A stretch of DNA of 64,000 nucleotides, from NCBI GenBank assembly GCA_022824205.1, contig JAJEAI010000130.1, positions 1 to 64,000 on the forward strand, in the 5' to 3' direction. Below the pieces are notes generated by a model. That model was not told the DNA's origin. It worked only from the letters and a program-made list of their open reading frames with translations, and searched no databases. Source of the stretch: Candidatus Binatia bacterium (GTDB lineage Bacteria; Desulfobacterota; Binatia; UBA9968; JAJDTQ01). How positions within the stretch are numbered: position 1 is the stretch's first letter; every line of letters begins with the position of its first letter. Position numbers and translations under genes: made by a program. Shown here piece after piece: positions 1 through 64,000 of this stretch.

Positions 1-115
1 CAAGGTGCTGCAACTGGACGACAAGAACCTGAAGGTCGTCAAGAGCTGGAAGATCGCCGGCAACCCCACCAAGGTGGCCTTCGTCGGCGTCATGGGGAAG
101 ACCAAGGGCCACTAG
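1..115 (+). CDS. C-terminal end of a beta-propeller-like protein, 5' end outside window
   Basis: An open frame enters from the left edge and stops at TAG 113-115. The visible 37 residues include LQLDDKNLKVVKSWKIAG and NPTKVAFVG. This is the usual rhythm of a YVTN/YncE or NHL-type propeller blade (a label and value followed by GNP..VAF). Such proteins are usually periplasmic or extracytoplasmic binding scaffolds. With only the last blade visible, the substrate or enzyme class cannot be named, so this is a family-level guess from one repeat. Confidence 0.5.
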   Translation, partial: KVLQLDDKNLKVVKSWKIAGNPTKVAFVGVMGKTKGH

Positions 116-140
116 CGCCGGCGCCTCCCCTTAACCACCC

Positions 141-190
141 CGGCCCCGACGCGGCGCGCGCTTCCCCTGCGTGCGGCCCCGTCGGGGCCG
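141..190 (+). terminator. GC-rich inverted repeat after the first gene
   Basis: CGGCCCCGAC at 141-150 is the reverse complement of 181-190. A tighter alternative hairpin is CGGCCCC (174-180), loop GTC, GGGGCCG (184-190). It lies 26-75 nt after the stop codon, so a transcription-termination role is plausible. There is no T-run after the stem, so intrinsic termination is uncertain. Confidence 0.3.
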
Positions 191-210
191 ACTCCCCCCG
201 CCTGCGGACA

Positions 211-226
211 CTAGTGTCGCGTCCCG
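211..226. repeat. 16-bp dispersed repeat, copy 1
   Basis: CTAGTGTCGCGTCCCG occurs here and again exactly at 49910-49925. Both copies sit just downstream of a gene end, and the second begins inside the stop codon of a small gene. It is probably the end of a dispersed intergenic element; no transposase is nearby. Confidence 0.5.
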
Positions 227-260
227 GCGACACGCATGTGTTCAGCCGCGACGCGGCATA

Positions 261-722
261 TCATTTCTTCGTGCGGAAAGACCGGTGGCAATCCGCGCAG
301 GTGCGCCGTAACCGCTTGAACAGGGCTTCCCGTTCACGGGGCGCCGCCGATGCCAAAGACCCCGCCGTCCGTTCGAGTTCCTGCGCCAACTTGACGAAAT
401 GGTCCCAATCCGCCCACACGGAAGGAAGCGTCCGCGTCGGGTGATTCAAGCTCCCTTCGGGAAACAGCGCCGTCAACTCATCGCCCGCGTGTTGGATGAT
501 GGTTCGGGCGTACACCTTGAAGCGTTCAGCCTCATCTTGTTGCGTTCCGCGAATCAGGCTCCCCAGCTCTTTCATCGCACCGCCCATGGAAGTCATGGCG
601 TCCATGCGCTGCTTGACGATGCCGGTGGCGTCGCGGTGGCCGGTTGCCCCGGCGGGAGCTAGTACCCATGCCAGCACGGCTACCGCGACCAGGCTGGACT
701 TCGTCGGTTTGGTTCCGCTCAC
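261..722 (-). CDS. Cytochrome c' / c-556 family haem protein
   Basis: A 153-residue exported monohaem cytochrome. The N-terminus carries a signal peptide (hydrophobic stretch about residues 10-25, LVAVAVLAWVLAP). The C-terminus has the haem attachment motif CADCH at 142-146, in the usual position for the four-helix cytochrome c' fold. Met40 is a candidate sixth ligand as in c-556 members. The start is GTG at 722, chosen because GGAGG lies 5 nt upstream. It follows cueR by 64 nt on the same strand, so it is probably cotranscribed. Family roles include NO binding and redox buffering; a role in copper or nitrosative stress here is inferred from the neighbour only. Confidence 0.85.
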   Translation of the reverse strand: MSGTKPTKSSLVAVAVLAWVLAPAGATGHRDATGIVKQRMDAMTSMGGAMKELGSLIRGTQQDEAERFKVYARTIIQHAGDELTALFPEGSLNHPTRTLPSVWADWDHFVKLAQELERTAGSLASAAPREREALFKRLRRTCADCHRSFRTKK

Positions 723-785
723 GGTGTCCTCCGTGTCCTCAATAGATGCCCTTCGCCCGCTGTAGCGCGATCATCCTGTTCACGG

Positions 786-1190
786 TCACGTCCTACGCCG
801 CCGACCCGAGGCTGCCAGATCGTCGAGGATCGGGCAGTCCGGTCGATCATCGCCATGACAACGCGCCACCAAACGCGCCAGCGTGCTTCGCAGTCCCTCG
901 AGTTCGGCGATCTTGGCGTTGATCCGGCGCAGGTGATGTTCCGCAACGGCCTTCACGTCCGAGCTGGCGCGGCCGCGGTCTTCATAGAGAGAAAGAAGCG
1001 TGCGACAGTCGTCAATGGTAAAGCCCAGGGAACGGGCGCGCGCGAGGAAGGTCAACTTGTGAACTTCGTTCTCGCCGAAATCGCGATACCCGTTGCGGCC
1101 GCGCTCCGGCCGCACGAAGCCGATTTCTTCGTAGTATCGGATCGTCTTGGCGGGGAGACCACTCGCCTCCGCAACGTCGCCAATGTTCAT
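786..1190 (-). CDS. cueR: MerR-family copper-responsive regulator (CueR/HmrR type)
   Basis: A 134-residue transcription activator. The N-terminal winged HTH reads MNIGDVAEASGLPAKTIRYY, followed by the dimerisation helix. The C-terminal metal loop has Cys111 and Cys119 in a C-x7-C arrangement (CHGDDRPDC), as in CueR and HmrR. Ser76-Ser77-Asp-Val-Lys matches the Ser of monovalent-ion (Cu+, Ag+, Au+) sensors. The ATG at 1190 is preferred over the in-frame GTG at 1196 because GGAGG lies 5 nt upstream of the ATG and overlaps the GTG position. No copper ATPase or oxidase is present in the window. The gene is preceded by its own MerR-type promoter, so autoregulation is likely. Confidence 0.9.
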   Translation of the reverse strand: MNIGDVAEASGLPAKTIRYYEEIGFVRPERGRNGYRDFGENEVHKLTFLARARSLGFTIDDCRTLLSLYEDRGRASSDVKAVAEHHLRRINAKIAELEGLRSTLARLVARCHGDDRPDCPILDDLAASGRRRRT

Positions 1191-1213
1191 GACCACCTCC
1201 GTTCCTGGCGGTC

Positions 1214-1244
1214 ATTATAAAGATTCCTGTTACTGGAAGGTCAA
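1214..1244 (-). promoter_or_regulatory. MerR-type promoter of cueR with 19-bp spacer and operator dyad
   Basis: On the minus strand, TTGACC (1244-1239) and TATAAT (1219-1214) are separated by exactly 19 bp. This is the abnormal spacing that MerR-family activators correct by twisting DNA. The spacer contains the dyad TTCC-N7-GGAA, similar to known CueR operators. Transcription would start about 15 nt upstream of the cueR ATG. The spacing and dyad are seen directly; the regulation is inferred from the family. Confidence 0.85.
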
Positions 1245-1473
1245 GGGCGGCTCTAAAGGTCGTTGTCAAGGCTTCGTCACAGGATCGCCCGCCACGGAGG
1301 TTCAGGTTTTCCGGGACGGTAGAGCCTCGGTGCCTTATCGCGCGCCGAAGGAACAGGGGCCATTCAGCTTATCGGTTTCTCGCCCTGCTTCGGGCGATCT
1401 GGGAGGGACTTCGAAGCGAAGGGGGTCCCGGGCCGCCGTGAGCGGACAAGGCGACCCGAGCCCGCGGATTCCT

Positions 1474-2706
1474 TCACGCCACGGCGGGTTGAGCGACGAC
1501 CGCGCCCGCGCGCGGCAGCATCAGGGCGGCGACGAGCACGCCTCCCCCAGCCACCGCCATCACCACGAACAGGGCGCCGAAGCCCCAGCCCGCGTGGATG
1601 CCGGCGACCACGGGCAAGGTGGAGGCCATGACGGAAAAGGTCACGATGTAGCGCAGGGCGAAGACGCGGCTGCGCCATTCGCTCTTGGTGATGCGGCCGA
1701 TGAGCACGTCGTTGATGGGGATCTGGCCGAAGACGACGAGCATGAAGGCGACGGAGACCACCAGCGCGGCGACGCCGGTGAGCTGGTACATCAGCGCGAA
1801 GAACAGCGCCTGCAGACCGCCGACGAAGGCGAACACGGTGCGCACGGAGTGGCGGTCGACGAGGTAACCCACCACGAGCTGGGCCAAGGCCGCGATGGCG
1901 AACACCAGAAATGCGTAGCCGCCCACGGCGGTGGCGGAGCCGGCGAGGTCGCCGAGGCGCTCGTCGAAGATCTTCGGCAGTGCGAAGGTCGTGCTCTGGA
2001 AGACCAAGCCGCCGATGGCGGTGGTAAAGATGATGATGCAGAGGACGCGAACGAACGTGGAACGTGCGATGGACGGTGCGTCGACCGCGGGATTCCCGGC
2101 GCCCGTGGCGGCGGCATCGTTCGCGGCGGCATCGTTCGCGGCGGTACCGCTCCCCTGCCGCGCCCACACCAGAACTCCGTAGGCGATTCCGAGAACGACG
2201 GAGACCACGCCGGGCAAAACGAAGGCGCTGCGCCAACCGCCGGTGTCGATGAGGTAGCCGGTGAGCAGCGCGGCGGCGGCGACTCCGAGGTTGCCGAAGA
2301 CGCCGTTGACGGCGATGGGGATTCCGGTCTTCCGCCGTCCCTGTATGACCATGGCAATACCGACGGGGTGGTAGATGGCGGCGAAAATGCCGACGACCAG
2401 CAACCACAGCGCGATCTCGAAGGGCGTGTCGGCCAGCGCGGTGAGAATCGAGCTCACGCCGATGCCGATGAAGAAGATGGTGATCATGCCGGGCCGGCTC
2501 CACTTGTCGCCGATCCACCCGGCCACGATGGCGCCGACCCCGAAGGCCACGAACCCGGGCGTGGCGTAGGGGATGAGCGCCGCGTAGCTCATGTCCCACT
2601 CGTGGGCGAGGCGCAACGCGGCCACCGTCGCGAAGATCAACATAAACAGATGATCGAGGAAGTGGGCGGCGGCGAGGAAGCCCAGGTTCACACGGTCGCG
2701 CGACAT
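1474..2706 (-). CDS. MFS transporter, fosmidomycin-resistance (Fsr)-like
   Basis: A 410-residue membrane permease with twelve predicted hydrophobic segments split by a low-complexity central loop (about residues 190-215, rich in Ala and Asn). The first loop after TM2 carries GWIGDKWSR, the MFS motif A position. FAAIYHPVGIAMV with a nearby GNLG resembles Fsr-type efflux and sugar-efflux members. It starts 22 nt downstream of the LLM gene on the same strand, suggesting cotranscription with the LLM-amidohydrolase pair. The substrate is unknown, and transport of the compound handled by those enzymes is inference. Confidence 0.8.
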   Translation of the reverse strand: MSRDRVNLGFLAAAHFLDHLFMLIFATVAALRLAHEWDMSYAALIPYATPGFVAFGVGAIVAGWIGDKWSRPGMITIFFIGIGVSSILTALADTPFEIALWLLVVGIFAAIYHPVGIAMVIQGRRKTGIPIAVNGVFGNLGVAAAALLTGYLIDTGGWRSAFVLPGVVSVVLGIAYGVLVWARQGSGTAANDAAANDAAATGAGNPAVDAPSIARSTFVRVLCIIIFTTAIGGLVFQSTTFALPKIFDERLGDLAGSATAVGGYAFLVFAIAALAQLVVGYLVDRHSVRTVFAFVGGLQALFFALMYQLTGVAALVVSVAFMLVVFGQIPINDVLIGRITKSEWRSRVFALRYIVTFSVMASTLPVVAGIHAGWGFGALFVVMAVAGGGVLVAALMLPRAGAVVAQPAVA

Positions 2707-2728
2707 GTCGCCCCCTGGTTGTCGGTCA

Positions 2729-3736
2729 TCAGCCGTCGCGCAGCATGGGCTGCATCACCTGCTCGGCGAAGGCGCGGATCATGCTGGCCCGGGGACGGCC
2801 GTCCACGGCGTAAGGACGGATGGTGATCTGGTCGATACCGTTGTCGAACATGCGCCGGGCCGTCTCGATGCACCGGGCGGGGGTGCCGGCCAAGGCGAAC
2901 TCCGGCACCACGTCGTCGGGCACGGCGTCGGCATGGGCGGCGTTGGGGTTCAGGTGCTGGTAGTTGTCGTAGTGTCCGGCCATCCGTTCCGCGGCCGCGG
3001 CGGCCGCGGGGCTCAGCCCCCAGAACGGCTTGAGGATGGACCGCGCCACGTGCGGCCGTACGACGGACACCGCCTTGGAGCCGTCTTCGTCCACGGCCGC
3101 CGAGACCGAGAGAAACCTCCGGAACGGCTCCGCCTCCCGGCCGCCCTCCCGCCGGCCGGCGTTCACGCACTCCAGCATGCGCGCCAGCATATCCCCTTCC
3201 ATGGCTACCCGGGCCAGGATCACCCCATCACCGATGCGCCCCGCGAGTCGCAACATCCTGGGTCCGCTGGCCGCCACCGCGATGGGCGGGCACTTCTCCG
3301 GCGCCGCGAACATGAGGCGCATGTCCTCGGAACCGGCGGGCACGCGCGCGCCGCGGCACAGCGCACGGATTTCGTCGACACAGGCTTCCAGCCGCGCGCG
3401 CGTGGCCGGCCGCTGGCCCATGGTGTTGACCGAGGTGAAGCCGCTGCCGATTCCCAGCGTGAGGCGTCCGCCGGACAGCTCCTGCAACGTCGCCGCGGCA
3501 CTGGCGGTAACCGCGGAGACCCGGGTGACGGGATTGGTGACGCCGCTTCCAAGAAGGATCCTGGAGGTGGCCTGGGCCGCGGCGCCCAGGATCACGTACA
3601 TCTCGCGCCAGATGAGCTGCGAATCCCCCACCCACACTTGGTCGTAGCCCAGATCCTCGGCGAGCGTGATCTCCCGCATCAGTTCGGGCACGTCGTAGTA
3701 GGGATGGATCTCGACGCCGAAGGAAACTCTCTCCAT
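2729..3736 (-). CDS. LLM-class (luciferase-like) flavin/F420 oxidoreductase
   Basis: A 335-residue TIM-barrel monooxygenase/reductase-like protein. It starts MERVSFGVEIHPYYDVPELM and continues ITLAEDLGYDQVWVGDS. It contains RILLGSGVTNPVTR and LQELSGGRLTLGIGSG, the usual LLM landmarks for strand 4 and the phosphate-binding region. The ATG lies only 2 nt beyond the stop of the amidohydrolase, so translation is probably coupled. An in-frame extension upstream exists but is only the amidohydrolase in another frame. FMN or F420 use and substrate cannot be read from the sequence. Confidence 0.88.
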   Translation of the reverse strand: MERVSFGVEIHPYYDVPELMREITLAEDLGYDQVWVGDSQLIWREMYVILGAAAQATSRILLGSGVTNPVTRVSAVTASAAATLQELSGGRLTLGIGSGFTSVNTMGQRPATRARLEACVDEIRALCRGARVPAGSEDMRLMFAAPEKCPPIAVAASGPRMLRLAGRIGDGVILARVAMEGDMLARMLECVNAGRREGGREAEPFRRFLSVSAAVDEDGSKAVSVVRPHVARSILKPFWGLSPAAAAAAERMAGHYDNYQHLNPNAAHADAVPDDVVPEFALAGTPARCIETARRMFDNGIDQITIRPYAVDGRPRASMIRAFAEQVMQPMLRDG

Positions 3737-3738
3737 GT

Positions 3739-4815
3739 TCAGTCCTGCAAGCCGTACAGGCGCGCGGGGTTCTCGCTCAGGATCTTGTCGGCCACGCCGC
3801 CGCCGAGCACGCCGTCCTTGGACAGCTTGGCGATGGCTTCCATGTCGTTGGAGTAGTCCGCGTGCCCGTAGTCGGTGCCGACGATGATGTTGTCCTCGCC
3901 GGCGTATTCCAGCACGTAGGAAAGGTCGTCCGTGGTCTGGCAGGCCACGTAGATGCGGTTGTCCTTGAGCAGATTGCCGCTGGCCAGCTCGCGCGGCGCG
4001 CCGCGCACCGCCGCCAAAGGAGTGTCCGCGTGTTTCCGGCGGAACGCCAGCTCGGCCTGCGTGCGGATCATCAGATCGTTCAGCGCGTAGGGCACCCACT
4101 GGGATGTGGATTCCACAAAGCACCAGCGCAGGTCCGGGAACTTGTCCGGGACGCCCTTGTAGATGAGATTGTTGAACGCGCCCACGGTGGACAGCTTGAA
4201 GCGCGAGAACGTGTCCTGGAGGAACAGGTCGTAGTGGTCGAAGCTGCCCCCGCCGGCATGCACGCACATGGGAATGCCCAGGTCGCTGGCCTCCCGGTAG
4301 ATGGGGAAGAGCGTGTCGTCGGAGAGCAGCCGCCCGCCTTCGATGCCGTGCATGAACACGCCGCAGGCGCCGTTCTCCCTGCCGAAGTGGATCTCCTCGA
4401 TGGCCCGGTCCATGGACCGCAGCGGCGGCAGCACCACCCAGCGCAGGCGCCCGCCACCCTGCTTCCAGATATCCGCGAGCCAGCGGTTGTAGCCCCGGCA
4501 GAGCGCCCGCTCCACCTCGGGCCGCACGGTCAGGGGCCGCAGGAACATGGTCGGGTAGATCACCTGGATGTCCACGGACAGCTCGTCCATGTGGGCGATG
4601 CGCGCGCTCACGTTGGCCAGCTCGCGCGATTCGGCGGTGGCGTTGAGGCCGATGTTGGTGTTGGGCACCACGCGTTCGTCGATGCGCCAGTAGCGCAGCC
4701 CCGTGCCTTGTGATACCAGCAGGTCGGGCGCCAGGTGGCGGTCCTCCTCGGCCATGAACTCCCAGGTCTGCTCGTTCTCGATCACGTGCGCGTCGGCGTC
4801 TATGAACAAGGACAT
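3739..4815 (-). CDS. Amidohydrolase family protein (COG2159, Amidohydro_2)
   Basis: A 358-residue metal-dependent TIM-barrel hydrolase or decarboxylase. It opens MSLFIDADAHVIE, with Asp8/His10 in the first metal-binding strand. CVHAGG gives a central His, DLRWCFVES is the strand-6 region, and VGTDYGHADYS holds the terminal Asp. Family members include gamma-resorcylate and 5-carboxyvanillate decarboxylases. An ATG 24 nt upstream is in frame, but GGGAGGG just ahead of 4815 favours this start. It heads an apparent three-gene unit with the LLM enzyme and the MFS transporter. A paralogue with the same opening motif lies at 9585. Confidence 0.85.
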   Translation of the reverse strand: MSLFIDADAHVIENEQTWEFMAEEDRHLAPDLLVSQGTGLRYWRIDERVVPNTNIGLNATAESRELANVSARIAHMDELSVDIQVIYPTMFLRPLTVRPEVERALCRGYNRWLADIWKQGGGRLRWVVLPPLRSMDRAIEEIHFGRENGACGVFMHGIEGGRLLSDDTLFPIYREASDLGIPMCVHAGGGSFDHYDLFLQDTFSRFKLSTVGAFNNLIYKGVPDKFPDLRWCFVESTSQWVPYALNDLMIRTQAELAFRRKHADTPLAAVRGAPRELASGNLLKDNRIYVACQTTDDLSYVLEYAGEDNIIVGTDYGHADYSNDMEAIAKLSKDGVLGGGVADKILSENPARLYGLQD

Positions 4816-4936
4816 GTCGTTACCCTCCCATGGATTCATTCGGCGGCCTTGGTCCTTCCGTCATTCTCGGGCTTCGCCCCCCGAATCGTCATTGATATGA
4901 AATTGGTAGTTACGGAATCCCGCTACACCCCAACGA

Positions 4937-5033
4937 GTCATTCCCGCGGAAGCGGGAATCCATGGGTGGGGGGTCTGGCGGTCTCATTGCCCGGCCCCAC
5001 CCCGCCTGGATTCCCGCTTTCGCGGGAATGACG
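4937..5033. repeat. REP/MITE-like palindromic element, copy A
   Basis: An approximately 97-bp element flanked by inverted arms. The left arm is GTCATTCCCGCGGAAGCGGG followed by AATCCA; the right arm is TGGATTCCCGC and a mirror copy ending AATGAC. Each arm is itself a hairpin (ATTCCCGC loop GCGGGAAT). The centre, with GGTGGGGGGTCTGGCGG and CATTGCCCGG, matches the centre of copies at 50018 and, inverted, 62011. It fills most of the 462-nt gap 4816-5277; the remainder holds the leader of the rhodanese gene and nothing else recognised. Confidence 0.85.
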
Positions 5034-5176
5034 ATTCGGGGGGCGGCGCCCGGTTTGTTCAGGACAACCCGCCTTCGGTACAACCGGCGTTCGCGACAAC
5101 CGGAGCCTGAGCGACCCGAGCCTGGACTCATTCTCACCCAGGAAGCCGTCGAAGTTCAACCCGGTTGCTCTCGCGC

Positions 5177-5208
5177 GTTGTCGCCTCATTTGGTACAGAT
5201 TCGACAAC
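5177..5208 (+). promoter_or_regulatory. Inverted repeat in the leader of the rhodanese gene
   Basis: GTTGTCG (5177-5183) and CGACAAC (5202-5208) form a 7-bp dyad with an 18-nt spacer, 70 nt upstream of the rhodanese start. It could be an operator or a leader hairpin. No promoter hexamers are clear. Confidence 0.3.
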
Positions 5209-5277
5209 CTGGTCCGGCCATTCGGCTTCTCTCGACAGAGTCGATGTGCCGGAACCGGCAGAACGGGAGGTGGACTC

Positions 5278-6126
5278 ATGGCACAAGCGGGTTATGCACG
5301 CCCGGACCTGTTGACGGAAACAGACTGGCTGGAGCAGCACCTCGACGACCCGGACATCCGCATCGTCGACTGCGACCCCTACGACGTCTACCGCCGGGCC
5401 CACATCAAGGGCGCGGTGGGTATCCGGGTGCACCACTACATCAAGCAGCCGGGCTACGACAAGGAGCCGCGCAAGTATCCGCTGGTGGCGCCACCGGACA
5501 CGGCCAAGGAGGTCATGGAGAGCCTGGGCATCGGCGACGGGACCCACGTCGTGGCCTACGACAGCAACGGCTCCCTGTGGGCGGCGCGCCTGTGGTGGGT
5601 GCTGAACTACTACGGTCACACCAAGGTGACGGTGCTCAACGGCGGCTGGCAGAAGTGGTTCGACGAGGGGCGTCCGGCGACCCTGGACGTGCCCAGGCCG
5701 GTCGCGGCTACCTTCAATCCCAAGGCCGATCCGGACCTGGTCTGCACCGTGGACTACGGCACCGCCAACGTCGGCAACCCGGACGTGGTGTTCCTCGACG
5801 TCCGTTCGGACGGCGAGTGGACCGGGGCCAACAACCGGGGCAACAAGCGCGCCGGACGCATACCCGGGGCCGTGCACCTGGAGTGGCTCAACTTCGTCCA
5901 CGACAAGCCCTACCGGACCTTCAAGGATGGCGGCGAGTTGCGCGGCCTGCTGGAACGGGCGGGGGTTCCACCCGATCGAGAAGTGGTCACGTATTGACAG
6001 GGAGGCATCCGTGCGGCGCACGGAGTCTTCGTCCTGACACTGCTGGGTTACGAACGGGCACGCAACTACGACGGCTCCATGGCCGAGTGGGCCAACCGCG
6101 ACGACACGCCGCTCGTGCTGGAGTGA
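5278..6126 (+). CDS. Tandem-domain rhodanese with in-frame UGA at the catalytic cysteine (probable selenoprotein)
   Basis: A thiosulfate/mercaptopyruvate sulfurtransferase-like protein of 282 residues if UGA 5995-5997 is read through. Domain 1 (about 10-125) is the inactive rhodanese fold (VDCDPYDVYRRAHIKGAV). Domain 2 (about 150-275) has FLDVRSDGEW and GRIPGAVHLEW. The text before the UGA is REVVTY; the text after it is QGGIRAAHGVFVLTLLGYER, then NYDGSMAEWANRDDTPLVLE and TGA at 6124. In homologues the residue at the UGA position is the catalytic Cys of the active-site loop. Codon 240 is therefore either selenocysteine or a nonsense mutation of TGC. A SECIS-like hairpin follows, and the next gene overlaps the distal stop. 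The start ATG has GGGAGG 7 nt upstream. A simple gene call would stop at 5997 with 239 residues, lacking the active site. Confidence 0.85.
5995..6024 (+). promoter_or_regulatory. UGA codon plus candidate bacterial SECIS hairpin
   Basis: UGA is at 5995-5997. After 10 nt comes a perfect hairpin: stem TCCGTGC (6008-6014), loop GGC (6015-6017), stem GCACGGA (6018-6024). A 17-nt minihelix about 11 nt after UGA, with G in the first loop positions, is the known geometry of the bacterial SECIS recognised by SelB. CAGG (5998) and CCTG (6033) can add an outer helix. The hairpin is seen directly; its function is inferred. Confidence 0.7.
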
Positions 6127-6989
6127 GTCTGGGCGCCGAGCTTCTAGCCCTGAGCGCGGCGGTGGCCTGGGGGTCCGAGGCGATCCTTGTGCGCCGGGGC
6201 TCGCGCTACGCCAGCGTCGTGCTCGCCGCGCTCATGGGCTTCGTACTGAGCACGGTGGTGCTGTGGAGCGCCATCTGGCTCTTCTTCCCGCTGAGCCTGC
6301 TCTATACGCGAGGCACCTGGTACTTCGTCATCAGCGGACTGATCCAGCCCGCCATCGTCCGTTTCCTCCACTACACCGGCATCGTCCGCCTGGGCGCGTC
6401 GCGCGCCGGCCCGGTGCGCAGCGTGACGCCGCTGTTCGCCATCGCCATCGCCTTTTCCTTTCTCGGCGAACGGCCGGATGCCGGCGTCTACCTCGGGTCG
6501 TTCCTGAGCGTCGTCGGGGTCTGGCTCACCTCGAGCCGGCGAGAGGGAGAGAGCGAGTGGAAGGCGATCCACCTGGCGTACCCGCTGGGCGCGGCGTTCC
6601 TCACGGCCATCTCCCAGAACTTCCGCAAGACCGGCCTCCTGATCATGCCCAACCCTTACGTGGCCACCGCCGTCACCATCACCACGTCTCTGGTGGTGTT
6701 CTCGTTGAGCCTGGTGGCGACGGGCCAGTTGCACACGCTCCGGGGCGACCGGAAGTGCCTGCCGTTCTACGGCACCGCCGCCGTGGTCTCGGCCACCGCG
6801 CAACTGCTGGGCTACATTGCCCTGGCCAAGGGCGACGTGTCCGTGGTGGTGCCCCTGATCAACACGAACCCCCTCTTCATCGTGCTTTTCAGCGCCCTGT
6901 TCCTTCGGGACCTGGAGACCATCAACGCCCGCGTCGCCACCGGCGCCGTGCTCATCGTCACCGGCATCGCGCTCATCACCTACCGCTGA
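6123..6989 (+). CDS. EamA/DMT-family permease
   Basis: A 288-residue membrane protein of the drug/metabolite transporter superfamily with about ten hydrophobic segments in two EamA repeats. Visible segments include ELLALSAAVAWGSEAILVRRG, FLHYTGIVRLGASRAGPVRS and ALAKGDVSVVVPLINTNPLF. The last two are the repeat-end motifs that precede TM4 and TM9. The start is GTG at 6123, forming a GTGA overlap with the rhodanese distal stop. This implies coupling to translation of the full-length rhodanese rather than to the early UGA. The exported or imported compound is not known; a link to sulfur or selenium metabolites is speculation. Confidence 0.85.
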   Translation: MSLGAELLALSAAVAWGSEAILVRRGSRYASVVLAALMGFVLSTVVLWSAIWLFFPLSLLYTRGTWYFVISGLIQPAIVRFLHYTGIVRLGASRAGPVRSVTPLFAIAIAFSFLGERPDAGVYLGSFLSVVGVWLTSSRREGESEWKAIHLAYPLGAAFLTAISQNFRKTGLLIMPNPYVATAVTITTSLVVFSLSLVATGQLHTLRGDRKCLPFYGTAAVVSATAQLLGYIALAKGDVSVVVPLINTNPLFIVLFSALFLRDLETINARVATGAVLIVTGIALITYR

Positions 6990-7056
6990 GGCGGCCGGCT
7001 GTTGAAGCCGTTACCTGTCTCCGATATTTGAGAACGTAGACGCAGCACACAAAGCA

Positions 7057-7103
7057 GACTCTGATCAATCGTTCGGCGCCCCGAAGCGAAGTCGAAGGGC
7101 GCC
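7057..7103. repeat. Dispersed intergenic repeat with GGCGCC dyad
   Basis: Contains CTCTGATCAATCG followed by GGCGCCC and GGGCGCC (7075-7103) flanking CGAAGCGAAGTCGAA. A related arrangement (CTCCGATCGATCG, then GAAGCGAAGTCGAGGGGCGCC broken by other bases) lies at 41917-41974. It appears to be a non-coding repeat family. Confidence 0.5.
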
Positions 7104-7153
7104 ATCGTGCACCGGGCCATGTGGATCGTAGATTCCATGAGTGACCGCCGCCC

Positions 7154-8035
7154 ATGACGCTCGCAGGAAGGGAAATCATCGTACGCAGGACGCGGGACCA
7201 CCGCCGGGCCGAGGAGTGGGCGCTGGTGTTGGAAGCGGAGGGTCTGGCGCCGCGGCTGCTGCACACGTCCAGCGGGTGGATCATCTCGGTGCCGTCCCAG
7301 CATTTGGAGCGGGCCGCCACGGAACTGTGGGCGTACGAGAGCGAGAACCGCGCCACGGAGGCGGAAGAAGACCACCCGTGGCCCGGTCGCGCTCCGTTCT
7401 ACACGGGGCTCGGCGTCGCGGCGGGACTCCTGGCTTTCTTTTTCTTCGCCGCCTGGACTCAAGAATCCGTGCGCTGGATCGAGCACGGCAACGCGTCGGC
7501 CGACTGGATCCTGCGCGGCCAACTGTGGCGCACGGTCACGGCCCTCACCCTGCACGCCGATTTCCCTCACGTAGCCTCCAACGCGGTCGCTCTGGTCTTC
7601 TTCCTGACCGCGGTGTGCCGTTCCCTTGGGCCCGGGTTCGGCGCGGCGATGGTGCTCGGGGTAGGAGCACTGGGAAACCTCTTCAATGCCTGGTTCCACG
7701 GCTTCGACCACCACTCCGTGGGCGCGTCCACGGCGGTGTTCGGCGCCTTGGGCCTGCTTGGCGCCATCGGCGTCGTCGAGCGCCAGCGACTGGGGATTCA
7801 GGGACGCCGCGCCTGGATACCGCTGGCCGCGGGAGTGGCCATCCTCGCCATGCTCGGTACCGGCGGACCGCGCGTGGACCTGTGGGCGCACTTCTGGGGC
7901 TTCGGCGCCGGCGCGGGCGCGGGGATCTGCGCGGCCCTCTTCGTGGAGCGGCCGGAGACCGCGCCGGTTCAGCTCAGGATCGGCGTAGCGGCCGCCGCGG
8001 CGGTGGTGCTGTGCTGGATCGTGGCGCTGGCGTAG
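7154..8035 (+). CDS. Rhomboid-family intramembrane serine protease
   Basis: A 293-residue polytopic membrane protein. Residues 1-65 form a soluble domain (IIVRRTRDHRRAEEWALVLE) resembling the DUF2007-type small sensor domain. From about 85 there are six to seven membrane segments. Catalytic residues are visible: GAST with Ser192, and AHFWGF with His246. His139 and Asn143 (PHVASN) provide the oxyanion region. The protein is therefore predicted active. It has no operon partner on its strand; the convergent neighbour ends 14 nt away. The substrate is unknown. ATG 7154 is the first start in frame; no strong ribosome-binding site is seen. Confidence 0.88.
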   Translation: MTLAGREIIVRRTRDHRRAEEWALVLEAEGLAPRLLHTSSGWIISVPSQHLERAATELWAYESENRATEAEEDHPWPGRAPFYTGLGVAAGLLAFFFFAAWTQESVRWIEHGNASADWILRGQLWRTVTALTLHADFPHVASNAVALVFFLTAVCRSLGPGFGAAMVLGVGALGNLFNAWFHGFDHHSVGASTAVFGALGLLGAIGVVERQRLGIQGRRAWIPLAAGVAILAMLGTGGPRVDLWAHFWGFGAGAGAGICAALFVERPETAPVQLRIGVAAAAAVVLCWIVALA

Positions 8036-8048
8036 GCTGCTACTGCCT

Positions 8049-8504
8049 TCAGGAAGTACCGGGGCGGCGCGCCAAGGCACGGTGCTCCACCATCAGGCAG
8101 CGGTCCTGCACGACCTTGATGCCGGCGCGCGCCAACGTCTCAGCCACGGCGTCGTGGCGGATGCCCGACTGGAACCAGACGGCGGCGGGCCGGGCGGCCA
8201 GCATGTCGTCGAGGTGGGCTTCGATGTCGGTCGGACGCCGGAACACGTTGACCAGGTCCACCGGACCGGGAACGTCCGCGAGCCGGCGGTACACCGGTTC
8301 CCCTAGGATCTCCGTCACTTCCGGGTAGTACACGGGCACCGGCACCACGTCGAAGCCCGTCCGGTGCATGTACCGCGGGACATAGAACGCCGGCTGCGAA
8401 GCCTGCCGCTCGGTCTTGATGCCGAGGACGGCGATGCGCCGGGTGGCGGCGATCAGGTCCCGGATGTCCCCGGTTCGTTCCAACAGGTTCGCGCGATGGT
8501 CCAT
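8049..8504 (-). CDS. CoA-binding domain protein (YccU-like)
   Basis: A 151-residue Rossmann-fold CoA-binding protein. IRDLIAATRRIAVLGI gives the nucleotide-binding beta-alpha turn. Further motifs are YYPEVTEILGEPVYRRLADVP and DLVNVFRRPTDIEAHLDDML, and the C-terminal AVWFQSGIRHDAVAETLARAG and VVQDRCLMVEH are diagnostic for this family. The ATG at 8504 gives the family's usual length; an upstream TTG at 8543 is possible. The gene is divergent from the SDR gene, whose start lies 80 nt away. The cellular role of the family is poorly known. Confidence 0.85.
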   Translation of the reverse strand: MDHRANLLERTGDIRDLIAATRRIAVLGIKTERQASQPAFYVPRYMHRTGFDVVPVPVYYPEVTEILGEPVYRRLADVPGPVDLVNVFRRPTDIEAHLDDMLAARPAAVWFQSGIRHDAVAETLARAGIKVVQDRCLMVEHRALARRPGTS

Positions 8505-8584
8505 TTCGAGACGAACCTTGACAACGATTCCCGTTGGTTGCAACCTGCCGCAGACGGGACGCAGTCAGGAAGAGAGGAGCGATC

Positions 8585-9349
8585 ATGGGTCTGCTGGATC
8601 AAAAGGTGGTGATCGTGACGGGCGGCGGCAACGGCATCGGCCGGGCCTATTGCCTGGGCATCGCCCGCGAGGGCGGGATACCCGTGGCCGCGGACATCGA
8701 TGGGGACGCGGCCCGATCGGTGGCCCGCGAGGTGGCCGGAAACGGCGGACAGGCCCTCGGCGTGCAGACGGACGTGGCGGACCTCGGAAGCTGCCAGGCC
8801 ATGGCCCAGGCAACCCTGGAACAGTTCGGGCGCATCGACGGGCTCATCAACAACGCAGCGGTCTTCATGAGCGTGCCGGTGACGCGTTCCGGGTTCCAGG
8901 AGATCCGCGAGGAGGAGTGGGACCGGGTGATGGCGGTGAACGTCAAGGGACTGTGGCTGTGCAGCCGCGCGGTGGTGCCCGCCATGCAGGAGCGCCGCCA
9001 GGGAAGCATCGTCAACATCGCGTCCAACATGGCCTACAACGGCGGCGCCGGCATGATGCACTACGTCGTGTCCAAGGCGGCGGTGGTGGGTTTCACCCGG
9101 GTGCTGGCGCGTGAGCTGGGCCCCGACGACATCCGCGTGAACACGCTGGCGCCGGGCTCCACCGCCAGCGAGCCCGAACCCACGGAAGCCGCTCTCGAGG
9201 ACTACGAGCGCTCCGCGTCCAAGCGCATCCTGCAGCGCATCGAGAAGCCGGAAGACGTGGTGGGCACCGCGCTCTACCTGTTGTCCGACCTGAGCGCTTT
9301 CGTCACCGGCCAGTCTATCCTCGTGAACGGAGGAGCCAATCTGCACTGA
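8585..9349 (+). CDS. Short-chain dehydrogenase/reductase (SDR)
   Basis: A 254-residue NAD(P)-dependent oxidoreductase of the classical SDR family. The cofactor motif TGGGNGIG starts at residue 12, NNAA follows at 89-92, and the catalytic residues are Ser147, Tyr160 and Lys164 (YVVSK). Asp38 in ADID after beta2 suggests NAD preference. The C-terminus LVNGGANLH is typical. ATG 8585 is preceded by AGAGAGG 8 nt away; an in-frame GTG upstream would add an unconserved tail. It lies ahead of the second amidohydrolase, so both may serve the same catabolic route. The substrate is not predictable. Confidence 0.9.
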   Translation: MGLLDQKVVIVTGGGNGIGRAYCLGIAREGGIPVAADIDGDAARSVAREVAGNGGQALGVQTDVADLGSCQAMAQATLEQFGRIDGLINNAAVFMSVPVTRSGFQEIREEEWDRVMAVNVKGLWLCSRAVVPAMQERRQGSIVNIASNMAYNGGAGMMHYVVSKAAVVGFTRVLARELGPDDIRVNTLAPGSTASEPEPTEAALEDYERSASKRILQRIEKPEDVVGTALYLLSDLSAFVTGQSILVNGGANLH

Positions 9350-9372
9350 GGCCCATTCGGTCCTTCCCCACC

Positions 9373-9425
9373 CCTGGATTCCCGCCCCCGATCGGGGTCG
9401 AGGGTAAACTTCCGCGGGAATGACG
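9373..9425. repeat. REP/MITE-like arm with internal insertion, copy B
   Basis: Begins CCTGGATTCCCGC and ends TCCGCGGGAATGACG, the two halves of the right arm of the repeat at 4937. About 25 nt containing the palindrome CCCCGATCGGGG separates the halves. Only one arm is present. The rest of the gap before the amidohydrolase shows no other structure. Confidence 0.7.
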
Positions 9426-9584
9426 GTTCGAGGCGTTTCGCGAAAATGGCTTGTTCGCAACGTCCTCGGTTGACAAACGCCCGCTCTTGGTCGAATTTTA
9501 CGGTTGAGCACCGGCCGCCGCGGGGCGCCGGGCACCAACCCTGCCGGCCCGGACCCTCCGGGCCGCGTATCAAGGAGACACGCC

Positions 9585-10673
9585 ATGTCCAGCCAGGAGA
9601 GTCTTCCGGTTATCGATGCGGACGCCCACGTGATCGAGACGGAACACACGTGGGACTATCTGGAGCCGTCGGAGGAGAAGTACCGCCCCTCGCTGTTCTC
9701 CTCGCCGCAGGAGCCCACGCTCCAGTACTGGGTCATCGACGAAAAGATCCGCGGGTTCCGTTTCCCCACCTACAGCGAGCAGCAACTGAGGGACCTGTCG
9801 GACCAGTTCGGACGAAACGTGGAGTCACCCCAGGCCGCGCGCGAACTGGACGACGTGCAGCTCAGGCTCGATCACATGGAGAAGCTCGGGGTCGATGTCC
9901 AGGTGCTGCACAACACTTTCTGGATCGAGCAGATCACCACCAGGCCGGACGTGGAGGTCGCGCTGTGCCGGAGCTGGAACCGGTGGCTCGGCGACATCTA
10001 CCGGCAGAGCGAAGGCCGGCTGCGCTGGTCCTGCGTGGTGCCGGTGCTGGCCCTGGACGAGGCCGCGGCGCAGATCAAGCAGGCCAAGGAGGACGGCGCG
10101 GTGGCCGTGTGCATGCGGCCCCTGGAGGGGGACCGGGACATGTGCGACCCGTACTTCTATCCCATCTACCAGGTGGCCAGTGACCTGGACCTGCCCATCG
10201 CCGTGCACATCGCCAACGGCAACCCCGGCAACTGCGACACCTACCGTCCGACCACGGCGGGCCGTTTCGCCATGTTCCGGGCGCCCACGGTCACATCGTG
10301 CCTGGGCCTCGTCATGAGCGAGATCCCCCGGGTGTTCCCGAAACTCCGGTGGGGCTTCATCGAAGCCTCCTCTCAGTGGGTGCCGTGGATCTACCTGGAG
10401 AGCGAGAACCGCTACCAGGCGGCCGGACGCGAGTTCCCCAAGGACCTCTTCGCCGAGTACGGCATCTACGTGACCTGCCAGACCAACGACGACATCCCCT
10501 ACGTCCTCAAGTACTCGGGCGACGGCAACCTGGTCATCGGCACCGACTACGGCCATACCGACCCGTCCAGCGAGATGGACGCCATCCTCGACCTGAAGAA
10601 GATGGACGACATCAGCCAGGAGCGGAAGGACAACATCCTGTACCACAACCCCAAGGCGTTATACGGTCTCTAG
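9585..10673 (+). CDS. Amidohydrolase family protein (COG2159), paralogue of the 3739-4815 gene
   Basis: A 362-residue TIM-barrel metal-dependent hydrolase/decarboxylase. It opens SLPVIDADAHVIETEHTWDYL, nearly the same as the first amidohydrolase in the window. It ends VIGTDYGHTDPSSEMDAI..HNPKALYGL, again matching that paralogue's C-terminus. IAVHIANGN supplies the central His, and LRWGFIEASSQWVP is shared. ATG 9585 has AAGGAG 10 nt upstream, and in-frame codons further upstream look non-coding. An MFS gene follows after 210 nt. The conserved pair suggests recent duplication with distinct substrates. Confidence 0.87.
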   Translation: MSSQESLPVIDADAHVIETEHTWDYLEPSEEKYRPSLFSSPQEPTLQYWVIDEKIRGFRFPTYSEQQLRDLSDQFGRNVESPQAARELDDVQLRLDHMEKLGVDVQVLHNTFWIEQITTRPDVEVALCRSWNRWLGDIYRQSEGRLRWSCVVPVLALDEAAAQIKQAKEDGAVAVCMRPLEGDRDMCDPYFYPIYQVASDLDLPIAVHIANGNPGNCDTYRPTTAGRFAMFRAPTVTSCLGLVMSEIPRVFPKLRWGFIEASSQWVPWIYLESENRYQAAGREFPKDLFAEYGIYVTCQTNDDIPYVLKYSGDGNLVIGTDYGHTDPSSEMDAILDLKKMDDISQERKDNILYHNPKALYGL

Positions 10674-10697
10674 CAGGCTGTTAAAGAACTCCGGTCG
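10674..10697. repeat. CAGGCTGT...CCGGTCG dispersed repeat, copy 1
   Basis: CAGGCTGTTAAAGAACTCCG plus GTCG directly follows the amidohydrolase stop. An inverted, slightly diverged copy lies at 21358-21381. The remaining nucleotides to the MFS start have no recognised feature. Confidence 0.5.
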
Positions 10698-10883
10698 TCA
10701 CCACCCTGCGACGTGCCGCTCCATCCCGGCGCCGCGCGGTTCCACCGGGAGCACGGGCATCTCGAGTGACCCGCCGGTGCTTGCCGATGGCCGGCCACGG
10801 TACGCGGATGGCTTGCGGCCGGCGCGCCCGGCCGCGAACGCCCGTGCTTGAGAACATCTCCGTTTCCGGCTCCTGATACACCC

Positions 10884-12086
10884 ATGCGAATCCCGCGAAG
10901 CCTCATCGTCGTCTTCTCCGCCGCGGTCGTGGTGATCACGTCCATCAGCATGAACGCGTTCAGCCTGTTCCTCACGCCCATCGAGGACACGTTCGGCTGG
11001 TCGCGTTCGGTGGCGACCATCCCCTACGTGTTCGCCATGCTCGGCTGGGGCATCGGCGGGGTGCTGTTCGGCAAGATGGCCGACGACCTGGGCACCCGCC
11101 CGGTGATTCTCGGCGGCGTTCTCCTCATGGCCGGGGGTTTCATCGGCATGGGCCTGTCGCAGAACCTGTGGCAGCTATGCCTGACCTTCGGCATCATGAC
11201 CGGCATGGCCAAAGGCGCCTGCGGGCTGGTGATCATCTCGCTCTTGGTGTCGAAACACTACGAAGCCGAAAAACGCGGCTTTGTGGTGAGCATCGTGCAG
11301 ACCGCGTCGCCCCTGAGCCCCTTCTTCCTGGCGCCGCTGCTGTATTTCCTCATCGGGAGCTACGACTGGCGCGTGGCCGCGTTCGCGTGCGGGGCGCTGC
11401 TGCTGGGCGTGGCCCTGCCGTTCGGATGGGTCGGCGCGCGCGATCCGGATCCCTCCTCGGCCAGACGGCGGGAACGCGCGTCCTGGGCCAGTTGCCTGCC
11501 TTACCTGCGCGACCGCTCGATGATCCTGCAGTTCCTGGCGCGTTTCTCGTGCGGCATGGCCCTGTTCCAGAGCGTGCACCTGGTAGGCATCGCGTTGAGC
11601 AAGGACTTCGACCACGCCACCGGGGCCATCGCCGTGTCCGTCTTCGGCATCGCCGCCGCCGTGTCCGCGGTGACCTTCGGCTGGCTGTCCGACCGCTACG
11701 GCCGCGCGCAGATGCTGGCCCTCACCTACGTCTGCCGCGGCGTCGGCACGCTGCTCATGTCCCTGGACATGTCGGACCCGCTGACGTTCTACCTGGTGGT
11801 GGCCCTGGCCATGGGGCCGACCTTCGGCACCATCGCGATCCAGAACGTCATGTTCTTCGAGATGGTGGGACCGCGCCTCGCCGGGCTCATCATGGGCCTG
11901 AGCTTCATCATCCACCAAGTCGGCTCCGCCAGCGGCCCCTTTCTCGCCGGCGTCTACTTCGACTACACGGGCAGCTACGACGGCTTCATGCAGATCATGA
12001 GCCTGATCCTGCTGTCCTCGGCCCTGCTCATCTACATCGCCATCCGCTCCGACGACGCCCCGCTGCCCGAGCCGGCGCGGTCATAG
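10884..12086 (+). CDS. MFS transporter, oxalate/formate- or monocarboxylate-like
   Basis: A 400-residue permease with twelve hydrophobic segments and a short central loop (SSARRRERASWASCLPYL). GKMADDLGTRPVIL after TM2 is MFS motif A, and the C-half equivalent is GWLSDRYGRAQML. NAFSLFLTPIEDTFGWSRS near the N-terminus resembles the oxalate:formate antiporter/monocarboxylate porter group. The ATG at 10884 is chosen over an upstream in-frame TTG that would add twelve unconserved residues. It follows the amidohydrolase on the same strand and may move its substrate or product. Confidence 0.85.
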   Translation: MRIPRSLIVVFSAAVVVITSISMNAFSLFLTPIEDTFGWSRSVATIPYVFAMLGWGIGGVLFGKMADDLGTRPVILGGVLLMAGGFIGMGLSQNLWQLCLTFGIMTGMAKGACGLVIISLLVSKHYEAEKRGFVVSIVQTASPLSPFFLAPLLYFLIGSYDWRVAAFACGALLLGVALPFGWVGARDPDPSSARRRERASWASCLPYLRDRSMILQFLARFSCGMALFQSVHLVGIALSKDFDHATGAIAVSVFGIAAAVSAVTFGWLSDRYGRAQMLALTYVCRGVGTLLMSLDMSDPLTFYLVVALAMGPTFGTIAIQNVMFFEMVGPRLAGLIMGLSFIIHQVGSASGPFLAGVYFDYTGSYDGFMQIMSLILLSSALLIYIAIRSDDAPLPEPARS

Positions 12087-12171
12087 GACGGCCTTTCGGA
12101 TGCACAAGGCCCCATCACCAAGCCCGCGGGCTGGCAGGCGTGGTGGGCTCTTTCCGAACCCGGAGCTCGAT

Positions 12172-12546
12172 TCAGGTGTAGTCCTGTGTGAGCAACTCCA
12201 GGAGGTGTCCGTTGGGGTCGCGGAAGTAGACGCCGCGCCCGCCGTTCCAGGTGTTGGTCTTCATGTCGGTGGAGCTCCGCGGGCCGCTGCCGTATTCCAG
12301 TCCCGCCTCCTTGATCCTGCCGAAGATCTCGTCGAATTCCTGCTCGCTCACCTTGAAGGCATAGTGGTGGTGCTCGATCTCCTTCCGGTCGTCGAGATCC
12401 AGCGACAGGGACTGGGAGGCAATATGGATCGGCTGGAAGTGGCCCAGCGGCTTCTGGTGCTCGAACCCGAAGATCTTCTCCCAAAAACGGGCCGACTCTT
12501 CCTTGTCCCGCACGGGCACGATGGTGTGGTTCAGCTCGATAGCCAT
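12172..12546 (-). CDS. VOC-superfamily (glyoxalase/dioxygenase-like) protein
   Basis: A 124-residue two-module vicinal-oxygen-chelate protein. It begins MAIELNHTIVPVRD (His7 as a metal ligand), has HHHYAFKV (His61) in the middle and FRDPNGHLLELLT (Glu117) at the end. These three give the usual VOC metal triad plus the family's RDPNGH signature. ATG 12546 is preceded closely by GAGGG. It is convergent with the MFS gene and has no operon partner. The reaction cannot be assigned; single-domain members include isomerases, dioxygenases and resistance proteins. Confidence 0.85.
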   Translation of the reverse strand: MAIELNHTIVPVRDKEESARFWEKIFGFEHQKPLGHFQPIHIASQSLSLDLDDRKEIEHHHYAFKVSEQEFDEIFGRIKEAGLEYGSGPRSSTDMKTNTWNGGRGVYFRDPNGHLLELLTQDYT

Positions 12547-12628
12547 GGGACCCTCACCGGGATCGATGCGCACGCGCAAATCCCTTTCGGAGTTGATTGA
12601 AGGACGGTTGTCGTGTGTGGAGCCTCGT

Positions 12629-15600
12629 TCACCACCGCGCGGTGAGCGTGGCGCCGACGCGGTGCTCGGCGCCGTCGTTGGCGGGCTCGAGCCGCGAGCC
12701 CTCGAAGCGCAGCTCGAACGCCTGTGCGCCCTCGCCCTCGAGACGCCAGCCGAAGCCGAGGCCGAGGCGGTGCCCGGCCTCTCCGGCAGCGCTCTCCTGC
12801 CGCGCGCCCTCGACGTCGAGGCCGAACGCAAGGCCCGTCCGCGCCTCCTCCACAAGGCGCCAGCCGAGCACCAGCTCGCGGCTTGAGTCGGTCAGCCCCA
12901 GCCGGAACTCCGGCGTTCCCGTGTAGCGCCCGCCCGCGAGCGCGAACCCGTAGCCGAGCCTCGCCTCCAGCGCGCGCCGTTCCAGCCCGTTCCGGTCATG
13001 GCCTGTCCCGGACCCCGATCCGGCGTCGTTCGCCGCCTCCAGCGCCGTCGCCGTCTGCGGGCGAAGCAGCGCCTCCATCCCGCCCGTGGCCCGCGCGCCC
13101 ACCGTCTGGCTGAGCGAGAACGACGGACCGCGCGCCGACTCGGGCGCCGGGTCCCAGGCGAGCGAGCCCGCGAAGCCCCGCTCGCTGAAGCTCCCGTCCT
13201 CGTGGGTCAGGAGACCCCGCGCGCGCATCTCCGCGCTCAAGCCCCGCGCCGGGTCGCTCCACGCGAGACCCGCCCCGATGTCCGCGCCGAATCCGGTCTC
13301 CGCGTCGCCCCCGTCGCGGCGCACCCCGAGCTCGACGCTCGGCACCAGGCTCGCGCCGTCCCCGAAGCGGAACGCCCGCGAGCCCTCGACTCCCAGGCGG
13401 AGACGCGTCACGTCGACTTCCGACCCCGCCAGGTTGCCCGTATCCCCGCTCACCGCATCCGACGTGCTGCGCACCGCCATCGCGTCCGACGTCACCGCAA
13501 GCTCCGCGCCGCCCTCCGCCGGCGCCTCCAGCAGCACCCCGCGCACCCCCACCGACGCCATCGCCAGGTCCATCCCGGTCTCCAGCGCCGCCTGGCCCTC
13601 GGGCTCCACCGCCAGCGTGCCCGCGCCGTAGCCCGCCACCCCCCACACCGAGACCCGCTCGCTCACCGCGTAGCGCCCCCAGGGGTAGAGGCCGGTCAGG
13701 TCCGCCTCGACGTTTCCCGAGCTCGCGCCCCGGTAGCCGCCGCTGCCCCGCGCATGCGAGAGCACCAGACCCGCCGTCGCGCGCCCGCGCGTGAAGTCGG
13801 CGCCGAGCATCAGGTTCCCCACTTCGCCGTCGAGGCCGAGATCGCCCTCGCGCCCGTCGAAGTGCGAGACCTCGCCCCGGCCCCAGGCCGAGACCGTCCG
13901 CTCGCCCGGGGTCCCGCCGGTCAGCGCGAACGACGTCCCGGCGAGCAGCTCGCGCTCCGACACCGTCCGCGTCCCCGACAGTGCGGCCCGGTCCGCCTCC
14001 CCGTCGGTTCCGCGCAGCCAGGCGGCGAGCGCCCCCGCGCGCGTCTGCTCCTCGCGCGCTTCGAGCGCCTCCGCGTCCTCCGGCATGGCGTCGAAGGAGA
14101 GCGCCTGCCCGGCCAGCGTCGCCTCGAGCCCCGGCGCGCGCGAAGCCCCCATGCGTTCGTCCACCGCCTCCAGCACCTGGTCCGCGACCGTGCGCCCGAA
14201 GCGCGCCATCCAGGCCCGCGGTATCGCATCCGAGTTGTGGATCGTGCCGGTCGCCGTGCCGTCGGCGATCCGCGCCCCCGAGGGGTTCGACAGCACCAGC
14301 TCGAAGGTCTCGCCGTCGTCGTTATGGGCGTCGTTCCGCACCTCGACCTCGACCGTCTGCGTGCGCGGGTTACCGACGTTGAAGGTGAGCGTGCCGCTCT
14401 TCGCCGTGTAATCCGACCCCGCCACCGCCGTGCCGTCCCGCGTCGCGTAGTCCACGGTGACGGTATCGAGCACGGGTTTGTCCAGGCTCACCTTGAACGC
14501 CATCGTCGCGCCCGGTCCCTCGGTCGCCTCCGCGTCCGCCACCGAAATCGCCGGCTGGCCCCGGACGATGACCGACAGGTCGTGCGAGAGCGGGATCCGG
14601 CCTTCGCCGTCTTCCGTCTTCGCGCAGGGCACGCCGCCGCTGCCGCAGGCCCGGTTGCCGCGCAGCAGCACCTTCACGTCGTCGAAGCCGTCCGGCCTCA
14701 CTCTCACCCGCCAGAGGTCGCTGCGCCCGTTCACGCGCCGGGTCCGCTCGACCGCCCCGTCGGTCACGTCGAAGGCCTGCGGGAATTTCGACATGCCGGC
14801 CGTGATCGGGGCGCTGAACGCGATGTATACGTCGAACGGGGACCCGTCATGCTCGATCGGGTTGTCGTGGACGCGCGCCGTCAGCGCGGTCTCGTCCTCG
14901 GGGCCCGGCACGGTGACGGTCAGCGTGTTCGCCAGTTGCCTGGGCGGGATGTCGCCGGTGCAGGGCGCCCCTTCCACGGTGCAGGCCTGTCCCGCGGCGA
15001 GGACCAGCGTCACGTCATCGTCGCCGTCCGGCGAAACCTCGAGCTCCCAGAGGTCGCTCCGCTTGTCGACGCGCTTCACGCTCGTGATTGCGCCGCCCGT
15101 CACGGCAAACCCGTTCTTGAGGACCCTGTAGCTCGTCGCGATGTCCTCGCTGAAGGCGACGCGCACCCGGAAGGGCTCTTCCCCGTCGTGGTCGTCCGGG
15201 GCACGCTTCAGCGAGGCGATGAGCGGCTCGGCGGAATTCGACTCCAGCGAGCGCAGGGTCCCGGAACCGCCGCCGCCACCACCGCCGCCGCGGACCAGGC
15301 GCACCAGCACGCGCTCGCCGTCTTTCCAGGCGATGCCCGTGCCGGTCAACCGATAATCGGCCTGGATGTCATCATAAGTTCCCGCTAGGGGGAACGATCT
15401 TCCGTCGATCCGCAGCGAGAACGCGGAGTCGTCAAAGGTTGCGACGGGGCTGCCTCCACTTTCAACAATGCCGAGTTGGAGAGTTCCCGCCGGAAGCAGC
15501 CGCAACTGGTCCACCGTATGCTCCGTTCCGTCGTAGTCGAACGTCGCGGGCGACAGAGCGCCAAAGGCGTCCTCGACGTAACCGAAATGCTTGTCGACTC

Positions 15601-18493
15601 CTACACCCGTTGCGAACTCCCCCACCGTCATCTTCCCGCACCAGATGTCGTTCGCGCCGCACTGATCGCGGACGACCTGCACGACGTACTCGCGGTCCAC
15701 CCGCACGTCCTCGGCCTTCACGTGGAGCCGGAACTCGTTGCGCCCGGGCTTGACGTCGAACCGCTGCGAGAGGCGGTCGTCATCGCTCTCCCCCGGCCGG
15801 AGGTTGCTCCAGCTCCCGACACCGCGCTGCTGGAGGGGGCGGCTCTGGTCGTAGAAATCGACGACCGACGCCTTGTCGTCGTCCGGGTCGGCGGTGAGCG
15901 TCACGGACTCCACCCGGTTCGGCACGCGCACCTGGTGCGTCTTCAGGGTGGGCGTGAAGGACCGGTTGAAGTTGTGGCCGATGACCTGGAGGCCCCCACC
16001 GAGGATCTCGGTGCCGCTCTTCACTTCGTAGCTGTCGCCGTGCTCGTCCTCGACCTCGATCGAGGCGAGCTTCGCGTTGGTGTTGTAGAGCCGGGGCTTG
16101 CCCCTGACGACGATGCCCATGGCCCCGGGCGAGAAACCCCAGTCCTGGGTCGCGCTGCCGCGCAGCCAGCGGCCGTTGCTCACATACGCGAAACCGCCGG
16201 AGCCGTCGCCGTCGCTCGGGTCCCTCTCGGCCGTGGTCGAGAGCGTGGGCGCGGTGCCGCCCGCCTGCTTGACCACGACGGCATAACTCGTCCACGGCTT
16301 GAGCACCGCGCCGTCGGGCGCCTCGAAGGTCTTGAGGCCGCCCCCCGAGAGGCCGGACGGATTCTCCATCTGGTAGAGGAACGACCCCGGCTTGCGGATG
16401 TAGGTCTTGTGGTTGCCCACCTCGTACTGCCCCCCCTCGTAGGTGGTCGTCCAGATCTCCACGTCCATGTCGGTCGCCGTGTTGCCGCTGGCGAAGCGGA
16501 TGCGGACGCTCTCGAACTCGTATTCGGGGAAATGCCCCGCCGTCCTGAACCCCTGGGCGCGCTGCGCCCCCCTGGTCGTGCCGTTGAAGTCGTCCGGGTC
16601 GTCGGCGTTGTCGACAAGGTCGGTCTCGTCGATCGAGCGGGGGATGGTGCCGGTGGCCGCGCTGGTGCGCGACTCGCTGAATCCCGCGTCGTCCCTGAAG
16701 CTGACCCTGACCTTGAGCTTGTACCCGAGCCGGTCGGCCCCGATTGTGAACTTTCTCCCGGTCGCGTTCGGGATGCCGATTTCCCCGCCGTCGCCGAACA
16801 CCATGATCCACTGGTAGCGGAAACTGGCGTTGTCGAGTCCGTTCTCGTCCTCGATGTCGTCCGCGTTCGCCGTCAGCGTCCGGCCGAGCTTCAGCGTGCC
16901 CGAGATCGTGGGCGTGCCGGTGGCGGAGGCGTTACGAATGGTGCCGTTGATACGTATCCGAAGAACTTGAGAGCGGCTATCCCACGCGTCCGAAATATTC
17001 CCTTTCCTGAGCAATGCATTTCCAATGGTCCATCCTGGAGCCCTACCGCTGTCCTCTGAATGGGAATCCGTGCGTTGCAAGGTCGCTGTGGGTACCCCGT
17101 TCGCGGTGTGGTTGGTGACCACGACGTGATAGGTGGTGTTGCCCGCGAGGCGGCTGTCCGACGGCGCCGAGAATGTCCTGATTCCCGTGCTCGTTATGTT
17201 GTTCGGCGTTCTCAGGGAGATGACCTTGCTGGAATCGCTCAGGTCGGGCTCGTCGCTGCTGTTGCTGGGCGCGATGCGGACGAGAACTTTCCTCCTTTCG
17301 CTCGGTACTCCGGATAAGAACCCCGTGACGACGAGTTGCACGCTCTTCAGGGTGTAGCCCGCCGAACTGCTGCCCGTAGTGAAGGGCTGCGAAACTATGG
17401 CGTTAATTGTCGACCCAGCGGTTCGCCCTATGTTGCTCACGAGCACGCCCGTCCCGCCGGGGGGCCTGTCGCTCGCCGCCACCGTCCCCGTGCCCGGGAA
17501 CGCGTCGCTCACGCGCTCCTCCTCGTACCCGTCGTCGTCGGTGAAGGAAACCTTGACCTTCACCTTCTTGCCCCGGTCGGCGGACTGGAGCTCGTATTCG
17601 GGTTCCTCCGCCCCGGAAATGTCGCTCTCCTCGCTTCCGTCTACCCGGACCCACTGAAAGTTTACTATCTGGGGGCGCCCGTTCGCGTCCATGACCGCGC
17701 TGGCCGAGGCCCTGAGCGTCGAGCCGACCTCCGCCGTGCCCGAAATCGTCGGCTTGCCGCTCGCGGGGCTGTTGGAAACGCGAGCGTTGACGCGAATCTG
17801 GTAGGCGTTGGGGTTCGATAGATCCCACATGCCGGCGAACCCGCCACGCGAGACGTCGTCGATGGTCCATCCGGCGGCGCCGCCGCTGTCTTCACCTGTC
17901 GCTTCCGTGAATGCCCATTCAAACCCGCCGGATGCACCCGAGGCGATGCGTACCACCACGAAATACCTGGTGCTCGCGCTCAGCGCATAGGCGCTGGTTC
18001 CGCTCGGCAGCGTCCACTTGAGCGTGGTGTCGCTCGCGAGCGTCGGATTGGTGAAGACCACCAGGTCGGTCAAGGTCGGAAGGTTGCTGTTCGCGTCCTT
18101 CGCCCGCAAGCTCACGGTCAGGTCGGACGACGAGACAGTGACGTCGCCCACCTTCAGCTCGATGCTGGTGAGGCTGTAGCCGCCAGTCTCCGTCCCGGTC
18201 CGGAATCCCTGGGCCTGAAGTTCTTGTGCTTGCAAATCGTGGACATCTTCGGTGGTTTTGCCGATGTTGCTCACGGCCACGGTCTCCTGCGCCGCGGCGG
18301 GCGGCGCCGCGGCGCAGGCCAGGGCGAGAAGCGCGAGGAATGCGAAGGCGCGGCGCAGGCGCGGCGTGCGCCGCGAGGCGCCGGGCGGAGTTGCCGCCTC
18401 GCGCGGCGGTGGCCTATCCTCGGTGGGACGCCGCCCGGCGAGCGGTCTCCACCGGCGCCGGTCTATCGTTGTACAGTTCGTGGAAGAGCCCAT
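12629..18493 (-). CDS. Giant surface protein with Ig-like and Calx-beta domains and autotransporter-type barrel
   Basis: A protein of about 1954 residues. After a basic N-terminal tail, a signal peptide ends near PPAAAQE (about residue 70). Three related modules beginning SNIG or AQGFRT (about 70, 350 and 630) resemble choice-of-anchor-R domains. Between them lie two ISGT..GSTL Ig-like repeats (about 248 and 528). A cadherin-like sandwich leads to a poly-Gly linker near 1067. Next come two tandem Ig-like repeats, each with paired Cys, and a Calx-beta domain (about 1311-1421, VDYATRDGTAVAGSDY). The last 400 residues are alternating beta segments rich in RARG and LEGE, ending TLTARW, typical of an outer-membrane barrel. 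ATG 18493 has AAGGG 6 nt upstream. The gene probably encodes an exported adhesin or passenger. A decayed integrase lies just upstream. Confidence 0.8.
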   Translation of the reverse strand: MGSSTNCTTIDRRRWRPLAGRRPTEDRPPPREAATPPGASRRTPRLRRAFAFLALLALACAAAPPAAAQETVAVSNIGKTTEDVHDLQAQELQAQGFRTGTETGGYSLTSIELKVGDVTVSSSDLTVSLRAKDANSNLPTLTDLVVFTNPTLASDTTLKWTLPSGTSAYALSASTRYFVVVRIASGASGGFEWAFTEATGEDSGGAAGWTIDDVSRGGFAGMWDLSNPNAYQIRVNARVSNSPASGKPTISGTAEVGSTLRASASAVMDANGRPQIVNFQWVRVDGSEESDISGAEEPEYELQSADRGKKVKVKVSFTDDDGYEEERVSDAFPGTGTVAASDRPPGGTGVLVSNIGRTAGSTINAIVSQPFTTGSSSAGYTLKSVQLVVTGFLSGVPSERRKVLVRIAPSNSSDEPDLSDSSKVISLRTPNNITSTGIRTFSAPSDSRLAGNTTYHVVVTNHTANGVPTATLQRTDSHSEDSGRAPGWTIGNALLRKGNISDAWDSRSQVLRIRINGTIRNASATGTPTISGTLKLGRTLTANADDIEDENGLDNASFRYQWIMVFGDGGEIGIPNATGRKFTIGADRLGYKLKVRVSFRDDAGFSESRTSAATGTIPRSIDETDLVDNADDPDDFNGTTRGAQRAQGFRTAGHFPEYEFESVRIRFASGNTATDMDVEIWTTTYEGGQYEVGNHKTYIRKPGSFLYQMENPSGLSGGGLKTFEAPDGAVLKPWTSYAVVVKQAGGTAPTLSTTAERDPSDGDGSGGFAYVSNGRWLRGSATQDWGFSPGAMGIVVRGKPRLYNTNAKLASIEVEDEHGDSYEVKSGTEILGGGLQVIGHNFNRSFTPTLKTHQVRVPNRVESVTLTADPDDDKASVVDFYDQSRPLQQRGVGSWSNLRPGESDDDRLSQRFDVKPGRNEFRLHVKAEDVRVDREYVVQVVRDQCGANDIWCGKMTVGEFATGVGVDKHFGYVEDAFGALSPATFDYDGTEHTVDQLRLLPAGTLQLGIVESGGSPVATFDDSAFSLRIDGRSFPLAGTYDDIQADYRLTGTGIAWKDGERVLVRLVRGGGGGGGGSGTLRSLESNSAEPLIASLKRAPDDHDGEEPFRVRVAFSEDIATSYRVLKNGFAVTGGAITSVKRVDKRSDLWELEVSPDGDDDVTLVLAAGQACTVEGAPCTGDIPPRQLANTLTVTVPGPEDETALTARVHDNPIEHDGSPFDVYIAFSAPITAGMSKFPQAFDVTDGAVERTRRVNGRSDLWRVRVRPDGFDDVKVLLRGNRACGSGGVPCAKTEDGEGRIPLSHDLSVIVRGQPAISVADAEATEGPGATMAFKVSLDKPVLDTVTVDYATRDGTAVAGSDYTAKSGTLTFNVGNPRTQTVEVEVRNDAHNDDGETFELVLSNPSGARIADGTATGTIHNSDAIPRAWMARFGRTVADQVLEAVDERMGASRAPGLEATLAGQALSFDAMPEDAEALEAREEQTRAGALAAWLRGTDGEADRAALSGTRTVSERELLAGTSFALTGGTPGERTVSAWGRGEVSHFDGREGDLGLDGEVGNLMLGADFTRGRATAGLVLSHARGSGGYRGASSGNVEADLTGLYPWGRYAVSERVSVWGVAGYGAGTLAVEPEGQAALETGMDLAMASVGVRGVLLEAPAEGGAELAVTSDAMAVRSTSDAVSGDTGNLAGSEVDVTRLRLGVEGSRAFRFGDGASLVPSVELGVRRDGGDAETGFGADIGAGLAWSDPARGLSAEMRARGLLTHEDGSFSERGFAGSLAWDPAPESARGPSFSLSQTVGARATGGMEALLRPQTATALEAANDAGSGSGTGHDRNGLERRALEARLGYGFALAGGRYTGTPEFRLGLTDSSRELVLGWRLVEEARTGLAFGLDVEGARQESAAGEAGHRLGLGFGWRLEGEGAQAFELRFEGSRLEPANDGAEHRVGATLTARW

Positions 18494-18528
18494 CGTCAAC
18501 CCTTCGGATTGACGCCTGATAATGGTTG

Positions 18529-19160
18529 TTAGCAGGCGTCAAATCGCCGATTCGGTCCATTTTCCCGCCGGCCGCCGCGCGCCGCCTCCCCCGCCCGCCG
18601 GTCCAGGACGTCCGCCCCGATGCTGTCCGCAACCTGCGCCGACGACGCCTTGATCGAATCCCGCGCCACATGCGCATACCGTGAGGTCGTGTCGATATTG
18701 TTGTGTCCCAACAGCTTCCCGATCATCGACAGGCTCTCCACCAGCGCCCTGCTGGCAAAACTGTGCCTCAAGTCATGAAGCCGAACCTCCGGCAACTCCG
18801 CCCGCTCCCGCACGCGTCCCAGTAGTGGTTCAGGTTCGCCAGACGACGTCACGGCTTCCTGAAATGCAGCTTCGCGATGTCCTGCTGCTCCACCTCCTCC
18901 ACCGCCACATGGCCGTACGCCGACACAATGAACCGCTCCACCACGCTCCGGTACATCTTCTGCGTGCTCCCCTTGCAGCGGGGCCGGGGTTCGTCCAACG
19001 GAATCGGTCTGCCCGATTGTAATCTGCTGCCGGCAGATTCGCGTCCCCAGACTTGGGGAGATCCGGCGGCTCCTGGCTAGTGCGCCCTTACCGAGAAGGC
19101 GCCAGAGGGCTGGACCCTGACGCCGAAGTCCGTGAGCTTGAACAACAGGTCTCTTCCTCT
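18529..19160 (-). pseudogene. Decayed tyrosine recombinase (phage/island integrase)
   Basis: Pieces of one integrase appear in different frames. Near 19081-19160 is an N-terminal-like piece (KLTDFGVRVQPSG). Near 18860-18990 is a core-binding piece (QKMYRSVVERFIVSAYGHVA, then QQDIAKLHF). Downstream lies the catalytic C-terminus with HDLRHSFAS, LLGH and TSRYAH. The middle of the protein, including the first catalytic Arg region, is missing, and the joins are out of frame. I see no attachment-site direct repeats. It indicates past mobility of the flanking surface-protein region. Confidence 0.75.
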
Positions 19161-19280
19161 TGGTATTGAAGATCGCGGGCATGTATATGGTAGATATCCG
19201 CGGTAGATGACTGTACGCGAATACCAGATCTCGGACACCGCACGGTTACGATTGCTGACTTCGAGCACGGATTGCCGCCC

Positions 19281-20090
19281 ATGACACTCTCGGCCAGCTT
19301 CCCGATGTACGACTTCGAGGAGGTGCACGGCGCCCACGAAGTGCTCTGGAACAGTGTCGCGCGAAAGCTGGAGAAGGCGGGAGTGAAAGGGGTTCCGGCG
19401 GCTCTCGATCGAGCCCGGGGCGTCCACGAACTCTGGACCGATCCGGAGTTGCTGTTGAGCCAGTGCTGCGGGGCGGACCTGGTCGGCCGCTATGCCGGAA
19501 CGCTGGCCCTGGTGGCCACGCCGCGCTACCGCGCGCCTGGTTGCGACGGTTGCTTCTACTCGAGCGTGGTCCTGGTTGCCGGGCATTCGCCCGCCACGGA
19601 GATCTCGGACTTGCGCAACGCGGTGTGTGTGGTCAACAGCCACGAGTCCCACTCCGGGACGAACGCGCTGCGAGCGCTGGTGGCGCCATTCAGCCGGGGT
19701 GGCCGCTTCTTCTCCCGGATCGTCACGAGCGGTTCCCACCCGGCCAGCGTCGCCACGGTGGCGCGGGGCGAGGCCGACGTCGCCGCCATCGACTGCGTCA
19801 CCTATGCCCATCTCGAGCGCTACCGCCCTTCCGTGCTGGAAGGAACCCGCCCGCTCTGCTACACGGCGCGCGCCCCGGGAATTCCCTTCGTGACGCGGGC
19901 AGGAACAGATCCGGATCGAATCCGGCAGTTGCAGAGCGCGCTCGCAGACGCTTTCGAGGAGCCGGAGGGCCGTGCCGCGGGCGCCTCGGTGTTCATCGAC
20001 GGCGTAGAGATCCTCCCGTTCTCCGACTACGGCCGGATCGTCGAGTTCCAACGCATCGCTGCCGCCCGAGGATACCCCGAACTGCGCTGA
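19281..20090 (+). CDS. PhnD/SsuA-like substrate-binding protein without signal peptide
   Basis: A 269-residue protein of the phosphate/phosphonate-type periplasmic binding fold. Landmarks are SQCCGADLV near the start, CFYSSVVLVAGHS, LRNAVCVVNSHESHSGTNAL (the ligand-loop S.SG.N pattern), GSHPASVATVARGEADVAAIDCVTYA, and IPFVTRAGTDPDRIRQLQSAL. No signal peptide is visible with ATG 19281; the in-frame TTG at 19272 adds only three residues. There is no ABC permease or ATPase nearby. It may be a cytoplasmic ligand-binding or enzyme-like derivative. The ligand is unknown. Confidence 0.75.
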   Translation: MTLSASFPMYDFEEVHGAHEVLWNSVARKLEKAGVKGVPAALDRARGVHELWTDPELLLSQCCGADLVGRYAGTLALVATPRYRAPGCDGCFYSSVVLVAGHSPATEISDLRNAVCVVNSHESHSGTNALRALVAPFSRGGRFFSRIVTSGSHPASVATVARGEADVAAIDCVTYAHLERYRPSVLEGTRPLCYTARAPGIPFVTRAGTDPDRIRQLQSALADAFEEPEGRAAGASVFIDGVEILPFSDYGRIVEFQRIAAARGYPELR

Positions 20091-20171
20091 GCGCCGTCCC
20101 ATCCGTGCCCGCGGCACGGCGAACTCCTGCGCCGTCACCACTCCGCCTCGGACGGCGGTACTTTCGTAGAA

Positions 20172-20324
20172 ATGACATACATGAAATCCGCGCATCTCAG
20201 GCTTCCCGGACCTGGGCAAGGGATCGAGGTGCCGCACGACGCCGAGTGGTACGTGAATTGGCTCGCACGGGAGTACCGGATCGTTCCAGCCCTACCGGCA
20301 ACTCGCGCGTGTCCGCCTAGCTAA
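20172..20324 (+). CDS. Short hypothetical frame (50 residues)
   Basis: An open frame MTYMKSAHLRLPGPGQGIEV.. continues EWYVNWLAREYRIVP and stops at TAA 20322. It overlaps the convergent amidohydrolase by 4 nt. No ribosome-binding site or family is recognised. EWYVNWLAREYR could be a fragment of a larger protein, or the frame may be chance. Confidence 0.2.
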   Translation: MTYMKSAHLRLPGPGQGIEVPHDAEWYVNWLAREYRIVPALPATRACPPS

Positions 20325-21202
20325 CGCAGCCGTAGGATTCTCGCCGCGTTTTCACCCAACACCGCCTCGACCTCGCCGTCCGTGAACCGGTAGCCGTGCT
20401 CCCGCGCCAGGGCGGGCAGCCCCCGGTAGACGTCCACGGTGTCCTTGAGGGACATGTGCTGGCGCATGTGCGGGAAGTCGGTGCCCCAAAGGATTCGCTC
20501 TGTGCCGATGAAGTCGCGCATGTGGTCCAGGGCGGCGAGGGTCTCCGCGGGTTTGTCACGCAGCTTGGTCTGCCACTCGGACAGGTCCACCACCACGTTT
20601 TCGTGGACGCGCGCGATGGTGGCGCAGTCGGCCCACCATTGGCCGCCGGCGTGGCCCATGATCATCTTGAGGCGGGGGAAATCCACGGCCACCTGGTCGA
20701 ACTCCAGGGGATGGGTGAAACGGCTGTACAGCAGGGGGTGGAAGCGCTCGCCGGAGTGCAGCAGCGCGGGGACATCGTACTTGATGCAGATCTCGTAGAT
20801 GGGATAGCAGGCGCGGTCGTGGGGGAAGTAGCCCACGGTGGGATGCAGCTTGATGCCGCCCGCGCCCCATTCCTGGATGGCGCGTTCGAACTTTTCGGGC
20901 GCTCCGGGGCGGCGCGGGTCGATGCCGTAGAAAGCGACGATGCGCTCCGGGTGACGCGCCCGGGCCTGCGCCAGGATCCAGTTCTCCTGGTCGATGGTGA
21001 AATGCGGCGTGCCCAGGCGGTCGCCGTAGTCGGCCACCAGCATCGCGGACACGTCCACGCCGGAGGCGTCCATCTCCTCGACCAGTTCCCGCGTCGTCTC
21101 CTCCCAGTCGGGCGGCGCGGGCGCGGCGGCATCGGCGGAGGACTCCGCGTCGTAGTAGCGCTGGTTTCCGCGCCAGAAATGCCGGTGTATGTCGATGACC
21201 AT
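20321..21202 (-). CDS. Amidohydrolase family protein (third copy, TatD/ACMSD-like)
   Basis: A 293-residue metal-dependent TIM-barrel hydrolase. MVIDIHRHFW holds the HxH motif (His6, His8), GGIKLHPTVGYFP follows the barrel, PALLHSGE gives the third His, and RILWGTDFPHMRQH the final Asp. This is the canonical full ligand set, unlike the DxDxH opening of the two other amidohydrolases. ATG 21202 has GGGAGG 5 nt upstream, and in-frame codons further upstream look non-coding. It stands alone, divergent from queC. Likely a hydrolase or decarboxylase of a small carboxylate. Confidence 0.87.
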   Translation of the reverse strand: MVIDIHRHFWRGNQRYYDAESSADAAAPAPPDWEETTRELVEEMDASGVDVSAMLVADYGDRLGTPHFTIDQENWILAQARARHPERIVAFYGIDPRRPGAPEKFERAIQEWGAGGIKLHPTVGYFPHDRACYPIYEICIKYDVPALLHSGERFHPLLYSRFTHPLEFDQVAVDFPRLKMIMGHAGGQWWADCATIARVHENVVVDLSEWQTKLRDKPAETLAALDHMRDFIGTERILWGTDFPHMRQHMSLKDTVDVYRGLPALAREHGYRFTDGEVEAVLGENAARILRLR

Positions 21203-21329
21203 GATGCCTCCCGTGAGGGTGCGCGGCGCGCCGCAGGCGTTCGTCGGCGCCCTTTCGTTCGTTCGTCGGCGCCCTGTCCGGTTGCCGAGGCTATCACCCG
21301 GCCGGTGCCGGAGCAATGGGAGCGCTATC

Positions 21330-21381
21330 GGGCTGTTGAGAAACACGGGTTGGGTACCGACCGGAGTTCTCCGACAGCCTG
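21330..21381. repeat. Hairpin repeat containing an inverted CAGGCTGT...CCGGTCG copy
   Basis: GGCTGTTGAGAAAC (21331-21344) faces GTTCTCCGACAGCCT (21366-21380) as imperfect arms. Reversed, 21358-21381 matches the element at 10674-10697 (CAGGCTGT, GAACTCCGGTCG) with a few differences. It is probably a small non-autonomous intergenic element. Confidence 0.5.
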
Positions 21382-21453
21382 TTTGGCCGGCAAGGAGTCC
21401 CGGACGGCCGTGCGGCGACTCCGCGGTGCCGGGGCGATGGGCATCGGGCGATC

Positions 21454-21462
21454 TGCTATAAG
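21454..21462 (+). promoter_or_regulatory. Extended -10 element of queC implying a leaderless transcript
   Basis: TGCTATAAG (TG-N-TATAAG) lies so close that its predicted start point coincides with the queC ATG at 21469. No ribosome-binding site precedes the ATG. A leaderless mRNA is the simplest reading. There is no clear -35, which an extended -10 can replace. Confidence 0.5.
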
Positions 21463-21468
21463 TCTCCC

Positions 21469-22212
21469 ATGCGTAGTTACGGTGTCACCCTCCTCTCCGG
21501 AGGATTGGACTCCACCACCGTGGCAGCCTACGCCAAGGGCCGCGTCGACAACATGTCGGCGATCACGTTCCGCTACGGTCAGAGCCATGCGAAGGAAGTC
21601 GACTGCGCGGCGCGAATCGCCGGCCTTCTGGACATCGAGCACCGGCTCCTCGACGTCTCCTTCCTCGCCGACGTGGCCTGGTACTCCGCCTTGACCCATC
21701 CCGATCGTTTCCCGGTACCGTCCGGGCGCGCCACCGAGGAGATAGGGCACGGCGTCCCGATCACCTACGTCCCCTTGCGCAATACCATCTTCCTGTCGCT
21801 TGCGGCCGCCTGCCTGGAGAGTCGGGTGCTCTACGCCATCGAGGTGGAGGGCGTGGCCGCGTCCGACGTGGCGGCTTCCGTCTACATGGCGCCCAACGCG
21901 CTCGACTACAGCGGCTACCCCGACTGCCGCCCCGAGTTCTATGCTACCATCAGGCGGACGCTGGACCTGGGCAGCAAGCTGTGGATGGAGTATGCGGTGC
22001 CGATCAGGGTCGAAACCCCGATCATCAACCTCTCCAAGGCCGAGATCGCCGCGCTCGGTGTCCGGCTGGGAGCCCCGCTGGAGCACACCTGGAGCTGTTA
22101 CGAAGGTGGTGAGTTGCCCTGCGGCGCGTGCGACAGTTGCGTCCTGCGGGCCAAGGGGTTCGCCGAGGCCGGCTTTGCCGACCCGCTGCTCGTGCGGCTC
22201 GGCGGAACCTGA
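21469..22212 (+). CDS. queC: 7-cyano-7-deazaguanine synthase QueC
   Basis: A 247-residue ATP-dependent enzyme converting 7-carboxy-7-deazaguanine to preQ0, the precursor of queuosine or related deazapurines. The N-type ATP pyrophosphatase loop SGGLDSTT begins at residue 10. The C-terminal zinc site has Cys210, Cys218, Cys221 and Cys224 (CYEGGELPCGACDSC). YVPLRNTIFLSLA and ALDYSGYPDCRPEF match the family substrate region. Length is normal. queD, queE and queF are not in the window, so the pathway is dispersed. ATG is the only plausible start and has no ribosome-binding site. Confidence 0.93.
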   Translation: MRSYGVTLLSGGLDSTTVAAYAKGRVDNMSAITFRYGQSHAKEVDCAARIAGLLDIEHRLLDVSFLADVAWYSALTHPDRFPVPSGRATEEIGHGVPITYVPLRNTIFLSLAAACLESRVLYAIEVEGVAASDVAASVYMAPNALDYSGYPDCRPEFYATIRRTLDLGSKLWMEYAVPIRVETPIINLSKAEIAALGVRLGAPLEHTWSCYEGGELPCGACDSCVLRAKGFAEAGFADPLLVRLGGT

Positions 22213-22217
22213 CCGCG

Positions 22218-22421
22218 GTGAACGACGGCTTCCAATACCCGTTGGAACACCGGCTCGAAGAACGGAGGCTGTGGAGCGCGGCGGAGGACACGGGACTGCC
22301 GATCTCGTTCCACCAGGGTGCGGGCTTCTGGAGCACCGGCCGGACCAACATCCCGCCCGGACGCGGCGTCGACCTGATCCGCATCACGGTGGTGGCGGCG
22401 CTCTACCTCGGTGAGGGGTGA
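22218..22421 (+). pseudogene. Amidohydrolase (COG2159) fragment
   Basis: A 67-codon frame from GTG 22218 reads NDGFQYPLEHRLEERRLWSA, then EDTGLPISFHQGAG. This resembles the middle of an Amidohydro_2 protein (YP..PLW.AAE..GLPISFH.G). Both the N-terminal metal motif and the C-terminal half are missing, and no related sequence continues after the stop. It appears to be a remnant left between queC and the next gene. Confidence 0.6.
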
Positions 22422-22430
22422 GGGGAGCTG

Positions 22431-23465
22431 TCAGTCCAGCGTCATCGGCGTGTTCGCCATCATCGAATCGGCCATCCGCGCGGCGTTGGCGGCGTTTTCG
22501 ACCTCGGGCTCGTCCCAGATGGTCAGCTTGCCCTCGTCGTAGACCGTGCGGCCGTCGATCTCGATGGTCTGGTCGAAGCAGGCCACGTCCACGGGATCGT
22601 GGGAACGGCCCACGTGGAAGTGCACGATGGTCGGGCTGCAGTGGGAGTAGCTGTACCATTGCACGGGGTTGTCGGCCCGGGCCATCGGCACGATGGTCTT
22701 GGGATTGACGCCGGCGTGCCACGAGTCGATGAAACCGTCCGTGGCGTTCAACGCTTCGTGCATCGACGGGTCGCCGCCCTCCAGCGAGACCACCCGTCCG
22801 TCCTTCAGCTCCAGCCGCACGGACTCCGGCATGCCGCCGAACTTCGCGACGTGGTCGGCCACGATCACACCCTCGGTGGCCACGGCCACCACCGGGCTGT
22901 GCACGCCGCCGGGGAAGTTGCGGCGCGCCCGGCCGCCCTCGTCCTCGACGAAGTAGGCCTGCGCCACCGTGCTCTCGCGCGCGCCGAAGGTTCCCCGGAC
23001 GTCGGTGCCGTTGGGGCTGGTGATGCGCCACGCCTTGCCCGGCGCCGACAGCACGTCGAGGGTGTCGGCCAGTGCCCGCTGCACCGAGTAGGGAAAGGCG
23101 GCCCAGTCCGAGGACATGAGGGCGACGGTGCGCGCGCGGTTGGGTACCCGCACCCGCGCCTCTCCCGGGAAATGATGGTGCAGTTCTTCCCGCTTGAGCG
23201 AGGGGTAGTGCGCGAACAGCACGTCCGCGCGACCGTAGGCGTCCAGCACGGCCGACGGAATCTCCTCGGGCCGCTCCTTGGGGATGGCCGGGCCGTTCAC
23301 CACGTGGACGGCGCCGCCCCGGTCCCGCGCCGACTCGGTCAACGCTTGCACCACCGCCGCGTCAGCGACTCCCTCTTCGGTGACGATGCAGACGCTCTGG
23401 CCGCGCTCGACCCTGGCGCACGACGCGACGCAGTTCTCGATGCCCGCGGTGATGTCCTCGGCCAT
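22431..23465 (-). CDS. M29 aminopeptidase / NicX-like (2,5-dihydroxypyridine dioxygenase-type) protein
   Basis: A 344-residue protein. GQSVCIVTEEGVADAAVVQAL gives the N-terminal alpha-beta part. PSLKREELHHHFPG, ARESTVAQAYFVEDEGGRA and SPNGTDVRGTFG resemble the domain joining region of M29 metallopeptidases. The C-terminal half has the candidate metal residues in GVIVADHVAKFGG, EALNATDGFIDSWHAGVNPK and HFHVGRSH. The superfamily contains both thermophilic aminopeptidases and the Fe-dependent NicX ring-opening enzyme, and I cannot separate them. ATG 23465 has GGAGG 6 nt upstream. It is monocistronic. Confidence 0.6.
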   Translation of the reverse strand: MAEDITAGIENCVASCARVERGQSVCIVTEEGVADAAVVQALTESARDRGGAVHVVNGPAIPKERPEEIPSAVLDAYGRADVLFAHYPSLKREELHHHFPGEARVRVPNRARTVALMSSDWAAFPYSVQRALADTLDVLSAPGKAWRITSPNGTDVRGTFGARESTVAQAYFVEDEGGRARRNFPGGVHSPVVAVATEGVIVADHVAKFGGMPESVRLELKDGRVVSLEGGDPSMHEALNATDGFIDSWHAGVNPKTIVPMARADNPVQWYSYSHCSPTIVHFHVGRSHDPVDVACFDQTIEIDGRTVYDEGKLTIWDEPEVENAANAARMADSMMANTPMTLD

Positions 23466-23532
23466 GACCGTACCTCCTTCGACCGGGCGTCCCGGTGCGT
23501 CCGGAACCAGGCCCGGCCCCGGACGGAATGAG

Positions 23533-23606
23533 TGGGCCCACCTGGACTCGAACCAGGGACCTACCGGTTATGAGCCGGTGGCTCTAACCAACTGAGCTAT
23601 GGGCCC
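23533..23606 (-). tRNA. tRNA with CAT anticodon (elongator Met or Ile2)
   Basis: A 74-nt cloverleaf on the minus strand: acceptor GGGCCCA pairs with TGGGCCC, discriminator A, no encoded CCA. The D-arm is GCTCAGTTGGTTAGAGC, the anticodon loop CTCATAA (anticodon at 23570-23572), and the T-arm CTGGTTCGAGTCCAG. The GGCTCATAACC anticodon stem resembles lysidine-type tRNA-Ile2 as much as tRNA-Met. TilS identity elements would need checking. Confidence 0.9.
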
Positions 23607-23704
23607 GGAAACGATCTGCGCGCCGGAGTGATCCGCGCGCGAAAGGAAGACGCCCGCCGACGCCCCATGGCAGGGCCGCCTCCTGCTGTCCTGCCGGACA
23701 GGCA

Positions 23705-25558
<1,854 letters not shown>

Positions 25559-27284
25559 TGCCGCATCCTCTCTTTCTTGACAGCGTCATCGCGGGTCTCT
25601 TCGGCAACGCGAATCGCTCTGCACAACTCCTGATCGAGCCGGTTCAGATAACGTCTTTTCAGAAAAAGGAGACAATCACGGGTCATTCGTTCACGCTCGC
25701 TCTCGGCGAACTCCTGTCCTCGCAACACGAGCCCGGTGACTTCGGAGGCAAGCGCCGGCGGCAACCCCCCGGTCAAGACTCCCACGTCCACCCCCCCGTC
25801 GGCCCCGGCGTTGGCGAACATCCGCTGGATCACCTCGCTCCACTTCCCGCTCACGAGCCTTTCCACGGGCTCCCGGCGCAGTGCCGTCACCGCCGCCGGA
25901 AACCGCAGCATCAGCGCCACCAGCGACGCCTCCGCACGGTCGTCGCCGAGGGTCCACCGGTCGGCCGCGCGCGGCTTCGGGCGGCCCGCGCCGCCTCGGT
26001 CGTTGCCGGCCGCTCGCGCATTGTCCGCCGGACCGCCGGCATGCCGGCGCAACGACTCTTCACGCACGCCCAGGAGATCCGCCGCGCGGCGGGCCAGCAG
26101 ATCCCGGTCGTTGGGGTTGACCACCTTGCCCAGAATCTTGCTGACCTCGGCCGCCGAACGGCTCTTGCCCTCGAGGCCCGTGCCGTGGCGTTCGCGCAGC
26201 CAGTCCAGGTAGAAGTCGACGATGGGCACGGCGTGTTCCAGCACGCTCTCCAGTGCGTCCTTCCCGTGCGTCCTGACGAACGTGTCCGGGTCCTCGCCTT
26301 GCGGCAGGAAGGCCGCGCGGCCCCACAGGCCCGCCTGCTGGAACACCTCGACGCTGCGCGCGGCGGCGGCGCGTCCGGCGGCGTCGCCGTCGAACAGCGC
26401 GGTCACGTTGCGCGTGTAGCGCGCCAACAGGCGCAGGTGGTCCACGGTCAGGGCCGTGCCCAGGGTGGCAACCGCATGGGGCACGCCGTGCTGCGCGAGC
26501 GCCAGTACGTCGAGATAGCCCTCCACCACCAGGACCCGGTCCTGGGCACGGATGCCGTCACGGGCCTGCTTCAGGCCGTAGACCTGGGCGCTCTTGTGGA
26601 ACAACGGTGTCTCGGGGGAATTGAGGTACTTGGGCGCGCCGTCGCCGATGACTCGCCCGCCGAAGCCCACGATCTTGCCGCCCGGCTCGGTGATGGGAAA
26701 GATCACCCGGTCGAAGAAGCGGTCGCGGAACTGGCCCGGTTGCCGCTCCGCCAGGAGGCCCGCCGCGGCCGCGCCGGCCGGCGCCACGCCCCGGCGCCGC
26801 AAGTGAGACGCCAAGCCGTCGCCCCGTGGCGCGAAGCCGAGGTTGAAGCGAGGCCACAGGGATTCGTCGACGCCGCGCTTCCGAAGGTAGTGGCGCGCCC
26901 GCGTCCCCTGGGAGTGATCCAGCAGCAAGCCGTGGTACCACTCCGCCGCCTGCTCGTTCAAGCGGAAGAGATCGCCGCGCCGGCCACCCCCCGGCGCCGA
27001 CTGCTCGATGGGGATGCCGTAGCGTTCCGCCAGCCGCTCCACGGACTCGGGAAAGGTAAGCCCGTCGTAGAGCATCACGAACTTGAAGACGTCGCCCCCC
27101 TCGCGGCAACCGAAGCAGTAGAAGACACTCTTCTCCTCGTTGACCGTGAAGGAGGGCGTCTTCTCCGAATGGAAGGGACACAGCCCCGAGTAGTTCTGGC
27201 CGGCCTTCTTGAGGGTGACGTAGTCGGAGACCACCTCCACGATGGAGGCTCGTGCGCGAACCTCTTGAGTGGTCTGATCGGAGA

Positions 27285-27818
27285 TCATGCCCCGTCCCGT
27301 GAATCGCCAGGCCCGGCGCCCGGGTTCCAGGCTCCGGGCCACGTAAAGGCCGCCCCCATGGAGGTCACCGCGGCGCCAAAGCCGTAGAGCGGTCCCACCA
27401 ACGCGGCCGTCCCCAACGGCTGTTGCAGTTTCTGCGGAACCCACGACTGCGAGATGGCGATGAAGAGGACGACTCCCAGAAACACGGCCCCCTTGGAGCC
27501 GCCCACCAGGAGCCCGCCGAGTCGGTTGAAGCCGCTGAGAAAGAAGCGGTCGGCGGATCGGTGGAGCAGGTGCCCCACCCAGTTGAGTCCGATGTAGGCC
27601 AGAAAGAAGAGAGCGATGAAGGCGAGGACGTTCAGGATGACCGGAGAGTAGGGCCAGGACTCGACCCAGAGTGAGGCCTGGTCGTAGTACCGTACGGCGA
27701 CGATGAAGCCAACCGAAAGGCCCAGCAAGGCGAATACCTCCCGGAACAATCCCTTGGCGTAGCCCCTGACGGCAAACACGCACAGGACTGCTGCCAACAC
27801 TGCGTCTACGATGTTCAC
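27285..27818 (-). CDS. cvpA: CvpA family inner-membrane protein
   Basis: A 177-residue four-helix membrane protein of the colicin V production family. It begins with GTG in VNIVDAVLAAVLCVFAVRGY, has KGLFREVFALLGLSVGFIVA and the conserved SGFNRLGGLLVGGSKGAVFL between TM3 and TM4. An in-frame start 84 nt upstream would add a low-complexity tail, so GTG 27818 with AGG six nt upstream is preferred. Its position inside the rpsU-dnaG-rpoD operon is unusual, though cvpA is often near core loci. Its function in envelope maintenance is poorly defined. Confidence 0.75.
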   Translation of the reverse strand: MNIVDAVLAAVLCVFAVRGYAKGLFREVFALLGLSVGFIVAVRYYDQASLWVESWPYSPVILNVLAFIALFFLAYIGLNWVGHLLHRSADRFFLSGFNRLGGLLVGGSKGAVFLGVVLFIAISQSWVPQKLQQPLGTAALVGPLYGFGAAVTSMGAAFTWPGAWNPGAGPGDSRDGA

Positions 27819-27954
27819 AATGGCCTGTTGGGCGTCGCCGTGGTCCGCTCTCCTCAAGGGATCCCCGACGGACCCCGCGGAGCCGCCTCCGATCGAACTC
27901 ACCCCGCCCGTGCCATTGCGGCGTCCGGAACTCCCAGTCGCAGTTACGTGAGCC

Positions 27955-28155
27955 CTAGTACCACTGGTGGCTTCGGGCGCGCTTCATGGCACGCTTTTTG
28001 GCTGCGATGGCCTTCCTCTTACGCTTGACGCTCGGCTTCTCGTAGTGTTCCCGCTTGCGCAGTTCGGCCAGAATCCCGGCCTTCTCGCACTGCTTCTTGA
28101 AGCGCCGGATGGCACTCTCGATGGATTCGTTTTCTTTGATGCGAACACCTGTCAT
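27955..28155 (-). CDS. rpsU: Small ribosomal subunit protein bS21
   Basis: A 66-residue basic protein with the complete bS21 pattern: [20 protein letters not shown], then [18 protein letters not shown] and a Lys/Arg-rich tail. The first gene of the macromolecular synthesis operon, it couples initiation of translation, replication (dnaG) and transcription (rpoD). A strong promoter lies just upstream. The 136 nt between its end and cvpA hold no gene. Confidence 0.95.
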
Positions 28156-28184
28156 AGGCTGTTTCCACTCCTTGAGTCTGTCGA

Positions 28185-28212
28185 ACTATAGCCAATCAGC
28201 CACCCAAGTCAA
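28185..28212 (-). promoter_or_regulatory. Sigma-70 promoter of the rpsU-cvpA-dnaG-rpoD operon
   Basis: On the minus strand, TTGACT (28212-28207) and TATAGT (28190-28185) are separated by 16 bp. They start about 30-60 nt before the rpsU ATG. The -35 lies within the last codons of tlyA. It is close to consensus, suiting a highly expressed housekeeping operon. Confidence 0.75.
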
Positions 28213-28984
28213 CCCCGGCGGGCGCATTTGAAACCGCCCTCCAATCCGCCGGCGCGAGGGCGTGGATGAAGAATTCCCGATTGCCCTTGGGGCCCAGCAG
28301 CGGGGACGGGACCACCGGACGCCGTTCCAGCCGGAGGGTGTCCACCACCGCCTCGATGTCGCCGATGACGCGCCGGTGCTCCTCCTCCGAACGCACCACC
28401 CCGCCCTTCCCGACACGGCCCTTGCCCACCTCGAACTGCGGCTTGATGAGCGCCACGATCTCGAAAGGAGGCGCGAGCAGGCGGCACACCCGCGGCAGCA
28501 CCAGGCGCAGCGAAATGAAGGACACGTCCACCACCGCGAGGTCCGGCGGCTCCGCCAATGCGTCGGGCTCCAGATGACGGATGTTGGTGCGTTCCAGCAC
28601 GGTCACGCGCGCATCCTGCCGCAGGCGCCAGTCGAGCTGTCCGTAACCCACGTCCACGGCCTGTACCCGCGCCGCGCCGTGGGCCAACAGGCAGTCGGTG
28701 AATCCCCCGGTGGAAGCGCCCACGTCGAGCGCCACGCGGTGTGCCGGGTTCACCCCGAAGTGCGCCAGGGCGGCGTCGAGCTTCTCACCGCCGCGGCTCG
28801 CGTAGCGCGCGGCCGCCTTCACCCGGAGCCGCGCGTCGCGCCGCACCAGCGTACCGGCCTTGGTCACCGGCGCGTCATCCACCAGTACCGTTCCCGCCAG
28901 GATGTAGCGCTGCGCCTCCTCGCGGCTGCGCGCCAGCGCCGCCTCCACCAGCAGCCGGTCAAGCCGTTCCCTGCCGGCCGTCAA
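28196..28984 (-). CDS. tlyA: TlyA-family rRNA methyltransferase / S4-FtsJ protein
   Basis: A 262-residue protein. An N-terminal S4 RNA-binding domain ([20 protein letters not shown], then LVDD) is followed by an FtsJ-type SAM methyltransferase: [17 protein letters not shown] is motif [14 protein letters not shown] motif II, and [12 protein letters not shown] motif IV. Family members 2'-O-methylate 16S and 23S rRNA. The start is TTG 28984, which overlaps the xseB stop as TTGA, so the genes are translationally coupled. Upstream in-frame residues are only xseB in another frame. Confidence 0.88.
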
Positions 28985-29241
28985 TCTTCTTCCTCGACCA
29001 GCTCCCGCAGGCGCGAGCGCCCCTCGGAATCCTTGGTCAGCACTTCGATGCGCCGCTCGACCTCGCCCAGCTTGTGATTGCACGACCGCACCAGGCGTAC
29101 GCCCTCCTCGAAGGTCGCAAGCGATTCCTCGAGATTCAACTCGCCGCTCTCGATGCGCTCCACCACCTTCTCCAGGGCCTGGAGGCACTCCTCGAAGCTG
29201 CGTTCGTCCCGCGCCTCCCTCGTGCTTTCGTCCTGAGACAT
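28981..29241 (-). CDS. xseB: Exodeoxyribonuclease VII small subunit XseB
   Basis: An 86-residue helical hairpin protein, the partner of XseA in the ssDNA exonuclease. [20 protein letters not shown], then [20 protein letters not shown] is the family signature. ATG 29241 has GGAGG 6 nt upstream. Its stop overlaps the TTG start of tlyA. It lies 61 nt after xseA. Confidence 0.92.
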
Positions 29242-29302
29242 TGCCACCTCCAAGGAAACTCCGATCCGTCGCGTCCTTCGACTTGGCCGCGCCAAGCCTG
29301 TC

Positions 29303-30529
29303 CTACTCCTCCACCTCTTCCACCCGGCAGACGGCGCGCCCCGCGGCGAAGTCCACGCGTACCTGCTGGCCCCTGCGCAGGGCCGCGGCGTCCTTGACGA
29401 TGCGCCCGCCCGGAACGTCGTACACGATGCTGTAACCGCGCCGCAGCACCGCCAGCGGCCCGACGCTGTCCAGACGCCCGGCGAGATGACCCAGGCGCTC
29501 CCGCAGGCGCACCACCGCGTCCTGGTGGCGCCGCCACAGCCGCAGCGACAGCTCGTCCAGGCGCATCTGTCCCTGCCGCAGCCCCCGGCCGGGATCGGCC
29601 AGCCGGCGCCCCCAGTGCCGCAGGCCATCGCGCCGCCGTTCCACGTGGCTCTCGGCGCCGCGCCGCAGCCGGCGCGCCCACAGCGCGACGCGCTCGTCCA
29701 GCTCGCGCCGGCGGGGAAGGACCATCTCGGCCGCGGCCGTGGGGGTGGCCGCGCGCTGGTCGGCCACGAAGTCCGCGATGGTCACGTCGATCTCGTGGCC
29801 CACCGCGGACACGATCGGCGTGCGCGCCGCGGCGATGGCCCGCGCCACCGCCTCCTCGTTGAACGCCCACAGGTCCTCCAGCGAGCCGCCGCCGCGCCCC
29901 ACGATCATGACGTCGGCCACGCCGGATTCGTCCAGTTCCCGAATCCCCCGGGCTATCTCCGTGGCGGCACCCTGGCCCTGCACCTTCACCGGCCGGATGA
30001 CCACGCGCCGCTCCGGGAACCGTTCGCCGATGATGCTCAGCATGTCGCGCACCGCCGCGCCCTGGAGCGAGGTGACGATGCCGATGGCGCGAGGCAGGAA
30101 CGGCAGCGGCTTCTTCCGCTCGCTCTCGAACAGTCCTTCCTGCCAGAGGCGCTTCTTCAACTGCTCGAAGGCCACGGCCAGCGCTCCCTTGCCGCGCGCC
30201 TCCACCTCCACGGCATAGAACTGAAGCGCGCCGCGCACCGTGTACAGACCGACCCGGCCGGAGCAGACCACATCCATGCCGTCTTCCAGGCGGAAGCGTA
30301 GCCGCTCGGCGTTGCGGCGGAACAGCACCGCCGCGATCTGCGCGTCGGAGTCCTTGAGCGTGAAGTAGACGTGTCCCGACGGGGCGAAGCGTACGTTGGA
30401 CAACTCGCCGGCCACCCACAAGGCATCGAGACCGGTCTCCAGTCGGTCCCGGACGATCTCGTTGAGTTGGCTGACCGTGACGACCGCTGGCGCCTGGGCC
30501 GCGGAAGGCGCGTGAAAGGGTCGGGACAT
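29303..30529 (-). CDS. xseA: Exodeoxyribonuclease VII large subunit XseA
   Basis: A 408-residue nuclease. The N-terminal OB fold spans about 18-110 (VTVSQLNEIVRDRLE, LWVAGELSNVRFAPSGHVYF). The catalytic domain has IGIVTSLQGAAVRDML, DVMIVGRGGGSLEDLWAFNE and PIVSAVGHEIDVTIADFVAD. A coiled-coil and a C-terminal domain follow (AVLRRGYSIVYD). ATG 30529 gives the usual N-terminus; in-frame sequence upstream overlaps ctpA. The enzyme degrades ssDNA in mismatch and damage repair. Confidence 0.95.
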   Translation of the reverse strand: MSRPFHAPSAAQAPAVVTVSQLNEIVRDRLETGLDALWVAGELSNVRFAPSGHVYFTLKDSDAQIAAVLFRRNAERLRFRLEDGMDVVCSGRVGLYTVRGALQFYAVEVEARGKGALAVAFEQLKKRLWQEGLFESERKKPLPFLPRAIGIVTSLQGAAVRDMLSIIGERFPERRVVIRPVKVQGQGAATEIARGIRELDESGVADVMIVGRGGGSLEDLWAFNEEAVARAIAAARTPIVSAVGHEIDVTIADFVADQRAATPTAAAEMVLPRRRELDERVALWARRLRRGAESHVERRRDGLRHWGRRLADPGRGLRQGQMRLDELSLRLWRRHQDAVVRLRERLGHLAGRLDSVGPLAVLRRGYSIVYDVPGGRIVKDAAALRRGQQVRVDFAAGRAVCRVEEVEE

Positions 30530-30542
30530 CACCGCGCGCGGC

Positions 30543-31841
30543 TCAGGTCTTTTCCTTGGCCGAGCCCTCCAGGCCACGGAACATTTCCCAACCCTTGAGC
30601 AGTTCCAGTGCCCGGGCGATCTCGGGGTCGTTCCTGAGCCGCCGCGCCAGCGCGTCGGTCTCGTCCGGCGCCGCCACCGACCCGCCGGCCTCCGACTCCG
30701 CTGCCTCGCCCGCGGCGGAAGTCTCGGCGACCGCCCCGGCCTTGGGATCCATGACGATGTCCGGCTTGATGCCGACCTCGTGGATCGACCGGCCCTTGGG
30801 CGTGAAGTACCGCGCGGTGGTCAAGCGCAGGGCCGAGCGGTCGTCGAGCGGCAGGATGGTCTGCACCGACCCCTTCCCGAAAGTCTGCGTACCCAGGATC
30901 AGCGCGCGCTTGTGGTCCTGCAGCGCCCCGGCGACGATTTCCGACGCGCTGGCGCTGCCGCCGTTCACCAGCACCACCACGGGGAAGTCGGTCCGGGACC
31001 CGTCACGGGTGGCGGAGAACTTCTGCTTGTTCTCGCTCACGCGCCCTTCCGTGTAGACGATCAGGCCGGAGTCGAGGAACAGGTCCGCGACTCCGATCGC
31101 CTGGTTCAGCAGTCCTCCAGGGTTGTTGCGCAGGTCGAGCACCACGCCCTTGTAGGAGCCGGCCTCGCTCTGGTGTTTGGCCATGGCTTCGATGAGGTTG
31201 TTGCTGGTGCGGTCCTGAAACTGCGCGATGCGCATGTAGAGAAACCCCGGTTCAAGCACGGCGGCACGCACGCTGGAGATCTCGATCACGGCTCGCACCA
31301 GGGTGAACGTGAGCAGCTTGTCCTGGCCTTTCCTCCGGATCAGCAGCTTGACGCTGGAGTCCTTGGGTCCCCGCAGCCGCTTGACGGCCTCGGTCAGGGT
31401 CATGTCCTCGGTGGCCTCGTCGTCGATGCCGACGATCTGATCGCCCGGCTGCAGGCCGGCGCGTGCCGCGGGCGTGTCCTCGATGGGCGACACCACGGTG
31501 AGGAGCCCGTTGCGCACGGTGATTTCCACGCCCAGACCGCCGAAACGCCCTTCGGTCTCGGTCTGAAGCGTGCGGTAGGACTCCTCGGTCAGATAGCCGC
31601 TGTGGGGATCCAGTGATTCCAGCATGCCCTTGATGGCGCCGTCGACGAGCTTCTCCGTCTCGACATCCTCCACGTAGTTCCTCTGCACGATGGCGAGGAT
31701 GTTCGCGAAGTTCTCCAGGCTCCGGTAAGCGGCGGAGTCCACCGCCGAGACCCGCGGCACGACCAGTCCGCCCGCGAACAGGACCCAGCCCAAGGCCCAG
31801 AACCACCCGGACACGCGGCGCTTTCGATTCCACAGCTTCAT
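30543..31841 (-). CDS. ctpA: C-terminal processing peptidase (S41 family, CtpA/Prc)
   Basis: A 432-residue periplasmic serine protease. It has a signal or anchor segment (WFWALGWVLFAGGLVVP), an N-terminal helical part, a PDZ domain (about 85-165, GRFGGLGVEITVRNGLLTVV) and an S41 core. Catalytic Ser lies in NGGSASASEIVAGAL and Lys in GTQTFGKGSVQ. The C-terminal acidic tail (about 380-410) is low complexity. It trims envelope proteins and cell-wall hydrolases, which fits its place after the EnvC-like gene. ATG has GGAG 8 nt upstream. Confidence 0.93.
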   Translation of the reverse strand: MKLWNRKRRVSGWFWALGWVLFAGGLVVPRVSAVDSAAYRSLENFANILAIVQRNYVEDVETEKLVDGAIKGMLESLDPHSGYLTEESYRTLQTETEGRFGGLGVEITVRNGLLTVVSPIEDTPAARAGLQPGDQIVGIDDEATEDMTLTEAVKRLRGPKDSSVKLLIRRKGQDKLLTFTLVRAVIEISSVRAAVLEPGFLYMRIAQFQDRTSNNLIEAMAKHQSEAGSYKGVVLDLRNNPGGLLNQAIGVADLFLDSGLIVYTEGRVSENKQKFSATRDGSRTDFPVVVLVNGGSASASEIVAGALQDHKRALILGTQTFGKGSVQTILPLDDRSALRLTTARYFTPKGRSIHEVGIKPDIVMDPKAGAVAETSAAGEAAESEAGGSVAAPDETDALARRLRNDPEIARALELLKGWEMFRGLEGSAKEKT

Positions 31842-31868
31842 CGTATGGTCTCCTCCGATCGACTCCGG

Positions 31869-33074
31869 TCATTCCTTTCCGCTGGCCAGCGCACGCGCAC
31901 GCCGGAACCAGGGCAGCGGGTCCACCGGCTTGCCGTTCCTGCGCATCTCGAAATAGAGGCGCGACCGGCCGGACGAAGGGTCGTCCCCCAGCCGTGCGAT
32001 CCGCTCCCCCCGCTCCACACGATCACCCACGGACTTGGCAAACTCGGAGAGGTGCCCGTACACCGTGTAATAGCGCTTTCCGTGGTCGAGGATAAGCATC
32101 TTTCCATAACCCGGCAAGCGACCCGCGAACAGGACCCGGCCGCGCTCCACCGCCCGGATCCCGGCCCCCGCCGGCGCGGCGATGTCGATGCCGGGCCGGT
32201 GTACGTCGACGTCGAGATCCGGGTGCTTGTGAATGCCGAACCCGCTGACGATCTTGCCCGGCACGGGCAGCTCGAGACCTCGGGAGACGGCGCCGGCCAC
32301 GGCGCTGGCGGCGGCACCGGAGGCGGCCGCGCGGCCCGCCTCCGAACCGCGGATGATGCCTTCCAGGCGGCCGGCGGCTTGCCGCAGTTCCCGCAACGCG
32401 CGACCGCGGAGCTCGCGCTCCCGGCGCAGGGTCCGCAGCGTCGCTTGCTTGCGCGCCCGCTCCTCTCTCAGCTCATTGCGCACGCGCGCCACCTCGTCGC
32501 GCTCGCGCGCCAGCGCCCGGCGCCGGGCCTCCACCGTTCCGCGCAGCTCCCGGCTCCGGCGAACGTGGTCCGAGAGCCGCTGGATCAGCGCCTGGTCCCG
32601 GCCCAGCACCGTCTCCAGCAGACGCTTGTGCCGCATCAGTTCCGCCAGCGACAACTCGCCGTTGAGCAGCATGAAGGGCGTTCCCGACCTCTGCCACTTG
32701 TAGAGCGCCCGCGCCCGCTTGACCAGCGCCCGGCGCCCCTGATCCAGCGCCGCCGCGGCGTCGTCCGCCGCCCGTACGGCCTCCTCCACCTCGCGCTCGC
32801 GCCGCTTGAGGCGCGCGTTCAGCGTCCCGAGCCGGCGCGTCCGGCGGTCCAGGGCCGTTTGAAGCTCGTCGAGCACCTCCAGCACCGACGCCTCCCCGCG
32901 CCGGACCCTGTCGAGGGCGGCCCGACCCTCGGCGATGCGCTCCTTCAAATCCGCCAGCTCGCCGCCCTCCTGCGCCCGGATTGGCGCGGGGGAGGCCAGG
33001 CACAGGCACAGGCCAGCGGCGGCAGCGGCGCGGCCGGCCATGCGGAGAGCATTCGTGGAACGCGACAGGAACAT
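31869..33074 (-). CDS. EnvC-like murein hydrolase activator (M23 family)
   Basis: A 401-residue exported protein: signal peptide (AAAAAGLCLCLASPAPIRAQE), long coiled coils (about 35-255, many ELREERAR and RRERELR repeats), then a LytM/M23 domain. GFGIHKHPDLDVDVHRPGID corresponds to the zinc-site strand, but the canonical HxxxD/HxH residues appear altered in part. GHLSEFA and YFEMRRNGKPVDPLPWF end the domain. EnvC homologues activate amidases under control of FtsEX, which are the next genes upstream. The start ATG 33074 follows GAAGG. Confidence 0.87.
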   Translation of the reverse strand: MFLSRSTNALRMAGRAAAAAGLCLCLASPAPIRAQEGGELADLKERIAEGRAALDRVRRGEASVLEVLDELQTALDRRTRRLGTLNARLKRREREVEEAVRAADDAAAALDQGRRALVKRARALYKWQRSGTPFMLLNGELSLAELMRHKRLLETVLGRDQALIQRLSDHVRRSRELRGTVEARRRALARERDEVARVRNELREERARKQATLRTLRRERELRGRALRELRQAAGRLEGIIRGSEAGRAAASGAAASAVAGAVSRGLELPVPGKIVSGFGIHKHPDLDVDVHRPGIDIAAPAGAGIRAVERGRVLFAGRLPGYGKMLILDHGKRYYTVYGHLSEFAKSVGDRVERGERIARLGDDPSSGRSRLYFEMRRNGKPVDPLPWFRRARALASGKE

Positions 33075-33094
33075 GCGCCTTCGGGACACCGATG

Positions 33095-33991
33095 TCAGGC
33101 CAGGAAACGCCTCACCGACAGCACGCTGCCCGCCGTCCCCAGAAGCCACCCCAGGACAAGCAACTCCCCACACTGCCATGTGTTCAGGAACGTAAGCTGG
33201 GCACCGGCCGCCAGAGACCCGAACGGCGCCAGCAACTCCGCGCCGAGGAACGAGAACGCCGCCCGCAAAAGGCCCAGGGCGAGGGCGGCGCCCGCCAGTC
33301 CCTGAATCATGCCCTCGATGATGAAGGGAGCCCTGATCAATCCCGTGCCGGCCCCAACCAGTTGCATGATCTCGATCTCGTCCCGGCGCGCCACGATGGC
33401 CAGCTTGATGGTGCTGCCCACGATGAGAAAGGCCACGAGGAAGAGGACTCCGCCCAGCACCCACTTGAGCCACTCCATGCCCATGAGCAGGAGCCGCAGC
33501 CTTTCCAGCCAGGCTTCCGGATACTCCACCTCCTGGACCCCCTCCAGGGCCGCCACGCGTTCCACCAGCCCCGCGATGGCGTCACGCGAGCGGTAGCCGT
33601 CGTACAACTCCAGCTCCAGGGACGCTGGCAGCATCGTCGGATCGAGCCCCTCCAGGATTCCCGACTGCGAACCCAGCGCGCTCTTGAAGTCCTCCCACGC
33701 GCGCTCCCTGGAGACATAGCGCGCGGCGCGTACCTCCGGATAGCGTTCCATGCGCATCCGCAGGCCTGTCGCCGCCGCCCTGTCCACGTTGCCGTCCACA
33801 TAGACGAACACGTGGATCTCTTGGCCCCACCCTCGGACCAGTTGGCCGACGTTCTCCTGGATCAGCAGGAACCCGCCGAACACCAGCAGGGTCATGGCCA
33901 TCACGCCGGCGGTCAACAAGTGCGTCCACAAAAGCTCCCGCAGGCTCCGCGCCACGCGGCCGGCGACGAATGCGACGTGGGCGAGCTTCAT
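33095..33991 (-). CDS. ftsX: Cell division protein FtsX
   Basis: A 298-residue inner-membrane protein with a short cytoplasmic N-terminus, TM1 (LLTAGVMAMTLLVFGGFLLI) and a periplasmic loop (VFVYVDGNVDRAAATGLRMR, a PLD that contacts EnvC). Three further TMs follow, with STIKLAIVARRDEIEIMQLVG between TM2 and TM3, the FtsX signature. The ATG overlaps the ftsE stop by four nucleotides. With FtsE it forms the complex gating septal peptidoglycan hydrolysis. Confidence 0.93.
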   Translation of the reverse strand: MKLAHVAFVAGRVARSLRELLWTHLLTAGVMAMTLLVFGGFLLIQENVGQLVRGWGQEIHVFVYVDGNVDRAAATGLRMRMERYPEVRAARYVSRERAWEDFKSALGSQSGILEGLDPTMLPASLELELYDGYRSRDAIAGLVERVAALEGVQEVEYPEAWLERLRLLLMGMEWLKWVLGGVLFLVAFLIVGSTIKLAIVARRDEIEIMQLVGAGTGLIRAPFIIEGMIQGLAGAALALGLLRAAFSFLGAELLAPFGSLAAGAQLTFLNTWQCGELLVLGWLLGTAGSVLSVRRFLA

Positions 33992-34674
33992 GTCGCCGAG
34001 GCCGCCGGTTCCAGGTCCTCGCGCCGCAACAGCCGTCCCTGGTGCATCAGCAGGACCCGGCCGTCGAAGCTGCGCAACAGACGCGGATCGTGGGTCGCGA
34101 TGAGCACGGTGGTGCCTTCCTCGTTGATGCGCGCGAAGAGGCGCAGGCTCTCGGCGGCCCTCTCGGGGTCCAGGTTCCCGGTGGGCTCGTCCGCCAGCAC
34201 GATCTCGGGTTCGTTCACCAGCGCGCGCGCGATGGCCACCCGCTGCTGTTCACCGCCCGACAGGGCCGGCGGCAACACGCCGTACTTGTCCTTCAGGCCG
34301 AGCTCGGACAGTAGCCGGAAGCCCCGGCGCCGGCTCTGGCGCCAGGGAACGCCGACGACGTCCGCGGCCAGAGAAACGTTCTCCAGCGCGGTCATGTGGG
34401 GTATGAGCTTGAAGTCCTGGAAAACGAGCCCCAGCTTCCTCCGGTAGGCCGCCAGTCCCGCGCCCTTGAGGCGCGTGACGTTGCGTCCATCCACGAGGAT
34501 CTGGCCCTCGGAGGCCTGCTCGGAACGGAACAGCAACCGCAGCAGCGTGGTCTTTCCGGCGCCGCTCGGACCGCACAAGAACAGGAACTCGCCCGCCTCC
34601 ACCTGGAACGTGACGTCTTTCACCCCGGCGTAGTCCGGGGGATAGACCTTGGAGACGCTGTGGAGCTGAATCAT
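33988..34674 (-). CDS. ftsE: Cell division ATP-binding protein FtsE
   Basis: A 228-residue ABC ATPase: Walker A GPSGAGKTT, Q-loop LVFQDFKLIPHMTALENV, signature LSGGEQQRVAIARAL, Walker B IVLADEPTGNLD, switch His in LIATHDPRL. The MIQLHSVSKVY start at 34674 is the standard FtsE N-terminus; another ATG lies 6 nt upstream. First gene of the seven-gene minus-strand block ending in tlyA. Confidence 0.95.
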   Translation of the reverse strand: MIQLHSVSKVYPPDYAGVKDVTFQVEAGEFLFLCGPSGAGKTTLLRLLFRSEQASEGQILVDGRNVTRLKGAGLAAYRRKLGLVFQDFKLIPHMTALENVSLAADVVGVPWRQSRRRGFRLLSELGLKDKYGVLPPALSGGEQQRVAIARALVNEPEIVLADEPTGNLDPERAAESLRLFARINEEGTTVLIATHDPRLLRSFDGRVLLMHQGRLLRREDLEPAASAT

Positions 34675-34869
34675 GGACATCGGGGAAGATCCTGGAAATG
34701 CCCCGGAAACCACGAAATCCACCTTGACATCCCCGTTGAACGGCTGATAACGTGGCGGAAATACGTTCTATTGTCCATTCCCAGACTCTCTCACGCAGGT
34801 TACCACTAAACCGGTTCAGGAACAAAAAGGAAACCACGGAGTCACCTGCCGCACTAGGAATTGCACGCC

Positions 34870-36894
34870 ATGAAGATCCTGTTCGTCAATCCGCGCTTCC
34901 CGAACTCACTGTGGCGCCTGACCGGCATTACCGACATCCTGCCGCAGCGTTGTGCACAGACCCCGTTGGGCCTCCTCACCGTGGCCGCGCTGACGCCGCC
35001 GGACTTCGACGTCGAGCTGCGGGACGAGAACGTCCGGCCGCTCCATTTCGACACCGACGCCGACGTCGTGGCCATCGCGTGCTGGAACATCCAGTACAAC
35101 CGCGCCCGGCACATCGCCCAGGCGTTCCGGAAGCAGGGCAAGACGGTGGTGGTGGGCGGCCCCTACCCTTCGCTGTGCCCGGAGCGCTTCACCGACGGGC
35201 TCTTCGACGTGGTCTTCGACGGCGAGGTGGAGATCACCTGGCCGCGGTTCTGCGACGACCTCCGCGCCGGCAGCTACAACTCCCTCTACAAGCAGGAGGG
35301 CAACGTCGACATCACGCTGTCGCCGGTGCCGCGAGTCGATCTCGCCTCCCGCGACGACTACCTGTACTACTTCCTGCAGACCACCCGGGGCTGTCCTTTC
35401 AAGTGCGAGTTCTGCGACATCATCATCACCGACGGACGTGTGCCGCGCACCAAGAGCGTGGACCACGTGATCCGGGAGATCGAAGCCGTCGAGGCCGTGG
35501 GCGGTCAGCACATCAGCTTCTCCGACGCCAACCTCATAGGCAACATGCGCTACGCCGAGGGGCTGCTCGAGGCCGTGGCGGAATTCGGCCGCGCCAAGGG
35601 CTACCCCATCAACTTCTCCGGCGAGATGACCATCAACGTGGCGGAGAAGCCCAAGCTGCTGCAGTTGCTGCACGACGCCAACTTCACCAGCATGTTCCTG
35701 GGCATCGAGTCGCCGCGGGTGGCGAGCCTCACGGAGACGCAGAAACGGCAGAACACCACCAGCCCGCTGATGGACAGCATCCGCAAGATCCAGTCCCACA
35801 ACATGGCGATCCTGGCGGGCATGATCGTCGGCTTCGACAACGACGACAAGGACATCTTCCGGGAACAGTTCGACTTCCTGCAGGAGGCCGGCATCGCCTT
35901 CACCACCAGCGGCGTGCTCACGGCCATCGAGAAGACGCCGCTCTACGAGCGCATGGAGAAGGAAGGCCGGCTGATCCCCTACGACTCCGCGCAGATGATG
36001 GGGCACGGCTCCGCCGACCTGAACTTCGTTCCCAAGCTGATGAGCATCGAGGAGGTGCAGCAGGGCTACAACTGGCTCATCCGGAGCCTCTACAAGTACG
36101 AGAACTACGGCGCGCGCCTGGTCAAGGGGATCGAGCACTTCCGGCCCGAGTACACGCGCCACGGACGCGGCAACAAGGTGGACCGCGAAGTCCTCGGCAT
36201 CCTCGCCAAGGCGATCCGCCACTACGTCTTCACCACCGACCACGCGCGCCGGCGCTTCTTCCTCAAGACCCTGCGCCAGATCATGTGGCCGCACCCCAAC
36301 TTCGAAAAACTCGACTACGCCATCAGCTACATGATCTCGGAGAAGCACTTCCACGACTACGTCAACAAGACCCACGGCGATCCCGAAGCGGTGGCGGCCA
36401 CGCCCTTCGCCGAGAGCGTGACGGCGGAGCACACCTGGGGCGAACTGAGCAAGGACTACCTCCGCAAGCTGCGGCGCGAGCTTTACCCGGGCGCGCGCTG
36501 GCGCTGGATGCGGCGGCGGCTCTGCAAAGCCGTGGCCGTACCCGAGGCGTTCCTCAAGGACCAGGTGGGCCAGCGACTCAGCAACTTCCTGTCGGACCTC
36601 GACATCGACGTGGTGCCGGTGGCAAGCGCCGCCCTGTCACGCATCCAGGACAAGGCCGACGTGCTGGTGCTGCCGATCCTCAACAAGGTTCTCGCGGGAC
36701 GCGAGGAACTGCAGCAGGTGGTGGAGCATCTGAACGAGGAGTCCCAGAAGGAAATCCGCCGCTTCCCCAAGGTCGTCCACTTCCCCATGGACCAGGGAGA
36801 CGGCGCGGCCCTCGAAGCCTTCGCCCGCATCGGCCTGATGTACACGAACCGCGTGGAACGGCTCCAGCGGGCCTACGTCAAGGCGTTCCAGTAG
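34870..36894 (+). CDS. B12-binding radical SAM protein with DUF4070-type middle and extra C-terminal domain
   Basis: A 674-residue protein. Residues 1-135 form a cobalamin-binding Rossmann domain (KILFVNPRFP, TVVVGGPYPSLCPE). The radical SAM core follows with TTRGCPFKCEFCDII (Cys175, Cys179, Cys182). SGEMTINVAEKPKLLQLLHD and MFLGIESPR are typical of the B12-dependent group. IEKTPLYERMEKEGRLI and the next 100 residues are DUF4070-like. After about residue 490 is a further 180-residue domain not recognised. Such enzymes methylate inert carbons or modify lipids and natural products. ATG 34870 is preferred over TTG 34861. Monocistronic. Confidence 0.85.
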   Translation: MKILFVNPRFPNSLWRLTGITDILPQRCAQTPLGLLTVAALTPPDFDVELRDENVRPLHFDTDADVVAIACWNIQYNRARHIAQAFRKQGKTVVVGGPYPSLCPERFTDGLFDVVFDGEVEITWPRFCDDLRAGSYNSLYKQEGNVDITLSPVPRVDLASRDDYLYYFLQTTRGCPFKCEFCDIIITDGRVPRTKSVDHVIREIEAVEAVGGQHISFSDANLIGNMRYAEGLLEAVAEFGRAKGYPINFSGEMTINVAEKPKLLQLLHDANFTSMFLGIESPRVASLTETQKRQNTTSPLMDSIRKIQSHNMAILAGMIVGFDNDDKDIFREQFDFLQEAGIAFTTSGVLTAIEKTPLYERMEKEGRLIPYDSAQMMGHGSADLNFVPKLMSIEEVQQGYNWLIRSLYKYENYGARLVKGIEHFRPEYTRHGRGNKVDREVLGILAKAIRHYVFTTDHARRRFFLKTLRQIMWPHPNFEKLDYAISYMISEKHFHDYVNKTHGDPEAVAATPFAESVTAEHTWGELSKDYLRKLRRELYPGARWRWMRRRLCKAVAVPEAFLKDQVGQRLSNFLSDLDIDVVPVASAALSRIQDKADVLVLPILNKVLAGREELQQVVEHLNEESQKEIRRFPKVVHFPMDQGDGAALEAFARIGLMYTNRVERLQRAYVKAFQ

Positions 36895-36943
36895 ACGGAG
36901 ACCACCCGCTTTCCCGGTGTCGTTGAGGCGCGGGGCTGATCCG

Positions 36944-37942
36944 TCAGGGCCCGTGCAGCGTGCCGTTAAGCGCCACTTCGTGCCCCAGCCCGAGGATCCA
37001 GGCCTCCTCTGTCTCGATGACGCCGCGCTGAACCGGCGTGAGCCACGACGCGCCGCCGAAGAGCGGCGCCAGTCCCCCGTCCGCATCCAGCCGCGCGAAG
37101 GCCTCCGCGTTCACCCGGACTTGCGCACAATCGAGGATTTCACCGTCGCGTCTACGCTCGCCGATCTGTTCCCTGAGCAGGGAGGGATACACTTCAGCGA
37201 TCACCGCGGGCGCCGCCGGCGTCCGGAGACCCGTTTGAAACGGCCAGACCGCCGCACGACCGGCGATGCTCGAGTCCGCGACCAGCCGCCTCAGAGCGGG
37301 CAAACCGAGCAGGACCTGGGAGCCGACGGAGCCGGCGTAAGCCAGTTGCCAAACGGTCTTCGAACCCTTCGCGCATCGATCGGCGATGCGGCGTTCCGGC
37401 GGCTGGCACGCCCTTCCGGTACGCTCCGATTCCTTCACCGGGATGGACGGAAAGGGCCATTTGCCGGGGCGGCCCCAGCACGGACCGCAACCCGGATAGG
37501 CTGCGTTGATCTCGGCCGCCACGTCGTAGCGTTTGTTCGTGTTGTCGGGTTGATCGTCGACGCGTTCCGCCAGCCAATCCCAAAGGGTGAGAGCACACGC
37601 CTTGCCGGTCAGACGCGCGGCGACACCTTCCGGATAGCCGAAGGGAAAATCGAATCCCACCATCACGCGCCGGCCCGAGTCCACTTCGTTCGCGACAAGA
37701 CGCGCGAGGCGCCGCAGGGCGCAGTGGCGCGTACGTGCGTACTCGGGTTCGAGTACCGCAACGCGACCGCCGCCGACACGGGCGACGGCCCACCAGATCG
37801 CGTCCTTGGCGGGCTCGGCGGGGCTCGGCTTGGATCGCGCCGACCAGTCGACAATGACGTGGGTGTGGAAGAGCGGCGGCGGCTCGCGCGGAGCCGGCTT
37901 CAGGTTGTCCTCCGAATCGGACACTCGGGAATCGAGTCCCAC
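36944..37942 (-). CDS. DUF429-like predicted RNase H-fold protein
   Basis: A 332-residue protein with HVIVDWSARS near residue 28 (first acidic strand), VMVGFDFPFGYPEG (second acidic site) and AVIAEVYPSLLREQ (E.YP), the three motifs of the DUF429 predicted RNase H-like nuclease group. The C-terminal ILDCAQVRVNAEAFARLDAD fits the family. The start is GTG 37942, 6 nt after the sirB1-like gene's stop, so they are probably one transcript. No experimental function is known for the family. Confidence 0.65.
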   Translation of the reverse strand: MGLDSRVSDSEDNLKPAPREPPPLFHTHVIVDWSARSKPSPAEPAKDAIWWAVARVGGGRVAVLEPEYARTRHCALRRLARLVANEVDSGRRVMVGFDFPFGYPEGVAARLTGKACALTLWDWLAERVDDQPDNTNKRYDVAAEINAAYPGCGPCWGRPGKWPFPSIPVKESERTGRACQPPERRIADRCAKGSKTVWQLAYAGSVGSQVLLGLPALRRLVADSSIAGRAAVWPFQTGLRTPAAPAVIAEVYPSLLREQIGERRRDGEILDCAQVRVNAEAFARLDADGGLAPLFGGASWLTPVQRGVIETEEAWILGLGHEVALNGTLHGP

Positions 37943-37948
37943 CCGCCC

Positions 37949-38764
37949 TCAGTGCTTGCGGATGCGCTCGATCTGTTCGCGCACGGTGGCGGCGCTGCCG
38001 GAGTCCGGCGCCAGTTCCAGGAAACGCTCCAGGTCGTCCAGCGCGCCGGCGCCGTCCCGCAGGCGCAGCCGCAGCAGGCCGCGTTCGCGCACCTGCTCGG
38101 CGTCGTCGGGATTGAGGATCACCAGTTGCTCCACCGCCCGGAGGCAGCGGCTCAGGTCCTGGCGATTGGCGTAGATCAGCTTGATGTTGTTGAGCATGCG
38201 CTGGACGATGTGACGGGGGGACACGGCGGAACGGTATTCCGGCTGCACCTGCAACCGGCCGCCGTAAAGCTTGTCGAGCAGGCCCTGGAGGTCGGCGGGC
38301 GACAGGATATCGCCGCCGTGGAAGGGATCCACGAGGATCTCCTGACCATCGCATCGCGCCTTTGCCAGGAAGTGACCGGGGAAACCCACCCCTTCCACCT
38401 CGAGTCCGACGCGCCGGGCCACTTCCATGTAGAGCACCGACAGGGTGATGGGGATGCCGCGCTTGCGCGCCATGACCCGGTTGAGAAAGCTGTTCTCGGG
38501 ATCGTAGTAGTCGTCCTCGTTGCCCTCGAAGCGTTCCTGCTTGAACAGCACGTAGTCGACGCACGCGAGGCGCCGGTAGGCGCTGTCGTCCGTGCCGGCC
38601 GCTTCGCTCACCCTCTCTGCGAGCCGGTCCAGGCGGCTCAGGTGCTCCTGGATGTCGAGGTCCGGATACTCGGGCAGAGCGATGGTCAGGGCCACGCGGG
38701 CCAAATCCATTTCGGGCGCGGACACCGCCTCGGCGAAAGCCTCGTACTTCGCGCTCTCGTCCAT
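37949..38764 (-). CDS. SirB1-family transglutaminase-like protein with TPR tail
   Basis: A 271-residue protein. Residues 40-175 form the SirB1 transglutaminase-like fold (NSFLNRVMARKRGIPITLSVLY, EGVGFPGHFLAK, LVDPFHGGDIL). From about 185 there are TPR repeats (MLNNIKLIYANRQDLSRCLR, DDLERFLELAP). The usual Cys of true transglutaminases is replaced in this family, so catalysis is doubtful. ATG 38764 has GGAGG 6 nt upstream. Upstream in-frame extension is not coding-like. Confidence 0.85.
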   Translation of the reverse strand: MDESAKYEAFAEAVSAPEMDLARVALTIALPEYPDLDIQEHLSRLDRLAERVSEAAGTDDSAYRRLACVDYVLFKQERFEGNEDDYYDPENSFLNRVMARKRGIPITLSVLYMEVARRVGLEVEGVGFPGHFLAKARCDGQEILVDPFHGGDILSPADLQGLLDKLYGGRLQVQPEYRSAVSPRHIVQRMLNNIKLIYANRQDLSRCLRAVEQLVILNPDDAEQVRERGLLRLRLRDGAGALDDLERFLELAPDSGSAATVREQIERIRKH

Positions 38765-38856
38765 TTCTTCCTCCGGCGTGAAACCGCGCAACCCCCGCCG
38801 CGCGGAAAACGCCGCCGGCCCGCGGCGGGCCGGCGATGCCTCCGGACCGAACCCGT

Positions 38857-40626
38857 TCAGCGCGGCTCGGATACCACGTCCACCACGGCCGGGAGCCGTT
38901 GCTCTTTCACCACCTTGCAGGCCCGCTCCAGCGCGGGACCCAGCTCCGCGGGCGTGCGGATGGGGCCTTCGCCCCACACCCCGAAGCACTCGGCCATCTT
39001 GGTGTAGTCCACGAGCGGATCGCTCACGTGGGTGCCGATGCCGGCGTTCTCCACCGGGCGGTTGCGGAACTCCGCCAGCTTGATGCCGTGCTCTTCCGAG
39101 TTGTAGAAGGACTGGTTGTTGTGGATGACGATGAGCAGCGGGATCTTGTGGTGCGCCGCCGTCCACAACGCGCTCGACGTCATCAAAAGGTCGCCGTCGG
39201 ACTGGATGTCCACGCAGAACTTCTCCGTCTTCATGTGGCCCAGGGCCACGCCGATGGCCGCGCTCATGCCGTAGCCCACGCCGGCGCCGCCGCTCCGTCC
39301 CAGGTACTGGCCCGGCTTGGTCCAGTCCCACAGCTTCCGCGCCCACCCGTTGGCGCTGCCGTTGGCCAGCACCCAGTCTTCGTTCTTGATCGCCTCGCCG
39401 AGTTCATAACCAAGGCAGGCGGTGGTGATGTCGTTGCGCGTCAGGGTCTGGCGCGCCTCCTCCTGCCAGCGCGCGCGGGCCGCGTCGTGCACCGCCTTCA
39501 CTTCCTTGGCCCGGGCCTCGATGGCCGACTTGTTCGAGCCCATCAGCTCGCGGCACAGACGCGTCAGCTCGGGCAGGGCCACGGCGGTGTCGGCGCTGAT
39601 GGGCACGTCCACCGCTTGCAGCGGCTGGACGTCGGTGGCCCAACTGTGCACCAGCATGTCGTTCAGGTTGATGTGGATGATCTGCGTGCCGGGCTGGATC
39701 ACGTAGCCCATCTCGCGGGTGGTGCGGTCCACCGTGGTGAGCGAGCCGTAGAGGTCCTGCACGTCCAGGCCCAACACCACGTCGGCCTTCTTCAGGAACT
39801 CGCCGGAGACGTTGGTCACGTCCAGCGGATGCGTGTTGGCGATGTTGTGCCGGTTGCCCTTGTCGATGACCGGGATCGCCAGAAGCTCCACCAGCTCGGC
39901 CAGGGCCGCCACCGCCTCGGGCTTGCGTCCCATGAAGTCGGCGACGATGAGCGGCGCCTTGGCGCCCACCAGTAGCTCCGCCGCCCGGCGCATGGCCTCC
40001 GGGTTCCCCTGCACCGGCGCCTGGGGCGCGAACCGGCTCACGTCCGGGATCTCGATCTGCTTGGACATGGCCATTTCCTGCAGGCCGGCGTCGTAGTTGA
40101 TGTAGACCGGTGCCGTGGGCTCGGTGACCGCCAGACGGTAGCCGCGGATGAAGGACTCGGGAATGCTCTCCAGGGTGGCCGGCTGGTCGTCCCACTTGGT
40201 GTAGTCGCGCACCTGGTTGCCCTGGGTCAGGGCGGTGTGGATCCAGTCGATCCACGGGCGCCGGATGGTGGTGTCCACCGGTCCGGTACCGCCCAGGCAG
40301 ATCACCGGCACCCGGTCGCACCAGGCGTTGAAGATACCCATGCTGCCGTGCTGGAGTCCCACCACGTCATGCAGGATGGCCACCATGGGCTTGCCCGTGG
40401 CCTTGGCGTAGCCGTGGGAGATGGCCACCGAGATCTCCTCGTGACAGCAGAAGATCACCTCCGGGTGGTGGTTGCCGCCATAGTTGACGATGGAATCGTG
40501 GATGCCGCGGAAGCTCGCCCCGGGGTTGAAGGCCGTGTACTCGATGTCGAAGGCCTTGAGCATGTCGACGACCACGTCGGACCCGTACTCGGCCTGTTTC
40601 TTCTCCGTCCTGCTGGCCTTTGCCAT
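38857..40626 (-). CDS. Thiamine-pyrophosphate enzyme (acetolactate synthase/benzoylformate decarboxylase-like)
   Basis: A 589-residue three-domain TPP enzyme. The N-terminal Pyr domain has FCCHEEISVAISHGYAKATG with the catalytic Glu. The middle domain (about 210-350) is Rossmann-like (KAPLIVADFMGRKPEAV). The PP domain carries QSDGDLLMTSSALWTAAHHK then LLIVIHNNQSF, the GDG..NN cofactor motif. TGPVDTTIRRPWIDWIHTA is unusual at the usual substrate loop. Likely a 2-oxo-acid decarboxylase or carboligase; no ilvN partner is present. ATG 40626 follows GGGGAG. Confidence 0.85.
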   Translation of the reverse strand: MAKASRTEKKQAEYGSDVVVDMLKAFDIEYTAFNPGASFRGIHDSIVNYGGNHHPEVIFCCHEEISVAISHGYAKATGKPMVAILHDVVGLQHGSMGIFNAWCDRVPVICLGGTGPVDTTIRRPWIDWIHTALTQGNQVRDYTKWDDQPATLESIPESFIRGYRLAVTEPTAPVYINYDAGLQEMAMSKQIEIPDVSRFAPQAPVQGNPEAMRRAAELLVGAKAPLIVADFMGRKPEAVAALAELVELLAIPVIDKGNRHNIANTHPLDVTNVSGEFLKKADVVLGLDVQDLYGSLTTVDRTTREMGYVIQPGTQIIHINLNDMLVHSWATDVQPLQAVDVPISADTAVALPELTRLCRELMGSNKSAIEARAKEVKAVHDAARARWQEEARQTLTRNDITTACLGYELGEAIKNEDWVLANGSANGWARKLWDWTKPGQYLGRSGGAGVGYGMSAAIGVALGHMKTEKFCVDIQSDGDLLMTSSALWTAAHHKIPLLIVIHNNQSFYNSEEHGIKLAEFRNRPVENAGIGTHVSDPLVDYTKMAECFGVWGEGPIRTPAELGPALERACKVVKEQRLPAVVDVVSEPR

Positions 40627-40810
40627 GTCGGTGTTCTCCCCTCGGCGCCGCTGCGCCGTGTTGTGATGCCGGTTGCTCTTGCGGTCGGCGGCTGTCCCCG
40701 CCACCCCGCCTCCACCGGTTTCTCCCGCCGGCGGTCCCTTGGGCGTCGCGCGGGAGAAATGCGTCCTTCGACTTCGCGACGCTTCGCTCGGGACAAACGG
40801 GAAACGGCCG

Positions 40811-41767
40811 TCACGCCTCCGTGTCCGCGCCTTCTTCCGTGTCCGTTCCTTCCTTCGCGTCCGCGCCCTTCCCCATCTCTTCGGAGGCCGCCAGGAGGCC
40901 GTGCTCGGCGAATCCTTCCACGGTCTCCATCAGCGAGCCCACTTCGTCGCGGTGCGTGGGCCGGTGCGCTTCCTCCGCGGCCGCGACGGCCTTCAGCAGC
41001 CGCTCGATGGCCGGGGTCACCACCGGCTCCAGGCCCGCGTGCCGGAAGGTGTCCGCCAACTCCGCCATCTCCTCGCTGCGCCGCGCCGCGTGAAGGCGCA
41101 ACGACGTTACGGGACCGCTGGCCTTGCCGGGCAAGCCGGGAAAGCTCTCCTCGTAGCGCTCGAGAATCGGCTCGAGCAGGCCCAGCTTGTGCGCTCCGGT
41201 CAGGAGCTCGGTGAAGAGGCCCGCGAGGCCCTTGGTGAAGCCGGCGTAGACGACCTTGAAGGCCGACGCCTGGGTCGCGCCGTCGCCGAGCACACGGATC
41301 GGCAGCCCCAACTCCCGCAACGGCACCAGCCGCTCCGCCTCCGGCCCGGAGACGTAGACCGCGGCCTTTTCCAGCCGCCGCGCGCTGCCGATGATGCAGC
41401 CGTCCACGTACACGGCGCCACCGCGTTCCAGCTCGGTGCGCGCGGCCTCGGCGGTCATGGGCGAGATGGCGTTGGCTTCGAGGAACGGCAGTCCTCGGCG
41501 CTTCACCGCGGCGGCCGCGTCCGCCACCGACCGCGCCACCTCCAGCGCCGCCGACGGCACCACGATGGAGACGACCAGGTCGGCCTCCTCCACGAGCCGC
41601 TCCACGCTCTCCACCTGCCGCACCGGGGCCTCGTCGCAACGTTGCCGGGTGGCCTCGCTCCTTCCCGCCGCGCAGGTCAGCGGCTCGGCCCCGCGCGCCG
41701 CCAAAAGGCGCGCCCAGTGGTACCCCATCTCGCCGATGTTGAGGATGCCGATGCGTTGGAATTCCAC
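40811..41767 (-). CDS. 6-phosphogluconate/3-hydroxyisobutyrate dehydrogenase-like oxidoreductase (DUF1932)
   Basis: A 318-residue dehydrogenase. The start GTG 41767 (VEFQRIGILNIGEMGYHWAR) gives the Rossmann loop GxGxMG variant; GGGAGAG is 8 nt upstream. DLVVSIVVPSAALEVARSVA is strand 4, and PFLEANAISPMTAEAARTEL the typical NADP-linked loop. FKVVYAGFTKGLAGLFTELL carries the Lys of the DUF1932 C-terminal domain. The last 20 residues are acidic, low complexity. The nearest gene is the TPP enzyme on the same strand, 184 nt away. Substrate unknown. Confidence 0.8.
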   Translation of the reverse strand: MEFQRIGILNIGEMGYHWARLLAARGAEPLTCAAGRSEATRQRCDEAPVRQVESVERLVEEADLVVSIVVPSAALEVARSVADAAAAVKRRGLPFLEANAISPMTAEAARTELERGGAVYVDGCIIGSARRLEKAAVYVSGPEAERLVPLRELGLPIRVLGDGATQASAFKVVYAGFTKGLAGLFTELLTGAHKLGLLEPILERYEESFPGLPGKASGPVTSLRLHAARRSEEMAELADTFRHAGLEPVVTPAIERLLKAVAAAEEAHRPTHRDEVGSLMETVEGFAEHGLLAASEEMGKGADAKEGTDTEEGADTEA

Positions 41768-41884
41768 GGCAGACTCTCCCTCGCGAACCCCGCACGGCGT
41801 GGACGCTTCCAGTGCGTAACCCGCGCGCAACGTAGCCATAGCCCCTTTGCCCGGCCCTCGTCAACCAGAGGGGCCAAGAACGAA

Positions 41885-41913
41885 TTGACACCCCCGCGCC
41901 GTCCGGCTACTAA
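41885..41913 (+). promoter_or_regulatory. Candidate sigma-70 promoter upstream of the LLM/MFS cluster
   Basis: TTGACA (41885-41890), 17-bp spacer, TACTAA (41908-41913). The -35 is perfect and the spacing ideal, but the -10 is weak. It would drive the LLM-MFS-MFS genes from 42049. Confidence 0.4.
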
Positions 41914-41916
41914 GGA

Positions 41917-41974
41917 AACTCCGATCGATCGCCAGCGTGATGGCGTCCTCGGGGAAGCGAAGTCGAGGGGCGCC
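41917..41974. repeat. Dispersed intergenic repeat with CTCCGATCGATCG, related to 7057-7103
   Basis: AACTCCGATCGATCG followed by GAAGCGAAGTCGAGGGGCGCC. The pieces correspond to those at 7057-7103, and a shorter relative (AAGGAAACTCCGATC) lies near 29250 between xseB and xseA. Non-coding. Confidence 0.45.
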
Positions 41975-42048
41975 GTTGTCATGGAGCCCTCACCGAGCCC
42001 GTTTCCCGAAACACGCGCTGACCCACTTCACCGAAACGGAGCCGCACC

Positions 42049-42975
42049 ACGAAGACCGGTGTTTTTCTTCCCATCTCGGGACGCGCCGCCACTCCCGAGA
42101 CCCTGCGTATGGCGGCCCAGAGCGCGGAAGCGTGGGGTTTCGACTCCATCTGGGCGGCGGACCGCATCATCATTCCCTGGCGCATCGACACGCACTATCC
42201 CTACGCCCGGGGCGGGACGTTCATCGTGCCGCCGGACCGGCCGTTTCTCGACTCCCTCACCTGCCTGACGTTCCTGGCGGCGTGCACCAGCCGCGTGGAG
42301 CTGGGCATCAGCGTGCTGGTGCTGCCCTACCGCCAACCGCTGGTGTGGTCCAAGATCGCCGTCACCCTGGACCACCTGTCCAACGGCCGCTTCATCCTGG
42401 GCGTGGGGGTGGGCTGGATGGAGGAGGAATTCCGCGCGCTCCAGGCGCCGTTCCGGGACCGCGGGCGCCGCACCGACGAGCAGCTCGAGATACTCAAGGA
42501 GCTCTGGAGCGCCGAACACGCCAGCTTCTCGGGCCGCTTCTACGAGTTCGAGGACGTCGCCTTCCTGCCCAAGCCGTGCCGTCCCGGAGGGATTCCCATC
42601 TGGGTCGGCGGCGAGGGGGAGCACGCGCAGCGGCGCGCCGGCCGCCACGGCGACGCGTGGTTCCCCTACTTCGTGCGCATCCGCCCGGACGAGCTGGCCG
42701 CGCGCTTCGACAACGCCCGGCGGCACGCGGAGGCGGCGGGCCGCGCGCCGGAGAACCTGCGACTCAACTGCTGCCTCCCCGTCGAGGTCACGCGCGAAGC
42801 CGTGGCGCAGGAACCGGACCGTCTCGCGGGCACCCCGGCCCAGCTCGTGGAAGCCATCGCGCGCTACCGCGACGCCGGCGTGGAGCACCTGGCGCTCCAG
42901 TTCATGGTGCCGCGCTGGCCCGATCGGCTGGAGCAGATGCAGCACTTCGCCGAGGAAGCCCTGCCGCGCCTGTGA
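42049..42975 (+). CDS. LLM-class F420-dependent oxidoreductase with probable ACG start
   Basis: A luciferase-like TIM-barrel oxidoreductase, 288 residues from the first ATG (42109). The in-frame upstream sequence KTGVFLPISGRAATPETLR is the conserved LLM N-terminus that precedes MAAQSAEAWGFDSIWAADR. The codon before KTG is ACG (42049), with GGAG 7 nt ahead, where homologues have ATG. The gene therefore either starts at ACG or has lost its start and now begins internally at 42109, cutting the first barrel strand. Later motifs are typical: GISVLVLPYRQPLVWSK, LDHLSNGRFILGVGVGWMEE and PIWVGGEGEHAQRR. It is followed by two MFS genes on the same strand. Confidence 0.8.
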   Translation, partial: TKTGVFLPISGRAATPETLRMAAQSAEAWGFDSIWAADRIIIPWRIDTHYPYARGGTFIVPPDRPFLDSLTCLTFLAACTSRVELGISVLVLPYRQPLVWSKIAVTLDHLSNGRFILGVGVGWMEEEFRALQAPFRDRGRRTDEQLEILKELWSAEHASFSGRFYEFEDVAFLPKPCRPGGIPIWVGGEGEHAQRRAGRHGDAWFPYFVRIRPDELAARFDNARRHAEAAGRAPENLRLNCCLPVEVTREAVAQEPDRLAGTPAQLVEAIARYRDAGVEHLALQFMVPRWPDRLEQMQHFAEEALPRL

Positions 42976-42983
42976 GCCCGACC

Positions 42984-44261
42984 ATGGCTCGCCGCCCCTT
43001 CTTCTACGGCTACGTCATCGTCGCCATCTGCTTCTTCAACATGGTGCTGATGCGCGGCATCCTCGCGTCGTTCAGCGTCTTCAACATCGCGTTTCTCGAC
43101 ACCTTCCAGTGGTCCCGCGCCGCCACCGCGAGCATCGCTTCGGTCAACGGCTTGGTCTACAGCTTCTCCTCGCCGCTGGTGGGCTGGGCCTACGACCGCG
43201 TCGGGCCGCGAATCCTCATGCCCTTGGGTTGCGCTTCCATCGGGATCGGGGTCGTGCTCTCGGGGATGAGCACGTCGTGGTGGCAGTTGTGCGTCTTCTA
43301 CGGGGTGTTCGTGGGACTCGGTGTCGGCTGCATCGGTTTCGTGAGCAACACGGCGCTGCTCTCCCAGTGGTTCCGCCGGCGCCGGGCCACGGCCATGGGC
43401 TTCGCCACCATGGGCCTGGGCGTGGGCATCCTGCTCGTGCCCGGAGTGCAGGTGCTCATCGAGCGCTTCGGGTGGCGCGCCGCCATGGTCCTGCTGGGCG
43501 CCACCGTGCTCGCCACGCTGGTGCCGCTGAACGCCATGTTCCAGAGGGGCCGGCCGGAGGACATCGGGCAGCTTCCGGACGGCGAGCGGGTCCGGGCCGC
43601 GAACGAAGCGCCGGCCGCCGCGGAAACCCGCCGGGAGAGGTCCGTTCCAAGGCGTGAATGGACCCTCCGGGAGGCCTTCGCTTCCTTCCCTTTCTGGGCC
43701 ATCGCGGTGGGGCACCTGGCCTTGGGCATCGGTCTGTCGCTCATGTACACCCACGCGGTGGCCCACCTGGTGCACGTGGGGTTGGACGACCTGGCGGCGG
43801 CGTCCGCGTTCAGCATGGTCGGGTTGGCGCGCATTCCCGGCACGGCCGTCTGGGGGCTGGCCTCGGATCGCCTGGGGCGTGACCGGGCCTACGGTGTCGC
43901 CACCCTCGTGACCCTGGCCGGCCTCGGCGTGCTCATGGCTCTCGGCGCCGAGGCCCCGGCGTGGTGGTTCGTGGCCTTCGCCGTCCTCTACGGGGTGGGC
44001 CACAGCGGGGGCAACCCCACCTTCGGCTCCACCATCACGGACATCTTCGGCGGCAAGGACGTCGGCAAGATTCTCGGGTGGCTGGAAATCACCTTCGGCA
44101 TCGGAGTGGCGTTCGGACCCTGGTTCGGAGGATACGTCTACGACGTGGCCGGTTCCTACCGGACGGCCTGGATCGTGGGGATGGCGGCCTTCGCCATGAC
44201 CTATGTGAGCATCCGGGCCAGCATGGTGTGGCAGCGGCGGAGTCGATCCGACACGCACTGA
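42984..44261 (+). CDS. MFS transporter, tandem copy 1
   Basis: A 425-residue permease with twelve hydrophobic segments and a charged central loop. It begins ARRPFFYGYVIVAICFFNMV, the hallmark of a monocarboxylate-porter-like group. YDRVGPRILMPLGC is motif A, LSQWFRRRRATAMGFATMG follows TM4, and ASDRLGRDRAYG is the second-half motif A. It starts 8 nt after the LLM gene stop. The next gene is a close paralogue. The transported molecule is presumably linked to the LLM enzyme but cannot be named. Confidence 0.87.
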   Translation: MARRPFFYGYVIVAICFFNMVLMRGILASFSVFNIAFLDTFQWSRAATASIASVNGLVYSFSSPLVGWAYDRVGPRILMPLGCASIGIGVVLSGMSTSWWQLCVFYGVFVGLGVGCIGFVSNTALLSQWFRRRRATAMGFATMGLGVGILLVPGVQVLIERFGWRAAMVLLGATVLATLVPLNAMFQRGRPEDIGQLPDGERVRAANEAPAAAETRRERSVPRREWTLREAFASFPFWAIAVGHLALGIGLSLMYTHAVAHLVHVGLDDLAAASAFSMVGLARIPGTAVWGLASDRLGRDRAYGVATLVTLAGLGVLMALGAEAPAWWFVAFAVLYGVGHSGGNPTFGSTITDIFGGKDVGKILGWLEITFGIGVAFGPWFGGYVYDVAGSYRTAWIVGMAAFAMTYVSIRASMVWQRRSRSDTH

Positions 44262-44300
44262 AGCGGGCCGCCGGAGAGACGCCGCCGATTGATCGGATCC

Positions 44301-45572
44301 ATGCGCCGCCCCTTCTTCTACGGCTACGTCATCGTCGCCCTGTGCTTCCTGAACGTGATGCTCGTGGGCACGTGCATGGCCGCGTTCAGCGTGTTCAACG
44401 TCGCCCTGCTGGAGGCGTTCCGCTGGCCCCGCGCCACCACCGCCACCATCGCCTCCGTGAACGGCCTCACCTACAGCGCCCTGGCGCCGGTGGCGGGATG
44501 GATCTACGACCGCCTCGGGCCGCGCATCCTCATGCCCCTGGGCTGCGGGCTCGTCGGCCTCGGGCTGGTGCTGTCGAGCCGCGGCTCCTCCCTGTGGCAG
44601 TTCTACCTGGGCTACGGCCTGCTGACGGGTTTCGGCCTCGGCTGCATCGACTTCGTCGGCACCACCGCGGTGATCTCCCACTGGTTCCGCCGGCGCCGGG
44701 CCACCGCCATCGGCTTCGCCGCCATGGGACTGGGTCTCGGCATCGTCATCGTCCCCTTGGTTCAACTCCTCATCGCGGGCTACGGCTGGCGCACCGCCAT
44801 GCTGCTGTTCGGCGGCGCCGTGATGGGGGCGCTGGTGCCGCTCAACGCGCTGTTCCAGCGGCGCCGGCCCGAGGACATCGGGCAACTCCCGGACGGCGAC
44901 CGCGTGGCGGAACCCGAGGCGCCCGCCCTCGCCGCCGAGACCGCCCCCAAACGTGTGCCGCACCGCGAATGGGCGCTCCGGGACGTGCTGGCATCGTTCC
45001 CTTTCTGGGCCATCCTCGTGGGACACCTGGGCGTCGGCACCGGCACTTCGCTGATGTACACCCATGCCGTCGCCCATCTGGTGCACACGGGCATGACCAA
45101 GCTCGGCGCGGCCTCGGTCCTGAGCCTGGTGGGCATGGCACGGATACCCGGTACGGCCATCTGGGGATTCGTCTCGGACCGCCTCGGGCGCAAACGCGCC
45201 TTCGGCATCTCCACACTCATGATGCTGAGCGGCATCGGCGTGTTCATGCTGCTGGGGCCGGCGGCGCCCCGCTGGTGGTTCGCCGCCTTCGTGTTCCTCT
45301 ACGGCCTGGGCCACAGCGCCAGCCACCCCATTTACTCCTCCACCATCGCCGACATCTTCTGGGGCCGGAACATCGCCACCATCGTCGGCATGCTGGAGAT
45401 CACCTTCGGCCTGGGCTTCGCCACCGGGACGTGGTTCGGCGGCTTCGCCTACGACGCCACGGGCTCGTACCGCTACGCGTGGCTCCTGGCGCTCTTGTGC
45501 GCCGCCCTGATCTACGTGTGCATCAGCGGCAGCCTGATCTGGCAAAGGCGGTTCCGGCCGGAGCCCGGGTGA
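44301..45572 (+). CDS. MFS transporter, tandem copy 2
   Basis: A 423-residue permease, paralogous to the preceding gene over its full length: MRRPFFYGYVIVALCFLNVM, YDRLGPRILMPLGC, SHWFRRRRATAIGFAAMG, RRRPEDIGQLPDGDRV, and FVSDRLGRKRAFG all have counterparts there. ATG 44301 is preferred over an in-frame TTG 12 nt upstream by comparison with the paralogue. Forty nucleotides separate the genes. The pair looks like a tandem duplication; differences concentrate in the membrane segments. Confidence 0.87.
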   Translation: MRRPFFYGYVIVALCFLNVMLVGTCMAAFSVFNVALLEAFRWPRATTATIASVNGLTYSALAPVAGWIYDRLGPRILMPLGCGLVGLGLVLSSRGSSLWQFYLGYGLLTGFGLGCIDFVGTTAVISHWFRRRRATAIGFAAMGLGLGIVIVPLVQLLIAGYGWRTAMLLFGGAVMGALVPLNALFQRRRPEDIGQLPDGDRVAEPEAPALAAETAPKRVPHREWALRDVLASFPFWAILVGHLGVGTGTSLMYTHAVAHLVHTGMTKLGAASVLSLVGMARIPGTAIWGFVSDRLGRKRAFGISTLMMLSGIGVFMLLGPAAPRWWFAAFVFLYGLGHSASHPIYSSTIADIFWGRNIATIVGMLEITFGLGFATGTWFGGFAYDATGSYRYAWLLALLCAALIYVCISGSLIWQRRFRPEPG

Positions 45573-45597
45573 AGCTCGGAAAAGCCGAAGCGAAAGG

Positions 45598-45626
45598 TTG
45601 ACACGGCAGGTACCTTTGGCTAATTT
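45598..45626 (+). promoter_or_regulatory. Sigma-70 promoter upstream of ubiD-family gene
   Basis: TTGACA (45598-45603), 17-bp spacer, TAATTT (45621-45626). A perfect -35, ideal spacing and acceptable -10. It leaves a leader of about 185 nt before the ATG at 45819. Confidence 0.65.
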
Positions 45627-45818
45627 GAGGGGACTCCGCTCGCGAACGCAACGCCCCGTCCGACGAATTCCTTTGTTCTTTGCCTTTGTCCCTTGCAGAG
45701 TTGAGGAAAGTTCTCGTCGCCGGCGAGTCCACATGACCCACCGGTGGCGCCATCACAAGGGCGAGCCGTAAACGAGAGCGGATTCGTTCAACCGTACATC
45801 ACACAAGAGGAGTGGGAA

Positions 45819-47393
45819 ATGGCGAAACCAGCGAAGAAAGCGGGAGCCGCGGCCGAGCAGATCCATGATCTGAGGAACGCGCTCGAGTGGCTCAAGGCCG
45901 AGGGCGACCTCATCGAGACGGACAAGGAGGTCGACCCCGACCTCGAGATCACCGCGATCCAGAAGAACCTGGACGGCGGCTGCCCGATCCTTTTCAACAA
46001 CGTCAAGGACAAGCCCCACCACCGGGCGGTGACGAACCTGTTCGGCGACATGGGCGTCATCAACAAGATGTTCGGCTGGGAGAGCCACACCGACCGCACG
46101 CGCAAGCTGGCGGACGCCATCAAGAACCAGATCCCGCCGGTGGAAGTCAGCTCTGCGGAAGCGCCGGTCCACGAAGAGATCATCAAGGACCCCAAGGAAG
46201 TCAACGAGTACATGCTGCCCATCCGCCACACCGAGTACGAGCCGGAACTGACCGTGGGCTCGGGCAACCGGCTCATCTCCGGCGAGCACTTCGACGGCGG
46301 CACCGACCTGGGCTACAACCGCATGAACTTCCGCTGGGGCAACGTCGCCACTTTCCAGATCTCGCCCGGATCGCACATGTGGCAGGTGGTGTCCAAGTAC
46401 TACAAGGCCGACAAGCCCGTCCCCATCACCATGTGCTTCGGGGTTCCGCCTTCATGCACGCTGCTGGCCGGGGCCGGCTTCGACTACGTGGTGCTGCCCC
46501 AAGGCTGCGACGAGTTGGGCGTGGCCGGCGCGGTGCAGGGCTCCCCGGTGCGGGTGGTCAAGGCCCAGACCGTGGACGCGCTGGCGCTGGCCGACTGCGA
46601 GGTGGTGCTGGAAGGCTACGTGGATCCGCGCGACCGGCGCTACGAGACCGCGGAATCCGAAGAGGCCGACATCCAGGGCCGCTTCCACTTCCATCCCGAG
46701 TGGGCCGGCTACATGGGCAAGGCCTACAAGGCGCCCACCTTCCACGTCACCGCGGTGACCACGCGCGCGCGCGAGGGCAAGCCCATCATCTTCCCGCTGG
46801 GCGTGCACACCCTGGACGACCACAACATCGACACCACGGTGCGCGAGGCGTGCATGTACCTCCTGTGCGAGCGTATGCAGCCCGGCATCATCCAGGACGT
46901 CAACATCCCCTACTGCATGACCGACTGGGGCGGCGCCATCATCCAGGTGAAGAAGCGCAACCGCATCGAGGAGGGCTGGCAGCGGAACTTCATGTCCGCC
47001 ATCCTGTCCACCTCCCAGGGCTCCCGCCTGGTGGTGGCGGCCAGCGAGGACACCGACATCTACGACATGGACGACATCATGTGGTGCCTCACCACCCGGG
47101 TGAACCCCAAGACCGACATCCTGAACCCGATCCCCGGCGGACGCGGCCAGACCTTCATGCCGGCCGAGCGCATGACCGCCGGTGACCGGCAGTGGACCGC
47201 TTCCAACACCGTGTTCGAGGGCGGCATGGGCATCGACGCCACCGTGCCCTTCGGCTACGAGAGCGACTTCCTGCGCCCCGTGTACGCGGTGGAGAAGGTG
47301 GACCTCAAGAACTTCTTCAGCGACAAGGACATCGCCAACGCCAAGTCCCGGATGCACGGCTGGGTGCACTCCCTGGCGCGCACCGGCCGGTAG
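45819..47393 (+). CDS. UbiD-family (prFMN-dependent) decarboxylase
   Basis: A 524-residue decarboxylase/carboxylase using prenylated FMN. It has RNALEWLKAEGDLIETDKEV at the start, then PILFNNVKDKPHHRAVTNLF. The central domain has YNRMNFRWGNVATFQISPGS, which corresponds to the cofactor/metal region, and KPVPITMCFGVPPSCTLLAG. DCEVVLEGYVDPRDRR and HPEWAGYMGKAYKAPTFHVT follow the family pattern. No UbiX partner is adjacent. Members act on 4-hydroxybenzoates and other aromatics. ATG 45819 has AGAGGAG 6 nt upstream. A good terminator follows, so it is a single-gene transcript. Confidence 0.9.
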   Translation: MAKPAKKAGAAAEQIHDLRNALEWLKAEGDLIETDKEVDPDLEITAIQKNLDGGCPILFNNVKDKPHHRAVTNLFGDMGVINKMFGWESHTDRTRKLADAIKNQIPPVEVSSAEAPVHEEIIKDPKEVNEYMLPIRHTEYEPELTVGSGNRLISGEHFDGGTDLGYNRMNFRWGNVATFQISPGSHMWQVVSKYYKADKPVPITMCFGVPPSCTLLAGAGFDYVVLPQGCDELGVAGAVQGSPVRVVKAQTVDALALADCEVVLEGYVDPRDRRYETAESEEADIQGRFHFHPEWAGYMGKAYKAPTFHVTAVTTRAREGKPIIFPLGVHTLDDHNIDTTVREACMYLLCERMQPGIIQDVNIPYCMTDWGGAIIQVKKRNRIEEGWQRNFMSAILSTSQGSRLVVAASEDTDIYDMDDIMWCLTTRVNPKTDILNPIPGGRGQTFMPAERMTAGDRQWTASNTVFEGGMGIDATVPFGYESDFLRPVYAVEKVDLKNFFSDKDIANAKSRMHGWVHSLARTGR

Positions 47394-47410
47394 CTCGCAC
47401 CGACCTGAAA

Positions 47411-47440
47411 GGGGCGGCCTCGATGGCCGCCCCTTTTTTT
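47411..47440 (+). terminator. Intrinsic terminator of the ubiD-family gene
   Basis: GGGGCGGCC (47411-47419), loop TCGAT, GGCCGCCCC (47425-47433), then seven T (47434-47440). A perfect 9-bp GC stem 17 nt after the stop. Confidence 0.92.
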
Positions 47441-47497
47441 GGCCCGAGGCCGCTTGCTTTTTCCCCAATGCTTCGGATCGCTCTCCACAAACTTTTT

Positions 47498-47515
47498 TGC
47501 AACATTGGGGTTAAC
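47498..47515. repeat. TGCAACATTGGGGTTAAC dispersed motif, copy 1
   Basis: This 18-mer recurs with one mismatch at 50235-50252. CCCCAATG (47463-47470) also faces CATTGGGG (47503-47510) as an 8-bp dyad. It lies 15 nt ahead of the phosphohexomutase ATG and could be an operator or repeat. Confidence 0.4.
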
Positions 47516-47529
47516 ACGGGCTCCAAGCG

Positions 47530-49731
47530 ATGACCGACCCCGCACGACTTGACCGGATGTGCAACCTGCTGGCGGAGCGTTACGGCACCACCGGCACCGA
47601 AGCCGCCGAACGCCTGCGCCGCTGGATGGGCGGTGAGATTCCCTATGCCGAGCCGGAGATGATCGAGCGGCATCTGGACGAACCCCACGCGGCCCTGGTG
47701 TTCGACGCCTTCCGGCAGGTGCTGCCCTTCGGCACCGGGGGGCGGCGCGGCCCCATGGGCTACGGCGCCAACCGTATGAATCCGTCGACGGTGGCCATGA
47801 CGGCCCAAGGCCACGCCGACCACCTCAAGGAGAACGCCCCCGGGGCGGCGTTGAGCGTGGTGGTGGCCAACGACGTGCGCGTCTTCGCCGACAACGTCGG
47901 CGTGTACCCGTTCCTGGGACCGCGGCATCCCCTGCTGGGCGTATCCTCGCGCTCGCTGGCGAGACTGGCGTGCGCGATCTACGCCGCCAACGGCATCGTC
48001 GCCTGGCTGGCGGAACCGGATGACGACCACGCCGTCACCAGCACGCCGGAGCTATCGTTCTACATCGTGCAACTGGGCGCCGCCGGCGGCATGAACGTCT
48101 CGGCGTCCCACAACCCCCCGGACGACAACGGCATCAAGGTCTACGATGCCTACGGCAGCCAGCCCATCGCCCCCGAGGACCAGCGGCTCGTGGACGCCAT
48201 GGATCGGGCCACGGCCGTGCGCACGGTGCCGTTCGAGGAAGGATTGCGCTCGGAGACGATCCGGCCCCTGCCGGCGGACTTGCGGACCGCCTACGTCGAC
48301 ACCTACGTGGAGCTGTACGGGAACCTGTACCCCCCTCGGGCGGACGCCCCGGTGGTCTACACGCCCCTGTGCGGCTGCGGCGTCCACACGGTGAAGCCGG
48401 TGCTGGAAAGGCTGGGCTTCCCGGTGCTCATGCCGCCCGACCAGGGCCCGGACGGGAGCTTCGCCGCCGTCCCCTTCAAGGCGCCCAACCCGGAGGTGCC
48501 CCACGCGACGGTCCCGGCGCGGGAGTTCGCCGACCGCCACGGCGCCGGCATCGTCCTGTCCAGCGATCCCGACGCCGACCGCATCGGAATGGAGGCGCGC
48601 CTGGAGGACGGCTCCTGGTACCACTTCGACGGCAACCAGATCGCCGCCATCCTGTGCCACCACCTCATGCTCGACCCCGAGGGACCGCGTCGCCGGGGGC
48701 TCGTGATGGCAACCCTGGTGACCACCAAGCTCCTCGGGAGGGTCGTGGCCGAAGCCGGGGATTCATGGCTCATCGACGACCTGCTGGTGGGCTTCAAGTA
48801 CGTGGCCGACGTGCTCAAGACCCTGGAGCGCACGGGCCGCTACAAGGACATCGCCTGTTCGCCCGGGGACCTCGTCCTCGCCGCCGAGGAGAGCCACGGC
48901 GTGGTCATGGCCCCGGGAATCCGCGACAAGGACGCCACTCCGGCGTGCATGGTGCTGGCGGGCCTGTACCAGCGCCTGCTGGACGAAGGTCGCACCATGC
49001 TGGACTACTACGTGGCCATGCTGCGGGAGCTGGGCGGCTACGACAACGTCAACCGGAGCATCGCCCTGTCCGGCGCCGAAGGGACGCGCAAGAAGGACCG
49101 CATCATGGCGGCGCTGCGGGAGTCGCCGCCCGGGAAGCTCGGCGGGCGCCCGGTACGGCGTTTCATCGACTACCGGGACCCGGAGCGCTTCGGCCCCATC
49201 GCCAGCGACACCGAGCGGCTGCCGCGTAACGTCCTCCAGGCCCATACCGACCGCTTCGTCATCACCGTGCGCCCGTCCGGCACCGAGCCCAAGCTCAAGC
49301 TCTACTGCCAGTTGCTGCCGGACGGCGAACCACCGGGCGGCGCGGGCACCGACCTGCTCCGGCGGGTGAGGGCCAAGGCGGACGCGGTGGTCCGAACCGT
49401 CTACAACGAGTTGCTCGCGTGCATCGACGTCTCCCTCGACGAAGCGGCGCTGCTGCTGCCCGACATCATCGACCTGGAAGGCAAGCAACGCTTCGGCCGG
49501 GAGACCGTGCCGCGCCTGTATGACGCCATGCGGAGTGGAAAGTTCGCGGGCCTCGACGAGTTGCTGGATTGGCTGCGCCGCGAGACCGCCGCCATGACGC
49601 CGGCGGCGGACCCTCTGCCCGCCCTCAGGCCCGCGCTGGCTTGGCTGTGCCGGCAGTGGCGAGACGCACCCGACATCGCCTTGGTGGAGAAACTGGAGGG
49701 CTGGGCCAACCGAGAAAGGAGCATCCCATGA
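47530..49731 (+). CDS. Phosphohexomutase (PGM/PMM superfamily) with C-terminal extension
   Basis: A 733-residue phosphosugar mutase. Phosphoserine loop GGMNVSASHNPPDDNGIKVY, metal loop SSDPDADRIGM, sugar loop AAEESHGVVMAPGIRDKDA, and phosphate-binding RPSGTEPKLKLY near residue 583 are all intact, so it should be active. The N-terminal 75 residues and 135 residues after about 598 exceed the usual family length (about 560-600 residues). The tail (LDEAALLLPDIIDLEGKQRF) is helical and unrecognised. Its stop overlaps the small CxxC gene as ATGA. Likely role: interconversion of hexose 1- and 6-phosphates for wall or storage sugars. Confidence 0.88.
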   Translation: MTDPARLDRMCNLLAERYGTTGTEAAERLRRWMGGEIPYAEPEMIERHLDEPHAALVFDAFRQVLPFGTGGRRGPMGYGANRMNPSTVAMTAQGHADHLKENAPGAALSVVVANDVRVFADNVGVYPFLGPRHPLLGVSSRSLARLACAIYAANGIVAWLAEPDDDHAVTSTPELSFYIVQLGAAGGMNVSASHNPPDDNGIKVYDAYGSQPIAPEDQRLVDAMDRATAVRTVPFEEGLRSETIRPLPADLRTAYVDTYVELYGNLYPPRADAPVVYTPLCGCGVHTVKPVLERLGFPVLMPPDQGPDGSFAAVPFKAPNPEVPHATVPAREFADRHGAGIVLSSDPDADRIGMEARLEDGSWYHFDGNQIAAILCHHLMLDPEGPRRRGLVMATLVTTKLLGRVVAEAGDSWLIDDLLVGFKYVADVLKTLERTGRYKDIACSPGDLVLAAEESHGVVMAPGIRDKDATPACMVLAGLYQRLLDEGRTMLDYYVAMLRELGGYDNVNRSIALSGAEGTRKKDRIMAALRESPPGKLGGRPVRRFIDYRDPERFGPIASDTERLPRNVLQAHTDRFVITVRPSGTEPKLKLYCQLLPDGEPPGGAGTDLLRRVRAKADAVVRTVYNELLACIDVSLDEAALLLPDIIDLEGKQRFGRETVPRLYDAMRSGKFAGLDELLDWLRRETAAMTPAADPLPALRPALAWLCRQWRDAPDIALVEKLEGWANRERSIP

Positions 49732-49913
49732 AGGACAAGATCAACACAAGCGTGGAAATCGAAAGCGTGCACCGGGAGTGGCTGGAGGCGATGACCCGGA
49801 AATATCAGATCGCCGACGACTCCAAGACACTGCGCATCGTGCTGGACCATGCGCGCACCGCCGTCGACGAAAAGGTCCTCTTCGAGACCGTCCGCTGCCT
49901 CGGCTGCGGCTAG
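49728..49913 (+). CDS. Small conserved-looking protein ending in CxxC
   Basis: A 61-residue protein: INTSVEIESVHREWLEAMTR, KYQIADDSKTLRIVLDHA and a C-terminal FETVRCLGCG. The beta-helix-helix layout (TSVEIE, then two helices with a K..R.L.DHA motif) recalls ribbon-helix-helix-like small proteins. The last residues offer a Cys pair for metal or redox. AAAGGAG lies 7 nt before ATG 49728, which overlaps the mutase stop. The gene is too short for a confident family. It is likely expressed with the mutase. Confidence 0.75.
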   Translation: MKDKINTSVEIESVHREWLEAMTRKYQIADDSKTLRIVLDHARTAVDEKVLFETVRCLGCG

Positions 49914-49925
49914 TGTCGCGTCCCG
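49910..49925. repeat. 16-bp dispersed repeat, copy 2
   Basis: An exact copy of CTAGTGTCGCGTCCCG from 211-226, overlapping the stop of the small CxxC gene. It opens the 334-nt gene-free stretch 49914-50247. That stretch also holds a lone REP-like hairpin TCCCGCTTCCGCGGGA (49937-49952) and the complete element at 50018. Confidence 0.5.
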
Positions 49926-50017
49926 CAGATCACATCTCCCGCTTCCGCGGGAATCCCCCGTGTCGGCTTGCAGCCTACACGACGGGGAACGAAAACGAAA
50001 TGTCGGCCCCGCCTCTA

Positions 50018-50115
50018 CGTCATTCCCGCGGAAGCGGGAATCCAGGGGAGGTGGTGTGGCAGCCCCATTGCCCCAGGCCCACCCCGCCTGGATTCCCGCT
50101 TTCGCGGGAATGACG
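50018..50115. repeat. REP/MITE-like palindromic element, copy D
   Basis: Left arm CGTCATTCCCGCGGAAGCGG, right arm TGGATTCCCGC and its mirror ending AATGACG. The centre (GTGGTGTGGCAG, CCCATTGCCCC, CCCACCCCGCC) matches copy A at 4937 in the same orientation. It lies between convergent genes. Confidence 0.85.
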
Positions 50116-50234
50116 ATTCGTAAGATTCCCGATAACCCTACTCCTCACCTGCAGTGACATTCCCCAACAATACCCCTCCGCCCTTCCAAACCCCATCCCG
50201 CTTGTCTCTCGGGCCTCTCCATACCGCCGGCTTC

Positions 50235-50252
50235 TGCAACATTGGAGTTAAC
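50235..50252. repeat. TGCAACATTGG-GTTAAC dispersed motif, copy 2
   Basis: TGCAACATTGGAGTTAAC, one mismatch from the copy at 47498. It overlaps the last codons of pepP, so a promoter role is unlikely here. Confidence 0.4.
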
Positions 50253-51588
50253 CGAGGGGCGAGGCGGGGAGCCGGCTCGCCAGCGCCTCGCGCCGGATTG
50301 CCTCGATGGCGTCCACTTCCTTGGGGATCGCGGCGGACAGCACCTCGTGGCCCGTGTCGGTGACCAGAACGTCGTCCTCGATGCGTACGCCGATGCCACG
50401 GTAGTCGTCGCCGACGCCGTCCTGGTCTTCGGCGATGTAGAGCCCGGGCTCCACGGTCAGCACCATGCCGGGCTCCAGCGGACGCGCGGCGCCGTCGATC
50501 CGGTACCGCCCCACGTCGTGCACGTCCAGCCCCAGCCAGTGGCCCGTCCGGTGCATGTAGAACCTGGCGTGCTCCCTCTTCTCGATCAGTTCATCGGCCT
50601 TCCCCGACAGGAGCCCGATGTCGAGCAGGCCGTCCACCAGCACTTCCGTGGCGCGCCGGTGGATGTCCTCCATGGACACGCCCGGCCGCACCAGCGCGAT
50701 GCCCTCCTTCTGCGCCCGCAGCACGGTCTCGTAGATACGCCGCTGCGGCGGCGAGTAGCCCGCGGCCACCGGGAACGTGCGCGTCACGTCCGAGCAGTAG
50801 CCGTCGAACTCGGCGCCCGCGTCGATGAGCACCAGGTCGCCGTCGCGCATGCGGCGGTCGTTCTGCGTGTAGTGGAGAATGGTGGCATTGGCTCCCGAGG
50901 CCACGATGGAAGGATACGCCATGCCCGATCCGCCGGCCGCGCGGAAGTGGTATTCCAGCAAGGCCTCCAGCTCATACTCGCAAGCGCCGTCGCGCGCCGC
51001 CTTCATGGCCGCGGCGTGGGCGCGTTCCGACGCCGCCACCGCCTTGCGCATGAGGTCCAGCTCGCCGGACGACTTGAAAAGGCGCATTTCGTGCAGGATG
51101 GACGCCGGGTCCACCAGCGACACGACCCCCCGGCCGGTGCGCGCGCGGCCGGACCGGCTGGCGTCGAGCAGCCCCTGGATGAGTGCGTTCATGCGCTCGT
51201 CCCGCCCCGGAGCGAAGTACACCCGGTCCACCCCGGCCAAGTGGCCCGGCAGGACCTCCGTCACCTGATCGATGGTCCAGGCCGCGTCCGCCCCGAACAC
51301 CTCCTTCGCCCCCTCGGTGCCGTAGCGCTTCCCCGTCCAGGTCTCCTTTTCCCGGTCCCGGGGCTGCACGAAGAGGACGAAACGGTCCGACTCGTGCCCC
51401 GGCGACAGCAAGCAAAGGGAGTTGGGCTCCGAAAAGCCGGTCAGGTAGAACAGGTCGTTGTCCTGCCGGTAGCGGTACTCCACGTCGTTGGACCGGGTCG
51501 ACTGCGGCGCCGCCGGAATGATCGCCACACCCTCGCCCATGCGCTCCATGAAGGCCGCGCGCCGCTCCGAATAGGTAGTCACGTCCAT
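50248..51588 (-). CDS. pepP: Xaa-Pro aminopeptidase PepP (M24B)
   Basis: A 446-residue aminopeptidase P releasing N-terminal residues before proline. The N-terminal domain contains RYRQDNDLFYLTGFSEPN. The pita-bread catalytic domain has all metal ligands visible: VLIDAGAEFDGYCSDVTRTFP (two Asp), HRTGHWLGLDVHD (His), LTVEPGLYI (Glu) and GVRIEDDVLV (Glu). ATG 51588 is chosen; an in-frame TTG 18 nt upstream is possible. The gene is convergent with the mutase unit and monocistronic. Confidence 0.93.
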   Translation of the reverse strand: MDVTTYSERRAAFMERMGEGVAIIPAAPQSTRSNDVEYRYRQDNDLFYLTGFSEPNSLCLLSPGHESDRFVLFVQPRDREKETWTGKRYGTEGAKEVFGADAAWTIDQVTEVLPGHLAGVDRVYFAPGRDERMNALIQGLLDASRSGRARTGRGVVSLVDPASILHEMRLFKSSGELDLMRKAVAASERAHAAAMKAARDGACEYELEALLEYHFRAAGGSGMAYPSIVASGANATILHYTQNDRRMRDGDLVLIDAGAEFDGYCSDVTRTFPVAAGYSPPQRRIYETVLRAQKEGIALVRPGVSMEDIHRRATEVLVDGLLDIGLLSGKADELIEKREHARFYMHRTGHWLGLDVHDVGRYRIDGAARPLEPGMVLTVEPGLYIAEDQDGVGDDYRGIGVRIEDDVLVTDTGHEVLSAAIPKEVDAIEAIRREALASRLPASPLG

Positions 51589-51794
51589 ACCGTTTCCATA
51601 CGGCAAGATCCCGCCGGTGACAAGGTGGCAGGCAACCGGACCGCGGGCACACTCTTTCTTCTCGCTTCACGCGGCCCGATCTGGTACACAAACCGGGAGT
51701 CTGCGTCTCGCCCCGCATCAATCAGGGTACTCGTCCGAAGGGCTCGCGAAGCCTCGCTAGCCCGCGCGGGGACACAGGCCAAGGAGGAACGCGC

Positions 51795-52658
51795 ATGGCG
51801 GAAACGGTGTACAAGGACTTTCGTCGCGAGGAAATGGAGTACCAGTTCAATCCCCGCACCACCGTAACCGAGTATCCGCAATTGACCGCGGAGCGGGAGC
51901 GGGCCAGCGAGGCCGCCCGGGCACGGTTCAAGCATCATCGCAACGTGCGCTACGGCGACGGGCCCCGGATGACCCTTGATATCTTCCCCGCCGCGCAATC
52001 CGGCGCTCCGGTGCAGGTCTACATCCATGGCGGCTACTGGCGTGGGGGCGACAAGGACGGCTACAGCTTCTTCGCCGGTCCGTTCGTCGAGGCCGGGGTC
52101 ACCCTGGTGCTGCTGGAATACGACCTGTGTCCGCAGGTCACCGTGCCCGACATCATGCGCGAGACCCGCGAAGGGATCGCCTGGGTCTACCGCCACATCG
52201 CGGAGTACGGCGGCGACCCGGAACGGCTGTACCTCTCCGGGTCCTCGGCCGGCGGTCATCTGACGGCCAGGGCGCTGAGCCATCGCTGGGAAGAGGACGG
52301 TCTCCCCGAGGACATCATCAAGGCCGCCGTGGCCATCACCGGAGTGTACGACCCCGATCCCGTCTTCTACGTCTCGTCCAACGAGGACATTCGCCTGACC
52401 CCTGACAGCGCTCGGGAGATCAGCGCCATGTTGCATCCGCCCCTGGACCGGGCCCCGTTCGTGGTAGCGGTGGGCGGGGCGGAGACCCGCGGGTGGATCG
52501 GCATGTCCAGGGACTTCTTCGCTCTTTGCCGGGACCGGGGCCTCGACTGCAGTTTCCTGGAAGTGCCGGGCACACACCACTTCTCGGTCTCGGGACAACT
52601 GGGGGAACGGGGCAGCCTCATGTCGCGCACCGTGTTGGGTCAGATGGGTTGTCTCTGA
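51795..52658 (+). CDS. Alpha/beta hydrolase, kynurenine formamidase-like
   Basis: A 287-residue esterase/amidase-type hydrolase. The oxyanion motif HGGYWRGG is at residues 78-85, the nucleophile elbow GSSAGGH has Ser151, and the catalytic His is in PGTHHFSVSG. YDLCPQVTVPDIMRE and the missing signal peptide fit the bacterial arylformamidase-like/BD-FAE group. It forms a unit with the SH3 protein, LLM enzyme and second hydrolase on the same strand; the stop overlaps the SH3 start in TGATG. AAGGAGGAA lies ahead of the ATG. Confidence 0.85.
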   Translation: MAETVYKDFRREEMEYQFNPRTTVTEYPQLTAERERASEAARARFKHHRNVRYGDGPRMTLDIFPAAQSGAPVQVYIHGGYWRGGDKDGYSFFAGPFVEAGVTLVLLEYDLCPQVTVPDIMRETREGIAWVYRHIAEYGGDPERLYLSGSSAGGHLTARALSHRWEEDGLPEDIIKAAVAITGVYDPDPVFYVSSNEDIRLTPDSAREISAMLHPPLDRAPFVVAVGGAETRGWIGMSRDFFALCRDRGLDCSFLEVPGTHHFSVSGQLGERGSLMSRTVLGQMGCL

Positions 52659-53224
52659 TGAAGCTGCCGCCAGCGACCGTCCGCCGCGTGGGACTCGCGG
52701 CCTTTTGGATACTAGCATTCAGCACGTTGTGCCACGCACAACCCGCGTACATCAGCGGCTATCGCGAGGTCATGCTGCGCACGGGACCGAGCGTCGAACA
52801 CCGGATACTCGCGGTGCTCCGCACCGGCAACGAGTTGGAGATCATCGGAGAGGACGCCGACTACAACTTCGTCTCCCTCCCGGACGGACGCCAGGGCTAC
52901 GTGCTCAAGAGCTTTTTGACGACCGAGGCGCCGCCGCAGAGGCGCCTCGAAGAGTTGAACGAGATGGTCGAAACCCAGGCGGCCGAACTGGAGCAACTAC
53001 GGAACGAGAACCAGGACCTCATGGCGCGCAACGACAAGCTCGCAAACGACAACGAGGGCGACCGGCGCCTGCTGCAGCGTCTGCAACAGGAAAGGGCCAA
53101 TATCCAGCGCGACGAGCGCGTGTGGTGGTTCATCAGCGGCGCCGGCGTGCTCCTGGTCGGCTGGCTCATGGGCATGACACGGGTGCGTCTGAGGAGGAAG
53201 GTGCGCGCCCGGAGTTTCACGTAG
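52658..53224 (+). CDS. SH3-domain, coiled-coil, membrane-anchored protein (TIGR04211/YgiM-like)
   Basis: A 188-residue protein: signal peptide (RRVGLAAFWILAFSTLCHAQ), SH3b domain about 28-88 (YREVMLRTGPSVEHRILAVL, GRQGYVLKSFL), coiled coil about 95-150 (NEMVETQAAELEQLRNENQD) and a C-terminal TM helix (WWFISGAGVLLVGWLMGM) with a basic tail. This is the TIGR04211 architecture. The start overlaps the previous stop. Envelope function unknown; the adjoining enzymes do not explain it. Confidence 0.85.
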   Translation: MKLPPATVRRVGLAAFWILAFSTLCHAQPAYISGYREVMLRTGPSVEHRILAVLRTGNELEIIGEDADYNFVSLPDGRQGYVLKSFLTTEAPPQRRLEELNEMVETQAAELEQLRNENQDLMARNDKLANDNEGDRRLLQRLQQERANIQRDERVWWFISGAGVLLVGWLMGMTRVRLRRKVRARSFT

Positions 53225-53235
53225 TGGGAGGAAGC

Positions 53236-54480
53236 ATGCACCCGGTACAACTGTTCTGCTGGCACTTCATGGCCTACCCGCATCTGCCCGAGGACTTCGA
53301 CGAGAAATACGACACGGGCTGGGTGACGGTCCCCAACAGCCTGTGGGATTCGGAGAAGTCCCGTGGGCTATTCCAGGAGTACATCGACCAGCTCGCCTGT
53401 GCCGACGACCTGGGCTTCGACGGGCTGGTGCTGAACGAACATCACCAGAACATCTATGGCCTCATGCCCTCGCCCAACCTCATCGCGGCGGCGCTGACGC
53501 AGCGTTCCAGCAAGGCCAGGATCTGCGTTCTGGGGAACCTGCTGCCGCTGCACATCAACCCGCTGCGGGTGGCCGAAGAGTACGCCATGCTCGACAACAT
53601 GAGCAACGGGCGCATCATCGCGGGCTTCGCCCCCGGCGGCGGCCCGGAGAACTACAACTACGACATCCCCTCGGTGACCTCGCGCGAGCGGTTCTGGGAA
53701 GCCGTGGACCTGGTGGTGCGCGCGTGGACCGACGACGGCCCCTTCAACCACGAGGGGCACTACTACCCGCTGCGCTACGTGAACCCGTGGCCCAAGCCCA
53801 CCCAGAAGCCTCATCCGCCCATCTGGGTGCCCGGCTCCCGCAGCGCGTCCACCCTCACCGAGGTGGCCAAGCGCGGCTACTGCTACTTCCTGTCGTCCCG
53901 GAGCCACGGCGGCGAGACCTACAAGGCGCGCGAACAGTTCTCCAAGGTGCTGGAGGACCACGGCGACAGCTACCAGCCGTACCGCATGGGCATCCTCATG
54001 TCCGCCTACGTGAGCGAGACCGACGCCCAGGCCAGGGAGGAATGCGAGGAAGGGGTGTGGTATTTCCTGCGCAACTGCCTCAAGGGCCACCTGCGCAAGG
54101 AAGGGCGCCAGCTCACCTTCGGCGCCGGCGTGCCCTACATCCCGGCGCCCGCCTGGAAGGAGTTCCTGAAGCACTCCGATCCCAACCGCTCGATGCTGGG
54201 CGACGTCAATGACTGGGACGAACTCGACAAGGCCCAGTCCATCGTGGTGGGCAGTCCCGAGACCGTGCACCGGAAGATCCTGGACCTCATCGAGAAGTCA
54301 CAGGTGGGGAACCTGCTGATCCAGTTCCACCTCGGCAACATGCCGGGTGAACTGGCACTCAAGAGCCAGCGCCTGTTCGCCACCGAGGTGGCCCCGGCCC
54401 TGCGGGAAGATTCCGCGCGCGTGTTCGCCAAGGCCTATCCGCGGATGGAAGAGACCCTTGCGGCCGGAGCCGTGGCATGA
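53236..54480 (+). CDS. LLM-class flavin-dependent monooxygenase (luciferase-like)
   Basis: A 414-residue luciferase-like enzyme. CADDLGFDGLVLNEHHQNIY carries the NEHH motif of group A/bacterial-luciferase types. NLLPLHINPLRVAEEYAMLD and NMSNGRIIAGFAPGGGPENY form the flavin-phosphate region, and HPPIWVPGSRSASTLTEVAK the usual strand. Longer than most LLM members because of a C-terminal helical part. GGGAGG lies 5 nt before ATG. It overlaps the next hydrolase by four bases, so the two act together. Confidence 0.88.
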   Translation: MHPVQLFCWHFMAYPHLPEDFDEKYDTGWVTVPNSLWDSEKSRGLFQEYIDQLACADDLGFDGLVLNEHHQNIYGLMPSPNLIAAALTQRSSKARICVLGNLLPLHINPLRVAEEYAMLDNMSNGRIIAGFAPGGGPENYNYDIPSVTSRERFWEAVDLVVRAWTDDGPFNHEGHYYPLRYVNPWPKPTQKPHPPIWVPGSRSASTLTEVAKRGYCYFLSSRSHGGETYKAREQFSKVLEDHGDSYQPYRMGILMSAYVSETDAQAREECEEGVWYFLRNCLKGHLRKEGRQLTFGAGVPYIPAPAWKEFLKHSDPNRSMLGDVNDWDELDKAQSIVVGSPETVHRKILDLIEKSQVGNLLIQFHLGNMPGELALKSQRLFATEVAPALREDSARVFAKAYPRMEETLAAGAVA

Positions 54481-55295
54481 GCGGGCGGACACTCGACCTG
54501 AACGGCCGGAAGGTTTCGGTACTGGAGGACGGCGCCGGCGAGCCCACCCTCTACCTGCACGGCTTCGCCGACGTGCACGCGGTCACGGAAGGCTGGCTGC
54601 CGTTCCACGAGAAGCTCATGGAAAGCTGCAGGCTTTACGCCCCGGCCCATCCGGGGTGTGCCGCCTCGGACGAGATCGAGTACCTGGAGTCGGCCGAGGA
54701 CCTCGTGTTCCATTATCTCGAGGTCATCGACGCCCTGGAACTCGACCGCTTCCACCTGGTAGGCACCTGCGTCGGGGGCTGGATCGCCGCCGAGCTGGCG
54801 ACACGCCACCCCGAGAAGGTCCGGCGCCTCGTGCTCATCGACGCCTCGGGCCTGTTCGTTTCCGGGGCGCCCATCGGCGACATCTTCATGATGTCCCACC
54901 CGGTGCGCGGCACGGACTACTCCGAGCTGCGCGCCATGCTGTTCGAGAACGACCGGACGCAGGTGGGGCACGCGCTGTTCCCCGACGGCCGGGCCGAGAA
55001 CATCGAGGACGAGCTGCGGCGTTACCAGATGATACGCTTCAGCAACCGGTTCGGCTTCAACCCGCCCTACTTCTACAACCGATCGCTGCGGAGCCGCCTG
55101 CGCCGCATCGCGGCGCCGACCCTTGTGGTGTGGGGCGAGTCCGACCAGATGGTGCCATTGGCCCACGGCGAGGCCTACGCCGCGGGCATTGACAACTCCA
55201 ACGGTGTGAGCTTGGTGAAGGGCGCCGGCCACAGCCCCCAGGCGGAACAGCCGGAGGCCACGGCGGACTTGGTGAAAGGTTTTCTCAGCGGGTAG
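54477..55295 (+). CDS. Alpha/beta hydrolase with Cys at the nucleophile position
   Basis: A 272-residue hydrolase. HGF (28-30) begins the oxyanion site. The nucleophile elbow reads LVGTCVGGWIA, with Cys98 where Ser is expected. The acid is in VVWGESDQMVP and the His in KGAGHSPQAEQPE. A Cys nucleophile resembles dienelactone hydrolase-type chemistry, whereas neighbours in this superfamily normally have GxSxG. It is coupled to the LLM gene by an ATGA overlap, so it may cleave the LLM product. Confidence 0.8.
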   Translation: MSGRTLDLNGRKVSVLEDGAGEPTLYLHGFADVHAVTEGWLPFHEKLMESCRLYAPAHPGCAASDEIEYLESAEDLVFHYLEVIDALELDRFHLVGTCVGGWIAAELATRHPEKVRRLVLIDASGLFVSGAPIGDIFMMSHPVRGTDYSELRAMLFENDRTQVGHALFPDGRAENIEDELRRYQMIRFSNRFGFNPPYFYNRSLRSRLRRIAAPTLVVWGESDQMVPLAHGEAYAAGIDNSNGVSLVKGAGHSPQAEQPEATADLVKGFLSG

Positions 55296-55377
55296 AGACC
55301 TTCCGACGGCCGTTGCGATGAGCTCGAAGGGATACCTCAGGTCGAACCCCGCCACCGGCTCGGACGAGGAGACCTCC

Positions 55378-55959
55378 ATGAGATCATCGCGACGTTTGAC
55401 ACTGGCCGCGGTGTTCCTGGCGACGTTATCGCTGACACACGTGGGTCAAGGAAGGTCCGCCGAACACTCGGACATTCCCGACCCGATGCGCGCCTACGCC
55501 CATTGGCAGCAAGGCTACCTGTTGCATCTCAGCGGCCGGTACCAGGCCGCGGTCGACAGTTTCCGCGAGTCCATCGAGATTCTGCCCACGGCCGAGGGGC
55601 ACACCTTCCTGGGCTGGTCGCTCAGCATGCTCGGACATACCGAAGAAGCCCTTGCCGAATGCAAGAAGGCCATCGCCCTCGATCCGGACTACGGCAATCC
55701 CTACAACGACATCGGGGTCTACCTGATCGATCTCGGTCGCCCGGACGAGGCGGTCCCGTGGCTCGAGAAGGCGGTCTCGGCCAAGCGATACTGTTGCTAT
55801 CAGTTCGCACACTTCAATCTCGGCCACGTGCGTTTGTTGCAGGGGAATTTCCACGCGGCGAAGCGCTCGTTCGAACAAGCCTTGCGGCACGATCCCGACT
55901 ATCTGCCCGCGCGGAAGGCCCTGGAGTATCTCGACGCGAAGATCGGGAAACCGCTGTAG
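55378..55959 (+). CDS. Exported TPR-repeat protein
   Basis: A 193-residue protein. The signal peptide RRLTLAAVFLATLSLTHVGQ is followed by at least four TPRs: QQGYLLHLSGRYQAAVDSFR, GWSLSMLGHTEEALAECKKA, DIGVYLIDLGRPDEAVPWLE and LGHVRLLQGNFHAAKRSFEQ. ATG 55378 has GAGGAG ahead; an in-frame ATG at 55318 would put the signal peptide inside. It follows the hydrolase by 82 nt. Scaffold role; partners unknown. Confidence 0.82.
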   Translation: MRSSRRLTLAAVFLATLSLTHVGQGRSAEHSDIPDPMRAYAHWQQGYLLHLSGRYQAAVDSFRESIEILPTAEGHTFLGWSLSMLGHTEEALAECKKAIALDPDYGNPYNDIGVYLIDLGRPDEAVPWLEKAVSAKRYCCYQFAHFNLGHVRLLQGNFHAAKRSFEQALRHDPDYLPARKALEYLDAKIGKPL

Positions 55960-56004
55960 CCTGATCGCCCCACCCCCCTCCGCGGAGCCCAGGAAAAAAG
56001 ATCA

Positions 56005-56020
56005 TCCCCAATATTGGGGA
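56005..56020. promoter_or_regulatory. Perfect 16-bp palindrome upstream of the LuxR-type gene
   Basis: TCCCCAATATTGGGGA is a perfect dyad with AT-rich centre, 97 nt before the regulator ATG. Candidate operator for a dimeric regulator. Its half-site CCAAT/ATTGG is also seen in the dispersed TGCAACATTGG motifs. Confidence 0.5.
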
Positions 56021-56066
56021 GGCCATGGAGCGCTCAAACTTCTATATTCTCTGAGTTCGTGGCCAA

Positions 56067-56100
56067 GTTGAACACTCGGAACTGAAAAGGTTGAACACTT
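56067..56100 (+). promoter_or_regulatory. Direct repeats GTTGAACACT upstream of the LuxR-type gene
   Basis: GTTGAACACT at 56067-56076 and 56090-56099, 23 bp start to start (about two helical turns). Same-face spacing suits cooperative regulator binding; it also covers the probable promoter and leader of the gene. Confidence 0.5.
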
Positions 56101-56117
56101 CTGCACGAGGGCCTCTC

Positions 56118-57266
56118 ATGAACGGACCCGCGTTTGAGCACATTCTGGCGTCATTGCACGAGGCGTCGCTGGACGATGCCCACTGGCCGACCGCCTCCGC
56201 GCTGATCGACGAGGCCCTCGGCGTGCACGGCAACTGCATGGGGCTCTTCGACTGGCACTCCCAGGCGGAAGTCCAGCTCTTCTTTGTGGGGTTTTTCTTT
56301 CGTGGGCAACGGCGCCTTGACTTGGAACGCGAATACTACGAGGACTACTTTCCCCTCGACGAACGGTACGCGCGCGCGCAGCAATTCCCCGCCAGCCAGC
56401 CGGTCCATATCACCCATCTCTACACCGAGGAAGAGTTGAAGAACTCCGTGGTGTACAACGATCTCGCTACCCGCATGCATGCTCAGGACAGCATCAACCT
56501 GCGCCTGGACGGACCCGATGGCTCAACCATATGCTGGGGCATCAACGACCCGGTTGACGGAAACGGCTGGCCGTCCGCCCGGCTTGAATCGATCCAGCGT
56601 CTCCTGCCCCATATCCGGCAATACGTGCGAATGAGACACGCGCTTGCCGCCGCGCGTGCGCTGGGCGCGTCGCTGACGGAACTGCTCGACACCGCCAACG
56701 CGGGCATCATCCAGCTCGACTGGCGCGGGCGTATCCTGGAAGTGAACGACCGCGCCCGGAATTTGCTCCGGACCGGGGACGGCCTGTTCGACGAGCGCGG
56801 TTTTCTCTCGGCCCGGTCGCCGGAGGACAACACCCATCTCCGGGCGCTCCTGAAGCAAGCCCTGCCTCTGTTCAAGAGTCAAGGCGTTGCCGGCTCGGTG
56901 ATGGTGCGGCGGGAATCGGGCCTCCCGCCGTTGGTCCTGCACATAAACCCGGTAAGCCGACACGAGACGGACTTGCGCATTGGGCCGCTGGCGGCGCTCG
57001 TGCTGGTCGTGGACCCGATGGACCGGCCCCGCATCGATCCGGCCAGGGTCGAGGCGGCTCTCGGCCTCACCGGGACGGAGAGCCGGGTAGCGGCGCTGTT
57101 GGCCGAAGGCATGAGCGTCCGTGACATCGCCGCGGCCATGGGCCGGAAGGAAAGCACGATACGCTCGCACGTGAAGCACATGTTCGCCAAGTACCATCTT
57201 TCGCGGCAGGCTGACCTGGTGCGGCTCGTGCTGTCGCTGACCCACTTTCCACCATCCAGAGCCTGA
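56118..57266 (+). CDS. LuxR-family transcriptional regulator with sensor domain
   Basis: A 382-residue regulator. Residues 1-180 form an unrecognised sensory region starting NGPAFEHILASLHEASLDDA. Residues 190-300 look PAS-like (ANAGIIQLDWRGRILEVNDR and RNLLRTGDGLF). The C-terminus is a GerE/LuxR HTH (LTGTESRVAALLAEGMSVRD, AAMGRKESTIRSHVKHMFAK). This arrangement is common among orphan helix-turn-helix regulators. ATG 56118 follows GAGGGC; a TTG 27 nt upstream is inside the direct repeat. Convergent with metH. Target and ligand unknown. Confidence 0.85.
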   Translation: MNGPAFEHILASLHEASLDDAHWPTASALIDEALGVHGNCMGLFDWHSQAEVQLFFVGFFFRGQRRLDLEREYYEDYFPLDERYARAQQFPASQPVHITHLYTEEELKNSVVYNDLATRMHAQDSINLRLDGPDGSTICWGINDPVDGNGWPSARLESIQRLLPHIRQYVRMRHALAAARALGASLTELLDTANAGIIQLDWRGRILEVNDRARNLLRTGDGLFDERGFLSARSPEDNTHLRALLKQALPLFKSQGVAGSVMVRRESGLPPLVLHINPVSRHETDLRIGPLAALVLVVDPMDRPRIDPARVEAALGLTGTESRVAALLAEGMSVRDIAAAMGRKESTIRSHVKHMFAKYHLSRQADLVRLVLSLTHFPPSRA

Positions 57267-57371
57267 GGGCTGCAGCCGCTAAGCGGCACTGGCGCTCGCG
57301 GCGGTACTTGCGCGAAAGGTGAGTACCTGGGCCGGCACTTCCATAACGAAAACAATGACGGCGGCCTTGCC

Positions 57372-61052
<3,681 letters not shown>

Positions 61053-61146
61053 GCCCTCGCCTGCTCCTTTCCTTCGTGTGCCGCGTCACCAGCAGGCTTG
61101 TGGGAATGCGCTCGCAGACTCACATGCCTGTTTGTGACACGGTACA

Positions 61147-61935
61147 CTAACGCGGCCGCGTCGCCTCCGGCGTGACGTAGGCCGCGGTAATGCCGCCGTC
61201 CACCACGAACTCCGTGCCCGTGACGAAGGACGACTCGTCGCTTGCCAGATAGAGCGCGGCCCGGGCGATCTCCCGGGCCTCGCCGAAACGTCCCATGGGA
61301 ATGTGCACCAAGCGCCGCTGTTGCTTGCGCGCGGTGTCGAGAACCTTCATCAGCAACTCGGTGCGCAGCGGCCCGGGGCACAACGCGTTCACGCGAATGT
61401 TCTCGCGCGCGTGGATCACCGCCAGCTCACGGGTCATGGCCACCACGCCCCCCTTGCTGGCGGTGTAGGCAAGCTGCGGCGTGGCCGCGCCCATGAGGGC
61501 GACGAACGAGGCCGTGTTGATGACCGATCCGCCGCCCGCCCGGCGCAACGCCGGAATCCCGTGCTTGCAGCCCAGGAACACCCCCTTGAGGTTCACCGCC
61601 AGGGTCCGGTCCCACACCTCCTCCGACGTCGCCACCGCGTCCGCGTCCTCGGCCAGCATGATGCCGGCGTTGTTGAAGAGGACGTGGAGCGCGCCGAATT
61701 CAGCTTCCGCCACGGCCACCATGCTCGCGCAATCGCCGTCCCGGGAAACGTCCGCGCGGCAATACGCCGCCGCGCCGCCGGCCCGCTCGATGCGCCCGGC
61801 CAGACGCTTGCCGCTCCGGTCGTCGACGTCGGCGATGACCACCCGCGCCCCCTCCCGTGCGAACAGCAGCGCGGTCTCCCGGCCGATGCCGCCGGCACCG
61901 CCGGTGATGAGTGCGACCTTGTCCTTCAAACGCAT
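61147..61935 (-). CDS. Short-chain dehydrogenase/reductase (SDR)
   Basis: A 262-residue classical SDR: TGGAGGIG cofactor loop from residue 11, Asp36-Asp38 (ADVDD) suggesting NAD, FNNAG at 87-91, catalytic Ser143, Tyr157 and Lys161 (YTASK), C-terminal FVVDGGITAAYV. Monocistronic or cotranscribed with metH, 94 nt downstream on the same strand. Substrate not predictable; similar in type to the SDR at 8585 but not a close copy by eye. Confidence 0.9.
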   Translation of the reverse strand: MRLKDKVALITGGAGGIGRETALLFAREGARVVIADVDDRSGKRLAGRIERAGGAAAYCRADVSRDGDCASMVAVAEAEFGALHVLFNNAGIMLAEDADAVATSEEVWDRTLAVNLKGVFLGCKHGIPALRRAGGGSVINTASFVALMGAATPQLAYTASKGGVVAMTRELAVIHARENIRVNALCPGPLRTELLMKVLDTARKQQRRLVHIPMGRFGEAREIARAALYLASDESSFVTGTEFVVDGGITAAYVTPEATRPR

Positions 61936-62010
61936 GGCGTTACTCGAACCAATCCGTCATTACCGCGAACAGTCTGTGTCAGACTCCCGAGGCAACGACG
62001 CCCCTTTACC

Positions 62011-62128
62011 CGTCATTCCCGCGGAAGCGGGAACATTCCCGCGGAAGCGGGAATCCAGGCGGGGTGAGGCCGGGCAATGAGGCCGCCACACCCCCCACCC
62101 CTGGATTCCCGCTTCCGCGGGAATGACG
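62011..62128. repeat. REP/MITE-like palindromic element, copy E, inverted, with duplicated arm
   Basis: CGTCATTCCCGCGGAAGCGG and a second CATTCCCGCGGAAGCGGGAA stand in tandem, then AATCCAGGCGGGGTGAGGCC. After the centre comes CCTGGATTCCCGCTTCCGCG ending AATGACG. The centre is the reverse complement of copy A's centre, so this copy is in the opposite orientation. Fills the middle of the 301-nt gap 61936-62236; no gene is seen there. Confidence 0.85.
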
Positions 62129-62236
62129 TTTCGGGTGGCGGGTGCCGCTCCCTCTCCGAGCCGAGTTCCTACACGACCGCTTCGCGGGGTTGACGGTATG
62201 GCAACGTCTCCCGGATACCTGTTCGGCGGCCTCGGC

Positions 62237-62947
62237 TCAGCGTGTTCCGGCGGCCTCCACCAGGGCGTCGAACAGGCGTTGCTGGATGGGGTCCTCCGCC
62301 GCCGTCAACTCGGGATGCCACTGCACCGCCACGAGCCAGGGGTGCGCGGGCATCTCCAGCCCCTCGATGGTACCGTCCGGGGCGTGCGCCACGACCTCGA
62401 AGCCCGGCGCCACCTGGCGAACGGCTTGGTGGTGCCACGACATGCACGAGAAGTCCGTGGCGCCCAGAAGCCCGGCCAGCCGGGACGCCGGCTTCACCCG
62501 GACCGCGTGAGGCGTGGGCTCGCGCGGCGGCACGCGGTGGTTCACCGTCTCTCCCACCTCGTCGGGCAGGTGCTCGACCAGGGTGCCGCCCTTGGCGACG
62601 TTGAGGATCTGGCTGCCGCGGCAGATGGCCAGGGTCGGGACCTCCAGGTCGAACACGCGCCGGGCGAGATCGATCTCGGAACGGTCCCGTTCCGGTTCCA
62701 CCATGTAGATGGTCTCGTGGTGGCTGCCGCCGTAGAGGTCGGGGTCGAGGTCGCCGCCGCCGCTGAACACCACCGCCTTGAGAAGCGGCAGCACCGCGTC
62801 CATGCGCTCCTCACCGGGCGGCAGCAGCAACGGAATTCCGCCCGCGCGGCGCACCGCGTCGACGTATTCCGCGGGCAGGATGTACCGGTTGTGCGGGCCG
62901 CGCCCGTAGGTGGTGATGCCGATGAACGGCGCGTCGGTGGCGCGCAT
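62237..62947 (-). CDS. puuD: Class I glutamine amidotransferase, gamma-glutamyl-GABA hydrolase-like (PuuD)
   Basis: A 236-residue class I GATase-like hydrolase. FSGGGDLDPDLYGG matches PuuD and peptidase C26 members. The nucleophile Cys109 is in LAICRGSQILNVAKGG, and His/Glu in LVAVQWHPELTA. IGITTYGRGPHNRYILPAEY opens the fold. Its ATG lies one nucleotide after the glutamine synthetase-like stop, so the pair is coupled. It probably hydrolyses gamma-glutamyl amides made by that ligase, as in polyamine catabolism; exact substrate is inferred. Confidence 0.85.
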   Translation of the reverse strand: MRATDAPFIGITTYGRGPHNRYILPAEYVDAVRRAGGIPLLLPPGEERMDAVLPLLKAVVFSGGGDLDPDLYGGSHHETIYMVEPERDRSEIDLARRVFDLEVPTLAICRGSQILNVAKGGTLVEHLPDEVGETVNHRVPPREPTPHAVRVKPASRLAGLLGATDFSCMSWHHQAVRQVAPGFEVVAHAPDGTIEGLEMPAHPWLVAVQWHPELTAAEDPIQQRLFDALVEAAGTR

Positions 62948-62948
62948 T

Positions 62949-64000
62949 TCAGATCCGCTCGAAATAGCGTTTCCTTTCCCAGTCGGTGACGGCGTCGCGA
63001 TACTTCCTTTCCTCGGTGCGAAAGAAATGGACGTAGTGCTCCACCACGTCCGCGCCGAAGTTCTCGCGCGCGAACTCGCTCTCCGCGAACACGTCGGTGG
63101 CCTCGCCCAGGGACCCCGGCATCTGGAGCACGTCGCCGGCGGCGTACAGGTTGCCATCGAAGGCCGGAGGCGGCTCGGTCCGATGGCGGAGGCCGTCCAC
63201 GCCCGCGGCCAGAGCCGCGGCATAGGCGAGGTAGGGGTTGCAGTCGGCGCCGGGCACGCGGCACTCGATCCGGGCACCCCTCCCCTGCCCCAGCACCCGG
63301 AAGCCGCCGGTGCGGTTGTCGTGGCTCCAGCCGATGCCCGTGGGCGCCCAGGACTCCGCGCGGTAACGCTTGTAGGAATTGACCGTCGGCGCGTAGAACA
63401 CCATGGTCTCGGGCAGATGCGCCAGCCAGCCGCCGAGGAACCAGCGGAAGACGTCCGAGAACCCACCCGGACCGGTCCCGGCGAAGGCATTCCCGCCGTT
63501 GCGCCACAGGCTCAGGTGCACATGGCAGCTCGACCCGGCCAGCTCGGTGGCGAACTTGGCCATGAAGGTGACGCTGAGCCCCATCTGCTCGGCCACTTCC
63601 TTGAGGCACTCCTTGTAGACGCAGTGGCGGTCGGCCATGGCGAGCACGCCGGCATAGCGCACGTTGAGTTCATGCTGGCCCGGCCCCCACTCGCCCTTGG
63701 AGCTTTCCACCGGCACGCCCGAGTCCCGCAGGTGGCGCCGCGCGGCGCCGTGGAAGCGTTCCTCCCGGAAACCCTGGAGCACATGGTAGTCCTCGATGTA
63801 GCTGCCGGCCGAGGTCAGGTCCTGGAAGTGCTTTTCCGCCGCCTGCCGGTAGGAGTTCTCGAAGAGATAGTACTCCAGCTCCGACCCTGCCATGACCTCG
63901 TACCCCAGGGAGCGGGCGCGCCGCAGTTGGCCGCGGAGCACCGACCGGGGCGCTTCCGCCACCAGTTCGTGGGAGACGGTCTCCTTGACGTCGCACAGTA
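62949..64000 (-). CDS. Glutamine synthetase-family gamma-glutamyl ligase, 5' end outside window
   Basis: At least 350 residues, open to the right edge (LCDVKETVSHELVAEAPRSV continues upstream of the first internal start, so the gene begins beyond 64000). The catalytic domain shows GSELEYYLFENSYRQ (metal Glu), ESSKGEWGPGQHELNVRYAG, TFMAKFATELAGSSCHVHLS, and RVPGADCNPYLAYAAAL. The sequence is of the GlnA-III/PuuA type rather than housekeeping GlnA. With the adjacent PuuD-like hydrolase it suggests gamma-glutamylation of an amine followed by hydrolysis. Probably cytoplasmic dodecamer as in the family. Confidence 0.85.
   Translation of the reverse strand, partial: LCDVKETVSHELVAEAPRSVLRGQLRRARSLGYEVMAGSELEYYLFENSYRQAAEKHFQDLTSAGSYIEDYHVLQGFREERFHGAARRHLRDSGVPVESSKGEWGPGQHELNVRYAGVLAMADRHCVYKECLKEVAEQMGLSVTFMAKFATELAGSSCHVHLSLWRNGGNAFAGTGPGGFSDVFRWFLGGWLAHLPETMVFYAPTVNSYKRYRAESWAPTGIGWSHDNRTGGFRVLGQGRGARIECRVPGADCNPYLAYAAALAAGVDGLRHRTEPPPAFDGNLYAAGDVLQMPGSLGEATDVFAESEFARENFGADVVEHYVHFFRTEERKYRDAVTDWERKRYFERI

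Follow-up and report, generated by a model that had tools for sequence, protein, structure and literature searches.

A probable selenocysteine-containing tandem-rhodanese sulfurtransferase of the SseA type (COG2897) in Binatota

Rhodanese-like selenoproteins were recognized first in marine metagenomes. In the Sargasso Sea data, a rhodanese selenoprotein assigned to COG2897 was represented in 2005 by three sequences with a predicted SECIS element (PMC1088965), and the GOS study of 2008 listed a rhodanese selenoprotein (cd01449) with eight sequences (PMC2398784). A rhodanese selenoprotein was later catalogued as the SseA type in a 2022 review (PMC9312934) and as 'form 4', with the motif UxxG, in a 2026 review (PMC13188914). 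Our literature search found no paper on selenoproteins of Binatota or SAR202. Here we analyzed a stretch of 64,000 nucleotides (the window), which belongs to Binatota, and a tandem-domain rhodanese gene in it that is interrupted by an in-frame UGA. It had been proposed from the DNA letters that this UGA encodes selenocysteine (Sec) and that the protein deserved a new description; the second point stands only in part, since Sec forms of COG2897/SseA had already been predicted in the four publications cited above. We consider it highly probable (roughly 0.9) that the gene encodes a Sec-containing tandem-domain thiosulfate sulfurtransferase/SseA protein (COG2897), in which SelB and a hairpin in the mRNA insert Sec at position 240 and the selenolate would transfer sulfur. 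The features of the locus are collected in Table 1.

Table 1. Features of the rhodanese locus in the window and the evidence for each.
Feature	Position	Strand	Evidence
Ribosome-binding-site-like GGGAGGTG upstream of the ATG	5265..5272	+	Sequence; GGAGG-like stretch in most relatives too
Predicted selenoprotein CDS, tandem rhodanese (SseA/TST-like), 282 residues with Sec240	5278..6126	+	Full-length orthologues, 84-95% identical, in seven same-genus species
N-terminal rhodanese domain, without catalytic Cys, Asp95 at the loop position	5320..5661	+	Pfam stretch 15-128
UGA probably read as Sec, catalytic position, loop U-Q-G-G-I-R	5995..5997	+	TGA in 50/50 distinct Sec-form sequences
Predicted bacterial SECIS hairpin UCCGUGC-GGC-GCACGGA, 7 bp, 3-nt loop	6008..6024	+	Core 6010-6022 invariant; fits the constraints of PMC13188914
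EamA-family permease, next gene, GTG start	6123..6989	+	Pfam EamA 2.1e-27

The in-frame UGA and its conservation

The reading frame starts at an ATG behind GGGAGGTG and contains a lone internal stop, the TGA of codon 240. Its translation reads MAQAGYARPD...REVVTY-UGA-QGGIRAAHGVFVLTLLGYERARNYDGSMAEWANRDDTPLVLE and is closed by a terminal TGA at 6124-6126; the product delimited by the internal stop has 239 residues, as originally stated. Two Rhodanese domains were recognized in the protein (Pfam, 2.5e-37). The best match among solved structures was the Thermus rhodanese 1uar (E 3.5e-46), whose catalytic Cys is aligned with the TGA, exactly where the original prediction had placed it. The residues past the TGA, QGGIRAAHGVFVLTLLGYERARNYDGSMAEW, align to the active-site loop of solved sulfurtransferases and stay in the family alignment through to the C-terminus, so that the claim of a family-like frame after the UGA also held.

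To place the codon in an evolutionary context, 117 related genomes were compared. Seven species of the same genus gave a match (84-95% identity), and each of these genes contained exactly one internal stop, always TGA and always at codon 240; a further draft genome of the genus (G008) gave no match. The same was seen at greater distance, as 14 genomes of a second family in the class (f6; 54-60% identity) had one internal stop each, again TGA at the same codon. Because both the frame and the TGA recur in orthologues from other species, a chance downstream frame is excluded. The terminal stop of these orthologues varies among TGA, TAA and TAG; since it drifts freely, the internal TGA is kept by selection, and the sequence downstream of it shows constraint and not decay.

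Genomes chosen as one per species were then scanned with the patterns R[LF]WW[AV]L[NH]Y and [VI]TYCQGGI, the hairpin not being a selection criterion, and 80 loci were obtained. As the second pattern has Cys and stops before the hairpin core, the Sec loci were presumably recovered through the first. Sec forms were found in two families of Binatota and in SAR202/Dehalococcoidia of the Chloroflexota, and Cys forms make up a large sister group that includes Tepidiforma and other Chloroflexota. The same codon is TGA in 50 distinct Sec sequences and TGC, or once TGT, in 32 Cys sequences, and the Cys of the homologues thus aligns with the UGA. A nonsense mutation or a sequencing or assembly error in a Cys-type rhodanese gene might also place a TGA here, because draft genomes can contain such errors and the Cys-form codons TGC and TGT are a single step from TGA. 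However, 50 distinct sequences, taken from separate assemblies in two phyla and in part from single-contig genomes, share this TGA, and both protein and frame are conserved downstream of it. The conservation of the TGA in independent assemblies refutes this explanation, which we regard as scarcely conceivable.

A frozen hairpin and the selenocysteine machinery

According to published rules (PMC13188914), a bacterial SECIS element has a 3-9 nt loop with G in the first two positions, 4-16 stem pairs, a spacing of 16-37 nt and a minimum free energy (MFE) of -7.5 kcal/mol or lower. The hairpin in the window, with seven pairs (UCCGUGC/GCACGGA), the loop GGC starting 17 nt past the UGA and -9.9 kcal/mol, lies within all of these limits. 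A hairpin at spacing 17 was present in 49/49 Sec sequences tested, 45 of which were at or below -7.5 kcal/mol and four weaker than that published value, and none of the 32 Cys forms had a GG-loop hairpin at the same place. Another hairpin that passes the loose rules occurs in 6/32 Cys forms, which shows that the rules by themselves lack specificity. An Rfam scan of the window at gathering scores, which is uninformative for this bacterial SECIS type, matched tRNA-Met only and no SECIS family.

Thirteen bases, CGTGCGGCGCACG, located at the same distance after the TGA, were identical in 50/50 Sec sequences and in 0/32 Cys sequences, and the Sec-form loci with this invariant core span 33-68% GC. 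The residues encoded under the core (R-A-A-H) are nearly the same in the Cys forms, and the Cys genes vary there, with Arg encoded by CGC, CGG, CGT, AGG or CGA and Ala by all four codons. Freezing of synonymous sites was used for testing because the invariant stem core offers nearly no covariation. When calculated from the codon usage of the individual gene, the median probability of the synonymous codons chosen in the core is about 0.011, a per-gene value from which no overall p-value is claimed since the genes are not independent draws. Residue 249 is Gly in 60/66 Sec forms but mostly Ala or Ser in Cys forms; as the stem is completed by bases from the GGA codon of Gly249, a constraint of the RNA on the protein seems to act here. 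This SECIS is strongly frozen, with 13 bases identical in both phyla although GC content varies twofold, and the freezing apparently reaches even to the choice of a residue.

We then examined the genome from which the window derives (4.8 Mb, 97% complete) for the Sec machinery. The original prediction had called for selA, selB, selC and selD, and all four were found: a tRNA-Sec gene (selC) with anticodon TCA scored 73.1 bits against the Rfam cut-off of 47, and selB (385 bits), selA (576 bits) and selD (373 bits) were all above curated cut-offs. The last three are clustered on one contig (C39), away from the rhodanese gene on C194. The selD gene itself (L049, C39) has an in-frame TGA close to the start, with the hairpin GGUGCAGGUCCUGCACC after it, and the genome therefore probably has at least one more selenoprotein gene. 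Since this hairpin is very unlike that of the rhodanese gene, the SelB of this genome would need to accept both. Across the genomes compared, selA or selB was present in 36/37 of those with a Sec form (the window's genome counted), the exception being a SAR202 genome of 1.4 Mb (G127) that is probably incomplete. Both genes were absent from 6/27 Cys-form genomes, including the complete genome of Tepidiforma flava (machinery presence in Sec-form versus Cys-form genomes, Fisher p 0.036). Many Cys-form genomes retain the machinery, so replacement of Sec by Cys needs no loss of machinery.

The frame would also stay open under any reassignment of TGA, and the codon could accordingly be read as another amino acid through a genome-wide code change, or be passed by general read-through. 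However, TGA is a normal gene end in the window, closing both the rhodanese gene and the EamA gene (6987-6989), so that no general change of the code has to be assumed. The dedicated Sec machinery of the genome and the occurrence of the TGA exactly at the catalytic Cys, followed by a frozen hairpin, also argue against such recoding, which we judge very improbable. The original reading of the UGA as Sec, by comparison, is in agreement with the machinery, the conserved TGA, the Cys homologues and the SECIS-like hairpin alike, and the predicted insertion of Sec at position 240 is strongly supported by these sequence comparisons. SelB with Sec-tRNA(Sec) would bind the hairpin just past the UGA and insert Sec at position 240, which corresponds to the catalytic Cys in relatives. 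When selenium is absent, the ribosome would be expected to end at the UGA and release a 239-residue protein without the active-site loop. Ordinary annotation likewise cuts these genes ahead of the active-site loop.

Evolutionary history and gene neighbourhood

Three changes between Sec and Cys are required by a maximum-likelihood tree that was calculated for 90 proteins by quick search, with Sec coded as X. In this tree, the genus of the window nests among Sec forms of the Chloroflexota, apart from the other Binatota family. A single Binatota clade (p-AU 0.003) and a single Sec clade (p-AU 0.009) were both rejected, although these values are only guides because the tree has some long branches and the groups were defined once it was known. 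Because an identical hairpin is found in all Sec forms, we infer as the likeliest history that the Sec form arose once, together with its hairpin, and was transferred between Chloroflexota and Binatota, with Sec later giving way to Cys. The host is presumably sponge-associated, as the isolate names of several of the nearest records point to sponges. A public record (L052) of a protein 100% identical to this one is titled 'Gemmatimonadetes bacterium'; its close relatives are titled Candidatus Binatia, and the title is probably wrong.

The original prediction described the rhodanese as coupled to an EamA permease. EamA is indeed the next gene in 8/8 members of the genus examined, but the coupling is local and the link is a genus-level feature. 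The rhodanese stop overlaps the EamA start as GTGA in the window and as TGATG in another genus member (L057), and the overlap is not genus-wide. In the second Binatota family, an enoyl-CoA hydratase gene lies upstream of the rhodanese gene and a gene for an unassigned protein is a further neighbour, and in SAR202 arylsulfotransferase-like and ThuA genes lie downstream. The neighbour comparison found no partner gene common to all lineages; since the neighbours differ among lineages, they name no pathway. At one Chloroflexota Sec locus (L070, 6908-8041) and 16 others, the next gene is arylsulfotransferase-like (PF05935) and might be a sulfur-related partner there.

Two further features of the window were noted. 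Upstream of the rhodanese gene lie nested inverted repeats spanning 4868-5052, one with 58-nt arms (4921-4978/4991-5048, 76% complementary) and one with 26-nt arms (4868-4893/5027-5052, 92%); their cores, ATTCCCGC...GCGGGAAT, resemble dispersed palindromic repeats. On the minus strand, an open frame of 1956 residues occupies 12629-18499, and one Calx-beta domain is its sole Pfam match.

Fold, proposed chemistry and relation to known sulfurtransferases

The protein has the features of a tandem rhodanese: two domains, a catalytic residue in the second only and a full-length fold match. Residue 95, in the loop of the N-terminal domain, is Asp or Glu in all aligned members, and the Sec or Cys is located in the C-terminal domain. 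A model predicted with Cys replacing Sec reached a mean pLDDT of 88.8 and a pTM of 0.91 and superimposed on 1uar with a VIA-align Z of 34.8 and an rmsd of 1.7 over 268 residues; other thiosulfate sulfurtransferases ranked next. The protein scored 112.9 bits against the 250-bit cut-off of the MST equivalog NF008557, which is a mild argument against mercaptopyruvate as the main donor. Mercaptopyruvate enzymes have the loop CG(S/T)GVT, from which the loop UQGGIR of the window protein differs.

From what is known of the family, the selenolate in the loop UQGGIR, together with conserved Arg residues, would accept a sulfane sulfur, for example from thiosulfate, bind it in the form Se-S(-) and pass it to an acceptor, which may be a thiol, cyanide or a protein. 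Catalysis by sulfur transfer through a Se-persulfide is thus proposed by analogy. Alternatively, Sec may be inserted as we suggest but serve in a redox enzyme (peroxidase- or reductase-like, with Cys32 as the resolving residue) or in a selenium carrier. Oxidoreductases make up the majority of Sec proteins whose function is known (PMC2398784), and Cys32, a second Cys (5371-5373, in VDCD), is present in 65/66 Sec forms. However, 31/38 Cys forms of the subfamily keep it too, so Cys32 is not tied to Sec, and its role as a Sec-specific resolving thiol was set aside. In both its active-site loop and its entire fold the protein corresponds to thiosulfate sulfurtransferases, and the gene is not beside the sel cluster, which also speaks against a redox or carrier function; we consider such a function unlikely. 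In addition to the preferred assignment as a Sec-containing sulfurtransferase, one could suppose that the Sec form differs in function from Cys rhodaneses, for instance by handling selenium or sulfane sulfur in ways inefficient for them, and that it moved between Chloroflexota and Binatota with its SECIS unchanged, but this seems quite unlikely. The matched Sec and Cys forms among closely related proteins provide a natural experiment on why selenium is used at the persulfide site of a sulfurtransferase.

Among characterized sulfurtransferases, the Thermus thermophilus enzyme 1uar and mycobacterial SseA/CysA are most similar to the window protein, with tandem domains, a full-length fold and an active-site loop that ends in Arg and is followed by (S/A)(S/A)H; they differ in having catalytic Cys in place of Sec and are about 36% identical. 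The E. coli 3-mercaptopyruvate sulfurtransferase SseA (1urh) has the tandem rhodanese architecture in common but is farther than 1uar (E 1.9e-27 versus 3.5e-46). Sec also occurs in the rhodanese domains of NF041203 (CxU) and TsoB NF045694 (UxxxxU) (PMC13188914), which have other architectures and other Sec motifs; in the window protein, the motif is U-Q-G-G and NF041203 scored 39 bits where 115 are required. The COG2897 'form 4' shares the COG and domain type, the UxxG motif (here UQGG), a bacterial SECIS after the UGA and widespread Cys homologues; in motif, COG and SECIS type the window gene agrees with the published descriptions of this form, whose deposited references are MCY3690685.1 and MQG53192.1. 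The window gene is not a member of a new family. A selenoprotein family known, in the literature surveyed, from marine metagenome catalogues and reviews is now placed in Binatota and in SAR202/Dehalococcoidia, and to the catalogues of 'form 4' the gene adds a named host lineage (Binatota) with its full genome context, and a lineage-wide comparison that shows one frozen SECIS and suggests transfer from phylum to phylum and replacement by Cys. Its added value lies in the finer resolution of the distribution and in a SECIS that is conserved to an unusual degree.
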